The notes beneath the pieces are model-generated. The model ran no database searches. It was not told the DNA's origin and saw nothing but the letters and a program-made list of their open reading frames with translations. A DNA stretch of 64,000 nucleotides from Monilinia fructicola (taxonomy: Eukaryota > Ascomycota > Leotiomycetes > Helotiales > Sclerotiniaceae), in NCBI GenBank assembly GCA_008692225.1, contig VICG01000007.1, forward strand, positions 1,522,501 through 1,586,500. The letters are read 5' to 3'. The stretch's first letter is position 1. Each line of letters opens with the position of its first letter. Below are positions 1-64,000 of the stretch, piece after piece. Both the position numbers and the translations under genes were made by a program.

Positions 1-2802
1 ATTGAGGAGATACCACTTCCCGCAGACCTCAAAGAGCCAATACAACAAATTTTGGTCTTTGGCACCTGGATAGTAGGATGCTGTTCAAACCAGGATAGAA
101 GTCTGGAAGACTTCGACATACGAACACTACACGACCTTGTACACTACCGCAGCGCCAAAAGATGGAAATGAGATTACTGGTGGAATTTGCAATATGCCAA
201 CATACTTGAATAAAGTATTCGCGGGAAGAAGAGATGGTGGAGTTGAAAATATGGAATGTTAGCTCGGGAAAGCTGATCTTCACCATCTTACCGCCAGGTC
301 CAAACTGTGGAGCTGTAAGCGCTCTTCAACCTACTCCGACACTGTCTCTTCTCGCGATTGCCTATTCCCAAGGGCCTTTAATCATTCATAATGTGCGAAC
401 AGATAAAACCTTGATTCATCTCAATGGCGGGACGTCTGAATCCTCCATCAAAATCCATATCTTTCCGGACAGACGACCTTGGAGCTGGAGAGGATGGCAA
501 AAAGCCCGGTGTCATGGCAACGGCGGGGCCAGACAACGGCGATGTGACATTCTGGGACCTCAATGGCGGCGGTAGAGTTATGGGAGTTCTTCGAGGTGCT
601 CATAATCCGCCGTCGGACTCCGGCGCAACGGTCAGTGGGGGATTGAGCAAAGTTGAGTTTCTTGCTGGACAACCAGTCATAGTTACAAGTGGATTGGATA
701 ATTCTTTGAAATCTTGGATCTTTGATGAAGCTCCCTTTTCTCCAATTCCGCGCATTTTGCACTCGCGCAGTGGGCACGCTGCACCAGTCACACATCTTCA
801 ATTTTTACCCACCGATGCGGATGGAGCAGATGCAGGTGGAAAGTGGTTGTTAAGTGCTGGCAAGGATCGAAGTTTGTGGGGCTGGAGTCTTCGAAAGGAC
901 GGACAGAGCACAGAATTGAGTCAAGGAAACATCCGAAAGAAGGCGAAGAAAATGGGTATCTTAGCTCAATCCACATTAGCAAATGAGCCTAGCACTACCC
1001 TTGAGGATCTCAAAGCCCCTGAGATTGTATGCCTAGCATCATCATTGAACCGCGACGGTGGCATGGGCGCACACCCTGGCACTGGAGCAATTTGGCAGAA
1101 AGGCAATATGCAAAAGAAGGGTACAGATGCGACCGCAAGCGGAGTTACGGGATGGGAAAGTGTTGTTACTGGTCACAAAGATGACAGGTTTGCTCGAACA
1201 TGGTTCTGGGGAAGGAAGAAGGCGGGACGATGGGCATTTGAGACTGGTGATGGTGGAAATGTCAGAAGCGTTACTATTAGTCCATGTGGTACATTCGCGG
1301 TCGTTGGTTCGGAAACTGGGGGTATTGATATGTTCAATCTTCAATCTGGGCTTCACCGACAACGATACCCCGCGAAACTTACACCAGCACAAGCGAGAAA
1401 GCTAAAGATTCAACAATTGCAGGCTGCTGAGAGTGGCACACAAATAATTTCTAATGCAGAAAAGAACTTCCAGCCTGGACTGGGTAAACATAGAAAGGCC
1501 GTTACAGGGGTGGTGGTTGACTCTCTTAATCGCAATATCATTAGTTGCTCACTGGATGGCAAGATTAAGTTCTGGGAATTTGGAACAGGTAATCTTGTTG
1601 ATGAGATTGATTGGTTCCCCATGGTGTCTATAACGGGAATGAGATACCATGCACCGAATGATCTTATTGCGGTCTCGTGCGACGACTTATCCATTCGAGT
1701 CATTGACATTGAGACTAAAAAGACCATCAGAGAATTATGGGGATGCCAGGGGGGAATTAATGATATGTGCTTTTCTAATGATGGACGATGGGTCATTGCA
1801 GCATCGAAAGACTGTGTTGTTCGAGTATGGGATCTCCCAACTGGGCATCTGATTGATGCAATGCGAATGGAAACCCAATGTACTGCGCTCGCATTCTCTG
1901 GAACTGGCGAATTTCTCGCTACAACATGTGCAGGACAAGTTGGAGTCAATCTCTGGAACAACAAAACTCTTTTCACCCACGTCCCTACCCGACATATCTC
2001 CGAGAAGGAAATCGCTTCAATTGCAGCACCAACCGTGTCTGGCGAAGGAGGGCATAATGTCCTCGATGGTGCTTTTCAAGATGATGACGAGCTTGCCGAG
2101 GATGCTGCTCCTGCTTTGTCCCTGGATCAACTAAGCAAAGATATGATGACTTTGAGTGTGGTACCAAAGAGTAGATGGCAAACCCTCATCCATCTTGATC
2201 TCATCAAAGCCCGCAACAAGCCCACGGAAGCACCAAAATTGCCAGAAAAGGCACCCTTCTTCCTTCCATCCATCGATTCTGCGGCAGGACCAACAGCTCA
2301 AGAAGAGAAGTCAATAGACAGCGCTGCCGAAAGATCAACGAATCATGAAACTCGACCGCATTGCATCTGAACGTTCATTTACAGTAACGCTCCGCTCTGG
2401 TGGGGAGTCAGGTGATTGTAAGTCACATATCTTCCTTTGCCCGTTGCCTGGTTATCATGATACTAATAAATCACAGACGCGCCTTTCATAGACCATCTCA
2501 AAACTCTTTCTCCTTCAGCTGCCGACCTCGAAATTCGCTCTTTGTCACCCACATCAAACGAATTGATCAATTTCATCCACGCCCTCACCTCTCGTCTTTC
2601 CCAAAAGAGAGACTATGAATTAGTCCAAGCATGGATGTCTGTTTTCCTGAAACTGCATAATGAAGAAGTTGCCAGCAGTGAGGAATTGAGAAGCGCAGTC
2701 ATGGAATGGAGAGCGCAACAAGAAAATGAAGGAGCTAGACTGGGAGATTTGGTAGGCTGGTGTGGTGGCGTGGTGGGATTTTTGAGAAGTCCCAGAACTT
2801 AG
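1..2802 (+). CDS. UTP21: UTP21 (WDR36), SSU processome WD40 protein, 3' part, frameshifted
   Basis: Role (family knowledge): a WD40 scaffold of the UTP-B subcomplex of the nucleolar 90S pre-ribosome, needed for 18S rRNA maturation. The 5' end lies outside the window. WD-like strands are readable throughout, for example VTFWDLNGGG, LKSWIFD, DGKIKFWEFG and VVRVWDLPTGHL, followed by the Utp21-specific C-terminal domain (SRIMKLDRI to the end). The last intron is 2418-2476 (GTAAGT...CACAG) and joins ESGD to YAPFIDHLKTLSP. The frame is broken four times by one surplus base in A-runs at 87-89, 246-249, 450-453 and 2330-2338. Reading through each with one base fewer restores continuous WD40 or Utp21 sequence. 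The long central block (454-2329) is open. I infer assembly errors in a functional gene rather than a pseudogene. Confidence 0.9.
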
Positions 2803-2840
2803 ATTTTGATGTTTGATAGTTTGTGGGAGTTGAAACTTTA

Positions 2841-2915
2841 GAGTTGAGAGTTGAGACTTGAGACTTGAGACTTGAGAGTTGAGAGTTGAGAGTTGAGACT
2901 TGAGACTTGAGAATT
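2841..2915. repeat. Heptanucleotide tandem repeat GAGTTGA/GACTTGA
   Basis: About ten consecutive 7-nt units just downstream of the UTP21 stop, alternating between GAGTTGA and GACTTGA in blocks. Probably lies in the 3' UTR or trailer; no function evident. Confidence 0.9.
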
Positions 2916-3239
2916 ATACTACATGTAGAAGAATTGGTTTAGCTAATGTTATGCGAGATGTTGGTAACAATATACCTGCAAGCATGTATTATCTCTCTAT
3001 CTCTCTCCAAAATTGCTCACTGTAACGTCTCAAATTTCCGATTCCTACTTTCCAATCGCAGTCTTTCATCCACCACGCTTCAAGCAATGCCCCCTCCTCT
3101 CCTAGCCGCAATCGCAATCGCAACCGCAATAAAAATAGAAGAGACACCTACAGCAACAACAAAAACAGTACCAACCACCGAAAACTTCCCAATCCCTCCC
3201 AGAAATCCACGACCCACTAACTTACTTACATCTATCTAT

Positions 3240-3317
<78 letters not shown>

Positions 3318-4286
3318 CTCGGCACAGTATGTATCAGGCAGGATTAATCTTGTTGTCAATGTGAAAAGCCGCACCACGCCATCGAATCATATCCATATCC
3401 AAATCCATATCCATATGCATATCCATACATATTCCCATTCCCATTCCCATTCCCGCTCTCCTCCCCCCTCCCCCGGTCCCACCTCCCCAGAAAGTCTCCC
3501 CAAAACTGCAAATGCCAACAAGCTGAATGAATATACCTCAGCTACAAAAGGAAGGAAGGAAGTGAGGCACGCTAAGCAAGATCGCCATTGCCATCGTCAT
3601 CCCAATCTCCATCCTCAACTCCAACTACATTGCAGGCCGGCATATCCAACCCCGCGCCATGGGCACCCGCAAGCAAATCCGCAAACAGCGATGGACATCC
3701 ACCGACTGAGCGCCCTGCGACACGAAGCATCGTCCCATGCTTGCAATGCAGCGAGCCAGGCACGGAGCCAAATGATCGAGGTCTTTATCTGGGTTTCTGC
3801 GCTCGGCGGCGGAGTGCACGAGTGTGTACGTTACGCAAGGCAAGCATGGAGAACGGGCGGGGAGATGTTGGGAGCGGGAGCGGGGCGGCGTGGATGGATG
3901 GATGGTGGAGGGGGGGACGACGGGAGGGGACTGGGCGATGGGGAAATCCAAAATCCCCGACCAGGACCAAAGCGGGACGAACGACGAAGGGGAGCGCAGA
4001 CGCGAGTTGCGATTGGAGAATGGGCGGGTCCTCGTGGGTTTGGGATCGGTGGCCAGTCGCTGGACGCGACAGATAACCGGTGGGGGCCCGGAGGGTTGGG
4101 TCGCATGCAGTCGGTTGCGTTCTCCGACCGGACGGTGGATGGATGTGTTCACTTTCAACTTTTTCTCGCCGCGGCATCGGCCGGGAATGAAGCTGGATAA
4201 TTCTGGACTCGTGTTTGTCGGAGGTTCGGCTACTCGGCCCAGATAGAGATGAATGGAACTTTTTGGTGACATTTGGTGGCTGTTGG
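2916..4286. other. Non-coding interval with microsatellite and GC island
   Basis: No recognisable gene. It contains a (TCTA)n tract (listed separately), CATATC and CCATTC short repeats at about 3390-3460, and a GC-rich stretch at about 3560-4250. That stretch has overlapping open frames on both strands, but none encodes a recognisable domain and all look compositionally driven. Confidence 0.6.
3231..3318. repeat. (TCTA)n microsatellite
   Basis: About 20 near-perfect TCTA tetramers. The open frame across it is a pure repeat translation (SIYLSIYL...) and is not a gene. Confidence 0.97.
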
Positions 4287-4289
4287 CTG

Positions 4290-5184
4290 TCATGGGGAAC
4301 CTTGTACTACCGGTGATGTGGGCGGTGAAAAATCATCCTGCACGAGAGGGACAGTTGGCGCCAACAAAGTCTGCTCGTCGGAAACTTGAAATATCTGCAT
4401 TTGTGCAGTTGCCTCTGTTGTATCTGGCATTGATTGAGGCTTGAACATATAGTCTGGATCGGAGACATATTCATCCACATGGCTTGAATATGTTCTTTCG
4501 TTAGATGGTCAAACATTCTTGTATTGTTGTTGTCGGGAACTTAATGTTCAAACCATAACTTCCGCATTCTAATTGAAACGTGATGTCCAGATTCACGACT
4601 AGCTCGGTGGTATGAACGATAATATCAGCTATGCTATTATCAAAACAGAGGATGGTCAGATTTGTATGAATGTTGATACTCAAGTCTGGAATTGCCCAGG
4701 CGATTAGCTCATTGGTATATATTTTGCCATCGTTGAATTCTTTGCGGGCAACACCTAGTCCCAGAGAAAACAAAATTAAAGAAACATGAACACCTTCATG
4801 TAAATACTAATCTGTCTGACAGGGAAACTGTGGTAGAGTATGGATTGGTAGTTTGTATGGTGGATCCTTGAAGGCGTGCTTGCATATCAAACTAAGAATA
4901 TGAGCTTCACTTTTGAAGCAGAAATTAATCAGAGATATAGCCAGAGCGACAATAGCGATTTGGGTATTACGGCGACTACCAAGCCAAAATGCACTGTGCG
5001 GGAACATAACTACAATCACAGCAGCTGCGCAGAAGACAAGGAGGAATATCAGAAGCCCGCTGTTTTTCCAAAATCCCCACGAGGGCCAGAGAATGAGTTC
5101 AAGTTGACAGATTCCCTTGTGCAGCATTGAGGTTTCAGAACAATTCGGCCGGTCCCTTGCTGTATGTCTCTTAAGTTGACCCAC
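4290..5184 (-). CDS. Unresolved membrane-protein locus (possibly multi-exon or decayed)
   Basis: I do not recognise this gene. On the minus strand, the frame at 4807-5184 has two clear hydrophobic segments (LLIFLLVFCAAAVIVVMF and IAIVALAISLINFCF) joined by a short basic loop. The frame at 4501-4773 looks like a globular continuation. The frame at 4290-4478 reads as an acidic, Pro/Thr-rich cytoplasmic tail ending in SPVVQGSP. Three different frames suggest introns or frameshifts, but I could not join them with convincing splice sites. The extent and even the existence of one gene are uncertain. The arrangement of a membrane domain followed by a disordered C-tail is common among fungal DUF membrane proteins. 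Confidence 0.35.
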
Positions 5185-6233
5185 AGTAGAGCAGAAATAC
5201 TATACCGATCTGCGGTTACTGATCCTCGAATCATAAAGAGAGGAATCTGTAGTCTTCAAAGAATAATCGGCAAGAGATAGTTGAAATTTAAGAACATGTA
5301 TCATAGGTTCTCGGGTAAAATTATAACAAGGCCAGAAAGAAAGAGAAAACAGCATTATTATGTCTCAAGTTCAAAGACTCTTTAGTCAAGATTACTGATC
5401 ACGGCAAAATATGATGTGAAGGGCGCGGCCACTCGAAGGTACGAGTTTGCTGTGATAAGCCGAACTGAGCCAACGCTCTTGTGATGGGCAGTTAATCCAA
5501 ACCACAACATCTGATCGGCCGGTATAACAAGACACAATGACAGAGGCATGATGCTGCAACCGTCGGTTTATTTCTTAATGGTATGAAGAGCAATGGTATG
5601 AAACATAAGAGACCACTCATGTAAGATATCAGGCATCTGATATTCTCCCACTTCTTCTAGGCGGCTATCGATTTGAAAACAAGTCAAGATAGCGCGCACG
5701 AGGCTTCTCTTGGGAACATTCGAAACGTTAACCTTGGGAGTATTGGAGGCTACTGGACTAGACTCATAGAGTTCCGGGAACCTAAGGCTCTAGTATTCGT
5801 ATTGCCTCGGACTGACGAGCTGGGTAAAAATCATTCCAGCAAGGACCCGGTGCACACCACTCTTGGAACTGGTGTCACGATACATCTCTGTACCGAGCAT
5901 CAGAGAAAAGTAAAGAGGTTGACCACAAGGCAACATATTACAACGTGACCATGAGAGTGCGTATCGGTAATCAGTGAAGAGTAATACTAACCAAAACCAT
6001 TGGCCATCAAAGCTCTTGTGAGCTCAACAAAGCCCCCTTTTCTCCTCCCGTTGGTACATAACGCGTCGAGAGCTATCTCCACTATAGATTCTCCATTTAA
6101 TGCATCAAATCTCGGGTGCCTCTGGGCGCAGGAATTTTTTTTAAAAAATCCAAATCCAGGGATGCCATAGTGAATAGACTCTTTCTGAAGGGTATCTGTA
6201 AGCAATAAACTCCCCAACTCCCAATTTCAGTTC
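5185..6233. other. Interval without a confident gene
   Basis: Short open frames exist on both strands (5673-5948 plus, 5987-6217 minus) but show no recognisable motif, signal peptide or codon-level support. It may hold exons of the unresolved neighbour. Confidence 0.5.
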
Positions 6234-7279
6234 TCAGTAAATTCCTTCCATCAATCTATCAGCGATTCCCTCCATTCTTTTATCACCACCCAATACTCTT
6301 CTTTCTGTATCCCGGTCGCGTCCATCCTCTCCAATTATGACACATTTGACAACTTCACCATTCATTCCAACCACACATCTACCAATTCTTCCATCTACCC
6401 ATTCCATCCTCACTTGCTTTGCTTCGGCATCAGCGGCACTAATATCGGCTATCTCTCGTTCTTTTTCTTTACCTTTTCTGCTTAGCTTCTCATCCAAAGA
6501 GAATGTTTTTCGTAAATGCTTGATAGATGCGATACGTAAATGATACCCAGTAACCTCTCGTCGGAGTTTTCTTACGAATGTCGTCAAGTCTTGCCGCTTC
6601 TCCTTCACAATACCCCCGGCAAGCCTTGGAGCAGGTAAATATTTTGCAGCCAGGCTAGCCAAAGGGATACATGGAGGAACCGTGTGACGATGTATTCTCA
6701 ACGCTGTCGATCCTGAATATGGTTTATTTAACATGATATAGTAAGGTCGAACGAATTTCCCAGCATTTCCAACATCAATGCGGAGGCCCAACACATATCC
6801 GTTATCCACAGCGTTTGGATCAGGATCATGAACTTGGAATGATGTAATGGATGCGCATGCGCGATATAAATTCTCGAGATTATGAGCTGTCTGAGCTGCA
6901 GAAGTTGCAAGGAGTGGGTCGGAATCTGTAGGGGCAGGAGATTTAAGGGATACAGTCTTTGAGGAAGACTTTCTCAAATTTGACAAAAATGGATTTTGAA
7001 GCTTGAGAAGAAAGGATGGTAGCTGTTTGAAGACGACGTTGATCTTTTAATGATGAGACTATAATTTGATGAATACGTTAGGAGATTCTTCGGATCAGAT
7101 AGACATAGAAATAGGGGCATGGTATAATATTCACTTTGTTCTTGTAGTGAAGCTATTTCATTATCCAATTCAATAGCCGCCGCGTCTTCAGAAGTAATTT
7201 CTTCTGTTCTGACCATACTCGAATTGACCACAGATTGTGGAGAAGACTGTGAAGTTCTCATAGGTTCAGTTGATGTCAT
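6234..7279 (-). CDS. MCM21: CENP-O / Mcm21-type inner kinetochore protein
   Basis: Role (family knowledge): subunit of the COMA/CCAN inner kinetochore complex, linking centromeric chromatin to outer kinetochore and cohesion functions. Start ATG at 7279 (MTSTEPMR). Intron 7059-7134 (GTGAAT...TATAG) joins ASLQEQ to ISSLKDQRRLQ and so restores an unbroken coiled coil. The CENP-O core follows: YVLGLRIDV, then KFVRPYYIMLNKPY, then LRIHRHTVPPCIPL. These are the hallmark strands of the CENP-O domain. One surplus base in the A-run 6985-6989 (plus strand) breaks the frame in the linker. Removing one base gives 322 codons plus stop. It is transcribed away from the acetyl-CoA transporter gene, with a ~1.5 kb intergenic gap. 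Confidence 0.88.
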
Positions 7280-8811
7280 CAACTTGTCGTGCAAGTATTA
7301 GGAATTATGTTTCTATTTCCCTTGGGATGATATCGACAATGATGATATTTGGAAAGGTTATTGGAGGTATTTGACGTTGATGTTGATGTGGATGTGGATG
7401 TGGATGTGGATGTTGATATCAATAACTGTCGCGTCGCTTATCATTTCAGCGCCATTTCACGTGCTTTACGGGGGAAGGATGAGCAGAACAGTATATGTAC
7501 TCTGTGATAAGTACTTGGTAGTAGATAATCAGCAGAACCCGTATTCTGGACAGAGTACACTGGATGGATAATAGATATCTAATAGATAGATGCATACTCT
7601 GTACGAGAATCCTTGGATAGGAAAGGCTTACGATAGCTGGAGATATAATATGATCTTTATTATCTGTTTAGTAAGGCCCAAGTATCTATTTTTACATTTC
7701 TTATATTATATTACAGATACTAATACTAAGAGTATACCTAGATATTTATTTATATTATAAATTTATATATATATATATATATATGTATTATACTTAGTAT
7801 TGTTTTAGGTTTATACTAGAGTAGAAATTTAATAAAATAGTATATTTTTTAAATTCTTTTTATATATTATAAAACTTCGATTTTTAGAAATTTAAATATA
7901 CTAAACGTTTATTCTTTAATTTAAAAATACTACAAAGCATTATTTATAGTTTTTAATGATTTTAATGATTTATTATAATTTTTTAAGATAAATTCCGTTT
8001 TCAATTAATTTTTATCCCAACATAGATTCAAAACAACACCAAGTATATTAATTATTTATCATTTGAATTTATACCTTTCCAGCTAAAATATATTCATTTT
8101 GTTACTCTTTGACGTTGTAGAAAGCCTTTCGGATTCTTTATACATCCATCCCTACTACCTAGATATCTGTTTGTTACTCTCTACTCCGTATACCTTTTAT
8201 TAACCTTGAAGAAGCCACATCTCACTTCAAATACTATTTACTCTCTTTAATTAAAACATGAAAAAAAGCTGATAAAGTTTGTTCTTTAACCATAAACCAT
8301 AAAGGGATTCCGACCTAGTATATACATACCATCCTATTCCAAGGTTCCTCCCTATTCCTCCCTATAATCTTACCTCCCGTCTACGGGTTCCTATAGGTTA
8401 CCTAGGTATCTGCTTATACATACCTATACCTATGCCTATGCCTGTGCCTATATATCCTCTCTACCCACAGACAAACGCTGAATGGTAAACGATCATTTGT
8501 CAACTTGGTACTTTTTGTATTTATCATCCTTATTACCATCAATTCAACATCTATAGTATCATCTATTTTCCGTTACCTACAGTAATTGATTACCCATTCC
8601 TGCCCATTGCATGTCGCATGTCGCATGTCGCATATCGCATATCGCATATCGCCTACAACTTCCTCCCCCTACTTGACTCCGCCCGTAATCAAATCCACTA
8701 TCTCGAAGCTTCGTTGCACTAAGGAAAATAAAGCTTCAAGGTTCGTGAAGAGGACACTTTAGAGGTTACGAAGACCTCTGAAGTATTCTCATCGGAAAAA
8801 ATACCATATGG
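7280..8811. other. Divergent intergenic region with AT-rich RIP-like block
   Basis: No gene. It contains a GATGTG/GGATGT repeat near 7375-7420 and an AT-rich, C/G-depleted block at about 7670-8110. That block is bounded by a weak inverted repeat (AGAATCC and GAAAGGCTT near 7606-7630, reverse complement near 8120-8137). CT-rich promoter-like DNA and one TACCTAGGTA palindrome at 8399 follow before the transporter gene. Confidence 0.6.
8619..8652. repeat. Heptanucleotide repeat GCATGTC/GCATATC
   Basis: Three GCATGTC units followed by three GCATATC units (last partial), about 160 bp upstream of the transporter start codon. The two types differ by a single G/A transition. Confidence 0.9.
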
Positions 8812-10875
8812 ATGCCTACTCCATTGGGTGATACAATTCCTTCGATAAATCCTCACTCTACCTCCGATACTTCTCGACATACTCATCTTCCAATTCATCA
8901 CGATTCGGACTTTCCTTACACTCAAGAACTAGACGACTTATCAACAACAGCGACTTCACGTCATAGGAATACCTCTTCAAAAGCTCAATCTCATTCAATT
9001 TCATACGAATCAACACAAGCAGAAGATTCAAAACATTTACTCGGGGACCAAGACTCTGCGGACGAAGAAGACGAGGAGGGTTTTGAATCCGATTCTATGG
9101 GTCCTCGCTCTCGTAAAGGCAAAGCTCCAGGGCCAATTGGCTCTTCCTCTGCCACAGGAGGTGAAGACTCTCATCTACAAAACGGCAGCATGAATGGTAA
9201 TGTGGAGTACCGCCGCAAACATGCAAACCTCGACTCATCTGGGGCCACGGCGAATCTCATCTCGCGGGAATCCTTTACTTTAGATGACCCGGTACCAAAG
9301 ACACCTACCATCAACAACCATGGATTCTCCGAGCTACCATTACAGGACAAGAGGAACTTCTTACTTTTGGTTCTGTTTGTATTTCTTGCAAGGTGTTCCC
9401 ATGGGTCTTGCGGCAGGTTCGGTACCCTTCTTACTCAAACCCCATATGTCGTACAGCGCTCTAGGAGTTTTCAGCTTGGCGACATATCCATATTCATTAA
9501 AGCTGTTATGGAGTCCAATCGTAGATGCGATCTGGAGTCCCAAAGTAGGAAGAAGAAAGAGTTGGATCATGCCAATCCAGATGTTATCCGGATTTGGGAA
9601 TGATATGGTTGGGTTCTCAGATCAAGGAAATGATGATTACAGCTGGGGAAAATGATGGAGCGGGAATTTGGACTTTCACTGGATGGTGGTTCTTTTTGGT
9701 ATTTATGTGCGCCACACAAGATATCGCCGTCGATGGCTGGGCTCTCACCTTATTATCACCTGGAAATATCTCGTATGCATCGACAGCTCAGACCGTGGGA
9801 TTGACAGCTGGACAATTCATGTCTTTTACAGTTTTCCTAGCTTTCAATGCCCCGGATTTCGCAAATAAATGGTTCCGAAAAACTCCCCTTGATGAAGGAG
9901 TCATGACATTGGGAGGATACCTCACATTCTGGGGTTGGGCATACATAATTGTGACCATTGGTCTTGCGCTCTTGAAGCGCGAAGAGAAAACTAAGAACGA
10001 GGATGGAATATGGGATGTCTATAAAGTGATGTGGGGAGTCCTTAAGCTCAAGAATATCCAAAACCATTATCATCATCCACTTGATCGCGAAAATTGGCTT
10101 CCAAGCCAATGATGGGGTCACGAATCTTAAACTTATAGACAAAGGATTCAGTCAAGAAGATATGGCTTTGACAGTTCTTATTGACTTCCCTTTCGAGATT
10201 GGGTTGGGATACTATGCTGGAAAATGGTCAACGTCATACACACCCTTGCGTCTATGGTGTTGGGGATTTGTAGGTCGTTTAGTTGCTGCCGTCCTTGCAC
10301 AAATCACGGTTATAATCTTTCCTGCAAATGGAGTCGACACTTGGTATTTACTTGTTGTTATTGCTGAACACATCTTTTCAACATTTACAAATACTGTTAT
10401 GTTCGTGGCAATCTCAGCTTTCCACGCTAGAATTGCGGACCCCGTCATTGGCGGAACCTACATGACACTCCTCGCTACGTAAGTACCCCCCTATTTTGCC
10501 CTGGACTTGTCGCCTTAACTAACATTGAATAGCGTTTCTAACTTGGGTGGCACATTTCCTCGTTTCTTCGTCCTTAAGCTCGTTGATTACTTTACAACTG
10601 CAACATGCATCCCACCGTCTTCCGACTATAAGCTCGCCGCCGGTCTCAAAGGACCTTTGGTCACATCGGCATTCTCTTGCGCCTTGGCCGCTGAGAAAGA
10701 TCGATGTGTGTCTGGAGGAGGCATTTGCAATATTGAGAGAGATGGGTACTATGTTGTGAATATTGCATGTGTCATCTTTGGAGCCATAACATTTTGGGGC
10801 TATATTAAACCAGCAGCCCTAAAGCTACAAGCTCTACCTTTAAGAGCTTGGAGAATTAGTGAAGAGAACACCTAG
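8812..10875 (+). CDS. Acetyl-CoA transporter, AT-1 / SLC33A1 family (MFS fold)
   Basis: Role (family knowledge): endomembrane acetyl-CoA importer of the Acatn family. Residues 1-180 are a long acidic, Ser-rich cytosolic N-terminus. The multi-spanning domain opens with LYFLQGVPMGLAAGSVPFLL and carries the family signature ATYPYSLKLLWSPIVDAIWS and KVGRRKSW, then MCATQDIAVDGWALTLL and FTNTVMFVAISAFHARI. Intron 10479-10532 (GTAAGT...GAATAG, branch CTAAC) joins LLAT to VSNLGGTFPRF. Three surplus single bases break the frame, at the T-run 9376-9378, at GGGAA 9596-9600 and at the A-run 10060-10063. With each reduced by one the CDS is 669 codons including stop. Continuity of conserved segments across every break argues for sequencing or assembly indels. 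Confidence 0.92.
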
Positions 10876-11776
10876 ATCAGGACGAGATGCGGCGTGGGTG
10901 GGAAAAAGGCCACCATTCAAAAACTGTAGATTAAACATGTATTTTTGACAATATCGAGAGGAAAGAAGGAGAACGACAAGAAATGGTATCCATGATTAGT
11001 TATGGAGGCATGACAATAGAGATCAAATTTATCTCGCAACATTTCACGAAGAAAATACCTTTGATCAATGATCCAATCATGTTTACATAAAGATTGCTCG
11101 GAATAATTCAGATGTGGATTTTTAGATATATTGTTAGATGTTGAGTTAGCTAAGCAAACTAACTTTCATACACTAATAACAATGATGACCACCAAGTATA
11201 ATTTCTATATTAATCATTTCATGGAGTTCTGACCACCTGGGCACCTGTAAGCAGGAGCTGAACAGAAACACAATGTGACAACTCCTAGAAAATTTGCTAT
11301 ATCATGAGTACAACGGAACTCTTCTTAATTTACATTGATTGACATGATGACAATCTTACCATGGAGTTGTGTTCACAGACCTGCAGCTGAGTACAAAAGT
11401 AACCAATGGCAACCATGACTTATCCACGCCAACCATGGCAACGCTAAAGCTGCGTATGGGTTTCTTGTCAGCCTTCCACAATTGTTATGGTAATACTTTG
11501 GCCCGTTGACTCTTCACCATTGTTGCGTAGCGATATCGGTCAATTATTAATATGTAGGAACGGTCTCCTTTACGAGATAAAAATCCCATAGGGTCCCCCA
11601 TCCGGATGACCGAATTCTCCTCGCAATTTCTATATTCCATACAACCGTTGACGTTGACCGAGGTCAATCAGAAGAGCCGGAGTTCCAGACTGTTGGGGAA
11701 CGCATGGTATAAAGGTAAGTGGCCAATTTCCCAGTCATTAATTTTACGAATGGTGAATAAAGAAAGACCTGATAAA
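10876..11776. other. Intergenic, CAB2 promoter region
   Basis: No recognisable feature. It has an AT-rich 3' trailer of the transporter gene, a pair of CAACCATGGCAAC-like words near 11400-11450, and CAB2 5' flank. An open frame extends upstream of the CAB2 start from 11606 without similarity to the family. Confidence 0.5.
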
Positions 11777-13186
11777 ATGTCGTCACAGCCCTTCAGCTCG
11801 CCCATAACTCCTCCCACGAATGCAGGAGTTCTCGTTCCTGAGCCGAGCCTCGCGAACCCCGCACCCCCCCCTCAATTAACACCCACCCCACCATCCAGCT
11901 CGACCTTTACCCTCTCCTTCAAACTTCCCGATTCACGACCCCCCTCACCAACATCATCCATCTTCTCTTCCACCTCGCAAGACACCATGACGACCTCCAG
12001 CTCCATGCCGGGATCCGCGCGCCCCCACCCCGCCGACGTCGCCGAACGCGATTACTTCTCCGAGAACCCCCCGCCCGCAACGCTCGCAACGCACACCTCG
12101 CTCGCGCAAGCCTTCATCGACATGCACGCCGCGGCCGGCCGCCGCGTGGTCCTGGTGACATCGGGCGGCACGACGGTCCCGCTCGAGCGACAGACGGTGC
12201 GATTCATCGACAACTTCAGCGCCGGGACGCGCGGGGCCACGTCGGCGGAATACTTTCTCGAGGCGGGCTACGCCGTCATCTTCCTGCACCGGCAGTTCAG
12301 CCTGCAGCCGTACTCGCGACACTACAGCCACGCGACGGACTGCGTGCTGGACTTCCTCCACGAGGGCCCGGACGGCAGCGTGCTGGCGAACGAGGAGTGT
12401 CGCGAGAAGATGGTCACGGTGCTGCGACGGTATCGCTCGGCGCGCGCGCGGAACCTCCTGTTGACGTTGCCCTTTACGACCATTACCGATTATCTGTTTG
12501 TGCTGCGGGCCATCGCGCAGCTGATGCGTCCGTTGGGGCCGCGCGGCTTGTTGTACCTGGCGGCGGCCGTGTCGGATTTCTTCGTGCCGCCGGAGCGGAT
12601 GCAGGAGCATAAGATACAGTCGACGAATGCGACGGATGCGAACACGCCGGAGATCAGGGGGAGCGAGGAGAGAGGGGAGGGCGAGGAAGAGGAGGCGTTT
12701 GATAATTTCGATTCGTCGCCCTCGGTGCCGCGGAGCAAGCGTCTGATTGTGGATCTGGATCCCGTGCCCAAGTTTCTCAAGAATCTCGTGGATGGCTGGG
12801 CTCCGGAGGGCATGATCGTTTCCTTCAAGCTCGAGACGGACCCGTCGATTTTGGTTCGCAAGGCGAAATACTCGTTGGATCGCTACCAGCACCACCTGGT
12901 GATTGGGAACTTGCTCGCGACGCGGAAATGGGAAGTCGTCTTCGTCGCGCCGGGCAGTAAAGATCGGTGGATTCGCGTGCCGAGGAGCAAGCGCAAGCGC
13001 ACGATCAGCGGCGTGGAAGATTTGGTAGGTGCCGCGGCGAGAGGCGGCGAGATTGGTGACGAGCCTCTCGATCCCACCGAGCTCCCGGACGGCGAACCCG
13101 AGCTGGAGATTGAAAGTTTGATCATCCCCGCCGTCGAAGCCTTACACACGGCGCACATTCACGCCCCCCGGAAGCGGGAGGTCTGA
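11777..13186 (+). CDS. CAB2: Phosphopantothenoylcysteine synthetase (PPCS)
   Basis: Catalyses the nucleotide-dependent ligation of cysteine to 4'-phosphopantothenate, the second step of CoA synthesis after pantothenate kinase; cytosolic. Conserved DFP/PPCS motifs: VVLVTSGGTTVPLE, VRFIDNFSAGTRG, AVIFLHRQFSLQPYSRHY, LYLAAAVSDFFVP, DLDPVPKFLKNL and MIVSFKLETDPSILV. Intronless and undisrupted. The ATG at 11777 gives 469 residues with a Pro/Ser-rich leader. The in-frame ATG at 11987 gives 399 residues and begins nearer to where family members usually start, so either may be used. From about 11980 onward the gene is far more GC-rich than its neighbours, and it is the only long CDS in the left third without a homopolymer frameshift. 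Confidence 0.92.
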   Translation: MSSQPFSSPITPPTNAGVLVPEPSLANPAPPPQLTPTPPSSSTFTLSFKLPDSRPPSPTSSIFSSTSQDTMTTSSSMPGSARPHPADVAERDYFSENPPPATLATHTSLAQAFIDMHAAAGRRVVLVTSGGTTVPLERQTVRFIDNFSAGTRGATSAEYFLEAGYAVIFLHRQFSLQPYSRHYSHATDCVLDFLHEGPDGSVLANEECREKMVTVLRRYRSARARNLLLTLPFTTITDYLFVLRAIAQLMRPLGPRGLLYLAAAVSDFFVPPERMQEHKIQSTNATDANTPEIRGSEERGEGEEEEAFDNFDSSPSVPRSKRLIVDLDPVPKFLKNLVDGWAPEGMIVSFKLETDPSILVRKAKYSLDRYQHHLVIGNLLATRKWEVVFVAPGSKDRWIRVPRSKRKRTISGVEDLVGAAARGGEIGDEPLDPTELPDGEPELEIESLIIPAVEALHTAHIHAPRKREV

Positions 13187-13450
13187 AACCGGAACCTGTT
13201 TCTCATCATTCTTGCAACCTCATCCCCATGGTAAACGGCATCCAGCAGCAGGGTGACGATGCCGAGAGACGGTGATCCCATCGTCAGATACGTGCAAGCC
13301 TCGTGAGTTGATAACGTCAGTGTGAGACCGCGTTGAAGATGGTGACCACGGTGCTTGCGTCGAACGTGGGCTGGCTGCTAGCTGGTCGCTCACCCCCTCC
13401 CGTTGTAGCATCATAATATAAATCATCATATACACACATTACCCATCCCG

Positions 13451-13486
13451 TGTCATGTCATGTCATGTCATGTCATGTCATGTCAT
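13451..13486. repeat. (TGTCA)n pentanucleotide repeat
   Basis: Seven TGTCA units in perfect tandem. Confidence 0.97.
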
Positions 13487-13534
13487 ACGAAGATCTACAT
13501 GCATATTAAGTACTTGGTATCTTCTTCCATCTGT

Positions 13535-13535
13535 G

Positions 13536-13568
<33 letters not shown>

Positions 13569-13660
13569 CTATATCTATATCTATATCTATATCTATATCT
13601 ATATCTATATCTATATCTATATCTATATCTATATCTATATCTATATCTATATCTATACCT
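13535..13660. repeat. Hexanucleotide repeat TATGTA then TATCTA
   Basis: Several TATGTA hexamers pass directly into about 15 TATCTA hexamers, differing by one base. Confidence 0.95.
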
Positions 13661-14562
13661 ACACCGACACCTACACTATAGAATACACATCCCTATAGAA
13701 CTATATATAGAATGAGAAGTCAAACTCGAAGCAGAAGTGTATCATCAATCATTCATGGAATGTTATGGGTATTCTATGTATATGTGTGTATGTATGTATA
13801 TATATACTCGAGTACTTGAGTATAAGTACAAGAATCACATCCCTACCCTACCCAAACACCAAGGTAATATTCATTATTTATTAGTGATGAATGGATTGAT
13901 GGATGGATGGATGGGTGGATGTTTTATGTGCGAATTCTATTGCTGCTGCTGCTGTTGATGTTTAGTTCGCTTGAGATTGGGATTTAGATTTGGACAGGAA
14001 TTCGGATTCAGATTTAGATTTAGATTCAGATTTTTATTAAAAAGGAAAGGGGAGATGGAGAGGAAGGGAAAGAGGAAGAGGAAGAGGAAGAGCAGATAGC
14101 TCTATGGGTAGGTAAGTACTAGGTGTTGATGGATGGATGGGATGATTATCAGATGACGGATACTTACAATAGTAGGTTCTGGATAGGTACTACCTACCTA
14201 GCTCGGGTGAGTGGGTACATGGTGCTAAGATTACGATTTTACAGAGGGAGGGGATTTCTCGAGGGGCGCGGAGAGGGTTTTGTTTGTTGTTGGGGAGATT
14301 GAGGTTTTTGTATTCTGCATTTGTATTTGTATTTGTATTTGTATTCTGTATTCTGTATTTACTTTGGATGGATCATGTTGTTTGGATTTGGAGTTGGTGG
14401 GATGGGATGGGATGGAGTGGCGAGATGGGAATTGCTCCGCAGAGAATGGGCAGGCAGGCAGGCATTCTTTCGATATCTGGTGTTTGACGCTGCAGATGTA
14501 CTATTCTATCCCATCATTAAATCAAATATAGTAGTATCTTACCTACCTAGATAACCCAAACA

Positions 14563-15210
14563 CTTGGGCGGGCTTTAATAGAGGCATAATCAAGCGAATA
14601 TAAAAGCCATACATAATTATCTAACGAAGGCTTGATGTCATTTTATACAATTTAGATATAATTAGTATCGATTTGGGATTTTAATATCTTCGTGTAGAAT
14701 TTTTCTATTATATAAAATAATCTAGGATAGTTATATAATTAGTAGTATTATAAAGTTAATTAGTGATTTTTAAAAAACTCGTAGTAGATTTATATATTAT
14801 TTTTATTTTTAACGATGTTTAATTAGCATTTTTGAAATTAAAATTATAGAAAATTATATACTCGTTAAAGCTTTAGTAAATACTTTTATAATTTAATATA
14901 ACTTAATTATTCTATTGATATTTATACCAATATAAAGAAGAAAAGATTTAAAATTTTAATAAAAGTTATTTGATATTAAGATGAATCTTTATTTTTTTTA
15001 TTAATTTTCTAATATTTAAAGACGAATTATATTATACTATTATTTATATAAAATTAATCTTTATAATACAAATTTTCCAATAGTAAATATCGCATTATCA
15101 AATTTATAATACATAGAAATTATATAAATTTTTTTTAGAAAGATTTCGTCGAATAATTTATTATAAATTTTGTATTTATTTGCGTATGGCTCTTTTGAAA
15201 TCCGCCCGAG
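14563..15210. mobile_element. RIP-decayed short inverted-repeat element (MITE-like)
   Basis: About 650 bp, extremely AT-rich inside, with abrupt return to normal composition at both ends. The left end (14563-14588) and the reverse complement of the right end (15185-15210) align over 26 bp with 20 identities. The shared core is GGGCGG near the tip and a GCATA or CCATA block inward, and most differences are C/T or G/A. No open frame survives. No clear target duplication was seen. Class cannot be assigned. Confidence 0.6.
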
Positions 15211-16394
15211 TAGTAAGGTTGAATCATAACCTTGGAAACTCTCAAGTCCTTCAAATCAAAGGAACCTACAGTACCTACCCTACCGAGGTCCGGTCCTGTA
15301 CTCTGAACGTTTGGGGGGTTTGGGGATGGTCGTTTGAAGACGCTCCTTTGGGCTACTGCCCCGGTGGTATGTATCTTTGATGGATTTTCTATACATCGCG
15401 TTTGACTTTGGGGGTTTGTTGGTTTGTTGTTGGATGGGTGGATGGATGATGCTAGGTGGTTGGATGGTTGGATGGTTGGATGTTCGGATGCTTGGATGCT
15501 TGGATGTTCGGATTGGTAGATTACAAGGTTAATTTAATTGAGAGAAATACTGTTCATGGTTTGGGATTTAGTGGTTCTATTCTGGATTCTGCAAGGTGGG
15601 AATGTTTATTTGAGGTGTTTGGGGCGCAATGAGGGCGCGGGATGATGGGATTGCGTGTTTTGTTATATGGCATTGTATGGGTGGAGGTGGAGGTGGAGGT
15701 CATGGGGTTTGGGTTCGTGGGTTTGAGGTTGATTGGGATTGGGATTGGGATTGGGATTGGGATTGGAATCGGGCATGGAAATGGGAATTGGGAATGGGAT
15801 GAAGGTGGTTGTAGGTTCAAGGTTGGTTGTGATTATTGGGTGGTGGGTTGATGGGCGTGATTGGAAGGGAAGTTGACTGTTGAACGTGAATGTGAATGTG
15901 AATGTGAATGTGAATGTGATAGATTGGATTATCATTGTACTCACCTGCAGTATGGAGTAAGTACTAATCTGCTAGTAGTAATTAGATAGTAGATCGATCG
16001 ATCCGTTTATGCTTGAATCTATGCTTACTAATTATTGAGTTTTGGAAATCCTTCTGCAGCACAAAAGGGAGGTGGGAGGTGGTGGAAGGCAAGGGAGGTA
16101 CTCCGTAAGGTGATCGTTGGACGGAGTAAATGGATTGATTACATAATCACCAGTAGAAATGTAGATGGAAATTGTATCGGTTGTAATCTCCTAGTATCTA
16201 CGAGTACCTAGTAGCTAGGGATCGGATCTTGTATTTTAAGTAGAGTATAGAAGAGTTATTAGTAAATGCGAAAGTATTGAATGTTGAGACTCCAGAGATA
16301 CGTACGACCTAATTATCTAGTACAACAGTAGTAGTATCTGCTACTTCCAAGGTTACTCGAGCATGATGCATATCAATCATATCGTTCTATAGAT
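15211..16394. other. Intergenic, low complexity
   Basis: No gene. It has TGGATG(C/G/T) variants at 15430-15515 and several hexamer arrays (listed separately). A TACTCCGTA word occurs at 16099. Confidence 0.6.
15675..15920. repeat. Hexamer arrays GGAGGT, GGGATT and GTGAAT
   Basis: Three adjacent short arrays: GGAGGT (about 15681-15700), GGGATT (about 15736-15766) and GTGAAT (about 15888-15919, five to six units). Open frames here are repeat translations. Confidence 0.9.
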
Positions 16395-16690
16395 ACTACA
16401 AAGTGCAATATCTAATATCTGATATCTAACATCTAATATTTAATATTTAATATCTAACATTTAATATTTACTAATATCTAATATCTAATATCTAACATCT
16501 AATATCTAATATCTAACATCTAACATCTAACATCTAACATTTAACATCTAATATCTAACATCTAACATCTAACATTTAACATCTAATATCTAACATCTAA
16601 TATCTAATATCCAACATCCAACATATAATATCTAATATCCAACATCCAACATATAATATTTAGTATCTAATATCTAATATCTATAATAAT
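16395..16690. repeat. Heptanucleotide minisatellite ATCTAAC/ATCTAAT
   Basis: About 40 units of 7 nt, mixing ATCTAAC, ATCTAAT, ATTTAAT and ATCCAAC. Variants are mainly C/T transitions. Confidence 0.92.
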
Positions 16691-16910
16691 ATAACATCAG
16701 ATGTATTAATGACTACTACCTACTTGAGTATCCCTTTCACTCTTGTACTAGGCTTGCTATGTCATCAGTGTCATGCCTCCTTCGTCTAAAGGAATAACTC
16801 CAATGAAGTACTAGGTAAGTCTTACCTCGCGCCAAAGCTATGTTAATACAAGATAATCATAAAATACTACTTAGTAGCCATCTTTTGAATCAGAGAGTTC
16901 CTGCCACCAA

Positions 16911-18352
16911 TGGGTGCACGGACTCATAAAACGCATATTTTTGAAAATATATTTAATCCATTTTAATTCAAAATAATAACATATAATTTAATCTTAAAAT
17001 GCTAATTTTAATACAAGTAAATCCTTATGAAAATACATCTTTTTATAAAGGAATACATAAAGAATACAATATACCAAAAAAATCTAAATTTTTTAAATAT
17101 TTGATATATATTAATATAAAAAATACAAGGCTATATTATAATATATATTAATATTATCTTTTTGATAACTTTACAATAGTTTAAAGAAAAGATTTAAATA
17201 AATTAAAAAGCATATAGGTATACTTAATAATACTTTAAAAATCTAAAAAAGCTAATTAGAATAGATTTAGAAACTTACAAAATATTTATTTTGTTCTTTT
17301 AAAACAATATATAAAATTAACCCTATAAAATTATAATTAATTATTATAAATTAAATATTAAAAAGCGTTCTTTATAAAAAAATCTTAAAAAATATATTAA
17401 AAAAGGTTAGTGTTATAAAGCTATTTATTCAAAAAAGAATATAAATGTTTTGAATTAGAAAAAACATATTGATTTTGGAAAGAAGTATGAAAATAATACC
17501 ATCAATAAATTTTAGAGTTATATTATACATATAAATAAAGTATATATAAATTCTACATTTCAAAAAATAAAAGAGATTTTTAAAAGAGTAAAGTATTCAA
17601 TATAAACCCGAAAACATTATAAAATATTTAACGTTAAACAATAATAAAATCTATTAGTTAATATAGATTTTATACTATTTAAAAGTTAAAATATTATTAT
17701 TTTATTATAATAAAAAAAAATATACTAAAGAACTTATATGCCTTCTATATCCTAAATGTTATCCTATATATAAAAATAATAAAAAATAAATTTAACAGTT
17801 TATAAAATAAAAAGTATTAAAATTTTAAATATTAAAAATTAAGCTAAAAGAAAATACAATAACCTAAAAATATTACATTAATAAAATTTTCCTACACTAT
17901 ATTAACGTTATTAAAGAGTTAAAAGCTACTAATCCTACTATTAAATAGTTTTTAATAAAGAATAACAATAAAAATTATAGATTTTAAAAATATAAACTAA
18001 CTCAACAATTCAAGAATGTTTACAATATCAAAAATCTATCCCACCCCCCTTAATCATCCGATTTTAATTTTATTAAAGCAATTTGGAATATATTAAAGCA
18101 ATATATTTGAAAATGTAAATAGAATTTATTAAACGAATTAAAGGAAATTTTATAAAACGAATAAAGTAAAATAATGCAAAAAAAGATTTAAAAAAAGTAT
18201 AACGAATTGTTTAGTAAATACAAAATTATAAAAAATATTAATAAAGAATATATATAATTTTAATTATAATAATAGCTTTATTTTTAATAAAATTATATAC
18301 TATATTTTCGAATTTTTGTGAAACTGTCGCATTTTATGAGTTCATGCACCCA
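16911..18352. mobile_element. RIP-mutated DNA transposon with terminal inverted repeats
   Basis: A 1.44 kb block, strikingly AT-rich and without open frames. The left tip TGGGTGCACGGACTCATAAA and the reverse complement of the right tip TGGGTGCATGAACTCATAAA extend to a 25-bp inverted repeat. It has three differences, all C/T or G/A transitions as RIP would cause. Tips containing GCACCCA are seen in fungal Tc1-mariner/pogo (Fot-like) elements, and the length fits a decayed transposase copy. No TA duplication is now evident at the borders. Transposase residues can no longer be read. Confidence 0.75.
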
Positions 18353-19162
18353 CTAATGTACCCTGCCATTTGATAAACAACAATATTGTTCCTTCTAAAG
18401 AAAAATAATAAAAGAGGCGCTCGCCAATGCAAAATGAGCGATTCATGAACTGATCCCAATCATTCCCTAGTAATTAATATTCCTGCAGTCGGGCCATTGG
18501 CGGTGGGCGGGCAGGCGTGACAAATTAGCAGTTTGGGAAATACCGATATCCGCCCCTTCATTCATCCATCGTCAAGTTAAGTTCAGTTAAAGTTAAGTTG
18601 AGTTAAGTTGAGTTAAGTTGATAACTATTGAGTTATTGGCATCTTGAAATGAAAAGAGAAGAAAAGAACAGAAAAGTAAAAAAACATTCGTTCCCTAGCC
18701 TTTACACCTCACACACACACTCTCTCTCTACTTACTTTCGAATCTCGTCTACACATCTAATTGTTTGGTCCAACTTTGGGACATCTAACAAAATCTTTCC
18801 ATGTTTGCTTCACCGATGCGTGTCTTTGCTATTTAATTAATAAAACCCAGAAAAAAAGGAAGAAAAGCTTTTTGGTCGTCAAACACTACTCTGTACGGAG
18901 CACATTCGCTCGTTCGCTCATTCGCTCATTCGCTCATGATTCCTACGATTCCTTACAACTTACCACTCACCACTTTACTCGATTCCTTGCAACTGGCAAA
19001 CAATTCTCCGAATATTCCTCAAATCAATTGGCTGTGAACTTTACCGCCTTGCTTGATCAATTATTGACCCTTGCTGTTCATCCTTCACTGTTCAAACCCC
19101 ACTGGCCACCGAATCATATATCAGTCGTACCATTCATTCACCTTCGACCTTATTAGACATGT
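18353..19162. other. RBR gene 5' flank
   Basis: No gene. It has GTTAAGTTGA decamer repeats at about 18575-18625 and a CT-rich stretch with (CA)n/(CT)n at 18700-18730, typical of fungal promoters or 5' UTRs. TACGGAG occurs at 18894. Confidence 0.5.
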
Positions 19163-21309
19163 ATGAGTGTCGACCGCAGAATCAGAAGTTGCCTTCCTGT
19201 TGACAGTGAAGGGTTCTCAACAATGCTACCAGCCTTGCGCATCAGGTCCCAACTTGACATGCAACACAACGACGCTGCACAACCCATCGAATATAATGAT
19301 GATGATTATTTCCGAGAGGTGTTACAATTGGAGGGGCAGGAACAGACGGAAATACTTTTGGATGAACGATTGAACAAAGAGGCAGAAAAGTTGGGCATTT
19401 CAATACCGGAACCTTCCGCAGACGAAATAATCGATGATTCTCTTTGCAAATCTCCTTTCACTCAATCATATCATACGCATACACCCTCATCAATATCTCA
19501 AGATACAGATTCTACAGACTTGACCTCGAGATCATCGAATGAAATCGTGGACATTTCATCAATACCGGAACCGTGGAAACGACCAACATCCAGGAGGAGT
19601 TTATCATTTCATGGCTACGAGAAATATGTAAAGCAAATCGATGCTCAAATTGCGATTCCATTACCTTCACCCATACCTGTCAATTCTCCCAAGCGAACGC
19701 CATCCCTCTTTTCAATATCTTCGAGACGCTCTTATGCCAGCCTTAAGAATGGAATCAAAAGTACTCTACGTCGAAGATCCAAAACGTCCGTGGAACAGAT
19801 AATGTGAGTTTAGATTCTCCCTTGCCATGGAGAAATGCTAATCTTGTAGATCTTGCGTCTGCTGTCGAGAAGATTTCAAGGTTGCTACCACGCTGCGTAC
19901 ACTGCCATGTTCCCATAACTACTGCGAAAATTGTCTTCGAGTTTTGGCCATTCAAGGATGCACGGAAGAATTAAAGATGCCGCCTAGATGTTGTAGCCAA
20001 GCTATACCCGGAAGTATAATCAAATCGGTTCTAAATAAGGAAGAGCAGAGTTTGTTCATGAAAAGTGTGGTACAGTTCAGCACACCATGGGAATCGAGAA
20101 TTTTCTGTCCCAATCCTGCTTGTGGTGAATTTATCCCAACGCTGGGCAAGATTGATCCCAAACAACCATTCGAGGTGGTTTGTCGAAGCTGCGGAGATAA
20201 GGCTTGCTCGATATGCAAGCGTGCGGCGCATTCCGTTGGCCAAGACTGCCCTGAAGATTATGAATTAGACGCGGTATTGAGAATGGCCAAGAGTGCAGGA
20301 TGGAGGCGCTGTTACAAATGCCGAACTTTAGTAGAATTATCTCAAGGGTGCAGTCATATCACATGTCGGTGTAAAGCGCAATTTTGTTACATATGTGGTG
20401 CCGTTTGGGATCCCTCGGTTGGCTGTCCAAATTATTGCAATGGTGAGGAGATGCTTGAACGTCGACGTCTTGAGGAAGAGCAGCGGATCGCGGAAGAGGA
20501 GAAGGCGAAAGGTAGCAAGAGAAGAGGCAGAGAAGGCGGAAGCGGCAGAACGTGCTGCGGCCGAAGAACGAACGCGAAAAGATGATACGTTAAATGCACT
20601 CCGGGCTCGTCAACTCAACGAGAGGGATCGCTTCTGCGCTTTTGAGAGGAAGATGAAGTGGATCATGTGGACTCGGCACGGTCGAGCCAAAATCGATATC
20701 CTGGACCGCTATGATGAACTGTCGACAAAGATGAAAGAACGTCATCAGAGGACCTCGACGCATCTCGAAGACCGACAAGTTGCGGCTGAGATGGAGTTGA
20801 GAACGACTTTGAAACAGAGTGAAAGAAGTGTACACATTCGTCTCAAGCACATGGAAGCTTATTGCAATGGACTCGGTAGAAACTCTGCTGGTCATGATAC
20901 ACCTAGAGTGGTGACCGAGAAAGACCTCAGAGAACTTGGGCAGCAGTATAACATTCGAGACGACCTTGGACGTTTACACCAAAGCAGGATCAATGTCATG
21001 CGAGACAAGCAAGCGAAGCAAATGGAAAATTTGATACTTCGGCAGGAAGAGGAGCTTGAGAATCTAGCACTCAAACAGAATCTAGAGCTAGAAACTCTGG
21101 AGGAGATGCACAGTAGAGAAGAAGAAGGAATCATTGCATTGTTCATAGAGAGAAAATCCCGACTAATTTGGCGGTGGAACCTGACGGAAGAGGTAGAACG
21201 AAAGAAACTCGCAGATAAGACTGGGTTGCAATTTGCTCCTATGCCTCCGATATCCTGGCCTCAACCCAAAAGATCTCCCGTTCTCGGGTTAGAATCTGTT
21301 TTCGAGTGA
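19163..21309 (+). CDS. RBR (RING1-IBR-RING2) E3 ubiquitin ligase
   Basis: Transfers ubiquitin through a thioester on RING2 (RING/HECT hybrid mechanism, family knowledge). Residues 1-213 are a Ser-rich N-terminus. Intron 19804-19849 (GTGAGT...TTGTAG) joins TSVEQI to ISCVCCREDF. RING1: CVCCREDF, then CSHNYCENCL, then PPRCC. IBR: CPNPACGEF, then CRSCGDKACSICK, then H and DC. RING2: CYKCRTLVELSQGCSHITC, then FCYICG. The likely catalytic Cys is that of QGCSH, by analogy with parkin's GGCMH. The C-terminal ~240 residues are a charged coiled coil. One surplus base at AAAGG 20508-20512 breaks the frame inside the coiled coil. Removing it gives 699 residues. No yeast orthologue is assigned; Hel1/Itt1-type ligases are the nearest known group. 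Confidence 0.9.
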
Positions 21310-23821
21310 AGCTTCACCGCTATCGAGTTTTTGCGTTTGTTATTGCTATCGCAGCGATTTTTGCAGCATACTTACACATGTTTGATACATAGACGATTGT
21401 CATAACGGTTGTGCGATTCGAATTATCTCATCTCGATCATATTGTAGGACTGAGCATTGGCGCTCCGTACCGAGGAATTTTTATGCATCGGAGCTGGATT
21501 AACTAATGGGTGCAAGTAGAGCTTTTAGGCTTTTGATCTCTTGGGATTTTCGTTGAACGGGTTATAAGTCATTGGCATTTGGTGAGTTATTTGGGATTGA
21601 ATCATTGTGGTGGGAATACTTTGTATTTGGGAAGCTGTTTAATATGGAGATGATGGTTATGATTATGATTGCGCTACCCATGATTTGGGATCCGATGGAT
21701 GCGATGGGTATTACGGATGGATGTCACGAATGGATGGCTGTGATGGATGGATGGATGAATGAATGAATGAAGTATATATACCCCAATGTTTTTTTTAGTC
21801 TTCTTCCCTACCTCGAATTCAGATTACGTATTGTACCTCTCGGCGGTCTTGTATTCTTCGGATGCCGGTCGATATACCACATCATGTCATGCTATTTATG
21901 AGCCCTGCCTGCATTGTAAGATCGCACCAATCACCCTCTTCGAATAACCTGGAAGCATACAGGAGATTCGCTCGTTCTTACACCCGTTGGTTTCCCCTTT
22001 GGTGGTCGAGATTAGAATTAGGTGCCTAGGTGTCTGTCTATCCATGGATACCTACTGTACCTACCTGGATATCTACCGAGGTATACTTGTATGTTAATTA
22101 TCATTACCTAGTGTCTTGTACACCAAGTCCTTACAAATCCAACTTGATGGACGTTGTGCGAATTTTGGAATTTTGGAATTGAGAAGTTTGGAATTTGATG
22201 ATTAATTTGTGATGCGTGATGTGTGATGTGTGATGTGTGATGTACGATATGATATATCTTGATTTGTTTTTTTTAATCATCTCGATTTTTTTCAGAAGAA
22301 TTCTTTCTTTCTTTCTTTCGCTCATTCTTTTTTGTGTGCTTTCGTTTGTTCGTTTGTTCGTTGAGAGGATGGATAATGAATAAATGAGTGGGTGTATGGG
22401 TGATGGGTAATTAATTAGCTACCTACTTAGATACTTATACCTAATTACCTAGGTAGCTACTTATAGTCCTTTATTCTTTATAAGTTACAACGCGTCGGAT
22501 CGAGTTTTTGTTTTTTTTAATATTAAACTTAATTAATAAATATAGCTCGATTCGAATATAATCTTAGCTCTAATATATTAATATTTATTTATTTAAATAA
22601 ATAAGTAAGTAATCCTAGCGTAATATTTTTACGAATATATAGATATAGATATATATATATATATATTAAGGTTTAAAAATATTAACGAATATATATTTAA
22701 ATAAATATTAAGGATTTTCCTCTATATATTACTTATTAATAACTTCTTAATCCTATTTATAAATATACTTTAATATATATTTTTATTCTAACTCTCTCTA
22801 TAGTATTACTTTCTTAAATGTATTTTTTAATATATATTAACTTTTAATAATTATCTTTGTATTTATCTTAATATTATATTATATTAATCTTATTTATAAT
22901 CCTAATATTTCAAAACTTAACGAACCCTTCTAGGTTATTATTCGTCCATCAGGTCCGCTGTGTGGGAGGTCTTACGTAAGCTTACCTTACCGTGCTGGGG
23001 TGATGGTGATGATGTAATTACAGTACGTACTGTAATAATGAGGGGATGCGATGGTGAGATGAGGGGTTGCTTAACCTTATCTATCATGCATCCATGTATC
23101 TATCATCCCTTGCTTGAGTGAGTGGGATGTGTTGATGTATGGATACATAAACAACTACTTATTTTTTATTTTTTTTTCCATTTTTTTTTTCTTGGTATAT
23201 TTGGATTTTTGGGTGTTGGGATATCGACATCGATTTCCTTGTCGTGTTCCTGCTTCCGGTGCTGCTGGATGTACACGGAGCGTTCTTCTTGGGGTTCGTC
23301 TTATCGTGCGTGACGTGTCGTGTCGTGTCGTGTCGTGTCGTGTGAGATAGGATAGATAATCACTGTACGGTTTCGGTGCTCTTTGCGCGTGCGGGGATTG
23401 ATACTGTAGCTGCGCGTGGAGGTCGGGGCTAAGCTTAGGTACACGCGGCGGTGGGTATTTGTTGTGATTGTTGCTGCTGCTCTTGTTTGGTTGGTGGATG
23501 GGGGTGAGAGAAAGAGAAAGTGTTTTGGATTTTAGGATTACCTCTGTTTTTTGGTTGGGGTTTGCGGGTCTTGGTTTGTTTGGATCGGATTGGATTGGGT
23601 TGGATTGAAAGTTGAAGGGCACAAGAGATAGGTTTAAAGGAAGAGCAAGTTGCTTTTGGATTGGGGTTGAAGATCTTCAGGCGATTGGGTTTAACGAGCT
23701 TGCACTCGCGTATCTGGAATTGTCGAGTTGAGTTTTATTTATACGTTACGTACAGGTTACGTATAGGTTACGTATAGGTTAACATATATTATAAGGGAAG
23801 GATCTGGTGTTCTCATACAAG
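21310..23821. other. Intergenic with AT-rich RIP-like block
   Basis: No gene. GGATG repeats lie near 21700-21770 and GTGATGT repeats near 22205-22245. A TACCTAGGTA palindrome is at 22446. An AT-rich C/G-poor block spans about 22500-22925, probably an old RIP-mutated repeat, with only weak similarity between its two ends. A CGTGT pentamer array is at about 23310-23342. Confidence 0.6.
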
Positions 23822-25738
23822 ATGTCGCATTTCTACGAGGAAATCAGAATTCCGGAGAGGGATTTATGGAGTACGTTGTTTGAGAGGAAGGATAAATTGT
23901 TTCCTGATGATCAAGGTGAGATGATTTTCTCCTCTCCTCTCGTCTGATGCCTTTTCTTCTTCTCGATATTGAATGCTAAATTCATGCTCAGTCCTCTATA
24001 CTTCCTCCTCTTCCACTCTCAAATCCCACACCTACCTCTCACTCAAACGCCAAACCATCGCTTTTGGCCGCGGCCTCCGCCAATATTATGCTTTTCAAAA
24101 AGGCGATGTCCTCGCTCTCTTCTCGGAAAATTGCATCGATACCCCGATTACTATGTGGGGTGCACATTATGTAGGGGGGGTGGTGAGTCCGGCTAATCCG
24201 GCTTATACGGAGAGGGAATTGGTGCATCATTTGAGGGATAGCGGTGCGAGGATTGTAGTTACGACCAAGGAGGGCCTGAGGAGGGTGAGGGGGGGCAGTG
24301 AAGCAGTTGGAGATGGAGGGAGCGGAGAAGAGGAATGTGGAGATATTACTGCAGGGTGAGAGTTTGAAGGGTGAGAGGGGGATTAGAGATGTATTTGTCG
24401 AGGGGGGTGATGGGGATGGGAATGGGGATGGGGATGGCGTTGAGGAGAGAGTGGCAATAGACCCAGAAAAGGATTTGGCTTATCTGGTCTACAGTTCTGG
24501 TACAACGGGATTACCAAAGGGAGTAATGTTAACGCATAGAAATGCGGTAGCAAACTTGATGCAAGTCGCTTCAAGGGAAGGAAAGAGGATGAGATGGGAC
24601 CGAGATCGAATTTTGAGTGTCTTGCCATTCTTTCACGCATACGGTTCGTTCCCGTCTTCCCTCCCCCTCTTTTCATCTCATCTAATAGACCAACGTCCCA
24701 GGCCTCCAATGTCTTATTCATCTGCCCTGCTACCTCGGAATCCCCACAATCGTCATGCCCTCCTTCGTCCTCCCTACCTTTCTCTCTCTGGTCCAAAAAT
24801 TCAAAATCACATATACATACGTCGCCCCTCCAATAATCCTTCATCTAGCCAAGAACCCACTGGTCAACGAATACGACATCAGTAGTCTGAGAGAAATCGT
24901 AGCGGGTGCCGCGCCATTAAGCAGGGAGTTGATATACATGGTCAGGGACAGATTAGGTGTGGGCGTGAGACAGGCCTATGGCTTGAGTGAAACAAGTCCG
25001 GTGTCGCACATACAAGTATGTACATGAAACCACAGAAGAGCATCGATGAAGCGTAGCGCTCTTTCCCGTATACCCGCTAACACGCCATAGCTCGAATACG
25101 ACAATGGACTAGGCTCCGTCGGCCCTCCACTACCCAACCAGATCGTAAAATTCATGTCACCCACGCACCACGAAGTCCCCATCGGCCAAGAAGGCGAGGT
25201 GTGGATCTCCGGCCCGAACGTCTTTCTCGGCTATCACAACAACGTCGAAGCCACGGCCGCATGTCTCTTCATGCCGCCGTCGTCCCTGGCCCCGAATTCC
25301 CCGCACCCTTTTTTCAAGACCGGAGATATAGGCTACCAGGATGCCCGCGGGAACATGTACATCACGGATCGCGTCAAGGAACTCATCAAGTACAAGGGAT
25401 TCCAAGTTGCGCCCGCGGAACTCGAGGGCGTGTTGCTGGAGCATGGGTGGGTGGAGGACTGTTGCGTCGTGGGGGTGTTTGATCGGGCGAGGGAGACGGA
25501 GGTTCCGATGGCATTTCTGGTGGGGCGGCGAGATGGCGCCGGCGGGAAGTCGTATGGGGTTGAGGAAGGGCGAGAGGTGGAGAAATGGTTGGAGGGGAAG
25601 GTCGCTGATTATAAGAGGTTGAGGGGGGGTGTACGATGGGTGGACAGCATTCCGAAGAGTGCCAGCGGGAAGATTTTGCGAAGGGTCTTTAAAGACTTGA
25701 TCAAGAAGGAAGAGCAAGGGAAGACTGCTAAGTTGTGA
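23822..25738 (+). CDS. 4-coumarate-CoA-ligase-like acyl-CoA synthetase, peroxisomal (PTS1)
   Basis: An ANL-family enzyme that adenylates a carboxylic acid and transfers it to CoA. Four exons: introns 23916-23991, 24644-24701 and 25016-25090. The junctions restore [24 protein letters not shown] and [13 protein letters not shown]. Motifs: A3 [17 protein letters not shown]5 QAYGLSE, A7 [10 protein letters not shown]8 [22 protein letters not shown] (split here only by function) and A10 [10 protein letters not shown] with the catalytic Lys. It ends in -AKL, a canonical peroxisomal targeting signal, so a peroxisomal fatty-acid or phenylpropanoid-type substrate is likely. One surplus G in the G7 run 24289-24295 breaks the frame between GLRRVRG and AVKQLEMEG. 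Corrected length is 568 residues. Confidence 0.92.
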
Positions 25739-26191
25739 AGTTCTTAACTTCGAGCGTGCAAGCTTTACCGTCGTGTTCAATCATCTCGCGTTTCAATGTC
25801 ACGTTGAGCAAGTGAGATGGCATCATGCATGGTCAATAGAGTTGTTCAATTTTGCCAGAAAACCCATGTGCGATAGACCTGAGATAAATGAGCATCAAAG
25901 ATATCTCATCAGGAGCTGAGGCCTATTTATTATGCACAACGCTCTCAAGTGAAGTGCTCCTAAAGCACCACTAGTACTCATCTCCCTCGCCGAGAAAGTA
26001 AAGCAAACCAAACCATTACCTAGGTATCCTTAGATACGCCATTCATCCCTTGATATCAAAGTACCTTCATAGCAAAGAAAAGTGATGAAAATCCTCCCAA
26101 TATATTCCCAGTGGTATGACTCCTCCGCCAATAGACAACGAAATATCCTCCCAGATCGCTCGCAACTAATGGCATGGTCTGTCCCATTGCT
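25739..26191. other. Convergent 3' intergenic
   Basis: Trailers of two converging genes. It contains one TACCTAGGTA palindrome at 26017; nothing else seen. Confidence 0.6.
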
Positions 26192-27010
26192 CTAGATGAA
26201 AATATAAGCGACTAAGAACGCAGCAACCATCAAACCGGCTGAGAGCTTGCTGGCTTCCATGGCTCCACCTGCGGCAGGAACCGTAGCTGATGCATTGGCA
26301 CTGCTGCTGCTGCTCGCTGGCGCGGTCTTGGTCGAACTCTTGCCAGAAGCAACGGAGGACGATAGGCCTGCGGTGGTGGTGGTGAGTGTCAGGGAAGGCG
26401 TGGTGACATTGGTATAGGTTCCTGAAGTAATGGTGGCGGATGGAGAGGCAGAACCAGAAGCTGAGGTTGGGTTGAGTGGAACGAGGGTGACGACTGCAAG
26501 ATCGGTTAGTGATTTCTTATCAGCAATCGAGGGGGCGACTTTCGAGACACTTACGAGAGCTCGTGGACTCGACGCTTGTTACGATGCTGGTAGCAGTGTT
26601 GGTATTGGTAACAGCGATGGAGGTGGTGATTGGCTTGAGAGTTTCGGTGGTACCAGAAGATGTATACGCTGTGGGTGCCGTAGCGGAAGTGGTGGGAACG
26701 ATGACGGGAACGAGAGTCTCCACTGGAGAAGAGGAGGCAGTCGTGGCGAGGGTGGTGGGGACGAGGGTCTCTACTGGGTAAGCAGTTGGCATATTTGACA
26801 CATCAGCTAGGAAATTTCACGTTAGAAATTCGATCCTCGTAATATAGGAGACAGGGAAGATCTGAAGAACTTACCACAAGAAGTGGAGGCCGTCTCCTTG
26901 GACCATTCAATACCACGAATGACTTGACCACCAACAGCGCTGAGGGCATTGATGGGGAGGATGAGTGCGACTAAAAGAAGCGCAAACATGATTTTCTGGA
27001 CGGCAGACAT
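26192..27010 (-). CDS. Small GPI-anchored Ser/Thr-rich cell-surface protein
   Basis: I do not recognise a named family. Start ATG at 27010. The N-terminus (MSAVQKIMFALLLVALILP) is a signal peptide. Three exons are joined across introns 26807-26874 and 26494-26554, both GT-AG and phase-consistent, giving 229 residues. The middle holds two direct copies of a PVETLVP motif within Thr/Ser/Ala-rich sequence suited to O-mannosylation. The C-terminus has a Ser-rich stalk, a small-residue patch (AAGGA) as a possible omega site, and a terminal hydrophobic tail (LSAGLMVAAFLVAYIFI). That layout is classic for GPI attachment. The third exon has no ATG of its own. Likely a wall or plasma-membrane glycoprotein. 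Confidence 0.8.
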
Positions 27011-28759
27011 GATTACTATTGAATTTGTTTTAAAAACGAAGGTGGGTGGTGTTGTGTTGAATTATTGAAGATTTGGTTCCAGTTCGTTCGTGTTGTTATT
27101 TTTATTGTAGAAGGAAGTGGGCACGCAAGTCTATAGAAGCTGATAAATAAGAAAATGTGTGATTTTTTTGGTTTCGACGCTAGTAAAGTAGTGAATAATT
27201 TTGAGGCAAGGTAATCAAAAGGATATTATTGCCAGGTCATCTCCCGAGTTTCTGGGGAGATTGATTCTAGGATATTCAGGCCAACCAGATGGTTTAGTGG
27301 TTTTTTTTTTCCTCAATTACGGTGAATGTTACAAATTGGATGATGTCATGGTATCATATTGCTTGTACTGAACTACTTAGTACCTAGGTAGAGTTGAATG
27401 CTGAATTTTCGGATCTCAATCATATACCTATGGATAGCCAAAGGGAAAGGTTATGATTGGAATTGATTTACATCTTCAGGATTTGATTAACGCTTGAAAC
27501 TGGCCAATACAATAAAATTCCTGTATTCATGCCCGACTCATATGATGAAGTGAAGTCTTAATATTCAAAACTCATGAATACAACAGAGGTTGAATTTTAA
27601 AGTCCATCCATGTACTCGAGTAATAGAAAATCAATATTCAAGCTCACTCACATCATTGAAGCTGAATGATCAAAATTGAATCACAGAACAAGAACTGGAT
27701 AATCGGAACAAATTAATGATACAGAAGTCCAACAGTTGAAAGTGATTCATACAGAAGGCATCTGATACCCAAAATAGATTCCTATAATGAACATCAAATG
27801 CCTGGGATTGACTCAAATAATAGAGATTTAAATTTTATGATCGATTCGTACAGAAGATTCCCGAGGTTCGAATGAGATATATTCAAGATAAATCTTCTTT
27901 GCATGCATTCAGGTTTCTGGGCTTCCAGTGACAACGTCTTGAACTCTATTGCAATCAAAATATTTAGCAGACTCGCGTATGGATAGAAGATGTATTGGGG
28001 CAATCCTTCACTCGAGATCAATTATGGCATTGGGGTGCAAAGCAACCAAGTATAAAAGCTTGAAGTTCAGGGAATAGCGAGTTTTCCAATTGTTCGTCCA
28101 CTTGGGTTCTTGAGAACGGCTGCTTTATTATGATTCTCAAGCTATATACTGTTATGCCTGGTGTGCCTGCCATTTCAATTAGAATAAGAGGTTTGTTAGA
28201 ATGGAGAGCTGCTGGCTTGGGATCATGAACAGGTGACCACTATTGCTGCACTCTACATATGCTCATGTTTCTTCCATGAAATGGGATGGCATCGAACACA
28301 GCCAAGAATATGGTCAAAAGAATCTGCGGTAAAGAATGAGCATATGCATATCGACGGTTTTTGTGTGTATTGGGAATGCTGATAAATCTACTAGAACTAC
28401 CTAGGCAGATAACATTGTTACCATGAAGAGGTTGATTTTAGGTTTCTGGTGGCATGAGAGAGAGCTAAGGCTACCTAGAACTAACTAGTCTTAGTGGCTC
28501 AACGTGACATGGTGGGGTTCTCCACACAATAACCTTACTGACCTACGCTGATTAGTAAGCTTACCGTGACTACGTAGATAACGTTCGTCTGCAGGCTCGA
28601 AATGCGAAACTCACCATCGAACGCGATCAATCACCTGGCTGGAATCCCTTCCTAAGAGTCAGAAGGTGGGCGGACAATGGGTTCAGTATTAATGTTCATA
28701 GAGGGAGGGCCGTGGAAGCTGGGAGGACAGAGGGTGATATACACGCTATATCTTCACGC
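27011..28759. other. Intergenic, degenerate short repeats
   Basis: No gene supported. TACCTAGGTA lies at 27381. Three copies of a TACAGAAG-containing word occur near 27720, 27750 and 27847 in otherwise AT-rich DNA. The CAX 5' flank begins after about 28500. In-frame sequence extends upstream of the chosen CAX start to 28712 but without an ATG. Confidence 0.5.
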
Positions 28760-30273
28760 ATGGAAGAGGTCCATACACATCCGGATACTGAAACTGTTAC
28801 TCCTAACTCAGATTCCTCGTTCCATATACCAACCATAACCCAGATTTTGAGGCCACCACCTGCTGGTGATGTGGATGACGAAAGAACCATGAGCTCTATT
28901 GTCGGAGAGCAAAACCTCCGTCATCCCTTCCCACATCTCACTCCAGAAACCAAACCAGAACTTGACACAGAGACTGTGCATGTAGGAAGGCGTACAAAAC
29001 TACATGTACAACTGGCCAGACAGGTAATGATAATTTTCTGTTCATCGTGGCTATCACTTCTCCTCCCCTTTGTACCAGCAGGGTTTGCTTCAAAGTATAC
29101 CCATCTGCCACCGCTCGTTAATTTTATACTCAACTTCTTCGCCATCTTCCCCAGTGCTTTCATTATCGGTATGGCTATGGATGAAGTGATGTTTACACTT
29201 TGGTAATACTGTTGCTGTGTTGATTTATATGACCTTTGGAAATATTGTACAACTACTCACCTCAATCCTCCTGCTCAAGACTCGTCAAGTCGAGATTCTC
29301 AAGACTTCACTAGTCGGGGGAATTCTTGGTGGGGTTCTGTTAACAATGGGCGCGAGCTATTTTGCAGATGGCATCTATCGACTAGAGCAGTTCTTCAATG
29401 TAGGCTCCGCAAGCTATGTTGCCAATTTTTTGACATTATCTGCAGCCAGTCTGATCATCCCGACAGCATCTCATATTTTTGCCAAATCAACTACCGAGAA
29501 AATTGCAGCTCAATCCCGAGGAACTTCGATCGTTCTTCTATTTGTATATGGCATATATCTGCTCTTTCAGCTCAAAACACATGCGCATGTCTTCGATCCG
29601 GGAGCCGACATGGTAGGTTTGAAACTTCTAAATCACTTGACGAGTACAGACCTTGACCCAAGAATCAAAAAATTGCGTCCAAACGCGCTACCAAAGGTGC
29701 ATCAGAGGGTGTAGTTATCCAACCTCGACCTTCTTCTACCTCGATTGCCGACTCAATAGGCGGGAAAGAAGAGCCTCAAATGTTCATGGCAATTAGTATT
29801 ATTACACTCATCATTGGGACGGTGATTCTCGCCTTCAACACCACCTTTGCTGTTGACAGTATCGATGGCCTGACAGCACATCATGTATCACCTAGTTTTG
29901 TCGGTCTCATCTTTCTCCCATTCCTCAAAAACGATCTTATTCCAATTACCTGTGCACGGATGGACAAATTAGATTTAAGTATCATGGCATCTGCCGGTAA
30001 ATCCCTTCAGACCTCCTTACTTATCACACCTCTTATTGTAATTGTCGCTTGGATTTGGGGCATCGATGATATGAGTTTGTTGTTTGATGGATTTCAAGTA
30101 GTATCGTTATTCATGGCTGTCTTACTATTCAATTTTCTTATCGCAGGGGGGCAAGAGTAATTAGTAGGTCCTTCTCGATTCATTTCCAGACATTGCTGAC
30201 TTTACACAGCCTACAAGGTGTTTTGTTACTTTCGACTCATGTTATGATAGCCATAACAGCTTGGTACGGTTAG
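28760..30273 (+). CDS. Divergent CAX-type (Vcx1-like) cation/H+ exchanger
   Basis: CAX members exchange Ca2+ or Mn2+ for H+ at the vacuole. Start at ATG 28760 (MEEVHTHPD). Exon 2 follows intron 30164-30209, which restores AGGKSNY-LQGVLLLST as in Vcx1's C-terminus. Alignable blocks: MTFGNIVQLLTSI (Vcx1 has GNAVEL), ASLIIPTA, RGTSIVLLFVYGIYLLFQL, FVGLIFLPFLKNDLIPI and KLDLSIMASAGKSLQTSLLITP. Both signature glutamates of the two alpha-repeats are replaced (Gln in the first, no GNxxE in the second). The frame is broken at the T-run 29199-29201 (+1), the A-run 29667-29672 (net -1 or +2) and the G-run 30146-30151 (+1). Corrected length is about 488 residues. It could be a transporter with altered ion choice or a non-transporting paralogue. 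Confidence 0.82.
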
Positions 30274-31438
30274 GATGCTTTCAGGTTTTCATGAATCGTC
30301 ACATTAGTATCTAAACAATCGATAGTAACACATTATAGTGCTATATATCTTTGAGCAGACTTCTGACAATGACTTATATTCTGCAAAACCCATCGAGAAC
30401 ATCTCGTGGTTCTCATTGCGAGTCTTGTATCGTAGCGAGCACTCATTCACGTTACCATTTTCCATGCAAGTAACTCCAACCCGTTATGGAGATCTACGAA
30501 ATCCCAGTCATATCAAGTCATCTCGTACTACTTTTCTATATTCCCGAGGAAAGGCGGTTCTTTAGGTATGCGCCATTTTTTCGTACCTTTCCTCTTCGAC
30601 TAGGAATAGATGACTTCCAGTGTACCATGCCTTGCTGTGATAACTATAGCCATGTTCTTTATGCAATATCCTCCATTCTTTTGCAGCCACGCAGTAGCTG
30701 GCCACGCAGTTGTATACTCGGAGAACATTGATTATTGTCGAGGGTGACTGCATAGCCATATCATGATTCCTCCATGCTTGAGATACAGAACTTTCATTCC
30801 ATCCCTGTGATGAAATATGGCAACACTGCACGATAAAACTGGCCAAAATTCTGGGACACCAAGGATTGTATATTTTCAATCCAATGCCGGATTTATTTTG
30901 CTGAAGCCGAATATCCATGTATTGCTCCACCATCTCTCCCATTTTCCAGATGATACTAGCAAAATACTTCCCAGTAGGTAGATTAGGTCGTAGCCAATAT
31001 GGAGTACGCGGAGATATGGCCGGTTGTAACAGCGGAAATTGCGAAGCGGTGCTGACATTGCATAGATTGTCTAGAGCTTTGTAATCTACCAGGATTGCAA
31101 TTGGAGGATATCGCTCCTAATTGGCTGTTTTCACTTCCGATGACGAAGTGCGCATCCGCATTCCACCCGCACGGCGCAGAGAGCGGCCGCATCTGCGCGT
31201 GCCTCATCGGTCAGCAGTGTACATACAGGAGGTTATGGAGATCATGTTGTCGCTTGGTGGTGGATTGTGACTTTGGGGGAGAAGGTATATAAGGCCCTTT
31301 GTTTCTGGCGAAGATGGAACTTTTTGCTTCTCAGGGAACTCAGGCTCCTTCCTCATTCCAACTTTGCGCAGAACTTATTTCGGTATCCCCTTTGCTAGCT
31401 CACCAGATTAGGCGAACTAAAGTAGTCTTCATTAAACA
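30274..31438. other. Intergenic, transition between frameshifted and intact halves
   Basis: No gene recognised; several short open frames on both strands lack support. SDR promoter at the right end. Confidence 0.5.
31286..31292 (+). promoter_or_regulatory. TATA box of the SDR gene
   Basis: TATATAA about 150 bp upstream of the SDR start codon, in the right orientation and followed by a leader of normal length. Confidence 0.5.
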
Positions 31439-32513
31439 ATGTCTTCAAGTATCAACATCGATGCAAACTTGCCCGCTGATACAGTGTGGTTTAGTAAGTT
31501 TTTTCCTCAACTTGAGAGGGTATGGGGAAGAAGTAGAAGAAGAAGGAGGGAAAGATGTCAACTAACAACCACAAAGTCACCGGCTCTTCATCCGGCATCG
31601 GAAAATCCCTCGCCCTAGAGATCTTCAAGACAACGACCCACTCCATCATAGCCACCGCCCGCAACCCCTCCTCTCTTTCATACCTCCCCGATTCCCCTCG
31701 GATCCTCGCTCTTCCCCTCGATGTAACATCCCCATCTTCCATCGCCGCGGCTCTATCTACCAGCCTTTCCACCTTCCAACACATCGATATCCTCGTCAAC
31801 AATGCCGGGTACGGAGTCCTCGGCGACACAGAAGCCGTCCCCGAAGCAGCCGCTCGCAAGATGTTGGAAACGAATTTCTGGGGCGCGGCCCGCCTGACCA
31901 ACGAAGCCATCAGGATCTTCCGCGAAATCAACGGGGAGAAAGGAGGGCTGGTTCTGCAGATTAGTTCGATGGGCGGCGTGATGGCTTTTGCGGGACAGGC
32001 GTACTACCATGCTAGGTATGCTCTTCAACTCTGCAATCTTATGAAGTTGGGAAATCTTGATCTTCTGACACCCGTCCCAGTAAATTCGCATTGGAAGGCT
32101 TCACGGAATCCCTCTCCCACGAGATCCCCAAGTCCTGGAATATCCGCTTCCTGATCATCGAGCCGGGCGGCGTCAAAACCAACTATGGTGGTTCCTCTCT
32201 GGTGAAGATTCCAGCGCACCCAGATTACAGAGATCCATCGTTCGGGACGCGGCAGCTGGAAGCTTTTTTGGATGATCCCAATTTTGCGGAACACATGGCC
32301 GATGCGGATAAAGTCGCTGCCATTATCGTGGAAGCGACGATGTTGGAGAAGAAGGGGGAATTGGGGTTGAGATTACCCGTTGGTCCGGATAGTTGGAGTT
32401 TTATCAAGGGCAAGCATGATGGGGAGTTGGAGGGGTTGGAGAAGGTGAGGGAGTTGAGTTTCAAGACGGGGAATGAAAGTATCTTGACGCAGACGTCGTT
32501 CTTGTATGAGTAG
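31439..32513 (+). CDS. Short-chain dehydrogenase/reductase (classical SDR)
   Basis: An NAD(P)-dependent oxidoreductase; substrate unknown. Three exons with introns 31494-31576 and 32016-32080 give 308 residues. Splicing of the short first exon (MSSSINIDANLPADTVWF) onto ITGSSSGIG completes the first beta strand and the TGxxxGxG cofactor motif. Further motifs: DVTSP, NNAGYG, the catalytic Ser in ISSMGG, and YHASK (YxxxK), which is itself assembled across the second intron. EPGGVKTNYGG follows. The size and C-terminal extension fit fungal SDRs near oxidoreductase clusters. It sits 4 kb upstream of the P450 of the candidate RiPP cluster on the opposite strand; membership is possible but unproven. 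No frameshift. Confidence 0.9.
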
Positions 32514-34064
32514 AATGGGAGACTTTGTTTGTGGGGTTGGGATCGCACTTGGTAGTTGGAAGTTGTTGAGAAGAGGGAAAGGGGAAGTATAGAAATGGAT
32601 GGGTAAATTAGAAATTGCGCAATTTTATCTCAATGAGCAGACTGTGATCCTCTATTGACGGCTACTTCACTTTGAATTCCAGCTCTGATCATGATTATTT
32701 AGTCGTGTGTGATGTACCAACCATAATGGATGTGCATATAACTCACACTTATTGACTACCATTATTGTATTTTCTCAATTGCGCTAAACAATACAACTTA
32801 GCCCTCCCACATGCCTTGCAATCACACTACAAAACTTCATCAGTGATACAATATTCAGGCTTGCAGTGTGTCTTTGCCTAAATAACCATTCGGCAACGAT
32901 CAATCTACAAATGGCAAGGAGTAATTCACTGGTGATCATGGATTAGACACATTCAAACACCACCAAGAGGTTACCAGTGTCAATAACTCTTTTGGGAATG
33001 AGATTATGTATCTATTGTTGGAATGAAATTAGATTGATGCTTGTACTAAACGATCGCATCCACAAGAAAGGAGATACTATGCAGGATTGATAACCTTGAC
33101 CCTTGAACCAGATATCTATATTTTGTGGAATGATGAGATGGAATGAAAGAGTTAACCTGCTGGGTTTGATAGAAACCTTGAATAGAGATCCGCAGAGACT
33201 CGGTCATATGGGATTCATTGAATGTTATTGGATTTCGCTCAAGTTGACAGAGATGTGTATCACTAGAGGGAACAATTTGATACTGATGATCTGATACCTG
33301 CCAGATCTCACTGCGGTATATGTACTCAAAACTCTTTTATTTTCTGGATATTATATGCAACATGCAAGATAAATATTCCACAGGCACTTGCATTGATAAT
33401 TCGAAGATTACCGAGAGTAGTCCAGGGGCAAATGTTTGGAAAGCCGTCTGATGTTTTCAACACCCTCTCCTTTGCATATATTAGATCTTGTTGTCACTAC
33501 CCATGCAATTCGTTTCTCATTTTGAGCCTTTTGCACCGAGTGACTACAAGCTAGGTGCCGAACTAGGAGATATCTCAAACACGATAGTTGCGTTTCATTA
33601 TGTATTCAACGCATATGAAACTATTCATATGATGCTCACAAGGAATAGGTTCTGTATTCCGCGGATCATAGCTCCGGAACATATTGAAACGACCAGACCT
33701 TACTTATAGCTTCGTTCTGTGATGTATTTATAGAATAACATCCAAAATGAGCAGGTGACACTAGAAATCTCCACATGAGCATAATTTAGATTGAAAGCCC
33801 AACACCTTGCTGACAAATTTGCAGAGAAACCGATCCATCGGCAAACTTTTATACTCCCTTTCCCAGTTTTCTTGTCCATGATGATGCAGATTAATCGAGA
33901 AAAGCGATGCTCAACAAAAAAAGACCCTTCCCGCCCCCTATCTGTACATGCATGTAATCTGACTCCCATTTCCCACCTCGATCCTGACATGCCGTATCCA
34001 AATCCGTATCTCATCATATATCCATGGATCATATTGCATTTCATCCAATCTCCCATTAGCCCAT
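32514..34064. other. Intergenic, nothing recognised
   Basis: AT-moderate DNA with scattered short open frames (33103-33294, 33488-33709) that show no family signature. Confidence 0.5.
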
Positions 34065-34609
34065 CTAAGCCAACAACCCCACCACCCCATAAGCCACCCA
34101 ACTCATGGCCAAATAAAATTCATTCTCTCTTATTTCATTCGTCAACCCAATCGCATCATTAAAGTTTCCAGTCCCCGGAAGTGGGAGCTTCGCTTTCCCC
34201 TTCCAAAAATCCCCCACATATTTTCCCGTCGCGAGTAAAACTGCAAGGTTGACGGACGATGCAAAGAAGATAGTGCCATTGCTATACTTCAACGGGAGGA
34301 GAGAAACTGCAGTCAGGAGGGTGAGGAGAAGCTGTCATGCAGGGTTAATGGTGGTTCATGAAAACGGAGCGGAATGAGGGGCAGATTTGTGAGCACCACA
34401 CAACTTACAGATCCTACACTGGCCGCTTGTGTGATTCGTGTCTTGAATAATTGCTCTTCGGCGATGTTCGAGTATTTGGCAGCTTTGACGGCTTTATCTT
34501 CGTATGAAAGGAGTTTGGGAATGGCGATTGAGGAGAGGTAGAGATTGTATCCGGTGAAGGCGATTTGACCAGTGCCAATTAGACTGAGTATCGCAGCGAA
34601 TAATCCCAT
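34065..34609 (-). CDS. Small multi-pass membrane protein, unknown function
   Basis: Not recognised. Start ATG 34609. Intron 34332-34408 (GTAAGT...GACAG, phase 0) joins TQAASVGS to LLLTLLTAVSLLP; total 155 residues. Predicted membrane segments: near residues 3-25 (LFAAILSLIGTGQIAFTGYN), about 62-80 (VGSLLLTLLTAVSLLP), about 86-105 (FFASSVNLAVLLATG) and a final FYLAMSWVAYGVVGLL at the C-terminus. Loops are short; the conserved-looking polar stretch NFNDAIGLTNEIRENEF precedes the last helix. Splicing and hydrophobic pattern make it a convincing gene. It could be a MAPEG-like or DUF1772-like small membrane enzyme, but no diagnostic motif is visible. Confidence 0.75.
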
Positions 34610-36457
34610 TTTGATTATGATGTATTATTGGGTTGTTGATATGATTGGCGAGTTCTGATTCTATTATGTCGGCACAATTGAGGTTACAAAGAAACCCGAG
34701 CTTTGTTTACTGTGAATTGAACGAGCTTCTTATTGAAAAGGAAAACAATGATGTCATTGTTGAAGCGGGACTGGGGCAATTTTCTTGGTTCGGAACTTGA
34801 ACATACGAACGTCCCTTTATTGTCAACAAGAATTGATTTTGCAAACATAGTCATCCAATTATGAGAGATGGAAATTCAGAATGATCGATGCTGAGATGAT
34901 GACTTTGTAATCTTACAAAGCGCTAAAACATTGTGTAACCCATGATGGAGCAGCAATGAAGCCACGTTCATGATTCCGTATATATGACGTGGATGCACGT
35001 GAGGCATCTAACACGAGCATATGATATGTGTATATATATATACATATATATATACTCTCGAGTATCCATGGATGCTTCAGTATAGCCGGTGAGCTCTTTT
35101 GGGGTGCGGATCGAGGGATGAACATCCATAAAAGAGGAGGAAAAGTTTCCTCAACTTTTTAATCACGACCAATCTTGCCACTTCTGAGCCAACGTGGAAA
35201 ACATTGTTTACCTACAGGGAATTTTGAGTCGTCAACGAGGCACATGGGGACGTCTCTTGCAAATATATTGTTTGTTGAAGGAAGGGTTCGCCATGCTCGT
35301 TGACATGAGTAGATCAGTGGCCCCTTATGATATATCGATGCGAAAGAATAACTCATGCCAGGAAATTCTCACCGGAAGTAGATAGGCCGAGCAAGTTACC
35401 CTGTTGACTTTCACTTAAAGGTCATCAGCTATAATGTGGAAGGCAAAACAATTGAAAACGTCCGAACTTCGTTGTCCAGATCTCAATCATTCCCGTTGGC
35501 CAAACTCCCTTTGCTATAGCTTCCACTATTATCCAGAACCTTCGCCCCATTCCCAAGACTTCCACTTGAAGTCCGGCGGAATATATGGCGTCTGTGTGCT
35601 CCTGAACATGGTCGTATCATTGAGGTCAACTTTCCTGGAGGAATATTATTCTCAGGAAAGTATATCCCACAGATGTGGTGTTTCTTGCCAACCGAGAAAG
35701 TAGGAATGGAACCATATTTTCAATAGGATACAAGATTTTTGTTTTGGTGAATGATAATCAATGGTACAGGGAAATCGCCGTTCATTCTTGTACATTACAT
35801 TATATATTTCAACCCGCCAGTTGGAGGATGATAATGACTACAATACCGCAACCGCTGTACTAGAACATTATTGACCTTTATACAATCAAGCGGGCAAGAT
35901 TGGCAAAAGAAAATCAAAACCGAAACACTGGCTATGTTGGTCAGGCATCAAATTCCATGGGACAGATGCAACGAAGTCGTAAAAACCATCTCTGAGAAGC
36001 TTCCATTGCTTCAAAGACTGAAGACCATGATTATAATGATGGGACAAAAGGATTATCACGCAAATTCTCCATACCAAAGAAAGCAGATAACTTTCTCCAA
36101 AATATCTTCTATTGATCCTTGCCGCAAACATGCAAGTCCACTGCGACAAATTTTCAAGACTCTTTCAATTTCAGCCGAGAGAAATATCCCATATGGAACC
36201 AACCAGAATTATTGACGATGCAGTCGAAGCAAATCCGTGATTGGAAGAAACAAAAATTTATTCCGGAATTCACATGGAGGCATGTGCCCCGTAAGTAGCA
36301 TAGTGAGACCCCCAAACATGAACGCTTGAAGTACCTTACGGGGCGTCGGTCGGTATTCTTTCGTTCAGATGAATCATAGGATAATCTTTCATTTTTCTGT
36401 CATAGCTCCCAATATTCCAGCCCTCAAGGCGAAAAGAAGCCCCAAATAATTTCATAA
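34610..36457. other. Intergenic, nothing recognised
   Basis: A (TA)n/TATATA tract lies near 35028-35055. Open frames at 35434-35703 and 35871-36215 lack motifs. The P450 3' end follows. Confidence 0.5.
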
Positions 36458-38181
36458 TTACATCTTTTTTCCATGGACCTTCGCCTGAACCCCCTTTGAA
36501 TCCAGCCGAGCAGGATAGGAAACATGGAAATCATGCGTGAACTGCACATCACGAATATCCGTCTCAAAGAGCGTCATATCATATCTCGCAACAGCAGCGA
36601 GAGCCAAGAACATTTCCGCATGGGCCAAGTTAATACCAATACAATTTCTCGCTCCCTTGTTGAAGGCCATCTGGTATTTCTTGCGCTCGAGACCCTCGGG
36701 ACCCATCCATCTTTCTGGTCTGAAGGTCCAGGGATCAGGGAAGATCTTTTCGTCTGTATGGACTACCAGGGTTGTCTGACTGACGGGGGTTCCAGGTGGG
36801 ATTGCGTACTGTTTGTACTGTAAGGTTTCGTCGGGCGCAATACGACAGACGCGTGCCGTGACACCAAATGACAGTCTGTTGCCTTCTGCAATGCATCCGC
36901 TGAGATACGGCAATTGTTCGAGTTGTGACCATGATGCTGATTCTGGTACCGTATCTAGTTCGGCACGAAGCTTTGCCATACACTGAGGGTTGTTGAGGAG
37001 ATGAAAATGCGCAATAGCGATTGACTTTGCGGTAGATTCGGTGCCTATTAGGTTATTATTAGTTTCATGGAATTGTTCTTACTATCTTAGCAAGCTACAT
37101 ACCTGCCATGACGAGCAATGTTGCCTCATGTTCAAGACGCAAGGCACTTTTCTCAGCAGGTGGAAGACTTGGATTATCACGAAGCTCATAGAAGATCGAG
37201 CGTCTTTCGCCTTTGAGGAGATTATCCGTATCGCTCAAAACCTGATTAACTTCTTCTCGAATACTCTAGAGGTCCGTCAGAAGACGATACATAACAGATT
37301 ATTGGATGCAATACTGACATCAGTGAAAGCCACCATGTCCAGGGCACCTGGAGGCATGATATTTTTGGCTATTGGAAATGGTATCCGATCCAGAAGATCA
37401 AATAACCACGGGAAGTGTTGGTTGACTTTTACGCCCATCAATAATCTTGATATATTATTACGTTGGGTCGAGGCTTTTTCTTCGTCGTCGAGAAGATTAT
37501 TGTCATGCCCAAAGCTGTAGAACGAAAACGACACTATATCACTCTCAGCGTACAGTTCTTCAAACCAGACTATAGAGAAACTAACTCATTTGCAAATGCA
37601 AAATACACATCAAGTAAATTGACAGGTGTCCGCGTGGTTTCGTGGGCCGCAATCACTGCCACCAATTTCTCGACCTTTTCTTTGAGTACAGACTCAAAGT
37701 TTGAAACACTTTTTTTGTTGAAAAATGGATTAAGTGCTTCTCGACGTCTTCGATGAAGATCGTTTGGTATAGTTCCTCCGATCGACAAAGGTACTTTCAA
37801 GGTTCTCGTCTGAAAGGAATATTTCTCACGATTTCGAGAAGCTGGAGCATATATTTCGTCAAGGAATGTGACATCTTTGATATGAATCTCCCACGGTGTG
37901 ACTCGCACGATTGGACCTGAAGATTCAATCAATCAATACTCTTCATATGGCATAAATTGTGCATGAAGAGCATATTGCATACCATATATCTCGTGGAGAT
38001 CTCGAATGTGCCATACAAATTGACCTGGCTTGATCACATCGTAATAAAATTCATACCATGAGGTTAGAGCTGCCAAACGGGGACCCGGGATGTGCGAAAT
38101 GGGACTGAAGAACAATCTCCATAGAACGACGTAAATGATCTGTACGAGGACGAGACTGGCGATGAGTTCGAAAACTGCCAT
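36458..38181 (-). CDS. Cytochrome P450 monooxygenase (candidate RiPP-cluster oxidase)
   Basis: Five exons with introns 37917-37982, 37515-37585, 37266-37318 and 37045-37102, all GT-AG and phase-consistent; 491 residues, normal for the family. N-terminal anchor VFELIASLVLVQIIYVVLW, then the proline hinge HIPGPRLAAL. I-helix AGTESTAKS is assembled across the last intron. ExxR is EGNR; the PERF-like region is FRPERWMG; the heme loop is FNKGARNCIG with the Cys ligand. The PIVRVTPWEIHIKD block is typical of the fungal trichodiene-oxygenase-like/CYP58-type clade. It lies tandem to and downstream of the UstYa1 gene (426 bp apart). P450s accompany UstYa oxidases in dikaritin clusters, where they hydroxylate the cyclised peptide (established for ustiloxin). 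No frameshift. Confidence 0.93.
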
Positions 38182-38607
38182 CTTGTGTTGAAATCCTTCA
38201 GGCAATATTTGGGGATATCGGCTTTCAAAGCTATGAATTCTGTTAGCTATTTGAAAGTGGCTGACGGTTAGAACAGACAGCACGTTTAGTGAATCGGGCG
38301 GCAGCTCCGTTGCCTTCTATTCCTGCAATTCAGTGTAACCTTGGAACCTTGGAGCGTCCAGATCCAACATGATCTGTGCCACATATGCACATGCATGATA
38401 TAATGTTACGCCAATAAGGAGACACACAGAGATCTGCAACAAACGCTAATCAATCCATATATATATAATCTCTTCCGTACACCTCTAAAATCTTACATGT
38501 TCTCAACCTTGCATGTCTCATCGTCGACCTCTCGATCCTCTTGGCAATGCAACCTCCGTCTTCCGTCCGATACCGAGTATGCTGAATCAATCATCGTCAC
38601 ACAATTC

Positions 38608-39452
38608 TTACACCTTCAGTCCGTCGGTCCTTGCAACTTCGCAATGTCCAAAATGATCCAGGAGACTGCTTGGCTCGCCGTCACGGTAGCATGCAGAATG
38701 CTTACCAGCCCAATCACTAAGCGCGCTCCAATCTCTGCATTTGCGAAGCTGACCATCCCCAGTAGTATTCAATCCCCACGAATACAGGAGGGTGTCTCCT
38801 GCTGTGCATTGAATATATTGCCTGAAGTTATCAAAGCAGTGCGTGGAATGACCAATCGGATACGTCGACTTTTCCCCTCGAGCAAGTTCGTAAAATGTCT
38901 TGCGGACAATTTTCTGCATTCCCGTTAGAGAAATCAAAGGAGGATTTGAGGGCGCACGTACGAGACAGTGAAGTTGATGGTAAGCATCGATCACGTAAAC
39001 CCCCTTGCTTGGGTCATCCGGAAGGCTGATCGATTGCGGTAGCTCTTTTTGCGACGCCCAGGAATGATCCACGGCTACAATTCCGTGGGCGGGTATGATC
39101 TCTTCCCATAGTTGATCAACGGATTGTTGTGCTGTGCGAGAAGTCGAACTGTACCCTGACCACCAGGTATAGTTCTGGACGTGCAACCCAGAAGCTAAAT
39201 CAAGAGCAGCTCGAAGATGTCAGTGATAATGTGAATGTTCATGTTGAAGGACTTACGGTAGCCAAAATTCTCTTGGGTGGGGACATATCGTCTGTTGAAG
39301 GCACTGATGGAGGAAATTGCAGTTGAAAGTGCCAGAAGAACGATCAAGATATCTTTCATGGAGTTTGAAATGTACATTCGTGCAGATGTTTTCGGTCTAT
39401 CTGCATAACTTCCTCCATCCAAAGGAGTATACATAGGCTCTTGCGGTGCCAT
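38608..39452 (-). CDS. UstYa-family (DUF3328) oxidase 1
   Basis: UstYa proteins are oxidases that install ether or C-C macrocycles on fungal RiPPs (established for ustiloxin and asperipin). Three exons (introns 39195-39256 phase 1, 38914-38961 phase 0), 244 residues. One N-terminal membrane helix (ILIVLLALSTAISSISAFN); the remainder should face the lumen. Hallmark motifs: DAYHQLHCL (HxxHC) and, about 25 residues later, HSTHCFDNFRQYIQCTAG. Exon 2 is exactly 233 bp, as in the second UstYa gene, and the phase-0 intron falls directly after HQLHCL in both. Divergently transcribed from the SAT4-like gene through a shared 487-bp promoter. Confidence 0.92.
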
Positions 39453-39939
39453 GATGCGATGTGATGCAGAGTAGTGTAATTGACAGAAAGTTGAGTATAT
39501 TCAAAACCAAAGTTTACAGAATCTCACATTGTGCTTCAAAATATTTCAGGAGCTATTTGTTTAGTCACGTCCTGACAATGAATGCCTCGGCCTGATGCAA
39601 TTTCCAGGCCATTCTCCGCCGCCATTCAGGCCCTGTACTTTTCTGCTTACTTGGTGGGTTACACGCATACCTTCCAATTATAATGAATGGCAGGGTGAGC
39701 ACGGCACGTAGTCATCGTTCTCGTTGCACGAATGTGGCAATCCTGAAATGCTTTTCTAGTCAGCCTGAGCCTCTGGAGAGAGGCAGTCGCTCCTCTTGCC
39801 ATGTACACTTTTGGTTCTTACTTCCCCTTCTCAGGTCAAGTCACGAAGTTTCTGCTTCGCTGGGCGTTCGACACTTGAATCGCTTTTTATCAGCTTCTGG
39901 CCTCCACAGTATCACAGCTGTTCCTCAATACAATTGAAA
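39453..39939. promoter_or_regulatory. Bidirectional promoter between UstYa1 and the SAT4-like gene
   Basis: 487 bp. It contains GGCCTG at 39589-39594 and CAGGCC at 39605-39610 as an inverted repeat spaced by 10 nt, plus a third CAGGCC at 39627-39632. Spaced GC-rich inverted repeats are typical sites for dimeric Zn2Cys6 regulators. CAGGCC (44419) and GGCCTG (44654) recur upstream of UstYa2. A regulatory role is an inference; no cluster regulator gene lies in the window. Confidence 0.4.
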
Positions 39940-41194
39940 ATGTCAGGTTCCACTGCTGGGCCACCGGAAATCGATGATTTGGTGGCCACCTTCCACCCCG
40001 TCACGCCGTCATCAATCATCGCCGTTGGGGCTGTAATGCCCAGCTTGGCATTGATTGCAGTATCTCTTCGATTCTACGTCAAAGTCAAAAAGAGGACGGT
40101 TGGCTTGGATGACTGGCTCATACTTGTTGCTCTCGTCATTTGTTGTGCATTAGGAATTACTCTTATCGTTGGTGAGTCGAGCTGGATCTTTGAGGTCTTT
40201 TAGAGGAGCATTCAATGACTTTCAATCTATAGGATCTGCAGTAAAAGCTTTGGGACAACCGACGCCGTTAGGTGACGGGCCACTGGGATTCTTTCATGTG
40301 CTAAACGATGCTATTGTTACGACCGAGAAGGTATGTAGCCACGCGATGAGCTGGGCAAAATTCAGAACTAACGTTATCATTACGAAGATCAAATATGCTT
40401 TCAATCTTCTACAGATGATTGCATTCGGAGCGGTCAAACTATCGGTGTTATTCTTCTACAGAAGGATCTTTCGAGGAAAAATCTTCGACATCGCATCCTG
40501 GACGATGATTGGAGTAGTTCTAGTCTGGACCTTTGGATTCTTCTTCACCATGATGTTTGAATGTCGAACGGAGTTCTGGGCATTCTGGTCCACCCTCAGC
40601 GACCTCTTAACCCACTGTCTCGACGATGTCAAGTTCCAAAGAGTCCTGTCAATCTCGGACGTTGTCTCCGATATCCTCATTCTTCTCATCCCCATCCCCA
40701 TAATTTGGCAACTAAACTTGTCCATTGAGCGGAAAGTGGCTGTGTGTGGTGTGTTCCTAATGGGATCATTAGCGGTAGCTTTCGGAATTGTTCGTCTAGT
40801 AGTCTATGATAAGCGTCTCGGCGACGCATTCGCCGGATCCCAAGGGATCCTCCTTCTCTCGACGTGGTTCTATTGGAGTTTGATCGAAATGGGTATGGCA
40901 ATTGTAGCCGCCTGTCTCCCCACTCTAAGGCCACTCTTCGGTAGTTTGGGCACCTTCAGCAATCTTACCGAAGCGATTCGAAGTTTGTTTTCCATGCGAT
41001 CGCTCTCCTCTCAAGGCTCTTCACGACTCACCGGTAGAAGAAAGCCACAGGATGGCAGTAGAAAACTCAAGGATCAGCCTAACTTGTCGGAAGAACAGCT
41101 TGGGGCGGATCGCTTGGGTGAGCAGTATTCTATGCAGGACGTACGCCAAAATGGGATTTTAAAGAGTGATTCCTATTCAGTCACGGTAGTATGA
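39940..41194 (+). CDS. SAT4 / PTH11-like rhodopsin-domain integral membrane protein
   Basis: A fungal seven-helix protein of the SAT4 (PF20684-type) family; family members include PTH11-like receptors and proteins found in secondary-metabolite clusters. Start ATG 39940. Introns 40172-40232 and 40331-40387 give 378 residues. Helix regions include IIAVGAVMPSLALIAVSLRFYV, DDWLILVALVICCALGI, LLQMIAFGAVKLSVLFFYRRIF, WTMIGVVLVWTFGFFFTMMF, SDVVSDILILLIPIPIIWQL and VCGVFLMGSLAVAFGIVRL. The motifs GLDDW, LFFYRRIF and SDVVSD.LLLPIP are characteristic. A charged tail of about 70 residues follows helix 7. The second intron is 57 nt and stop-free, so retention would add 19 residues in frame. Lying between a UstYa and the precursor gene, it may sense or handle the product. 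Confidence 0.9.
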
Positions 41195-42900
41195 CGAAGA
41201 GAGTCATTATTGTTTGGTCACGGTACTATAATGGAAAGTGTAGAGTATTGTGATTGTCATTTATATACTGTGTAACCAGAAGATTACTCAATCTCCTCTT
41301 TGCTGTGATTCCAAGGGCCGGGTGGTCATTAGACACACCAACACCGATGAAATAAGCGTCACATGCGAAATGATATTCCCCTCCTCCCAAGGTCCCCCAG
41401 CTAGCTCTTCAAGATTTTCTTGCACTTTTCACGTAAAACTCATAACACCAGCGCCGTCCCCATATGTAATGCCAAACGAAAACCAGGGCTGACGTGAGAT
41501 TATGCTTAAAGCCCGTCTCCAAGGTTTCCGCACCTCGTAAGTGTACCCCGGCAATTGGCCGCTCGGTTGACGTACCTTGCCCAAAGAAACTGGAGGGTTG
41601 CACAACTACCGGGCTAACAAGGACTCGGCAGAATCACTACCCTGCGAAAACATTTTCTTTGGACGAAAAGTATGCGTGGTGATATAAAATAGCACTTTTG
41701 TTCGGCGACTGGTACATGCGGCGTCAGAATGAATCTTACGTGATGATGAAGTAAATTGCGATGGGTGGTGCTGAAGTGAAGATTTCGATTGATCTGGTTG
41801 GTTGCTTGGTTGTATTTTTGGTAGAGTTCATATGGTCTCAACTATTGCATATTACAGCCGAAAGCTTGACGTAGATGTGGTGCGACTCCAACTTTGAAGC
41901 TATCATCCCAAGTCCGTAAAATAAGCCTCTGGGTTCGTTCCACCACACGAATCGAAGTCCTGTACCTTGGAAAATGACTACTAATCAGCAACTTCCTCTC
42001 GGCGAAATTCCCCACGTCCTATTGGATCCACACTCCGAAAGACTCACCTCTGGGCAACGGTTTTGGGATTTAGGTGACGGCGGCACGGAGCGAATCAATG
42101 CACATCATCAGCCGTGACAATCGTATCATTGCCATCGTAGACGCTGGTGGCTTGGGACCATCAGCCCTTTTTCTGGAAGCTGCTCCAGAATGTTGATGCC
42201 GCCGCATCGGTGCGAGTACACGTTGCATATAATGCAGCTGCGCACGTTTGCATGGGGATCTTGCAGACTATCTGCAGGTGTTGAAGGTGGACAATCTTAG
42301 ATTAAGCACGATCGTGGGAGCCAGCAGGGGATAAAACGTGCGGAGAGACAAAGGGGGAAACTTCTACATTATAGTTTGGGATGAAGAATTATGATCTAGG
42401 CATGGCAACTTTAGTAGACGAGGTCTTGACGTTTTGGCAGCGGTGAGCTCTCGTGATTACTTGTGCCTCATGGTAGCATTGATATCATCAATAGCATACC
42501 ATTGCATGGCAGCCTTCGGAGTTCAGTCACATTACCAGTAATAACCCGCTTGGAAATACCTCGGGACTTGTGTACCCGATGCCTGAGAAAGGAGAGAGGC
42601 ACAGCTGGAAGAAGATCTGAATGGTCGGAGATGTCACCATAGGGGAACAAACTCCTGAGTCATTCCGTAAGCCGGGGGCTGTGATAAACAATCAAGAAGC
42701 TTTCTACTTATATCTAATGATCCGAGCTGAGGATCGTCGTTCTGCTTCCCCTCGCTTCATCACACCATCATCGCGAATCGTCGATACTGATCTTGATATT
42801 AGACAAGAATTCTTTCTACTCCAACCCAATACAGATAATACTGTTTCCAATATTCCAACTCCCAAGACACTCCTCCACGATCTTCCTCCTCACTGTCAGA
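41195..42900. other. Intergenic upstream of the RiPP precursor
   Basis: 1.7 kb without a supported gene; includes the precursor promoter. No inverted-repeat operator like the one at 39589 was found here by eye. Confidence 0.5.
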
Positions 42901-43352
42901 ATGCAGCTCATCAACATCTTCATCATGTCTCTCGGTCTCAGCGCATATGCGACACCAGGTACGTTCCCCCACGCCCCCTCCAACAAATACCCTACTAACG
43001 AGCCCCAGTCCCCGTCGCAACGCCCAACAACGGCGCAGTTGCGATCCCCAACGCAGACGGCACCAGCGACACGGCCGAACTATGGAAGAAAGGCAACGCG
43101 CCTGTGGCAATCCCCAACGGAGACGGATCAGCAGACACGGCCGAGTTATGGAAGAGGGGGAACGGGGACGTCGGCATTCCCAACGGCGATGGAACCTCCG
43201 ATGCCGCCGAGCTGTGGAGGAAAGCCAACGGGGCCGTGGAGATCCCCAACGCGGACGGCACCAGCGATGCTGCCGAGCTGTGGAAAAAGGGGAATGGGGC
43301 CGTCGGCCTTCCGAACGGGGATGGAAGTGAAGATATCGCGGAACTTTGGTAA
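42901..43352 (+). CDS. Secreted tandem-repeat RiPP precursor peptide (UstA-like, Kex2-processed)
   Basis: 133 residues from two exons; intron 42959-43008 (GTACGT...CCCAG, branch CTAAC) separates the signal peptide (MQLINIFIMSLGLSAYATP) from the repeats. Five tandem 22-residue units follow, consensus NGxVxIPNxDGxSDxAELW plus a basic pair: KK, KR, RK, KK, and then the stop directly after the fifth AELW. Invariant: V, P-N, DG, D and AELW. Variable: the residues flanking V and after PN. Secretory signal, exact repeats and dibasic sites are the architecture of dikaritin precursors such as UstA. There is no Tyr, Phe or Cys in the units, so the Trp is the only aromatic crosslinking candidate. DNA copies differ mostly at synonymous sites, implying selection on the protein. 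Not an alpha-pheromone, since no WCxxxGQxCW is present. Confidence 0.85.
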
Positions 43353-44862
43353 GAGGGTGGAAGGACGTAGAGGGGATGCATGAGGGAGAGGGGCAGAGAT
43401 GGTTCTTTTTTTATGCTATTCGTCACGGCGTGCTGATTCTTAAATCATAAAAGGATGGGTTGATAAATTGTATTAAATCTGGGTTGACAATATTGGAAGC
43501 TGCCCGTTTCCTCACAACGTTGAACTAAAATCATCCCCCGATTCCAATATTCGATACAGACACCAGCTGTGGTGTTGGAGCTGGGGATACCACTTGCGAT
43601 GCTTTGTTTCTCTACTCTATTATAGAAAACCACTTCTTTCCTGACCTTCAGAAGACCATCATTTCCAAAGCTCTAATGTGAAATCCCTCAAAACCCCTTT
43701 TGAAGCATCCCTCGAACCTCCGCCCCTCCCCAAATTCCAACACACAAACCCACAAGTCCCGCACAAGAAAAATCCCCCATCAGGAAACCCCTCAAAAACA
43801 CCACCATCCGATCTTCATCCCAACACCCCCTACCGCCAGCCAAGAAACCGCCCCAAGAAAATAACCCTGACTAAATCTCCGCACCCACCCATACATCACG
43901 AAGCTTACGAACCTCACACGCAAGATAACGTAAGCCCGCACCAAACACAGCCAATGAGCACCAACCCAGCCCCTCCAGCCCTGCCGGTCTATAATTAGTT
44001 CCAGGGCTCCACTCACTCATTAGCACTTGGCTTGCAAAGCTGTGTGCATCCAAGGATATACGCCCTCGAGGCTGTATGCAGAGTCCCCGACTCGTAGCTG
44101 AGGATTACGGTGCAGGTAGGCACAGATGTTCAACGCAGACCGCATTCCCGATGGGGCGACAAAGTGCTGCAACGCATGTATCCGCCCGCTCTGCAGTTTC
44201 CCAGAACACGGCGACGCGAAAAGGGGGAGGGAAGAGGAAGATCCCCAGCGTCACACCCCCATCAGAATCGTCATCCCGGCCAAACGCCAAGCCGCAAGCG
44301 TCGATGTGCCGAGGTGGCAAAAGATACTCCCGCTAGTCATCGAAGCATGTGCATTGTACATGTCAGCCCGAAACGCGACCTCGTTATCGTCAGCCCGGGC
44401 GTTGCAGCGCCGTGCGTGCAGGCCCCTGTGATGGTTAATTGGCAATGGAGAGTAACAGAAAGGAAGAAGGATTGGGGCTGAGGCCTTATCAACGTCGTCT
44501 GATACCTGCGCACCCAGTCCAACGTCGAAAGTGTAAAAGACGCCTTACCGGGCCCCCAAGGCACAGAATCAATAGATCCATGTGAGAAAGCAAGCCAGCC
44601 TCGGTCTCGCATCATCGTCACCATCGTCATCCACGCAAATATCCTTGTTCCCGGGCCTGAATATTTTCCGCAGTTGGTTGTGCACTCTTCTCTCCTCTCT
44701 TCTCTCCCTTCATCCATCTCAGCATATTAGCAAAAGAAAATAGGAATTTCCATCCGTTCATCTCCCATCTACATTCGTCCATCCATTCATTCTCTCCTCC
44801 CCAAGATCCCATCAAATCAACCCTCGACCACTAATCCCATCACCTGACCACGCTTTACAAAG
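43353..44862. other. Intergenic between precursor and UstYa2
   Basis: No gene recognised. Open frames at 43678-43998 (Pro/Lys/His-rich) and 44076-44480 lack motifs. CAGGCC at 44419 and GGCCTG at 44654 lie in the UstYa2 promoter, followed by a CT/CA-rich leader. Confidence 0.5.
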
Positions 44863-45793
44863 ATGGCCTCATACGAAGACTCCGAAACCCCACGATGGTC
44901 CAAAGAAGATGCCGAACAAAGTCTCCTCTCAAACAACGAGCGCTCAACCTCAACCTCGCAAGCCAGAAACCACCCCGGCATACTCCTAGGCCCCAAACAC
45001 TATATCCTCTTAGGCCTCTCATTCCTCTTCATCAGTCTCACGAGCGGATTCAGCGTGTACGTCCTCATGAGCCTGACGCAGCTAAAGTCGCTGCACAATA
45101 TGGATCCGCATGCCGATGGTAAGGAAGTGTTTTATTTCTCTATCGCCTAGCGCTGGAAGGCGAGGGATGAAGCGAGCCCCCCAACTAACATCCCTGTGAA
45201 TGCCAGCAAGTCTGTCGACGGTCGATCAAACGTACCAGAAACTACACACCTACACCGATTTCAGCTCGCCGGATGATGCCGTCTCCGCTGCAGCGTGGGA
45301 TCGATATGTCGTGAATGGGTTTGTCGCGTTGCCGCACGCGTGGGCGCGCGATCGTGGGTGGCCGCTTGGTCGTGACATGCCTGGGGATGGCGAGAAGGGG
45401 ATTTATGTGGTGGATGGCTTTCATCAGTTGCATTGTCTCGTAAGTTCGTCCTGGACGCGTCATATCCCCTCACATGCCCTCCCGCAAGCTTCGCATCTCC
45501 CACCCCCATTCTCAAACTCACACCCGCAGATGTCGCTCCGCACCGAAACCCTCGCTATTATAGACGGAGCCCCGGTCAAGAACCTCACGCACACGAAGCG
45601 CCATCTGAACCACTGTTACGATGCGCTGCGACAAGCCATCATCTGTCGCGCTGATCCCACGCCTCTGTATGTACCTAAGGATACGTTTTTTGCGGGAGAT
45701 GGGCAGGAGCGACAGTGTAAGAGTTGGAAGGGGTTGGAGGAATGGGTGGTGGGGCATAGTATTTGTTATAATGGGGTTGAGTGTGAGGAATAG
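44863..45793 (+). CDS. UstYa-family (DUF3328) oxidase 2
   Basis: Second RiPP-type oxidase. Three exons: introns 45119-45206 (phase 1) and 45440-45529 (phase 0); 250 residues. Cytosolic N-terminus, then a membrane helix (YILLGLSFLFISLTSGFSVYVL). Luminal domain: WDRYVVNGFVALPHAWA, VVDGFHQLHCL (HxxHC), and after the intron HLNHCYDALRQAIICRADPTP; C-terminal WVVGHSICYNGVECEE. The architecture matches UstYa1 in exon number, both intron phases, intron position and a 233-bp exon 2, while protein identity looks low, indicating old paralogues. Two UstY-type enzymes (UstYa and UstYb) act in ustiloxin biosynthesis, so the pair fits a cyclisation role on the precursor 1.5 kb upstream. Confidence 0.92.
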
Positions 45794-46914
45794 GGGGAGG
45801 GGAGGGAAGGTTATGGATTAGTATGGTGTTTAGCTTTCTCTGCAAGGGGACTATAGAAGATTTGGTATGGAAGATGGGGAACAATCCTTCCATATCTATA
45901 TATCATAGAAAATTGGGTTAATGGAGCTGAATCCTAGCTTCTGACGAAGAATCTCGTAAAGGTTGGTTGATTTCATTGAAAGACGTCATTGAAATTGGTG
46001 GGGCATATATATATACTCTCAAAGCGTTTGTATTTGTGTACCATCAATCGAAATATAGGGGTAACGCAATAAAAGCAAAACAAAAAAGGTAATGGTGACT
46101 CGTCAAGAATAAGAATAAATACCAAAAACAGCGAAGAGACTTCCTACCTTCAAACATGCAAACACGCAAACACGCAAACAGCTTTTCCTTTTCCTTTCAC
46201 TTGAACCCTGCCCCCTCCCCCCTCTCCCCGTCCCTTCATCCACCTGGTGATCTCCACTCTCAGACCACAAGCAGCCTCAATACCCCACAACCCGATCCAA
46301 AGCTTCCACTCCCATCTGGCACCACCACTTGCCTCTTTTCCCTCCATCCCCTCACTGATTCCTTTCCATTCCCAATAATGCCACCCCCTACTAACCCTCT
46401 CACCACCACCTGAAAACGACCACTTACATCCCCTAAAAACAAGGACACTTGCATCCACCCCTAAACCATCCAGGGACGCGCACCACTCCAACATACAGAC
46501 CGAATTTCTTTCCGAATACAAGATGAAATATCGATAGAGAGTTTCTAAACCTGGGGATGAATGGATGAAGGAGTGAAGAGTATTGGGAGTTTAGGAGAGT
46601 TTGGTGGAGGACGGGTGAGATGCGATGGGGTGAATGAGGTGAGGGAAAAATAAGCATACTATTGAAAAGGGATATTGTGAATATGCTGACTCTGGAAATC
46701 AGATGAGAGAATGAAAGATGGATGTGCATAATTCAAAAAGAATAACATTATGCCGACTGCACTAACAGAGACTAAGGCCTGGATCACTCACAATCTAGGA
46801 ACAAAACCTAGGATAGAATGAAAAAGTGCTTCATTTTATTATAGGTAACGTTACATACTCTAAGCCTCTCATTGGTAATGTATTTAGGTGTGGTATCTTC
46901 TGCCCCCTCCCCAT
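45794..46914. other. Intergenic, low complexity
   Basis: Nothing recognised. AAACACGC repeats near 46157 and CT-rich DNA; open frames on the minus strand are compositionally biased. Confidence 0.5.
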
Positions 46915-47885
46915 TTAACTCTCATAAACCAATTTCCTATCCCCAATCACCCGCCAGAGTTCCTCCACGATATCTTTCTGGCCACTTGGTGCCCCTCTAA
47001 CCGCCAGGTATTTTCTACTATCAACCTCACAAACCCAATCTCCCGGATTTCCTCCAACCATAATTCCTCCTGCCTCAACCAAAATACACCATCCAGCCGC
47101 AACATCCCAAGCCCAACACCCTCCCTCCCAAAAAACATCTTGTTGTCCACTCGCCACATGTGCCAAATTCAATGCTGCACTCCCCAAGCACCTCAATGAA
47201 TGTACCATGGAGCCCCCATCTTCTTTTGCGGCAGATAGTTTTCGGAAAACATCGCATTTGAGATCGAAATTGTTTCCTGAGCGATCAGATCCCCATTCGG
47301 CAGTAACTATACAGGTACTGAGATCTTTCAATGGTTCTGGTTCTTGCTTGAGGGGCAGGCGAAACTTTTCCCCATCTTTCCGCGTGACGAATGAACCCTT
47401 TCCTTTGATGCCAGTGAAAAGATCGCCGGTGAATGGGTTATATATCACACCTACACTGGGGATCTTGTCTACTACGAAGCCAAGGGAGATGCAGAACGCG
47501 GGATAGGCATGTACGAAGTTTGTTGTGCCGTCAATGGGGTCGCAGATGAAGGTTGGAGCGGACGTGAGTTTGGTTTCGCCTTTTATAAAGGTCTCTTCGC
47601 CAATGAAGGAATATGTTGGGTATGCAGTGGTAAGGCGGGTAGAGACCATAGCCTCAACTGCTTTGTCGGTTTCGGTTACGAGATCGGCAGCTGGATGGAG
47701 AAGTATTTTAGATCGCAGTATTCAGGGGGGGAGGGACTAAGGAGGGATGAAGATTACTTCAACTCACTGTTCAACTTAGTCCCAGAGCTTAAATATGACG
47801 GGGTCGCCGACATGATCATTTGACCTGCTTCATGAGCAATTTTGATCAAGAGATCATGGATTTCTTGGAGATTAACTTCAGTCAT
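46915..47885 (-). CDS. Inositol monophosphatase family enzyme
   Basis: Mg2+-dependent, lithium-sensitive phosphatase hydrolysing inositol monophosphates (or related sugar phosphates) in inositol recycling. Two exons, intron 47691-47767, 297 residues. Start ATG 47885 (MTEVNLQEIHDLLIKIAHEAG). Active-site residues: TADLVTETDKAVE, GEET, DPIDGTTNFVHAYP (motif A, metal-binding Asp pair) and WDVAAGWCILVEAGG (motif B). The junction LSSGTKLN-TADLVTETD matches the family. Normal length and no frameshift. Fungi also have quinate-cluster IMPase-like proteins, but nothing here links it to quinate use. Confidence 0.93.
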
Positions 47886-48791
47886 CTCGAAGGTTTTCTG
47901 AAAAGAATGTAATGGGGTGAAGTGTTTCGTCTATAGGAGTTGGAAGTTGAAGTAAAGATTAAGCAGAAAGAGAGAAAGGCTGTTGATATGAAAAAATGCA
48001 ATGTAGAGAATATAAACAGAGTTGCACGAGTGAGTGAGTGAGTGAGTGAGTGAGGTGAGTGAAGTGAGGTACAAAGTGGGGTTGGAGGGGTTGTTGTACG
48101 GAGTAAAGCTACCTACCTGGGCACTGGTGGTACCTATCTTATCGCCATGTGGGGAACACTTGGGCATGGGCATGGGCAGGAGCTGGTGGGAGTTGAGGCA
48201 AAACCAATACAAAATACAACGCAAATAATACATCTTGTCATCAGTTGCGGTAATATATCCCTACGGAGGTATGTATGGAATATATGATGAGAAGACAAGA
48301 TGAAGTTCTAACTTGGGAGAGAATTGGAGAAGTATATTCGAAGTTGAATTTATGTAAGAACAAGGTATCAAGAAAACTGAAAGCCAACTGGCTGCTATCT
48401 TGGAAATCCATGCAAGATCATTATTGCAACAAGTCAGATGGAAGAAGATTGATGGTTGGTTGATATTATGTACTGAGATATCAACTCGTGAGAGATTTCA
48501 TTCATTCATTCAGCACCAACCTGACAATGCCTAATCTAAAAAACACTCAAGTTATACACATCTCCAGGAATAAGCGCTCAAGTACCTCAGAAAGTTCCCC
48601 ATCTTTCCGTCTTGAGATGGTCATTGCTAAATAGCATAGGGAGAATCGTGAATGACTTTTGAAATATGAAGCTGTGCACTCGTGGTTTTCCCTGACCTCA
48701 CGTAAGTACAGCCCAGCCCGCCCATCAGAATCGCAAATCCATTAACCCATCAAACCCGTATCTCCATTTATGAATCGTAATATTGACCCCT
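47886..48791. other. Intergenic
   Basis: Promoter of the phosphatase gene with a GTGA/GTGAGTGA tetramer array at about 48028-48052 and TACGGAGTA at 48097. A ~60-codon frame near 48275 is unsupported. Confidence 0.5.
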
Positions 48792-49499
48792 CTACATGTT
48801 CTCCCTAAACATTGATCTTCTCTCCGAATGATTATCGTCTTGCAGTCTATGTGCCTTTGTGTTGGAGTCCATGGGTCGAGGACTGACACCTCTCAATTCG
48901 GCTGCATCATTGAAAGGATTGTTGGCCGGTTGTATTCCCATCTCCTCATCATAACGCCTGTCAAGCCCAGCCTTTGATCCGCCAACATATGATTCCGATC
49001 CCCGACTTAAGCTTCGGCCACGAGGAGGGCTTGATAGTTCCGGGGGTCCCGGGGTTGCCGAGATGCCCGGATGTCCACCATGCAAACCAAGCTCTTGCTC
49101 CTCATAATATCCACCAGGTCCATAGGCATCTGCTTCAGTTCCTACTCGCGCATCCCAAGCATCATCGGGATCAAGTGGACCGAAACCTCGATTTGCTGCG
49201 CGACCGCGTACGTTGCCACTCAATGGCTCTTCGTATGCTCCCCCAGCCGATCGATTATTGCGATTCTTTAATCCATTAACCTTGTCCTTGACCCATCCGA
49301 GCATTCCCCCTTGCCCCGAAGCCGATCCACCATATCGATCAGATGCACTGCGAAATGGATTGTAGGATGATATGCTTGGTTGTGGTAAGCCTAAGCGTCG
49401 TGCGCGCAAATGTGTGTAAACGATCCAAGCGATCCCTCCGATAAGAGCGACGATAAACACAATAAGGAAGAAGGCACCTACACCCGAAATATGTGCCAT
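48792..49499 (-). CDS. Conserved single-pass membrane protein (Psg1-like C-terminal region)
   Basis: Membrane helix near the N-terminus (VGAFFLIVFIVALIGGIAWIVY) followed by a basic stop-transfer RARRLG. A ~190-residue cytosolic tail follows, rich in Gly, Ser, Arg and acidic residues, with WVKDKVNGLKNRNNRSAGGAYE and an NPF motif (NNPFNDA) that may bind EH-domain trafficking adaptors. The ATG at 49499 gives 235 residues. However, the frame stays open upstream (IPSYQPPTTPQETPFYVHALNPS) to a good acceptor (CATCGCAG) ending at 49579, so a further 5' exon with a signal peptide is likely and was not found. Resembles fungal proteins of the Psg1 (Pma1-stabilisation in Golgi) type; that assignment is tentative. 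Confidence 0.7.
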   Translation of the reverse strand: MAHISGVGAFFLIVFIVALIGGIAWIVYTHLRARRLGLPQPSISSYNPFRSASDRYGGSASGQGGMLGWVKDKVNGLKNRNNRSAGGAYEEPLSGNVRGRAANRGFGPLDPDDAWDARVGTEADAYGPGGYYEEQELGLHGGHPGISATPGPPELSSPPRGRSLSRGSESYVGGSKAGLDRRYDEEMGIQPANNPFNDAAELRGVSPRPMDSNTKAHRLQDDNHSERRSMFRENM

Positions 49500-50059
49500 T
49501 ATTGAAGGATTCAATGCGTGCACATAGAACGGAGTTTCTTGCGGTGTTGTTGGTGGTTGGTAAGAGGGGATCTTTGAACTGCGATGAAAAAGTAATGAAG
49601 CCGGCTAGGAAATGATGAGGGCAATGTTTCGTTAATGGGGAAAAAGTCCAGAATCACCGATATTTAGTAACAAGGAAGATGCTGGCGGTTTTACAAAGGT
49701 TAACTTTGAGTTTGACAACAAGATATTTTGATACTGTACGAGTATTGATTGTACGGAGTATTGTTCAGATAGAAGGTTGAGGTGAAGAGCATGAAGAGCA
49801 TGTTTGGATTGATTGCCTGATGAATTTATGTATTTTCATCAGTAGATGATGATGGATGAAAGACACTCACTTGGTGCTAGGTAAGCAGGGAGGGAGGTAA
49901 GAGGTAGGTAGCTGGAGGGAGGAGGTCAATACCTAGGTAGTTAAATGAGATTGCCCAAGCGGGGTGTTCTACGGAGTGATTGGTGGATTGAGATTCAAAC
50001 CAGAACAACATTTGAGAGAGGGCACAGTGAACAGTTGAGAGTGAAGAGTTAAGAGTTCA

Positions 50060-50150
50060 TAGTGTGGAGTTAATAGTTAACAATTAACAATTAACAATTA
50101 ACAGTTAACAGTCAATAGTTAAGAGTTAACAATTAACAGTTAACAGTCAA
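50060..50150. repeat. Heptanucleotide repeat AATTAAC/AGTTAAC
   Basis: About a dozen 7-nt units, AATTAAC, AGTTAAC, AGTCAAC and relatives, in tandem. Confidence 0.88.
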
Positions 50151-50384
50151 CAAGTGAATCAGTCGGTTAGATCAGATCAAAACGTGACTCTGTATCACGT
50201 GATAAGGTCAGACTTGTTTACTCCGTAGATGAGTTGGAATCTTGACGTAATTTGAAGTGAAATTTCATGAACTGATTCTACCCCGCCAAACAAATCAGTT
50301 AATTTCTTTATACAGTAAGAAGCAGGTAACCTTGGAATACAAGTAGGGAGAAGATGACAAGTACTAGGTACTTGGTAGTAAATA

Positions 50385-51235
50385 ACAAGAAGTAAATATT
50401 AAATAGTAAATATTAAATAGTTAATAATAAATAATAAATAATAAATAATAAATAATAAATAATAAATAATAAATAATAAATAATAAATAATAAATAATAA
50501 ATAACGAATAATAAATAACGAATAATAAATAACGAATAATGAATAACGAATAATAATAACGAATAACGAATAATGAATAACGAATAATGAATAACGAATA
50601 ATGAATAATGAATAACGAATAATGAATGAATAACGAATAATGAATAACGAATAATGAATAACGAATAATGAATAACGAATAATGAATAACGAATAATGAA
50701 TAACGAATAATGAATAACGAATAATGAATAACGAATATGAATAACGAATAATGAATAACGAATAATGAATAACGAATAATGAATAACGAATAATGAATAA
50801 CGAATAATGAATAACGAATAATGAATAACGAATAACGAATAACGAATAACGAATAACGAATAACGAATAACGAATAACGAATAACGAATAACGAATAACG
50901 AATAACGAATAACGAATAACGAATAACGAATAATGAATAACGAATAATGAATAACGAATAATGAATAACGAATAATGAATAACGAATAATGAATAACGAA
51001 TAATGAATAATAATAATGAATAATAAATAATGAATAATAAATAATGAATAATAAAATAATGAATAATAAATAATGAATAATAAATAATGAATAATAAATA
51101 ATGAATAATAAATAATGAATAATAAATAATGAATAATAATAATGAATAAATAAATAATGAATAATAAATAATGAATAATAAAATAATGAATAATAATAGA
51201 TGATAAATAATAGATGATAATATTAATATAAAATT
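50385..51235. repeat. ~850 bp minisatellite built on AATAAYG heptamers
   Basis: Starts as AATAAAT heptamers and changes to a 14-nt higher-order unit AATAACGAATAATG repeated dozens of times. It then has a homogeneous block of about 18 AATAACG units (about 50825-50930), returns to the 14-nt unit, and ends as AATAAATAATG variants. Occasional single-base slips occur. Non-coding. Confidence 0.96.
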
Positions 51236-53020
51236 ATTAGATAGGTGAATGAATAACCTTGGAAATATCCAGTAGACTACCTAGGTAGTCAACGGGTCTT
51301 TAAGCAAGAGACGAGAGAAGTAAGAGAAAGAAGAGAAGGTTCGTCTAATACTGTAATTAGAAGAGAAGGAAGAGACGAACCTTGAAAATATACAAAAGTA
51401 ACTCAAGAGCTTTATCTACAAGTTTCAGGTTGGATGGATAGATATTAAAATATACTAATGCAAATTTATCAGTTGAGAAAGCGAGTCTTATTTTGATCAA
51501 CCTGGGAATACAATAATCATTTAATCAACAATACTGATACGAGTAAATCCAGAGATATAAATCCCTACAATGTAATCTTATATACATGGATATTTATTTA
51601 CTGTACCTAAGTAGCTAGAAGAAACCCAATACTACCTCCTTTGTACTCATCCCGTCTAGGCAGCGACAGTAGGCATCTCAAAGCAATCAATCTTACATCC
51701 ATGAATATCTACAGAGTACTAGGGAGATTCAATTCCCCCTTCATCAATGCCATTACCGAATATCTATCACATACATCCTCACTGCTTACCTCATCACATG
51801 CTTACCTCATCACATGCTAGTATCGTATTGACGATTGATCCAACAACCTTGGAATTCCTCGGTCGTAACAAAGCCATCCAAATCTCCTAGAGTTCAACTT
51901 CTTCATGCGGTACTTGTACATACTCCGTACATACTCGAGTGCGGAGTATATCTTATTATCCTTATTATCGAAGCGCTTTATCTATCATCTTAACCATGCC
52001 ATGGTGAGTACCTAGGTACCTCCTATCGACTGTAGTAGACAATCCGATATCACTTGTTCTTCATGCACAAACCACACTAGTAATTTGACATTAACCGTTT
52101 ACCGACACGGCTACATGATCCTATTCCTTGATGAGGAAGGAAAAAAAGCACTTTGGAGTCATGCCATTTTCTCTACGGAGTATATAGACAGACCCCTTCA
52201 TTCGCGACTGTACTGTATGGTGAGTCTGTGTCCGTGATCAAATCTCTGAATCAGATTATCGCAGATCTATCTGTTCCGGAAGCTAGGGATTGTGATCCTG
52301 TATGGATTAGGTAGGTAGATAGGTAGATAGGTAGTAGGTAGGTAGGTTCGCACGTGATGTGTACTCTGTGTACTCCGTCCTTCTAATGCAGAATAATGAA
52401 TCCATGGATGTATCGACAATCAGGAATCAAGATGTAATAGGTGCAAGGTGGCAAGGTTGCGACTGCTGGCAGCTGCAGATGGTTTCTTTTTCAAGGATCC
52501 ATCGATACCCTTTTTGCTTGTACATTTTTATTGCATAACCCCATCAGATTAAGATCTGATAAAGGATTCAAAAAATAAAATCAAAAATTAATTTTATCGT
52601 ATTCATGTGCACATTCCGTTTTGAGCCTGTCGAACAATCCTCTCTTCTCTTTTGTCTCATGGGAAAGTTCGTTGGTCTCCAGCTATAGTATCACTTTCCT
52701 ATCTCTCTACTCTCTTACTTTATATACAGAAACATTGCAGTATTATAACGATTTTACGAATCACGATTACCGCCTTTCCCGCAAGGAATAATATTCTCCG
52801 TATCGAATCAACTGCCATCGAGTCCTTGAATCATCCATCTATCTACTTGTATCCATCCATCCATCCATCCATCCATCCCACTCATCAGCTACTAGGGACC
52901 CGGTAGACTAGACAACCCTACCTTGGTAGTTTCCGCTTGTCTAGCTTCAAATTATTCGCAAAAAAGGTCCCCCCCTCTCCCATCCAAGTCTGTATCAGTG
53001 GGCCCTGACAACGTGCAACA

Positions 53021-53041
53021 ATGCCTCCTAGCTGCATATGA
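53021..53041 (+). promoter_or_regulatory. uORF overlapping the OPT start codon
   Basis: A six-codon upstream ORF (MPPSCI) whose stop overlaps the main start as ATGA at 53038-53041. Such overlap permits termination-reinitiation control of translation. The role is inferred. Confidence 0.5.
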
Positions 53042-56000
53042 CATTCCGCCCACCAAACGTTTCCGCAACAGGCGGCAGAAGAAGAAGAGAATCGGGTGAC
53101 TTTTCTGATCATATTATAGAGAGCTCAGGTGTCCCTCTTTCTCTTCTTCCACCCTCCCAGTCGAGTCATACCGGCAGGCAAGCAACCACTGCCGAATCAC
53201 TCCCCTCAGACCGTCAAAATTTGAATCACGATCGAAATAATCCCTTGGTTCACGACAACGACGACGACGACGACGAGGAAGAAGAACTTTACCCCGAATC
53301 TACCTCTAATCTTCTGAGACGACATATCAAAGATTCTGCAGAAAGAGAAGACAATGCCCCAGGGCACAATCTAGCAGATGACAGTAGGGATTCAACAAAC
53401 ATTTTTCAAAGGATACATAGACTTATGTCCAAGACACCCCTCCTTTTACGTTCCGCCCCCGGCTTCGGCACAGGATCATATGGAGCTGCTCCTGTGGGCG
53501 CGTCGACAGAGAACAGTGAAGAAGAGGATGATCATCTCAGAAGAAGGGAAAAGAAGAAGAAGAGCTCATCCGCTCTCAGAAACCTGAGAAACTCTAGCAG
53601 TGCTGCAACTTTCAAATCAAACAGGTCGAATTCAGGTCCATCTTCATCTGCGAATCTTGGTACCGTGTCACGAACGAAGCGCCGTACGGGAAGTAATGCA
53701 CAAGTTGATGGAGCAGATGGGGAATTTGGGTCTTCTCCAATCAAGATCCGTGATGCAGACTCAGATTCCATTTCAACTGATGAAGATACAGAGGAGGCTC
53801 TACTAGATGGAGACGAAAATGAGCAGGATGATGATGAATATTCGATAGATGAGGAAGATCCACCGGACAACTCTCCCTATGCTCAAGTTCGCGCTTCAGT
53901 ATCTGCGATCGATAATACAACACTGTCAATTAACACACCCCGGATGTGGGCACTTTCTATGCTTTTTGCCATACTTGGTTCTTCAACGAATCTTTTCTTT
54001 TCTTTACGATACCCGAGCGTTTCCATTACACCTGTTATCGCCCTTTTACTTGTACATCCACTTGGATTGATGTGGGATGGAGTTCTTAAACGACGTGACG
54101 ACCCAGATGAAGAATTTATAGATGGCCACAGATGTTCGACGAGAGAAGGTAATGAGCGTAGTGGCAAGCCTGCAACTGGCTTGCGGCGATTGAGGTTATG
54201 GTTGGCGCAAGGGAAGTGGAATGAAAAGGAACATAGTTGTGTCTACATCAGCAGCAATGTATCTTTCGGCTTTGCATTTGCAACAGATGTCATTGTTGAA
54301 CAGACACACTTTTACAACCAGAAAGTTTCGATCTTGTACCAACTACTGCTCATCCTATCTACACAGATCTTGGGATATGCCTTTGCTGGTCTCACCAGGC
54401 GTTTCTTGGTTCGCCCTGGTGGAATGATTTGGCCTGGAACATTAATGTCTGCTGCTATGTTCACAACATTGCACAAGGAGGAGAACACAGTTGCAAATGG
54501 TTGGAAGATCACTCGATGGAAGTTTTTCTTCATTGTGTGGTTTGGTTCCTTTGCCTTCTACTTTTTGCCAGGTTTGTTGATGCCAGCTTTGAGTTACTTC
54601 AGTGTCATTACTTGGTTCGCACCAAAGAATGTCATTGTTGCCAATTTGTTTGGTGTAGCTTCAGGCCTTGGTCTTTTCCCCGTAACCTTCGATTGGGCTC
54701 AAATTGCCTATATTGGATCACCGCTCCTAACTCCATTCTGGGCTGCGATGAACGTCGTTGGAGGTCTTGTGATTGTGATGTGGATTCTCGCTCCAATTGC
54801 CTATTATAAGAACATCTTCTTCTCCTCTTATATGCCGATCTTATCCTCATCTGTTTTCGACAATACGGGAAAGATTTACGACGTCAGCAAAATTTTGACA
54901 TCTGATTTCTTGTTTGATAAGCAGGCATATGAGAATTATAGTCGTGTATTCCTACCCATTACCTACGTCCTTAGTTATGGACTTCAATTTGCCGCTCTTG
55001 CCTCATTGCTAACACATACTACATGCTGGCATGGTAAAGATATATGGAAGCAATGGAAGACATCTTTAAAAGAAGTGGAAGGAGAAGGGAAACCCGCATA
55101 CGATCGTGTACCTGTGTCCAACGGGAATGGCCGCAAAAATCGGCCATCTGACGCTCAAAGGTTGAGTCTTGAACGAACTCCTTCATATATGAACGATATT
55201 ATCAATCAGGAAGACGTGCATAACAGGCTTATGAGAAGGTACAAGGACGCACCACTCAGTTGGTATCTAATTACCTTTATATCTATGCTTGCAGTGGGAA
55301 TATTTGTCGTGGAATAGTAAGTACCTGCATATCTTGGCATCAAGTAAATTATATTGACCCCTTTGGTAGTTATCCCGTACACTTGCCGTGGTACGGTCTA
55401 CTCCTTGCATTAGGAATATGCACTGTCCTCTTTATCCCTATCGGAATCGTTATGGCTATCACGAATCAACAGAGTAGTATTTATCTCATTTGCCAATTGG
55501 TCTGTGGTGCAGTCTTCCCTGGTCGTCCAGTGGCAAATATGGTGTTCGTCACCTACGGATATATTTCTTCAGCTCAAGGAATTAAGTTCTCATCGGATTT
55601 GAAGCTCGGTCATTACATGAAGATCCCTCCGCGAATTTTATTTTCCGTTCAAATGGCCGCCACAATTATTTCTTCAATTACCCAAATTGGCGTTCTCAAT
55701 TGGATGTTTGCCAATGTTCCTGGTATATGCACTCCCCAGGCTATCAACGGTTTCGTTTGTCCACTCGCTCGTGTGCACTTTAATGGAAGTATTCTTTGGG
55801 GTGTTGTCGGACCAGGTCAATTTTTCGGTCCTAACGCCACTTACCGAGCCCTCGTATGGTGTTTCCCGATTGGTGCCGTGTCTCCCATCATCCTGTGGCT
55901 ATATGCCCGCAACAAAAAACATAGCATTGTACGAAAGATCAATCTCCCAGTCTTGTTTGGATCTTTATCGTGGATTCCACCGGCTACAGGACTTAACTTC

Positions 56001-56273
56001 TCGGTTTGGGCTTTGGTATGCTATCTCTTTAATTACGTTATCAAGAGGAAACATTCGGCTTGGTGGGCAAAGTATACAATGACTTTAAGCGCGGCTTTAG
56101 ATTCAGGACTGGCGATAGGATTGGTTGTGGTGTTTTTTGGTTTCGTGTATCCGGGGTGGATGGATAACTTCAAGTGGTGGGGAACGGAAATTTACAAGAA
56201 GGGTTGTGATTGGCAAGCTTGTTCATATAAAAGTGTTCCGGAAGGTGGTCATTTTGGACCGGATACATGGTAG
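53038..56273 (+). CDS. Oligopeptide transporter, OPT family
   Basis: Proton-coupled importer of tetra-/pentapeptides, glutathione or metal chelates (family knowledge). 1,060 residues; one intron, 55317-55369, joining FVVEY to YPVHLPWYG. The first ~300 residues are an unusual acidic, Ser-rich cytosolic extension. The OPT domain starts at TPRMWALSMLFAILGSSTNLFFSLRYPS. Family features: KEHSCVYISSNVSFGFAFATDVI, YGLQFAALASLLTHTTCW, QLVCGAVFPGRPVANMVFVTYGY, and a C-terminal WMDNFKWWGTE. About 14 helices. No frameshift. It lies 7 kb from the RiPP cluster with two unrelated genes between, so a role in the peptide product's transport is only a possibility. Confidence 0.95.
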
Positions 56274-59200
56274 ATGCGACATGAAGAGAGCGGCATATGG
56301 TAGATGGGGGTTTGGGGAAAGGGGTGCATATCGGTATTCTCAACCGTGTTGTGGTGTTTTGAAAAGGGGACTAAAAGGGGGTTTGAAATAGAGGAGATGA
56401 TAATGGTTAATGTCACTCGATGGGATTTGTATTGCATTTTTGGCGTTTTTTTTTTTCCCATTGGGATAAGGCATCTGGCACACGCATACTTTGAAAGGGA
56501 TTTTGCGCTAGGCTGTGGATAGCACCACGACAATTCAAGGAATTGATCGTTTATCTGTATATATCTATAAATGGGAGTAATTGATATGCTCGGTCTACTC
56601 TTGAGAAGCTACGGGATACATTAGTATGTGCGATGCCACCTCTTTGCACGTGGATTTGCGTGCTTACGTGTAATGTACCTTCCTTTGTACGCTCACCCGG
56701 GCGGAGCCACGACGAAAGGGAGTCGATGGATGGTAGGCGGACGGGTGGGCAACGCACGTTGTTAAGTGTCAGATTGGATGGACGTTGAAATAGTTGCGAG
56801 AGTGGAATCTCTGCGGTGTTTGGATGTGCGTTGCGTACGAAGAGGTGGTGGGTGGATGGCTGGGTGGGTGGGTCGGTGATATGTAGGTCGGTTGGTGGGG
56901 AGGTGGGTCGTTGGTTGTGTACAGTGTACGGTGTACGGAGTTCAGTGTACAGTGTACAGAGTCCAGTGTACGGATAGTACGGGATATGAGGCGATGGAGG
57001 GGTGGGGGTGGAGGGGTAGGATGGGATGCGTGGTGCAGGGTGGAGTGTGGATGTGTCGGTTTCGATACCTTTCTAGGCTCTCTTTCACTGTTTCTTTGGC
57101 TGGGTGGCGAGGGGGTGTACTGTACTTTACTGTGATGGGGGCGAGGGTGGGGTATTGAGATTTGGGTCTGGGTTTGCATTAAAGATATGGGAGGGGAGGC
57201 GGGGGAGGCGAGATGAGATGAGATGAGCGTTTTGGTGTAAAAAATCACAGATGGGGCTGGCGAGTCCCAGGTCTATAAATCTCTCCGTGGATATATACAT
57301 ATATTGTTTTGGGTTGGCTGATCGATTGACAACATTCACATCCACGCGTCACCATCCGCGCACCGTTGACTCTCTTGGTTTTTGCTAGTTGGGATGTGGG
57401 TACGGGGCTCGTCAAGGCGGCTTTCTCCTCGCTCTTTATGCTGGTGCGCTGGGGCTGGGTGGGTGCGTGGTTTGGTTTGTCTTTGGGGGGCGGGTTTGAG
57501 GGCTCGCTCGATTTTGGGCTGCTTGGTGGCTGGGCGTGGGGAGTTGGGTTGGCGCGTGGTGGGTATGGGGGGTGCGATTTTGGTCGATGTGGGATATGCA
57601 TATGGTAAGCGCTGCGGAGCGGGATAGCGTGAAGGGGGTTGTCGGCGGTGTATGGAGCAGGAAGATGGGAGGAGGGGGGGGAGAAAGAGATGGACGGAAA
57701 GCTCTTTTTTTTTGAGTTTCGGCCGGCTTTTGTCGTCGGAGATTCGGGACTTGACTTGGGCCCTGTTGGTGTGGGTTTGGTGTTGGTTCATGGATGATGG
57801 GTGGATGATTCGGTGTTTGGCTTTACTATTTTTGGGTTGGGGAGGATGTTGACGGGCTTGAGCGTTCAGTGGCTTGGGATGGGGATTTCTGTTCCATGGA
57901 GACGGCACGCATGTCGGGTATGATATACCAGAAGTACTATTTAGCGTTGCTGTTTTAGCTGCTAATTGGATCAGCCATACTATAAGGTTTAGAAGAGATG
58001 TGGAGTTTCGAAGAGGCGCGTGTCGTTTGGTATTATGGTCATCATTTCTGCCTCGCATAACACCTCGTACTAGGTCTTTAGCACCCTGTTCAGTGCAGAG
58101 TTAGAATCCGGTTTCAACTAACCATTTCCCGTGCTCACCTGATGGAGATGAAGTATATATCATACAACACATAGACAGTTTATCATACATCACAACTACA
58201 CTCTCAAACATTTTCAGCACTCCCGGAACTCACCTCAGCACTAGTACTGGGGCGTGACAAGCGGCAACTAGGCCTAATGTTCGTGAAGCTACGATTCCGT
58301 AGCGGGTGGACGGTTATACATATCCTGGTAATAGTATATGCAAATCTTCGGACTGGTAAGATAAGCTGGCATGTTAGAGCCTCATGTTAGACCGGAGGTG
58401 GGGCGAAAAAGCCGAGGTTCTCCTGATTTTTTATACAGTGTAATGTTGGAGGGCTGCAATTTCAATGTGGGGGTATCGTAACAGTGCGACGCGGTGCGAC
58501 GGTAGGGTATTGGCATTGTAAGATGGTACTGTGATCTAGGTAGAAGTATTCTAGAAACATGGAAATGTGCTTCAGAGAAGTTAATCTCAGTACCGAGCTG
58601 AATAGAGTTAGCCTTTCGTGACAAGGAAATGTAGTGTCGCATTGTCCTATGAGGTTAAGAGATCGGAGGAGTGTGATAACAACCTTGACGGCGCATCGAT
58701 ATATAAATGGCTCCTAATCTTACCTATGCACGTTTTCTTACCTTCAGTACTTTCATCCTATTTTCATAGCTAGCATCCACCTCACCATTTACTATCCGAT
58801 ATTCTCCAACCACCACTTGACACACGTGAAACTCTCCCTCCCCAAAACGACGACCCCACACCAATACCCAGACCCACAAACTCAACCTCTGGGGTATACC
58901 CCTGAGAATCCATAAGCGAAGACCCTGAATAACTAACTGCACGACCAAACCTTATAAGACCCGACGCACCATAAATCCCAACGACACAAAATAACCTAGA
59001 CTTTAAACTATCGAGGGATCGAGGTTTCCCCGTGTCCTCGTATTTACAAATTCACAGGCAATAATAAAGTGCCAACTCGCAAGACCTGAGAGAAATTTGC
59101 AATTTCAGAAGATGGACGATGGACGATGAATATCCTTCATGCGAGTGAGTATCCTACAGCATATATATACAGCCTTACATTTTAATTTCTCATTCTCCTA

Positions 59201-60312
59201 CCAATCGGCAAGAATGCCAAGGGGTAACCCTAGGTAGGGGTTATCTCTGGATTTTCGTCGAGTGGCGCCTTGGCTTGATTTAGGTAGGGTCTAAATCTTG
59301 ATGGATTGCAGAAGGCGTGTTTTGGCGGTGGGATGGTGGGATTGGTGGAGAGGGAGGATATGTGGATGTGGCTATGGATATGGAGAAGATAATATCTTAC
59401 TTGACCTAGGATATTTCATTGAAGGTCATCCTGATCATCGTATCCAATCCAATCCAATCCAATCAACACAACAAACATCGACCCTCTCGCCTTCTTTCCA
59501 GGAACAAGATAGATTCTACATGTAGAATTATGTAGTACCAATCCTCTACTCGCGTTCTCAGTATACATAATGCCCGAGTCAATACCGTTCGTTATCAACC
59601 TCACGATAACCTCACAACCCATGATCGCATCCCATCCCAGCCCACCAACCAACCAAGCTTTAAACATTAAGAATGAAATAAAACAATGGTATGGAATTCA
59701 CCGAAGAGCACATTGCGATTAGTGAATGCGTCGTGGAAATACCCATACTTCAGATCCATCAACCAAAGGTCCCGCACCAAGGGTAGTACAATGACGAAAA
59801 TGGGGACTGGGCGCCAAATCTGGTGGCGGCCCTTATCTTGCGGTGAGTGGAGAATGCTTGTGTGGATTTCCTGGGCTTAGATTTGGGCTTGGGTTTGGAC
59901 TTGCTTGTTGATCTGATGGATGTGATGTGATGTGATAGAGATCACGTATCGAAAATTCCATATGTATATTATATTGGTAGACTTTTGCTAATTATAGTTC
60001 TATAACTCTGCGTTTGCGTGGATAACTCCCGCCCACTTGATATTCTAGAATGTGCATACTCAAGCTAATTATTAGAATGTGATTTTATATTCAACACCGG
60101 TCAAATCTCCCTTCCTTCCTTTTGAATCCCTTTCGTAACAATCGTGACGTGACGGATCGAATTACCCTTCCAAGTTTCCATCCAGATTTCATGATGGGAT
60201 ATTCATACACATATATATACACAGCGCATTGTTTAATACGGATACAAAGCAGATTCCGCCTCCTTTTCTTTTCTGCGCCTTTTTTTAATCGCATCGCGCA
60301 CTAAAACTCTCA
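56274..60312. other. Gene-poor region, strand-asymmetric and repeat-rich
   Basis: About 4 kb without a supported gene. From 56680 to 57870 the plus strand is strongly G/T-rich. It has GTGTAC(A/G) repeats at about 56918-56985 and long frames with W/G-rich (plus) or P/Q/T-rich (minus) translations that reflect composition. The AATCC repeats near 59440-59462 and the remainder are unremarkable. Confidence 0.6.
56999..57024 (+). other. Potential G-quadruplex motif
   Basis: Four or more G-runs (GGGG, GGGGG, GGGG, GGG) separated by loops of 1-6 nt. Prediction from sequence only. Confidence 0.4.
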
Positions 60313-61866
60313 TCAAAGACTTTCAACCTCAACACTAACACCCCGACTCGTATGCGATCGACTCGTACTCAGTTCCGCCGTACTCTCCGTCTCCCTTCCC
60401 TCCCCCCTTCGGCTCCCCGTTGTCGGCCTGTCTATCATTTTGAATCCATCGGAATTTTTGCGCTGGTATGAGGGGCCACGGAAATCGGTCCAGACGGCGC
60501 GACAGATGCTGAGGGAGGTGGTGAAGTATATGATGGTGTTCCACTAGTTTTGGTGTGAGTAATTAGATCGTCGTTCAGATATGCGAAGAGAACGAAGGGG
60601 GTATTGAATATTGGAATGGGAACGTACAAATCCTTGTAAAGGGAGGACGATGGCAGAAAGTATGTTCAGAATGAAGGATGGTTTTTCCGGGAATCTCAAT
60701 CCGTACACCCGGTTGACAGATGCGGGAACCCAGGTGATGAGGATGGAAATGCAGAAGAGCATGGCTACTTTGGTGTATGCCCATTTGATCTTATCCAGAC
60801 TACTTGCATTTCCTCTTCTTCCCCTTTTTCTCGAAGGCGCTAAATGTGGGAGTGCTGATATAGTGACGTGGTAATTACTAACTGGGTCCTTTGTGGGAGC
60901 TATGATATGATTGACATCGGAGGTACGAGGATGGTAAGGCGTAGCATCAGTATCGAAAGTCGTTTCGTTTTCCCAGGACCCATGCGTCACTTCAATTTCA
61001 GTGGTGCGAGTACCGGTGAAGATTGGTTGGTCACGTCCGCTTCCAAAATCCACATTTGTGGCTTCAGAAGTGTTGGTTGTGGTGACTTGGAGAGGAAGAG
61101 GTGATTTTCCTCCCGTGTCTGTATGGATTGCCGGATCTGTTTTGTGGGAGAAGCCATGGAGTTGATTGCGTACGCGGAAAATCTCAATTCCAACGCGAAC
61201 ATAAATACATAAGGCAGCGAGGATGGTAAACCATATTGGAGCATAATAACTGTATATACGGAGAGGTGCCCATGGACCGCCAATCCAACACCATAGCTAT
61301 GCATATGCATGAGTTCCCAATCTGGAGATTTTGATGTAGGAATCACCACTTACGGTTGCATTTCCGTATATTCTTCCTTTCTCCTTTGTTTTGACAAATA
61401 GACAAACCATGGCGGGAACGAAAGGAAGACCATAACATATCAATGCATAATAAGGGTAAAGTTTTTTCAGCTGAGCTGCATCAAATCTGTAGAAGAAGAC
61501 GAGATAGACATTGGTTGCCATAGCCAAGCTCCACCACGGATCGCTCTGCATAAACCTTTTCTTCGTCAGTGACTGTGCAACCGAAAGAATAAAATTGTGA
61601 AGTCCATACATCTCCAACAAAAAACCTTGAAATTGGCATAGTGGTGAGTTAACTTGTGATAATGCAGAACCCCCAATAAGCGCCGCGACGTTCGCAAAAA
61701 GATTTGCAAAAGATGCGTAAAAGATAATGGTGTTAGATAATGTTCTGAAAGGTTTGATAAAGATAAATGTAGCAAACAAAGCGAGTGTTCCCAAGACTGA
61801 AATCGACGCTGTGGTACGTTCGATGACGATTAAGATATTGACTTCCCTAGCGGAGAGTTGACCCAT
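60313..61866 (-). CDS. cAMP-receptor/Git3-like G protein-coupled receptor
   Basis: Seven-helix receptor likely feeding the G-alpha/cAMP pathway. Four exons; introns 61556-61609, 61297-61353 and 60544-60627; 452 residues. Start MGQLSAREVNILIVIERTTAS. Helices: SISVLGTLALFATFIFI, NTIIFYASFANLFANVAALI, PWWSLAMATNVYLVFFY, YYALICYGLPFVPAMVCLFV, LRIYSYYAPIWFTILAALCIYV, then a ~130-residue loop 3, then AYTKVAMLFCISILITWVPASVNRVY and ILNILSAIVLPLQGFWNTIIYF. The CQFQGFLLEMF segment before helix 3 and the LPLQGFWN helix-7 motif fit fungal cAR/Git3-class receptors. The terminal exon has no start codon of its own. Ligand unknown. Confidence 0.88.
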
Positions 61867-63382
61867 GACGAAAATTAGCTTGTGGGTGTGGAGAAACTGG
61901 AGATCTCATAGACGGGGAGGGGAAAAGAAGAGCTTGGAGAAGGAAACTTTGGAGATTCCCTCATCTATCTATGTAAGTCAGCCTGGCAGTCAGAAAGAGA
62001 ATACAGGAGTACGAAATCGCATCACGTATCGAGTTATGAGCGATCAAAAGAGGAAATGAAGTATAGTAGGAGCAAGTCAAATTCATACCTAGATGGATGA
62101 AACACTTACAAGAAGAAACAAGTTGAGCATAGCATTCATGGCGTTTGAGATACATGGTATCGTAGCAGACATGCTGACACCTACTGAAGAAATGATTGAG
62201 AGAGATGAACAGGAAAGATCACAATGATCTAACAAGTAACGTAAAGAATACCTTTTGACATCTGCACTCCAACCTGCCTACCTGCTTTCTTCCTTTCCAT
62301 TGTCCCGTGTCTAATGCTAGCAGAACGCCACGAAATATTCTTCCGAGCAAATACTGAATCCTGATTGAACTTGCACCATTTGTAATGTATGTAATGGCAA
62401 GTGGAAGCATTAAATAATCATACATGGCCAGCGAATGAAGCCGAAGCAAGGTTACTCCAACATGTACCAAGGTCCATCAGGGAACACAATACCTTCCCCC
62501 TTTGCCGATATCGATCTAATCCCAAAAATTCTGGAAAATCTGTCGCCCGTTGTGGAAATCAAGAAAATTTCATGTGAAAAGCCATAGGGAAGAAAACAAG
62601 CACCTGCAGAAGGCCGATTCAACGTATAATATGTCAAAGAATAGATTGAGCATCCCCGAAGATGCCAGCTGAGCTTGTCCCACCATGAAGAAATTTGGCT
62701 CCATGGTTATGTCCTCCAGATATGCTAAGGTAGACTGCAGTGCCCAAATCAAGACAAGCATCCTTTCGATTATATTTTGGTGCCGGAGATGAACATCTGC
62801 GGATGAGAAATATCTGGGGTAACGCAACAAGGATTGACGCCACGAACTTCGGTGGTTAGTTGCTGCCTCTTGTGGTAAGTGGAGGGAAGAAGTCACTTGC
62901 GCTATTTGTGTTTTGAAAAAGTAGGAATCAAACTAATGCAACTAACGTGGATTGTGTTACAGGTCGGTCATATGTGGAGTGATGGTTCCACAAAGGACTG
63001 GACTGGAAGAATCTTACATGCCGTTGTACTTGATTATAAATTAATAATGGGCTAATATGAATGCTCTTTGATATTACTCGTTTTTAACAGCCGAGTAAAT
63101 GCACTAGAAATAATAGTAATAGGACTCGTTAGATTTGTGTAGTGGCATCGAGATTTACTACTGGAAAGGAAATGGGTTTTTGACTTTTAAATTGTTAGAT
63201 GAAATTTGACAGTGACTTGCATGGCATCATGTAGTTTTGGCGGTTTAAGATGAAATTAGATCTAATGGCTATGCTTTGCGGACAACGAAAGCTTTGAGAA
63301 AATACATGAAAACCAGCAATAACGATGACCTTGATTACCTTTTCATATACTTCCCTCGTGCTGTGTATTATAGAATCAACTT
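61867..63382. other. Interval with unassigned minus-strand frames
   Basis: Overlapping minus-strand frames at 62219-62896 contain short hydrophobic segments (MLNLFFDILY, YLMLPLAITYI) but no family signature or convincing splice plan. They may be a decayed membrane-protein gene. Otherwise AT-rich flank. Confidence 0.35.
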
Positions 63383-64000
63383 TCAGATGGTGTATAAGAA
63401 GTCAGGGCGTTTGTCACCCAGCTTCTCGGCTTCCTTCTCTGACATTCCTTCAACCCAATGGTCTCTCTTTCCGGCCAATCTAGCAGCGTTTTCTCTGCGT
63501 AATAACAAGTGCAGAGCGACACTTCCGCCAAATAGGCAAATAATCATATAAGCCATGACTGTCGCATGACCAACCGTGAATTTTGGCGCCTTGAAGTAGA
63601 TGTTGCTACTCACAATGCCATTAAGATTTCCCCATCCAATGACAAATCCAAGAACAATACCACGCTTGTAGACACCCTCGGCATTGTTGCTGACCCATGA
63701 AATGGTATTGGCAATACAAGGGTAGATACCAAGAGCACCCAAGAATGTGCCGGCATATTTGATATGAGGATTTTGCGATCCAAGTTGCATAGCAAATCCA
63801 ATAACACCTAAGAGTGAGGTAAAAATGTTGTAAATTCCACGTCGTTTGGTACGATCGGCAGCAAGACCAACGACAATTGTCAGAACGGCCGCGCAAGCGT
63901 AAGGGGGGACAGAGAGCAATTGTGCACGAGTTGTCTTGTAACCCATCTCGGCGACAATAGTCGGTAAAAAGAGCGAGAAAGCATATAAAGGCATATCAGC
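63383..64000 (-). CDS. MFS permease, anion:cation symporter (Dal5/Tna1-like), C-terminal part
   Basis: Truncated by the window edge; the frame is open through base 64000. About 205 residues cover the second six-helix half: YAFSLFLPTIVAEMGY, LLSVPPYACAAVLTIVVGLAADRTKRRG (the DRxxRRG-type loop), IFTSLLGVIGFAMQL, YAGTFLGALGIYPCIANTISWVSNN, KRGIVLGFVIGWGNLNGIVSSNIY and VMAYMIICLFGGSVALHLLL. It ends with a charged tail. The pattern matches the allantoate/nicotinate permease group; substrate cannot be told from this half. Confidence 0.9.
   Translation of the reverse strand, partial: ADMPLYAFSLFLPTIVAEMGYKTTRAQLLSVPPYACAAVLTIVVGLAADRTKRRGIYNIFTSLLGVIGFAMQLGSQNPHIKYAGTFLGALGIYPCIANTISWVSNNAEGVYKRGIVLGFVIGWGNLNGIVSSNIYFKAPKFTVGHATVMAYMIICLFGGSVALHLLLRRENAARLAGKRDHWVEGMSEKEAEKLGDKRPDFLYTI

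What the first reader, a model, noticed from the sequence alone, without database searches (positions are those of the whole stretch)
36458..45793. Candidate novel fungal RiPP (dikaritin-type) biosynthetic cluster
Five genes lie within 9.3 kb: P450, UstYa1, SAT4/PTH11-like membrane protein, secreted Kex2-type repeat precursor and UstYa2. A repeat precursor together with UstYa oxidases is the defining combination of ustiloxin-class RiPP clusters (established knowledge). All five genes are intact. The core sequence is unlike the ustiloxin, phomopsin or asperipin cores I know, so the product is probably undescribed. No cluster regulator, FMO or peptidase is visible, so it is either a minimal cluster or depends on general Kex2 processing.
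Basis: partly seen in the sequence, partly recalled or inferred. Interest (0 to 1): 0.95.

Follow-up and report, generated by a model that had tools for sequence, protein, structure and literature searches.

The report
Fungal repeat-peptide cluster with UstYa oxidases
The brown-rot fungus Monilinia fructicola carries a small, intact set of genes that probably makes a secreted peptide in several copies and then alters it with copper-type oxidases; the peptide itself looks undescribed, but the kind of gene cluster is a known one.

Summary
At 36458-45793 lie five intact genes: a P450, a UstYa (DUF3328) protein, a SAT4/fungal-rhodopsin membrane protein, a precursor with five 22-residue Kex2-type repeats, and a second UstYa. 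The genome is Monilinia fructicola. The one precursor search found relatives only in M. laxa, M. vaccinii-corymbosi and Ciborinia camelliae. In M. laxa and Ciborinia the UstYa2 orthologue lies within three locus tags; the third case is undecided. Eleven of 19 repeat positions are invariant in 17 units from four species, and silent changes far exceed amino-acid changes, so the peptide is under selection. Best reading: a UstYa-modified, Kex2-released peptide (RiPP). It is dikaritin-like only in the broad sense: the repeats hold no tyrosine but one tryptophan each, and no tyrosinase, S41 peptidase or Zn-cluster regulator was found in the window. It is not exceptional here: four of 16 other UstYa loci also have repeat ORFs beside them. 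Membership of the P450 and SAT4 genes is plausible, unproven. A resemblance to an EF-hand/lanmodulin metal loop is a weak, after-the-fact lead. New member of a known kind.

The parts
36458..38181 (-). Cytochrome P450 gene, 5 exons, 491 aa; membership of the cluster plausible but not shown
   Evidence: Model; PF00067 E 1e-42; motifs; the six best-scoring paralogue pieces in the genome are 36-45% identical
38608..39452 (-). UstYa1 (DUF3328) gene, 3 exons, 244 aa, one hydrophobic helix (31-53), HxxHC at 138 and 165
   Evidence: Model; PF11807 E 2.2e-23
39940..41194 (+). SAT4/PTH11-like (Fung_rhodopsin) multi-pass membrane protein, 3 exons, 378 aa; membership uncertain
   Evidence: Model; PF20684 E 3.6e-46; several hydrophobic stretches
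42901..43352 (+). Repeat precursor, 2 exons (42901-42958, 43009-43352), 133 aa: short hydrophobic N-terminus with an A-x-A site, then five 22-residue units
   Evidence: Model; relatives; no Pfam family at E<=0.001
43029..43349 (+). Five repeat units NxxVx[IL]PNxDGxxDxAELW separated by KK, KR, RK, KK; the last ends at the stop codon
44863..45793 (+). UstYa2 (DUF3328) gene, 3 exons, 250 aa, one hydrophobic helix (47-72), HxxHC at 158 and 188
   Evidence: Model; PF11807 E 9e-25; EYC84_002568 in the public annotation

Best explanation
A small RiPP gene cluster. The precursor enters the secretory pathway, its repeats are oxidised by one or both membrane-anchored, copper-type UstYa enzymes (inferred from the family) on the lumen side, and Kex2 cuts at the dibasic pairs to release several near-identical peptides of about 20 residues ending in ...AELW, which are secreted. 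The invariant tryptophan is the only aromatic residue in the unit and is the most likely, but unproven, site of a cross-link or other oxidation. The P450 may add a further oxidation and the SAT4-type protein may serve transport or sensing; both are guesses from position. Shown here: gene structure, repeats, motifs, conservation of the repeat, closeness of precursor and UstYa2 in two relatives. Inferred: secretion, cleavage, modification, product.
For: Intact genes and motifs. Unit under purifying selection: pooled pS 0.76 vs pN 0.16 over the five M. fructicola units; 11 of 19 positions invariant in 17 of 17 units from four species, repeat number 3 to 5. Meets the published repeat-number and dibasic-site criteria of a Kex2-processed repeat protein. 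Published: where UstYa genes accompany such precursors they lie on average 3.09 genes away, and mating-factor precursors are almost never so accompanied (PMC7329392). The DUF3328 protein CctR is a membrane-anchored binuclear copper oxidase with HxxHC(x)nHxxHC (PMC12435403). The model of a relative (P0006) puts the two motifs on two helices after one long N-terminal helix, at low confidence overall (mean pLDDT 61). P450 and a PTH11-type GPCR also sit in a putative T. reesei RiPP cluster (PMC7099791).
Against: No tyrosine in any of 17 units, whereas it is called mandatory in the three UstYa-cyclised products (PMC7329392); tryptophan content is not raised in UstYa-linked precursors (20.5% vs 24.5%). 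No UstYa2 hit from M. vaccinii-corymbosi, which has the precursor, and no precursor hit from M. fructigena, which has a UstYa2 piece. The Ciborinia UstYa2 models, as annotated, lack the second HxxHC. No Monilinia or Ciborinia protein among 15 UstYa1 hits, though M. fructicola itself is missing there too, so this says little. 10 of 13 dibasic sites are KK or RK, weaker Kex2 sites than KR (recalled; counts). No signal-peptide program was run, and the N-terminus did not reach the hydropathy cut-off. No expression or product data.
Confidence: 0.7

Rival explanations
1. The precursor yields plain, unmodified secreted peptides (a signal or an effector-like peptide), and the UstYa genes beside it serve another product.
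For: 78% of 7878 known repeat precursors have no UstYa gene among the 15 nearest genes (PMC7329392); no tyrosine in the units; M. vaccinii-corymbosi has the precursor without a UstYa2 hit.
Against: Two UstYa genes flank it here; closeness to UstYa2 kept in M. laxa and C. camelliae; mating-factor precursors are almost never beside UstYa; no alpha-factor Pfam match at E<=10 in four orthologues.
Confidence: 0.2
2. The P450 and SAT4 genes are chance neighbours, and the true cluster is only precursor plus UstYa2 (and perhaps UstYa1). This is compatible with the best explanation and concerns its extent.
For: Only precursor and UstYa2 could be traced to relatives (P450 and SAT4 were not searched there); P450 within 10 kb of UstYa at 3 of 17 loci is only mildly above random (324 of 20000 simulations reach it); the closest SAT4 paralogue is not beside a UstYa gene.
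Against: SAT4 genes lie within 10 kb of 6 of 17 UstYa loci (0.59 expected on uniform placement; 0 of 20000 simulations reach it), against 6 of 71 P450 loci not beside UstYa (Fisher p 0.01); UstYa, SAT4 and P450 lie together at two more loci; a putative T. reesei RiPP cluster has both a P450 and a PTH11-type GPCR (PMC7099791).
Confidence: 0.4
3. The repeat is a decayed or low-complexity stretch without a product.
For: No M. fructicola protein among the three precursor hits, so the gene seems unannotated.
Against: pS 0.76 vs pN 0.16, 11 invariant positions over four species, open frame ending exactly after the last unit.
Confidence: 0.03

Closest known systems
Dikaritins (ustiloxins, phomopsins, asperipin-2a)
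   Same: Precursor with repeats between dibasic sites, UstYa (DUF3328) genes next to it; a P450 is also in the ustiloxin B cluster (PMC6941272)
   Different: No tyrosine in the unit, no tyrosinase and no S41 peptidase found in the window; 22-residue acidic unit unlike YAIG, YVIG or YVIP or the asperipin core (recalled)
Kex2-processed repeat proteins with DUF3328 neighbours (Umemura 2020, PMC7329392, passages)
   Same: At least 3 repeats of 8-100 aa between KR/KK/RK/RR; UstYa nearby
   Different: This unit gave only three database hits, all from Monilinia or Ciborinia; whether it is in that paper's supplement could not be checked
Cyclochlorotine UstYa-type enzyme CctR
   Same: Same enzyme family and double HxxHC
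   Different: It hydroxylates a non-ribosomal peptide, so DUF3328 chemistry is not always cyclisation and the reaction here is open (PMC12435403, passages)
Sclerotinia sclerotiorum putative RiPP cluster on chromosome 3 (PMC6941272, passages)
   Same: A related fungus, paired DUF3328 genes
   Different: Not compared in sequence here; its precursor is not given in the passages seen

Membership tests
Dikaritin, broad (DUF3328 as class-defining enzyme) | UstYa/DUF3328 protein with two HxxHC motifs | tested here: met
   Both genes; definition in PMC12048977
Dikaritin, broad (DUF3328 as class-defining enzyme) | Repeated cores in a precursor gene next to it | tested here: met
Dikaritin, broad (DUF3328 as class-defining enzyme) | Signal peptide on the precursor | tested here: inconclusive
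   Hydrophobic start with A-x-A site seen by eye; no 19-residue window reached the cut-off; no signal-peptide program available
Dikaritin, strict (five-gene definition cited in PMC12048977) | Tyrosinase in the cluster | tested here: not met
   13 PF00264 matches in the genome, 0 in the window
Dikaritin, strict (five-gene definition cited in PMC12048977) | Methyltransferase in the cluster | not tested
   None among the 20 window proteins or ORFs scanned; no family search run
Dikaritin, strict (five-gene definition cited in PMC12048977) | Multiple DUF3328 proteins | tested here: met
   Two
Dikaritin, strict (five-gene definition cited in PMC12048977) | Transporter or peptidase | tested here: inconclusive
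   3 S41 matches in the genome, 0 in the window; an OPT transporter starts 7.2 kb beyond UstYa2 but past an inositol phosphatase gene
Ustiloxin/phomopsin/asperipin chemistry | Tyrosine in the core, needed for the known cyclisation | tested here: not met
   0 of 17 units contain Y; W in 17 of 17
Kex2-processed repeat protein | At least 3 tandem repeats of 8-100 aa between KR, KK, RK or RR | tested here: met
   Five units, sites KK, KR, RK, KK; criteria
Alpha-factor-type pheromone precursor | MF_alpha or related Pfam match | tested here: not met
   No such match at E<=10 in four orthologues (HMMER's filters drop most weak matches)
EF-hand / lanmodulin loop | Asp at loop position 1 and hydrophobic residue at position 8 (PROSITE PS00018, recalled) | tested here: not met
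   0 of 17 and 1 of 17 units; the other positions are met in 16-17 of 17

The most novel reading that the evidence does not exclude
The released peptides are metal binders. Each unit carries [IL]-P-N-x-D-G-[TSG]-x-D-x-A-E-L-W, which lines up with the metal loop of EF-hands and, through the proline at loop position 2 and Asp at position 9, with lanmodulin (loop numbering recalled; the aligned lanmodulin letters are). The first ligand, Asp 1, is replaced by Ile or Leu; a UstYa hydroxylation could supply a missing ligand. This would be a ribosomal fungal metallophore made by copper oxidases.
Probability: 0.07. Interest if true: 0.8.

Novelty: new member of a known kind. Interest (0 to 1): 0.4.

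Why it matters
It adds a peptide family, found so far only in Monilinia and Ciborinia, to the fungal RiPP candidates, in a crop pathogen whose published cluster lists, in the passages I saw, name no RiPP class. It offers a clean test of whether UstYa enzymes work on units that have tryptophan but no tyrosine. It also shows that one brown-rot genome holds at least five UstYa loci with a dibasic repeat ORF beside them.

Tried and rejected
UstYa-adjacent SAT4 genes as a special subfamily: not supported, the best paralogue of the SAT4 here (38% identical over part of it) is not beside a UstYa gene. UstYa + SAT4 + P450 loci on C12 and C5 as copies of this cluster: only weak similarity (26-41% in pieces; the P450 matched at L015 only, 32% over 87 residues; neither UstYa protein matched at L015), and no repeat ORF in the ~10 kb seen at either.

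Lanmodulin match: E 0.0013 and 0.0021 for the window's precursor against the PDB, 0.046-0.052 with a four-sequence profile, 0.054-0.063 with the Ciborinia protein (its only two hits), 0.063-0.065 with the M. vaccinii-corymbosi protein. The M. laxa protein was not run alone. Against it: designed TIM barrels score better with two of these four queries (0.0018, 0.0003-0.0011) and come next with the first (0.092). As controls I ran 2 of the 4 other repeat ORFs of this genome: one hit a designed repeat protein at 0.013, the other had one hit at 0.17. So repeat-against-repeat scores are inflated. No EF-hand family appeared in Pfam at E<=10. The idea came after seeing the sequence.

PDB search with UstYa2: no relative at E<=1. 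P450 PDB hits are general P450s, mostly of mammals (60 of 248 shown). The structure model is of a relative, P0006, not of the window protein, and is weak. A random-region control for the repeat scan could not be run (see below); the rest of the window gave no further repeat precursor.

Rows dropped or merged: 30 UstYa, 111 SAT4 and 98 P450 exon matches were merged by hand into 17, 78 and 74 loci. The lengths of contigs C2, C10 and C15 were guesses, and that of C7 was taken from a database contig length. A 9-residue periodic ORF in L024 was not counted, because 7 residues lie between its dibasic sites, under the published minimum of 8. Frame and strand echoes of the same arrays were counted once. 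The first unit list skipped alternate units and was replaced. The first UstYa1 model used a wrong donor site and was replaced.
Full report
WHAT IS THERE. The region 36458-45793 holds five genes with clean splice models and intact family motifs: P450, UstYa1, a SAT4/fungal-rhodopsin membrane protein, a repeat precursor and UstYa2. Among the ORFs I scanned, the next ones outward with a known family are a short-chain dehydrogenase at about 31.5-32.2 kb and an inositol monophosphatase at 46.9-47.7 kb. Within the window no tyrosinase, S41 peptidase or Zn-cluster regulator match was found.

WHOSE GENOME. UstYa2 matches EYC84_002568 of Monilinia fructicola (95% over 95% of its length, by eye identical up to a differing C-terminal model). 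The genome held is 44.03 Mb in 20 contigs. The database contig of that protein, 2,592,823 bases, fits between the lengths of contigs C6 and C8, the window being on C7. The public UstYa2 model ends differently from mine; 15 of 18 aligned relatives keep the cysteine-rich end that my model has, all but P0004 (that public model), P0005 and P0015, so the public model is probably wrong there.

THE PRECURSOR. 133 residues: a short hydrophobic start with an A-x-A site (judged by eye; no 19-residue window reached the hydropathy cut-off), then five units of 22 residues. Dibasic pairs KK, KR, RK, KK separate them, and the last unit stops at its tryptophan. In a word-based search of 5.8 billion proteins three relatives passed, in M. 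laxa, M. vaccinii-corymbosi and Ciborinia camelliae (3 of 4357 candidates). None is the M. fructicola protein, so the gene is probably not annotated. In its own genome it is single. The M. vaccinii-corymbosi protein has a like N-terminus; the M. laxa and Ciborinia models begin differently and lack it, probably annotation errors. Seventeen units from four species share 11 of 19 positions without exception: N1 V4 P7 N8 D10 G11 D14 A16 E17 L18 W19. Tryptophan is the only aromatic; there is no Tyr, Phe, His or Cys. Between the five units of this gene pS is 0.76 and pN 0.16: silent sites are near saturation while the peptide is kept.

THE NEIGHBOURS IN RELATIVES. M. vaccinii-corymbosi: precursor, but no UstYa2 hit. 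M. fructigena: a UstYa2 piece, but no precursor hit. So 2 of 3 relatives with the precursor keep the pair and one is undecided. This rests on locus tags and contig lengths; I did not see the DNA. For UstYa1 no Monilinia or Ciborinia protein was among 15 hits; as M. fructicola's own protein is missing too, that is not evidence of absence.

HOW COMMON IT IS IN THIS GENOME. Of 17 UstYa loci, five have a tandem dibasic repeat ORF within the ~10 kb looked at: this one and C3:3521.3-3521.7k, C14:222.1-222.7k, C6:545.6-545.8k and C1:2437.8-2438.2k. Two of the other four have tryptophan and no tyrosine in the repeat. With a published mean of 5.25 repeat precursors per ascomycete strain, about 0.02 would fall within 5 kb of 17 loci in 44 Mb by chance (my arithmetic). 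I have no random-region control of my own. SAT4 genes are near 6 of 17 UstYa loci, against 0.59 expected on uniform placement. P450 loci serve as a fairer yardstick, and there the figure is 6 of 71 (p 0.01). The uniform model is too generous because secondary-metabolism genes cluster.

HOW IT WORKS. Shown in the literature: the DUF3328 protein CctR is a membrane-anchored binuclear copper oxidase, proposed to face the organelle lumen (PMC12435403; passages), and DUF3328 proteins are needed to cyclise ustiloxins, phomopsins and asperipin-2a, where tyrosine is mandatory (PMC7329392; passages). Inferred here: the repeats meet one or both UstYa enzymes in the secretory pathway, are oxidised, perhaps at Trp19, and are freed by Kex2. 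Which bond is made, and whether the two UstYa proteins act as a pair, is open.

WHAT IS KNOWN. Papers on Monilinia clusters: PMC8070815 counts 31 in M. fructicola, classed as polyketide, non-ribosomal, terpene and indole; PMC8959702 counts 18 across three species; PMC8988988 gives 39 clusters in M. fructicola with classes from terpene to 'other'. The passages seen (12 of 15 places, 6 of 6, 7 of 7) name no RiPP class. Searches: Monilinia with RiPP, 12 papers listed; two or more of Monilinia, ribosomally synthesized, RiPPs, Kex2, fungal-RiPP, 25 of 1340 listed. No listed title is on a Monilinia RiPP; only listings were seen apart from the papers named. PMC7329392 names Monilinia once, in its type G-2 of repeat precursors. 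A newer Botrytis cinerea paper lists many fungal-RiPP-like regions (PMC13290904; passages), so such calls are now made in this family of fungi. Detection rules may explain why this cluster was passed over: antiSMASH asks for a peptidase beside DUF3328 (PMC12048977; passages), or in version 5.0 for phomopsin- or ustiloxin-like queries (PMC7099791; passages).

VERDICT. The kind is known; the peptide family looks undescribed within what I could search. The metal-loop resemblance is kept as a lead only.

Noticed in passing
L014:8269-8700 (C3:3521268-3521699): Repeat ORF with unit DADTAIVYPAEKRAK, about 2.8 kb from a UstYa gene; the array runs on in a second reading frame.
   Followed up: partly
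L016:6891-7532 (C14:222090-222731): Repeat ORF with LLYGYGQ units between dibasic sites, about 1.7 kb from a UstYa gene; it also seems to run into a second frame near its end.
   Followed up: partly
L018:7068-7262 (C6:545567-545761): Repeat ORF with unit DADDVVKNAWSAKR, tryptophan but no tyrosine, about 1.4 kb from a pair of UstYa matches.
   Followed up: partly
L020:1995-2411 (C1:2437794-2438210), - strand: Repeat ORF with units EAAPWDEKRWDEKR, about 2.3 kb from a UstYa gene.
   Followed up: partly
G000, 6 of 17 UstYa loci: SAT4/fungal-rhodopsin genes are found near UstYa loci more often than near P450 loci. The one paper search on this (10 papers) showed no report of it in its listing; passages of two more of them, opened for this, gave only a putative T. 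reesei RiPP cluster that holds a PTH11-type GPCR.
   Followed up: partly
window 42901-43352 and 44863-45793: Precursor and UstYa2 have higher third-position GC (0.72 and 0.63) than six other window genes or ORFs (0.42-0.53).
   Followed up: no
window 50423-51193: Long AT-rich minisatellite, about 27 copies of a 28-bp unit.
   Followed up: no
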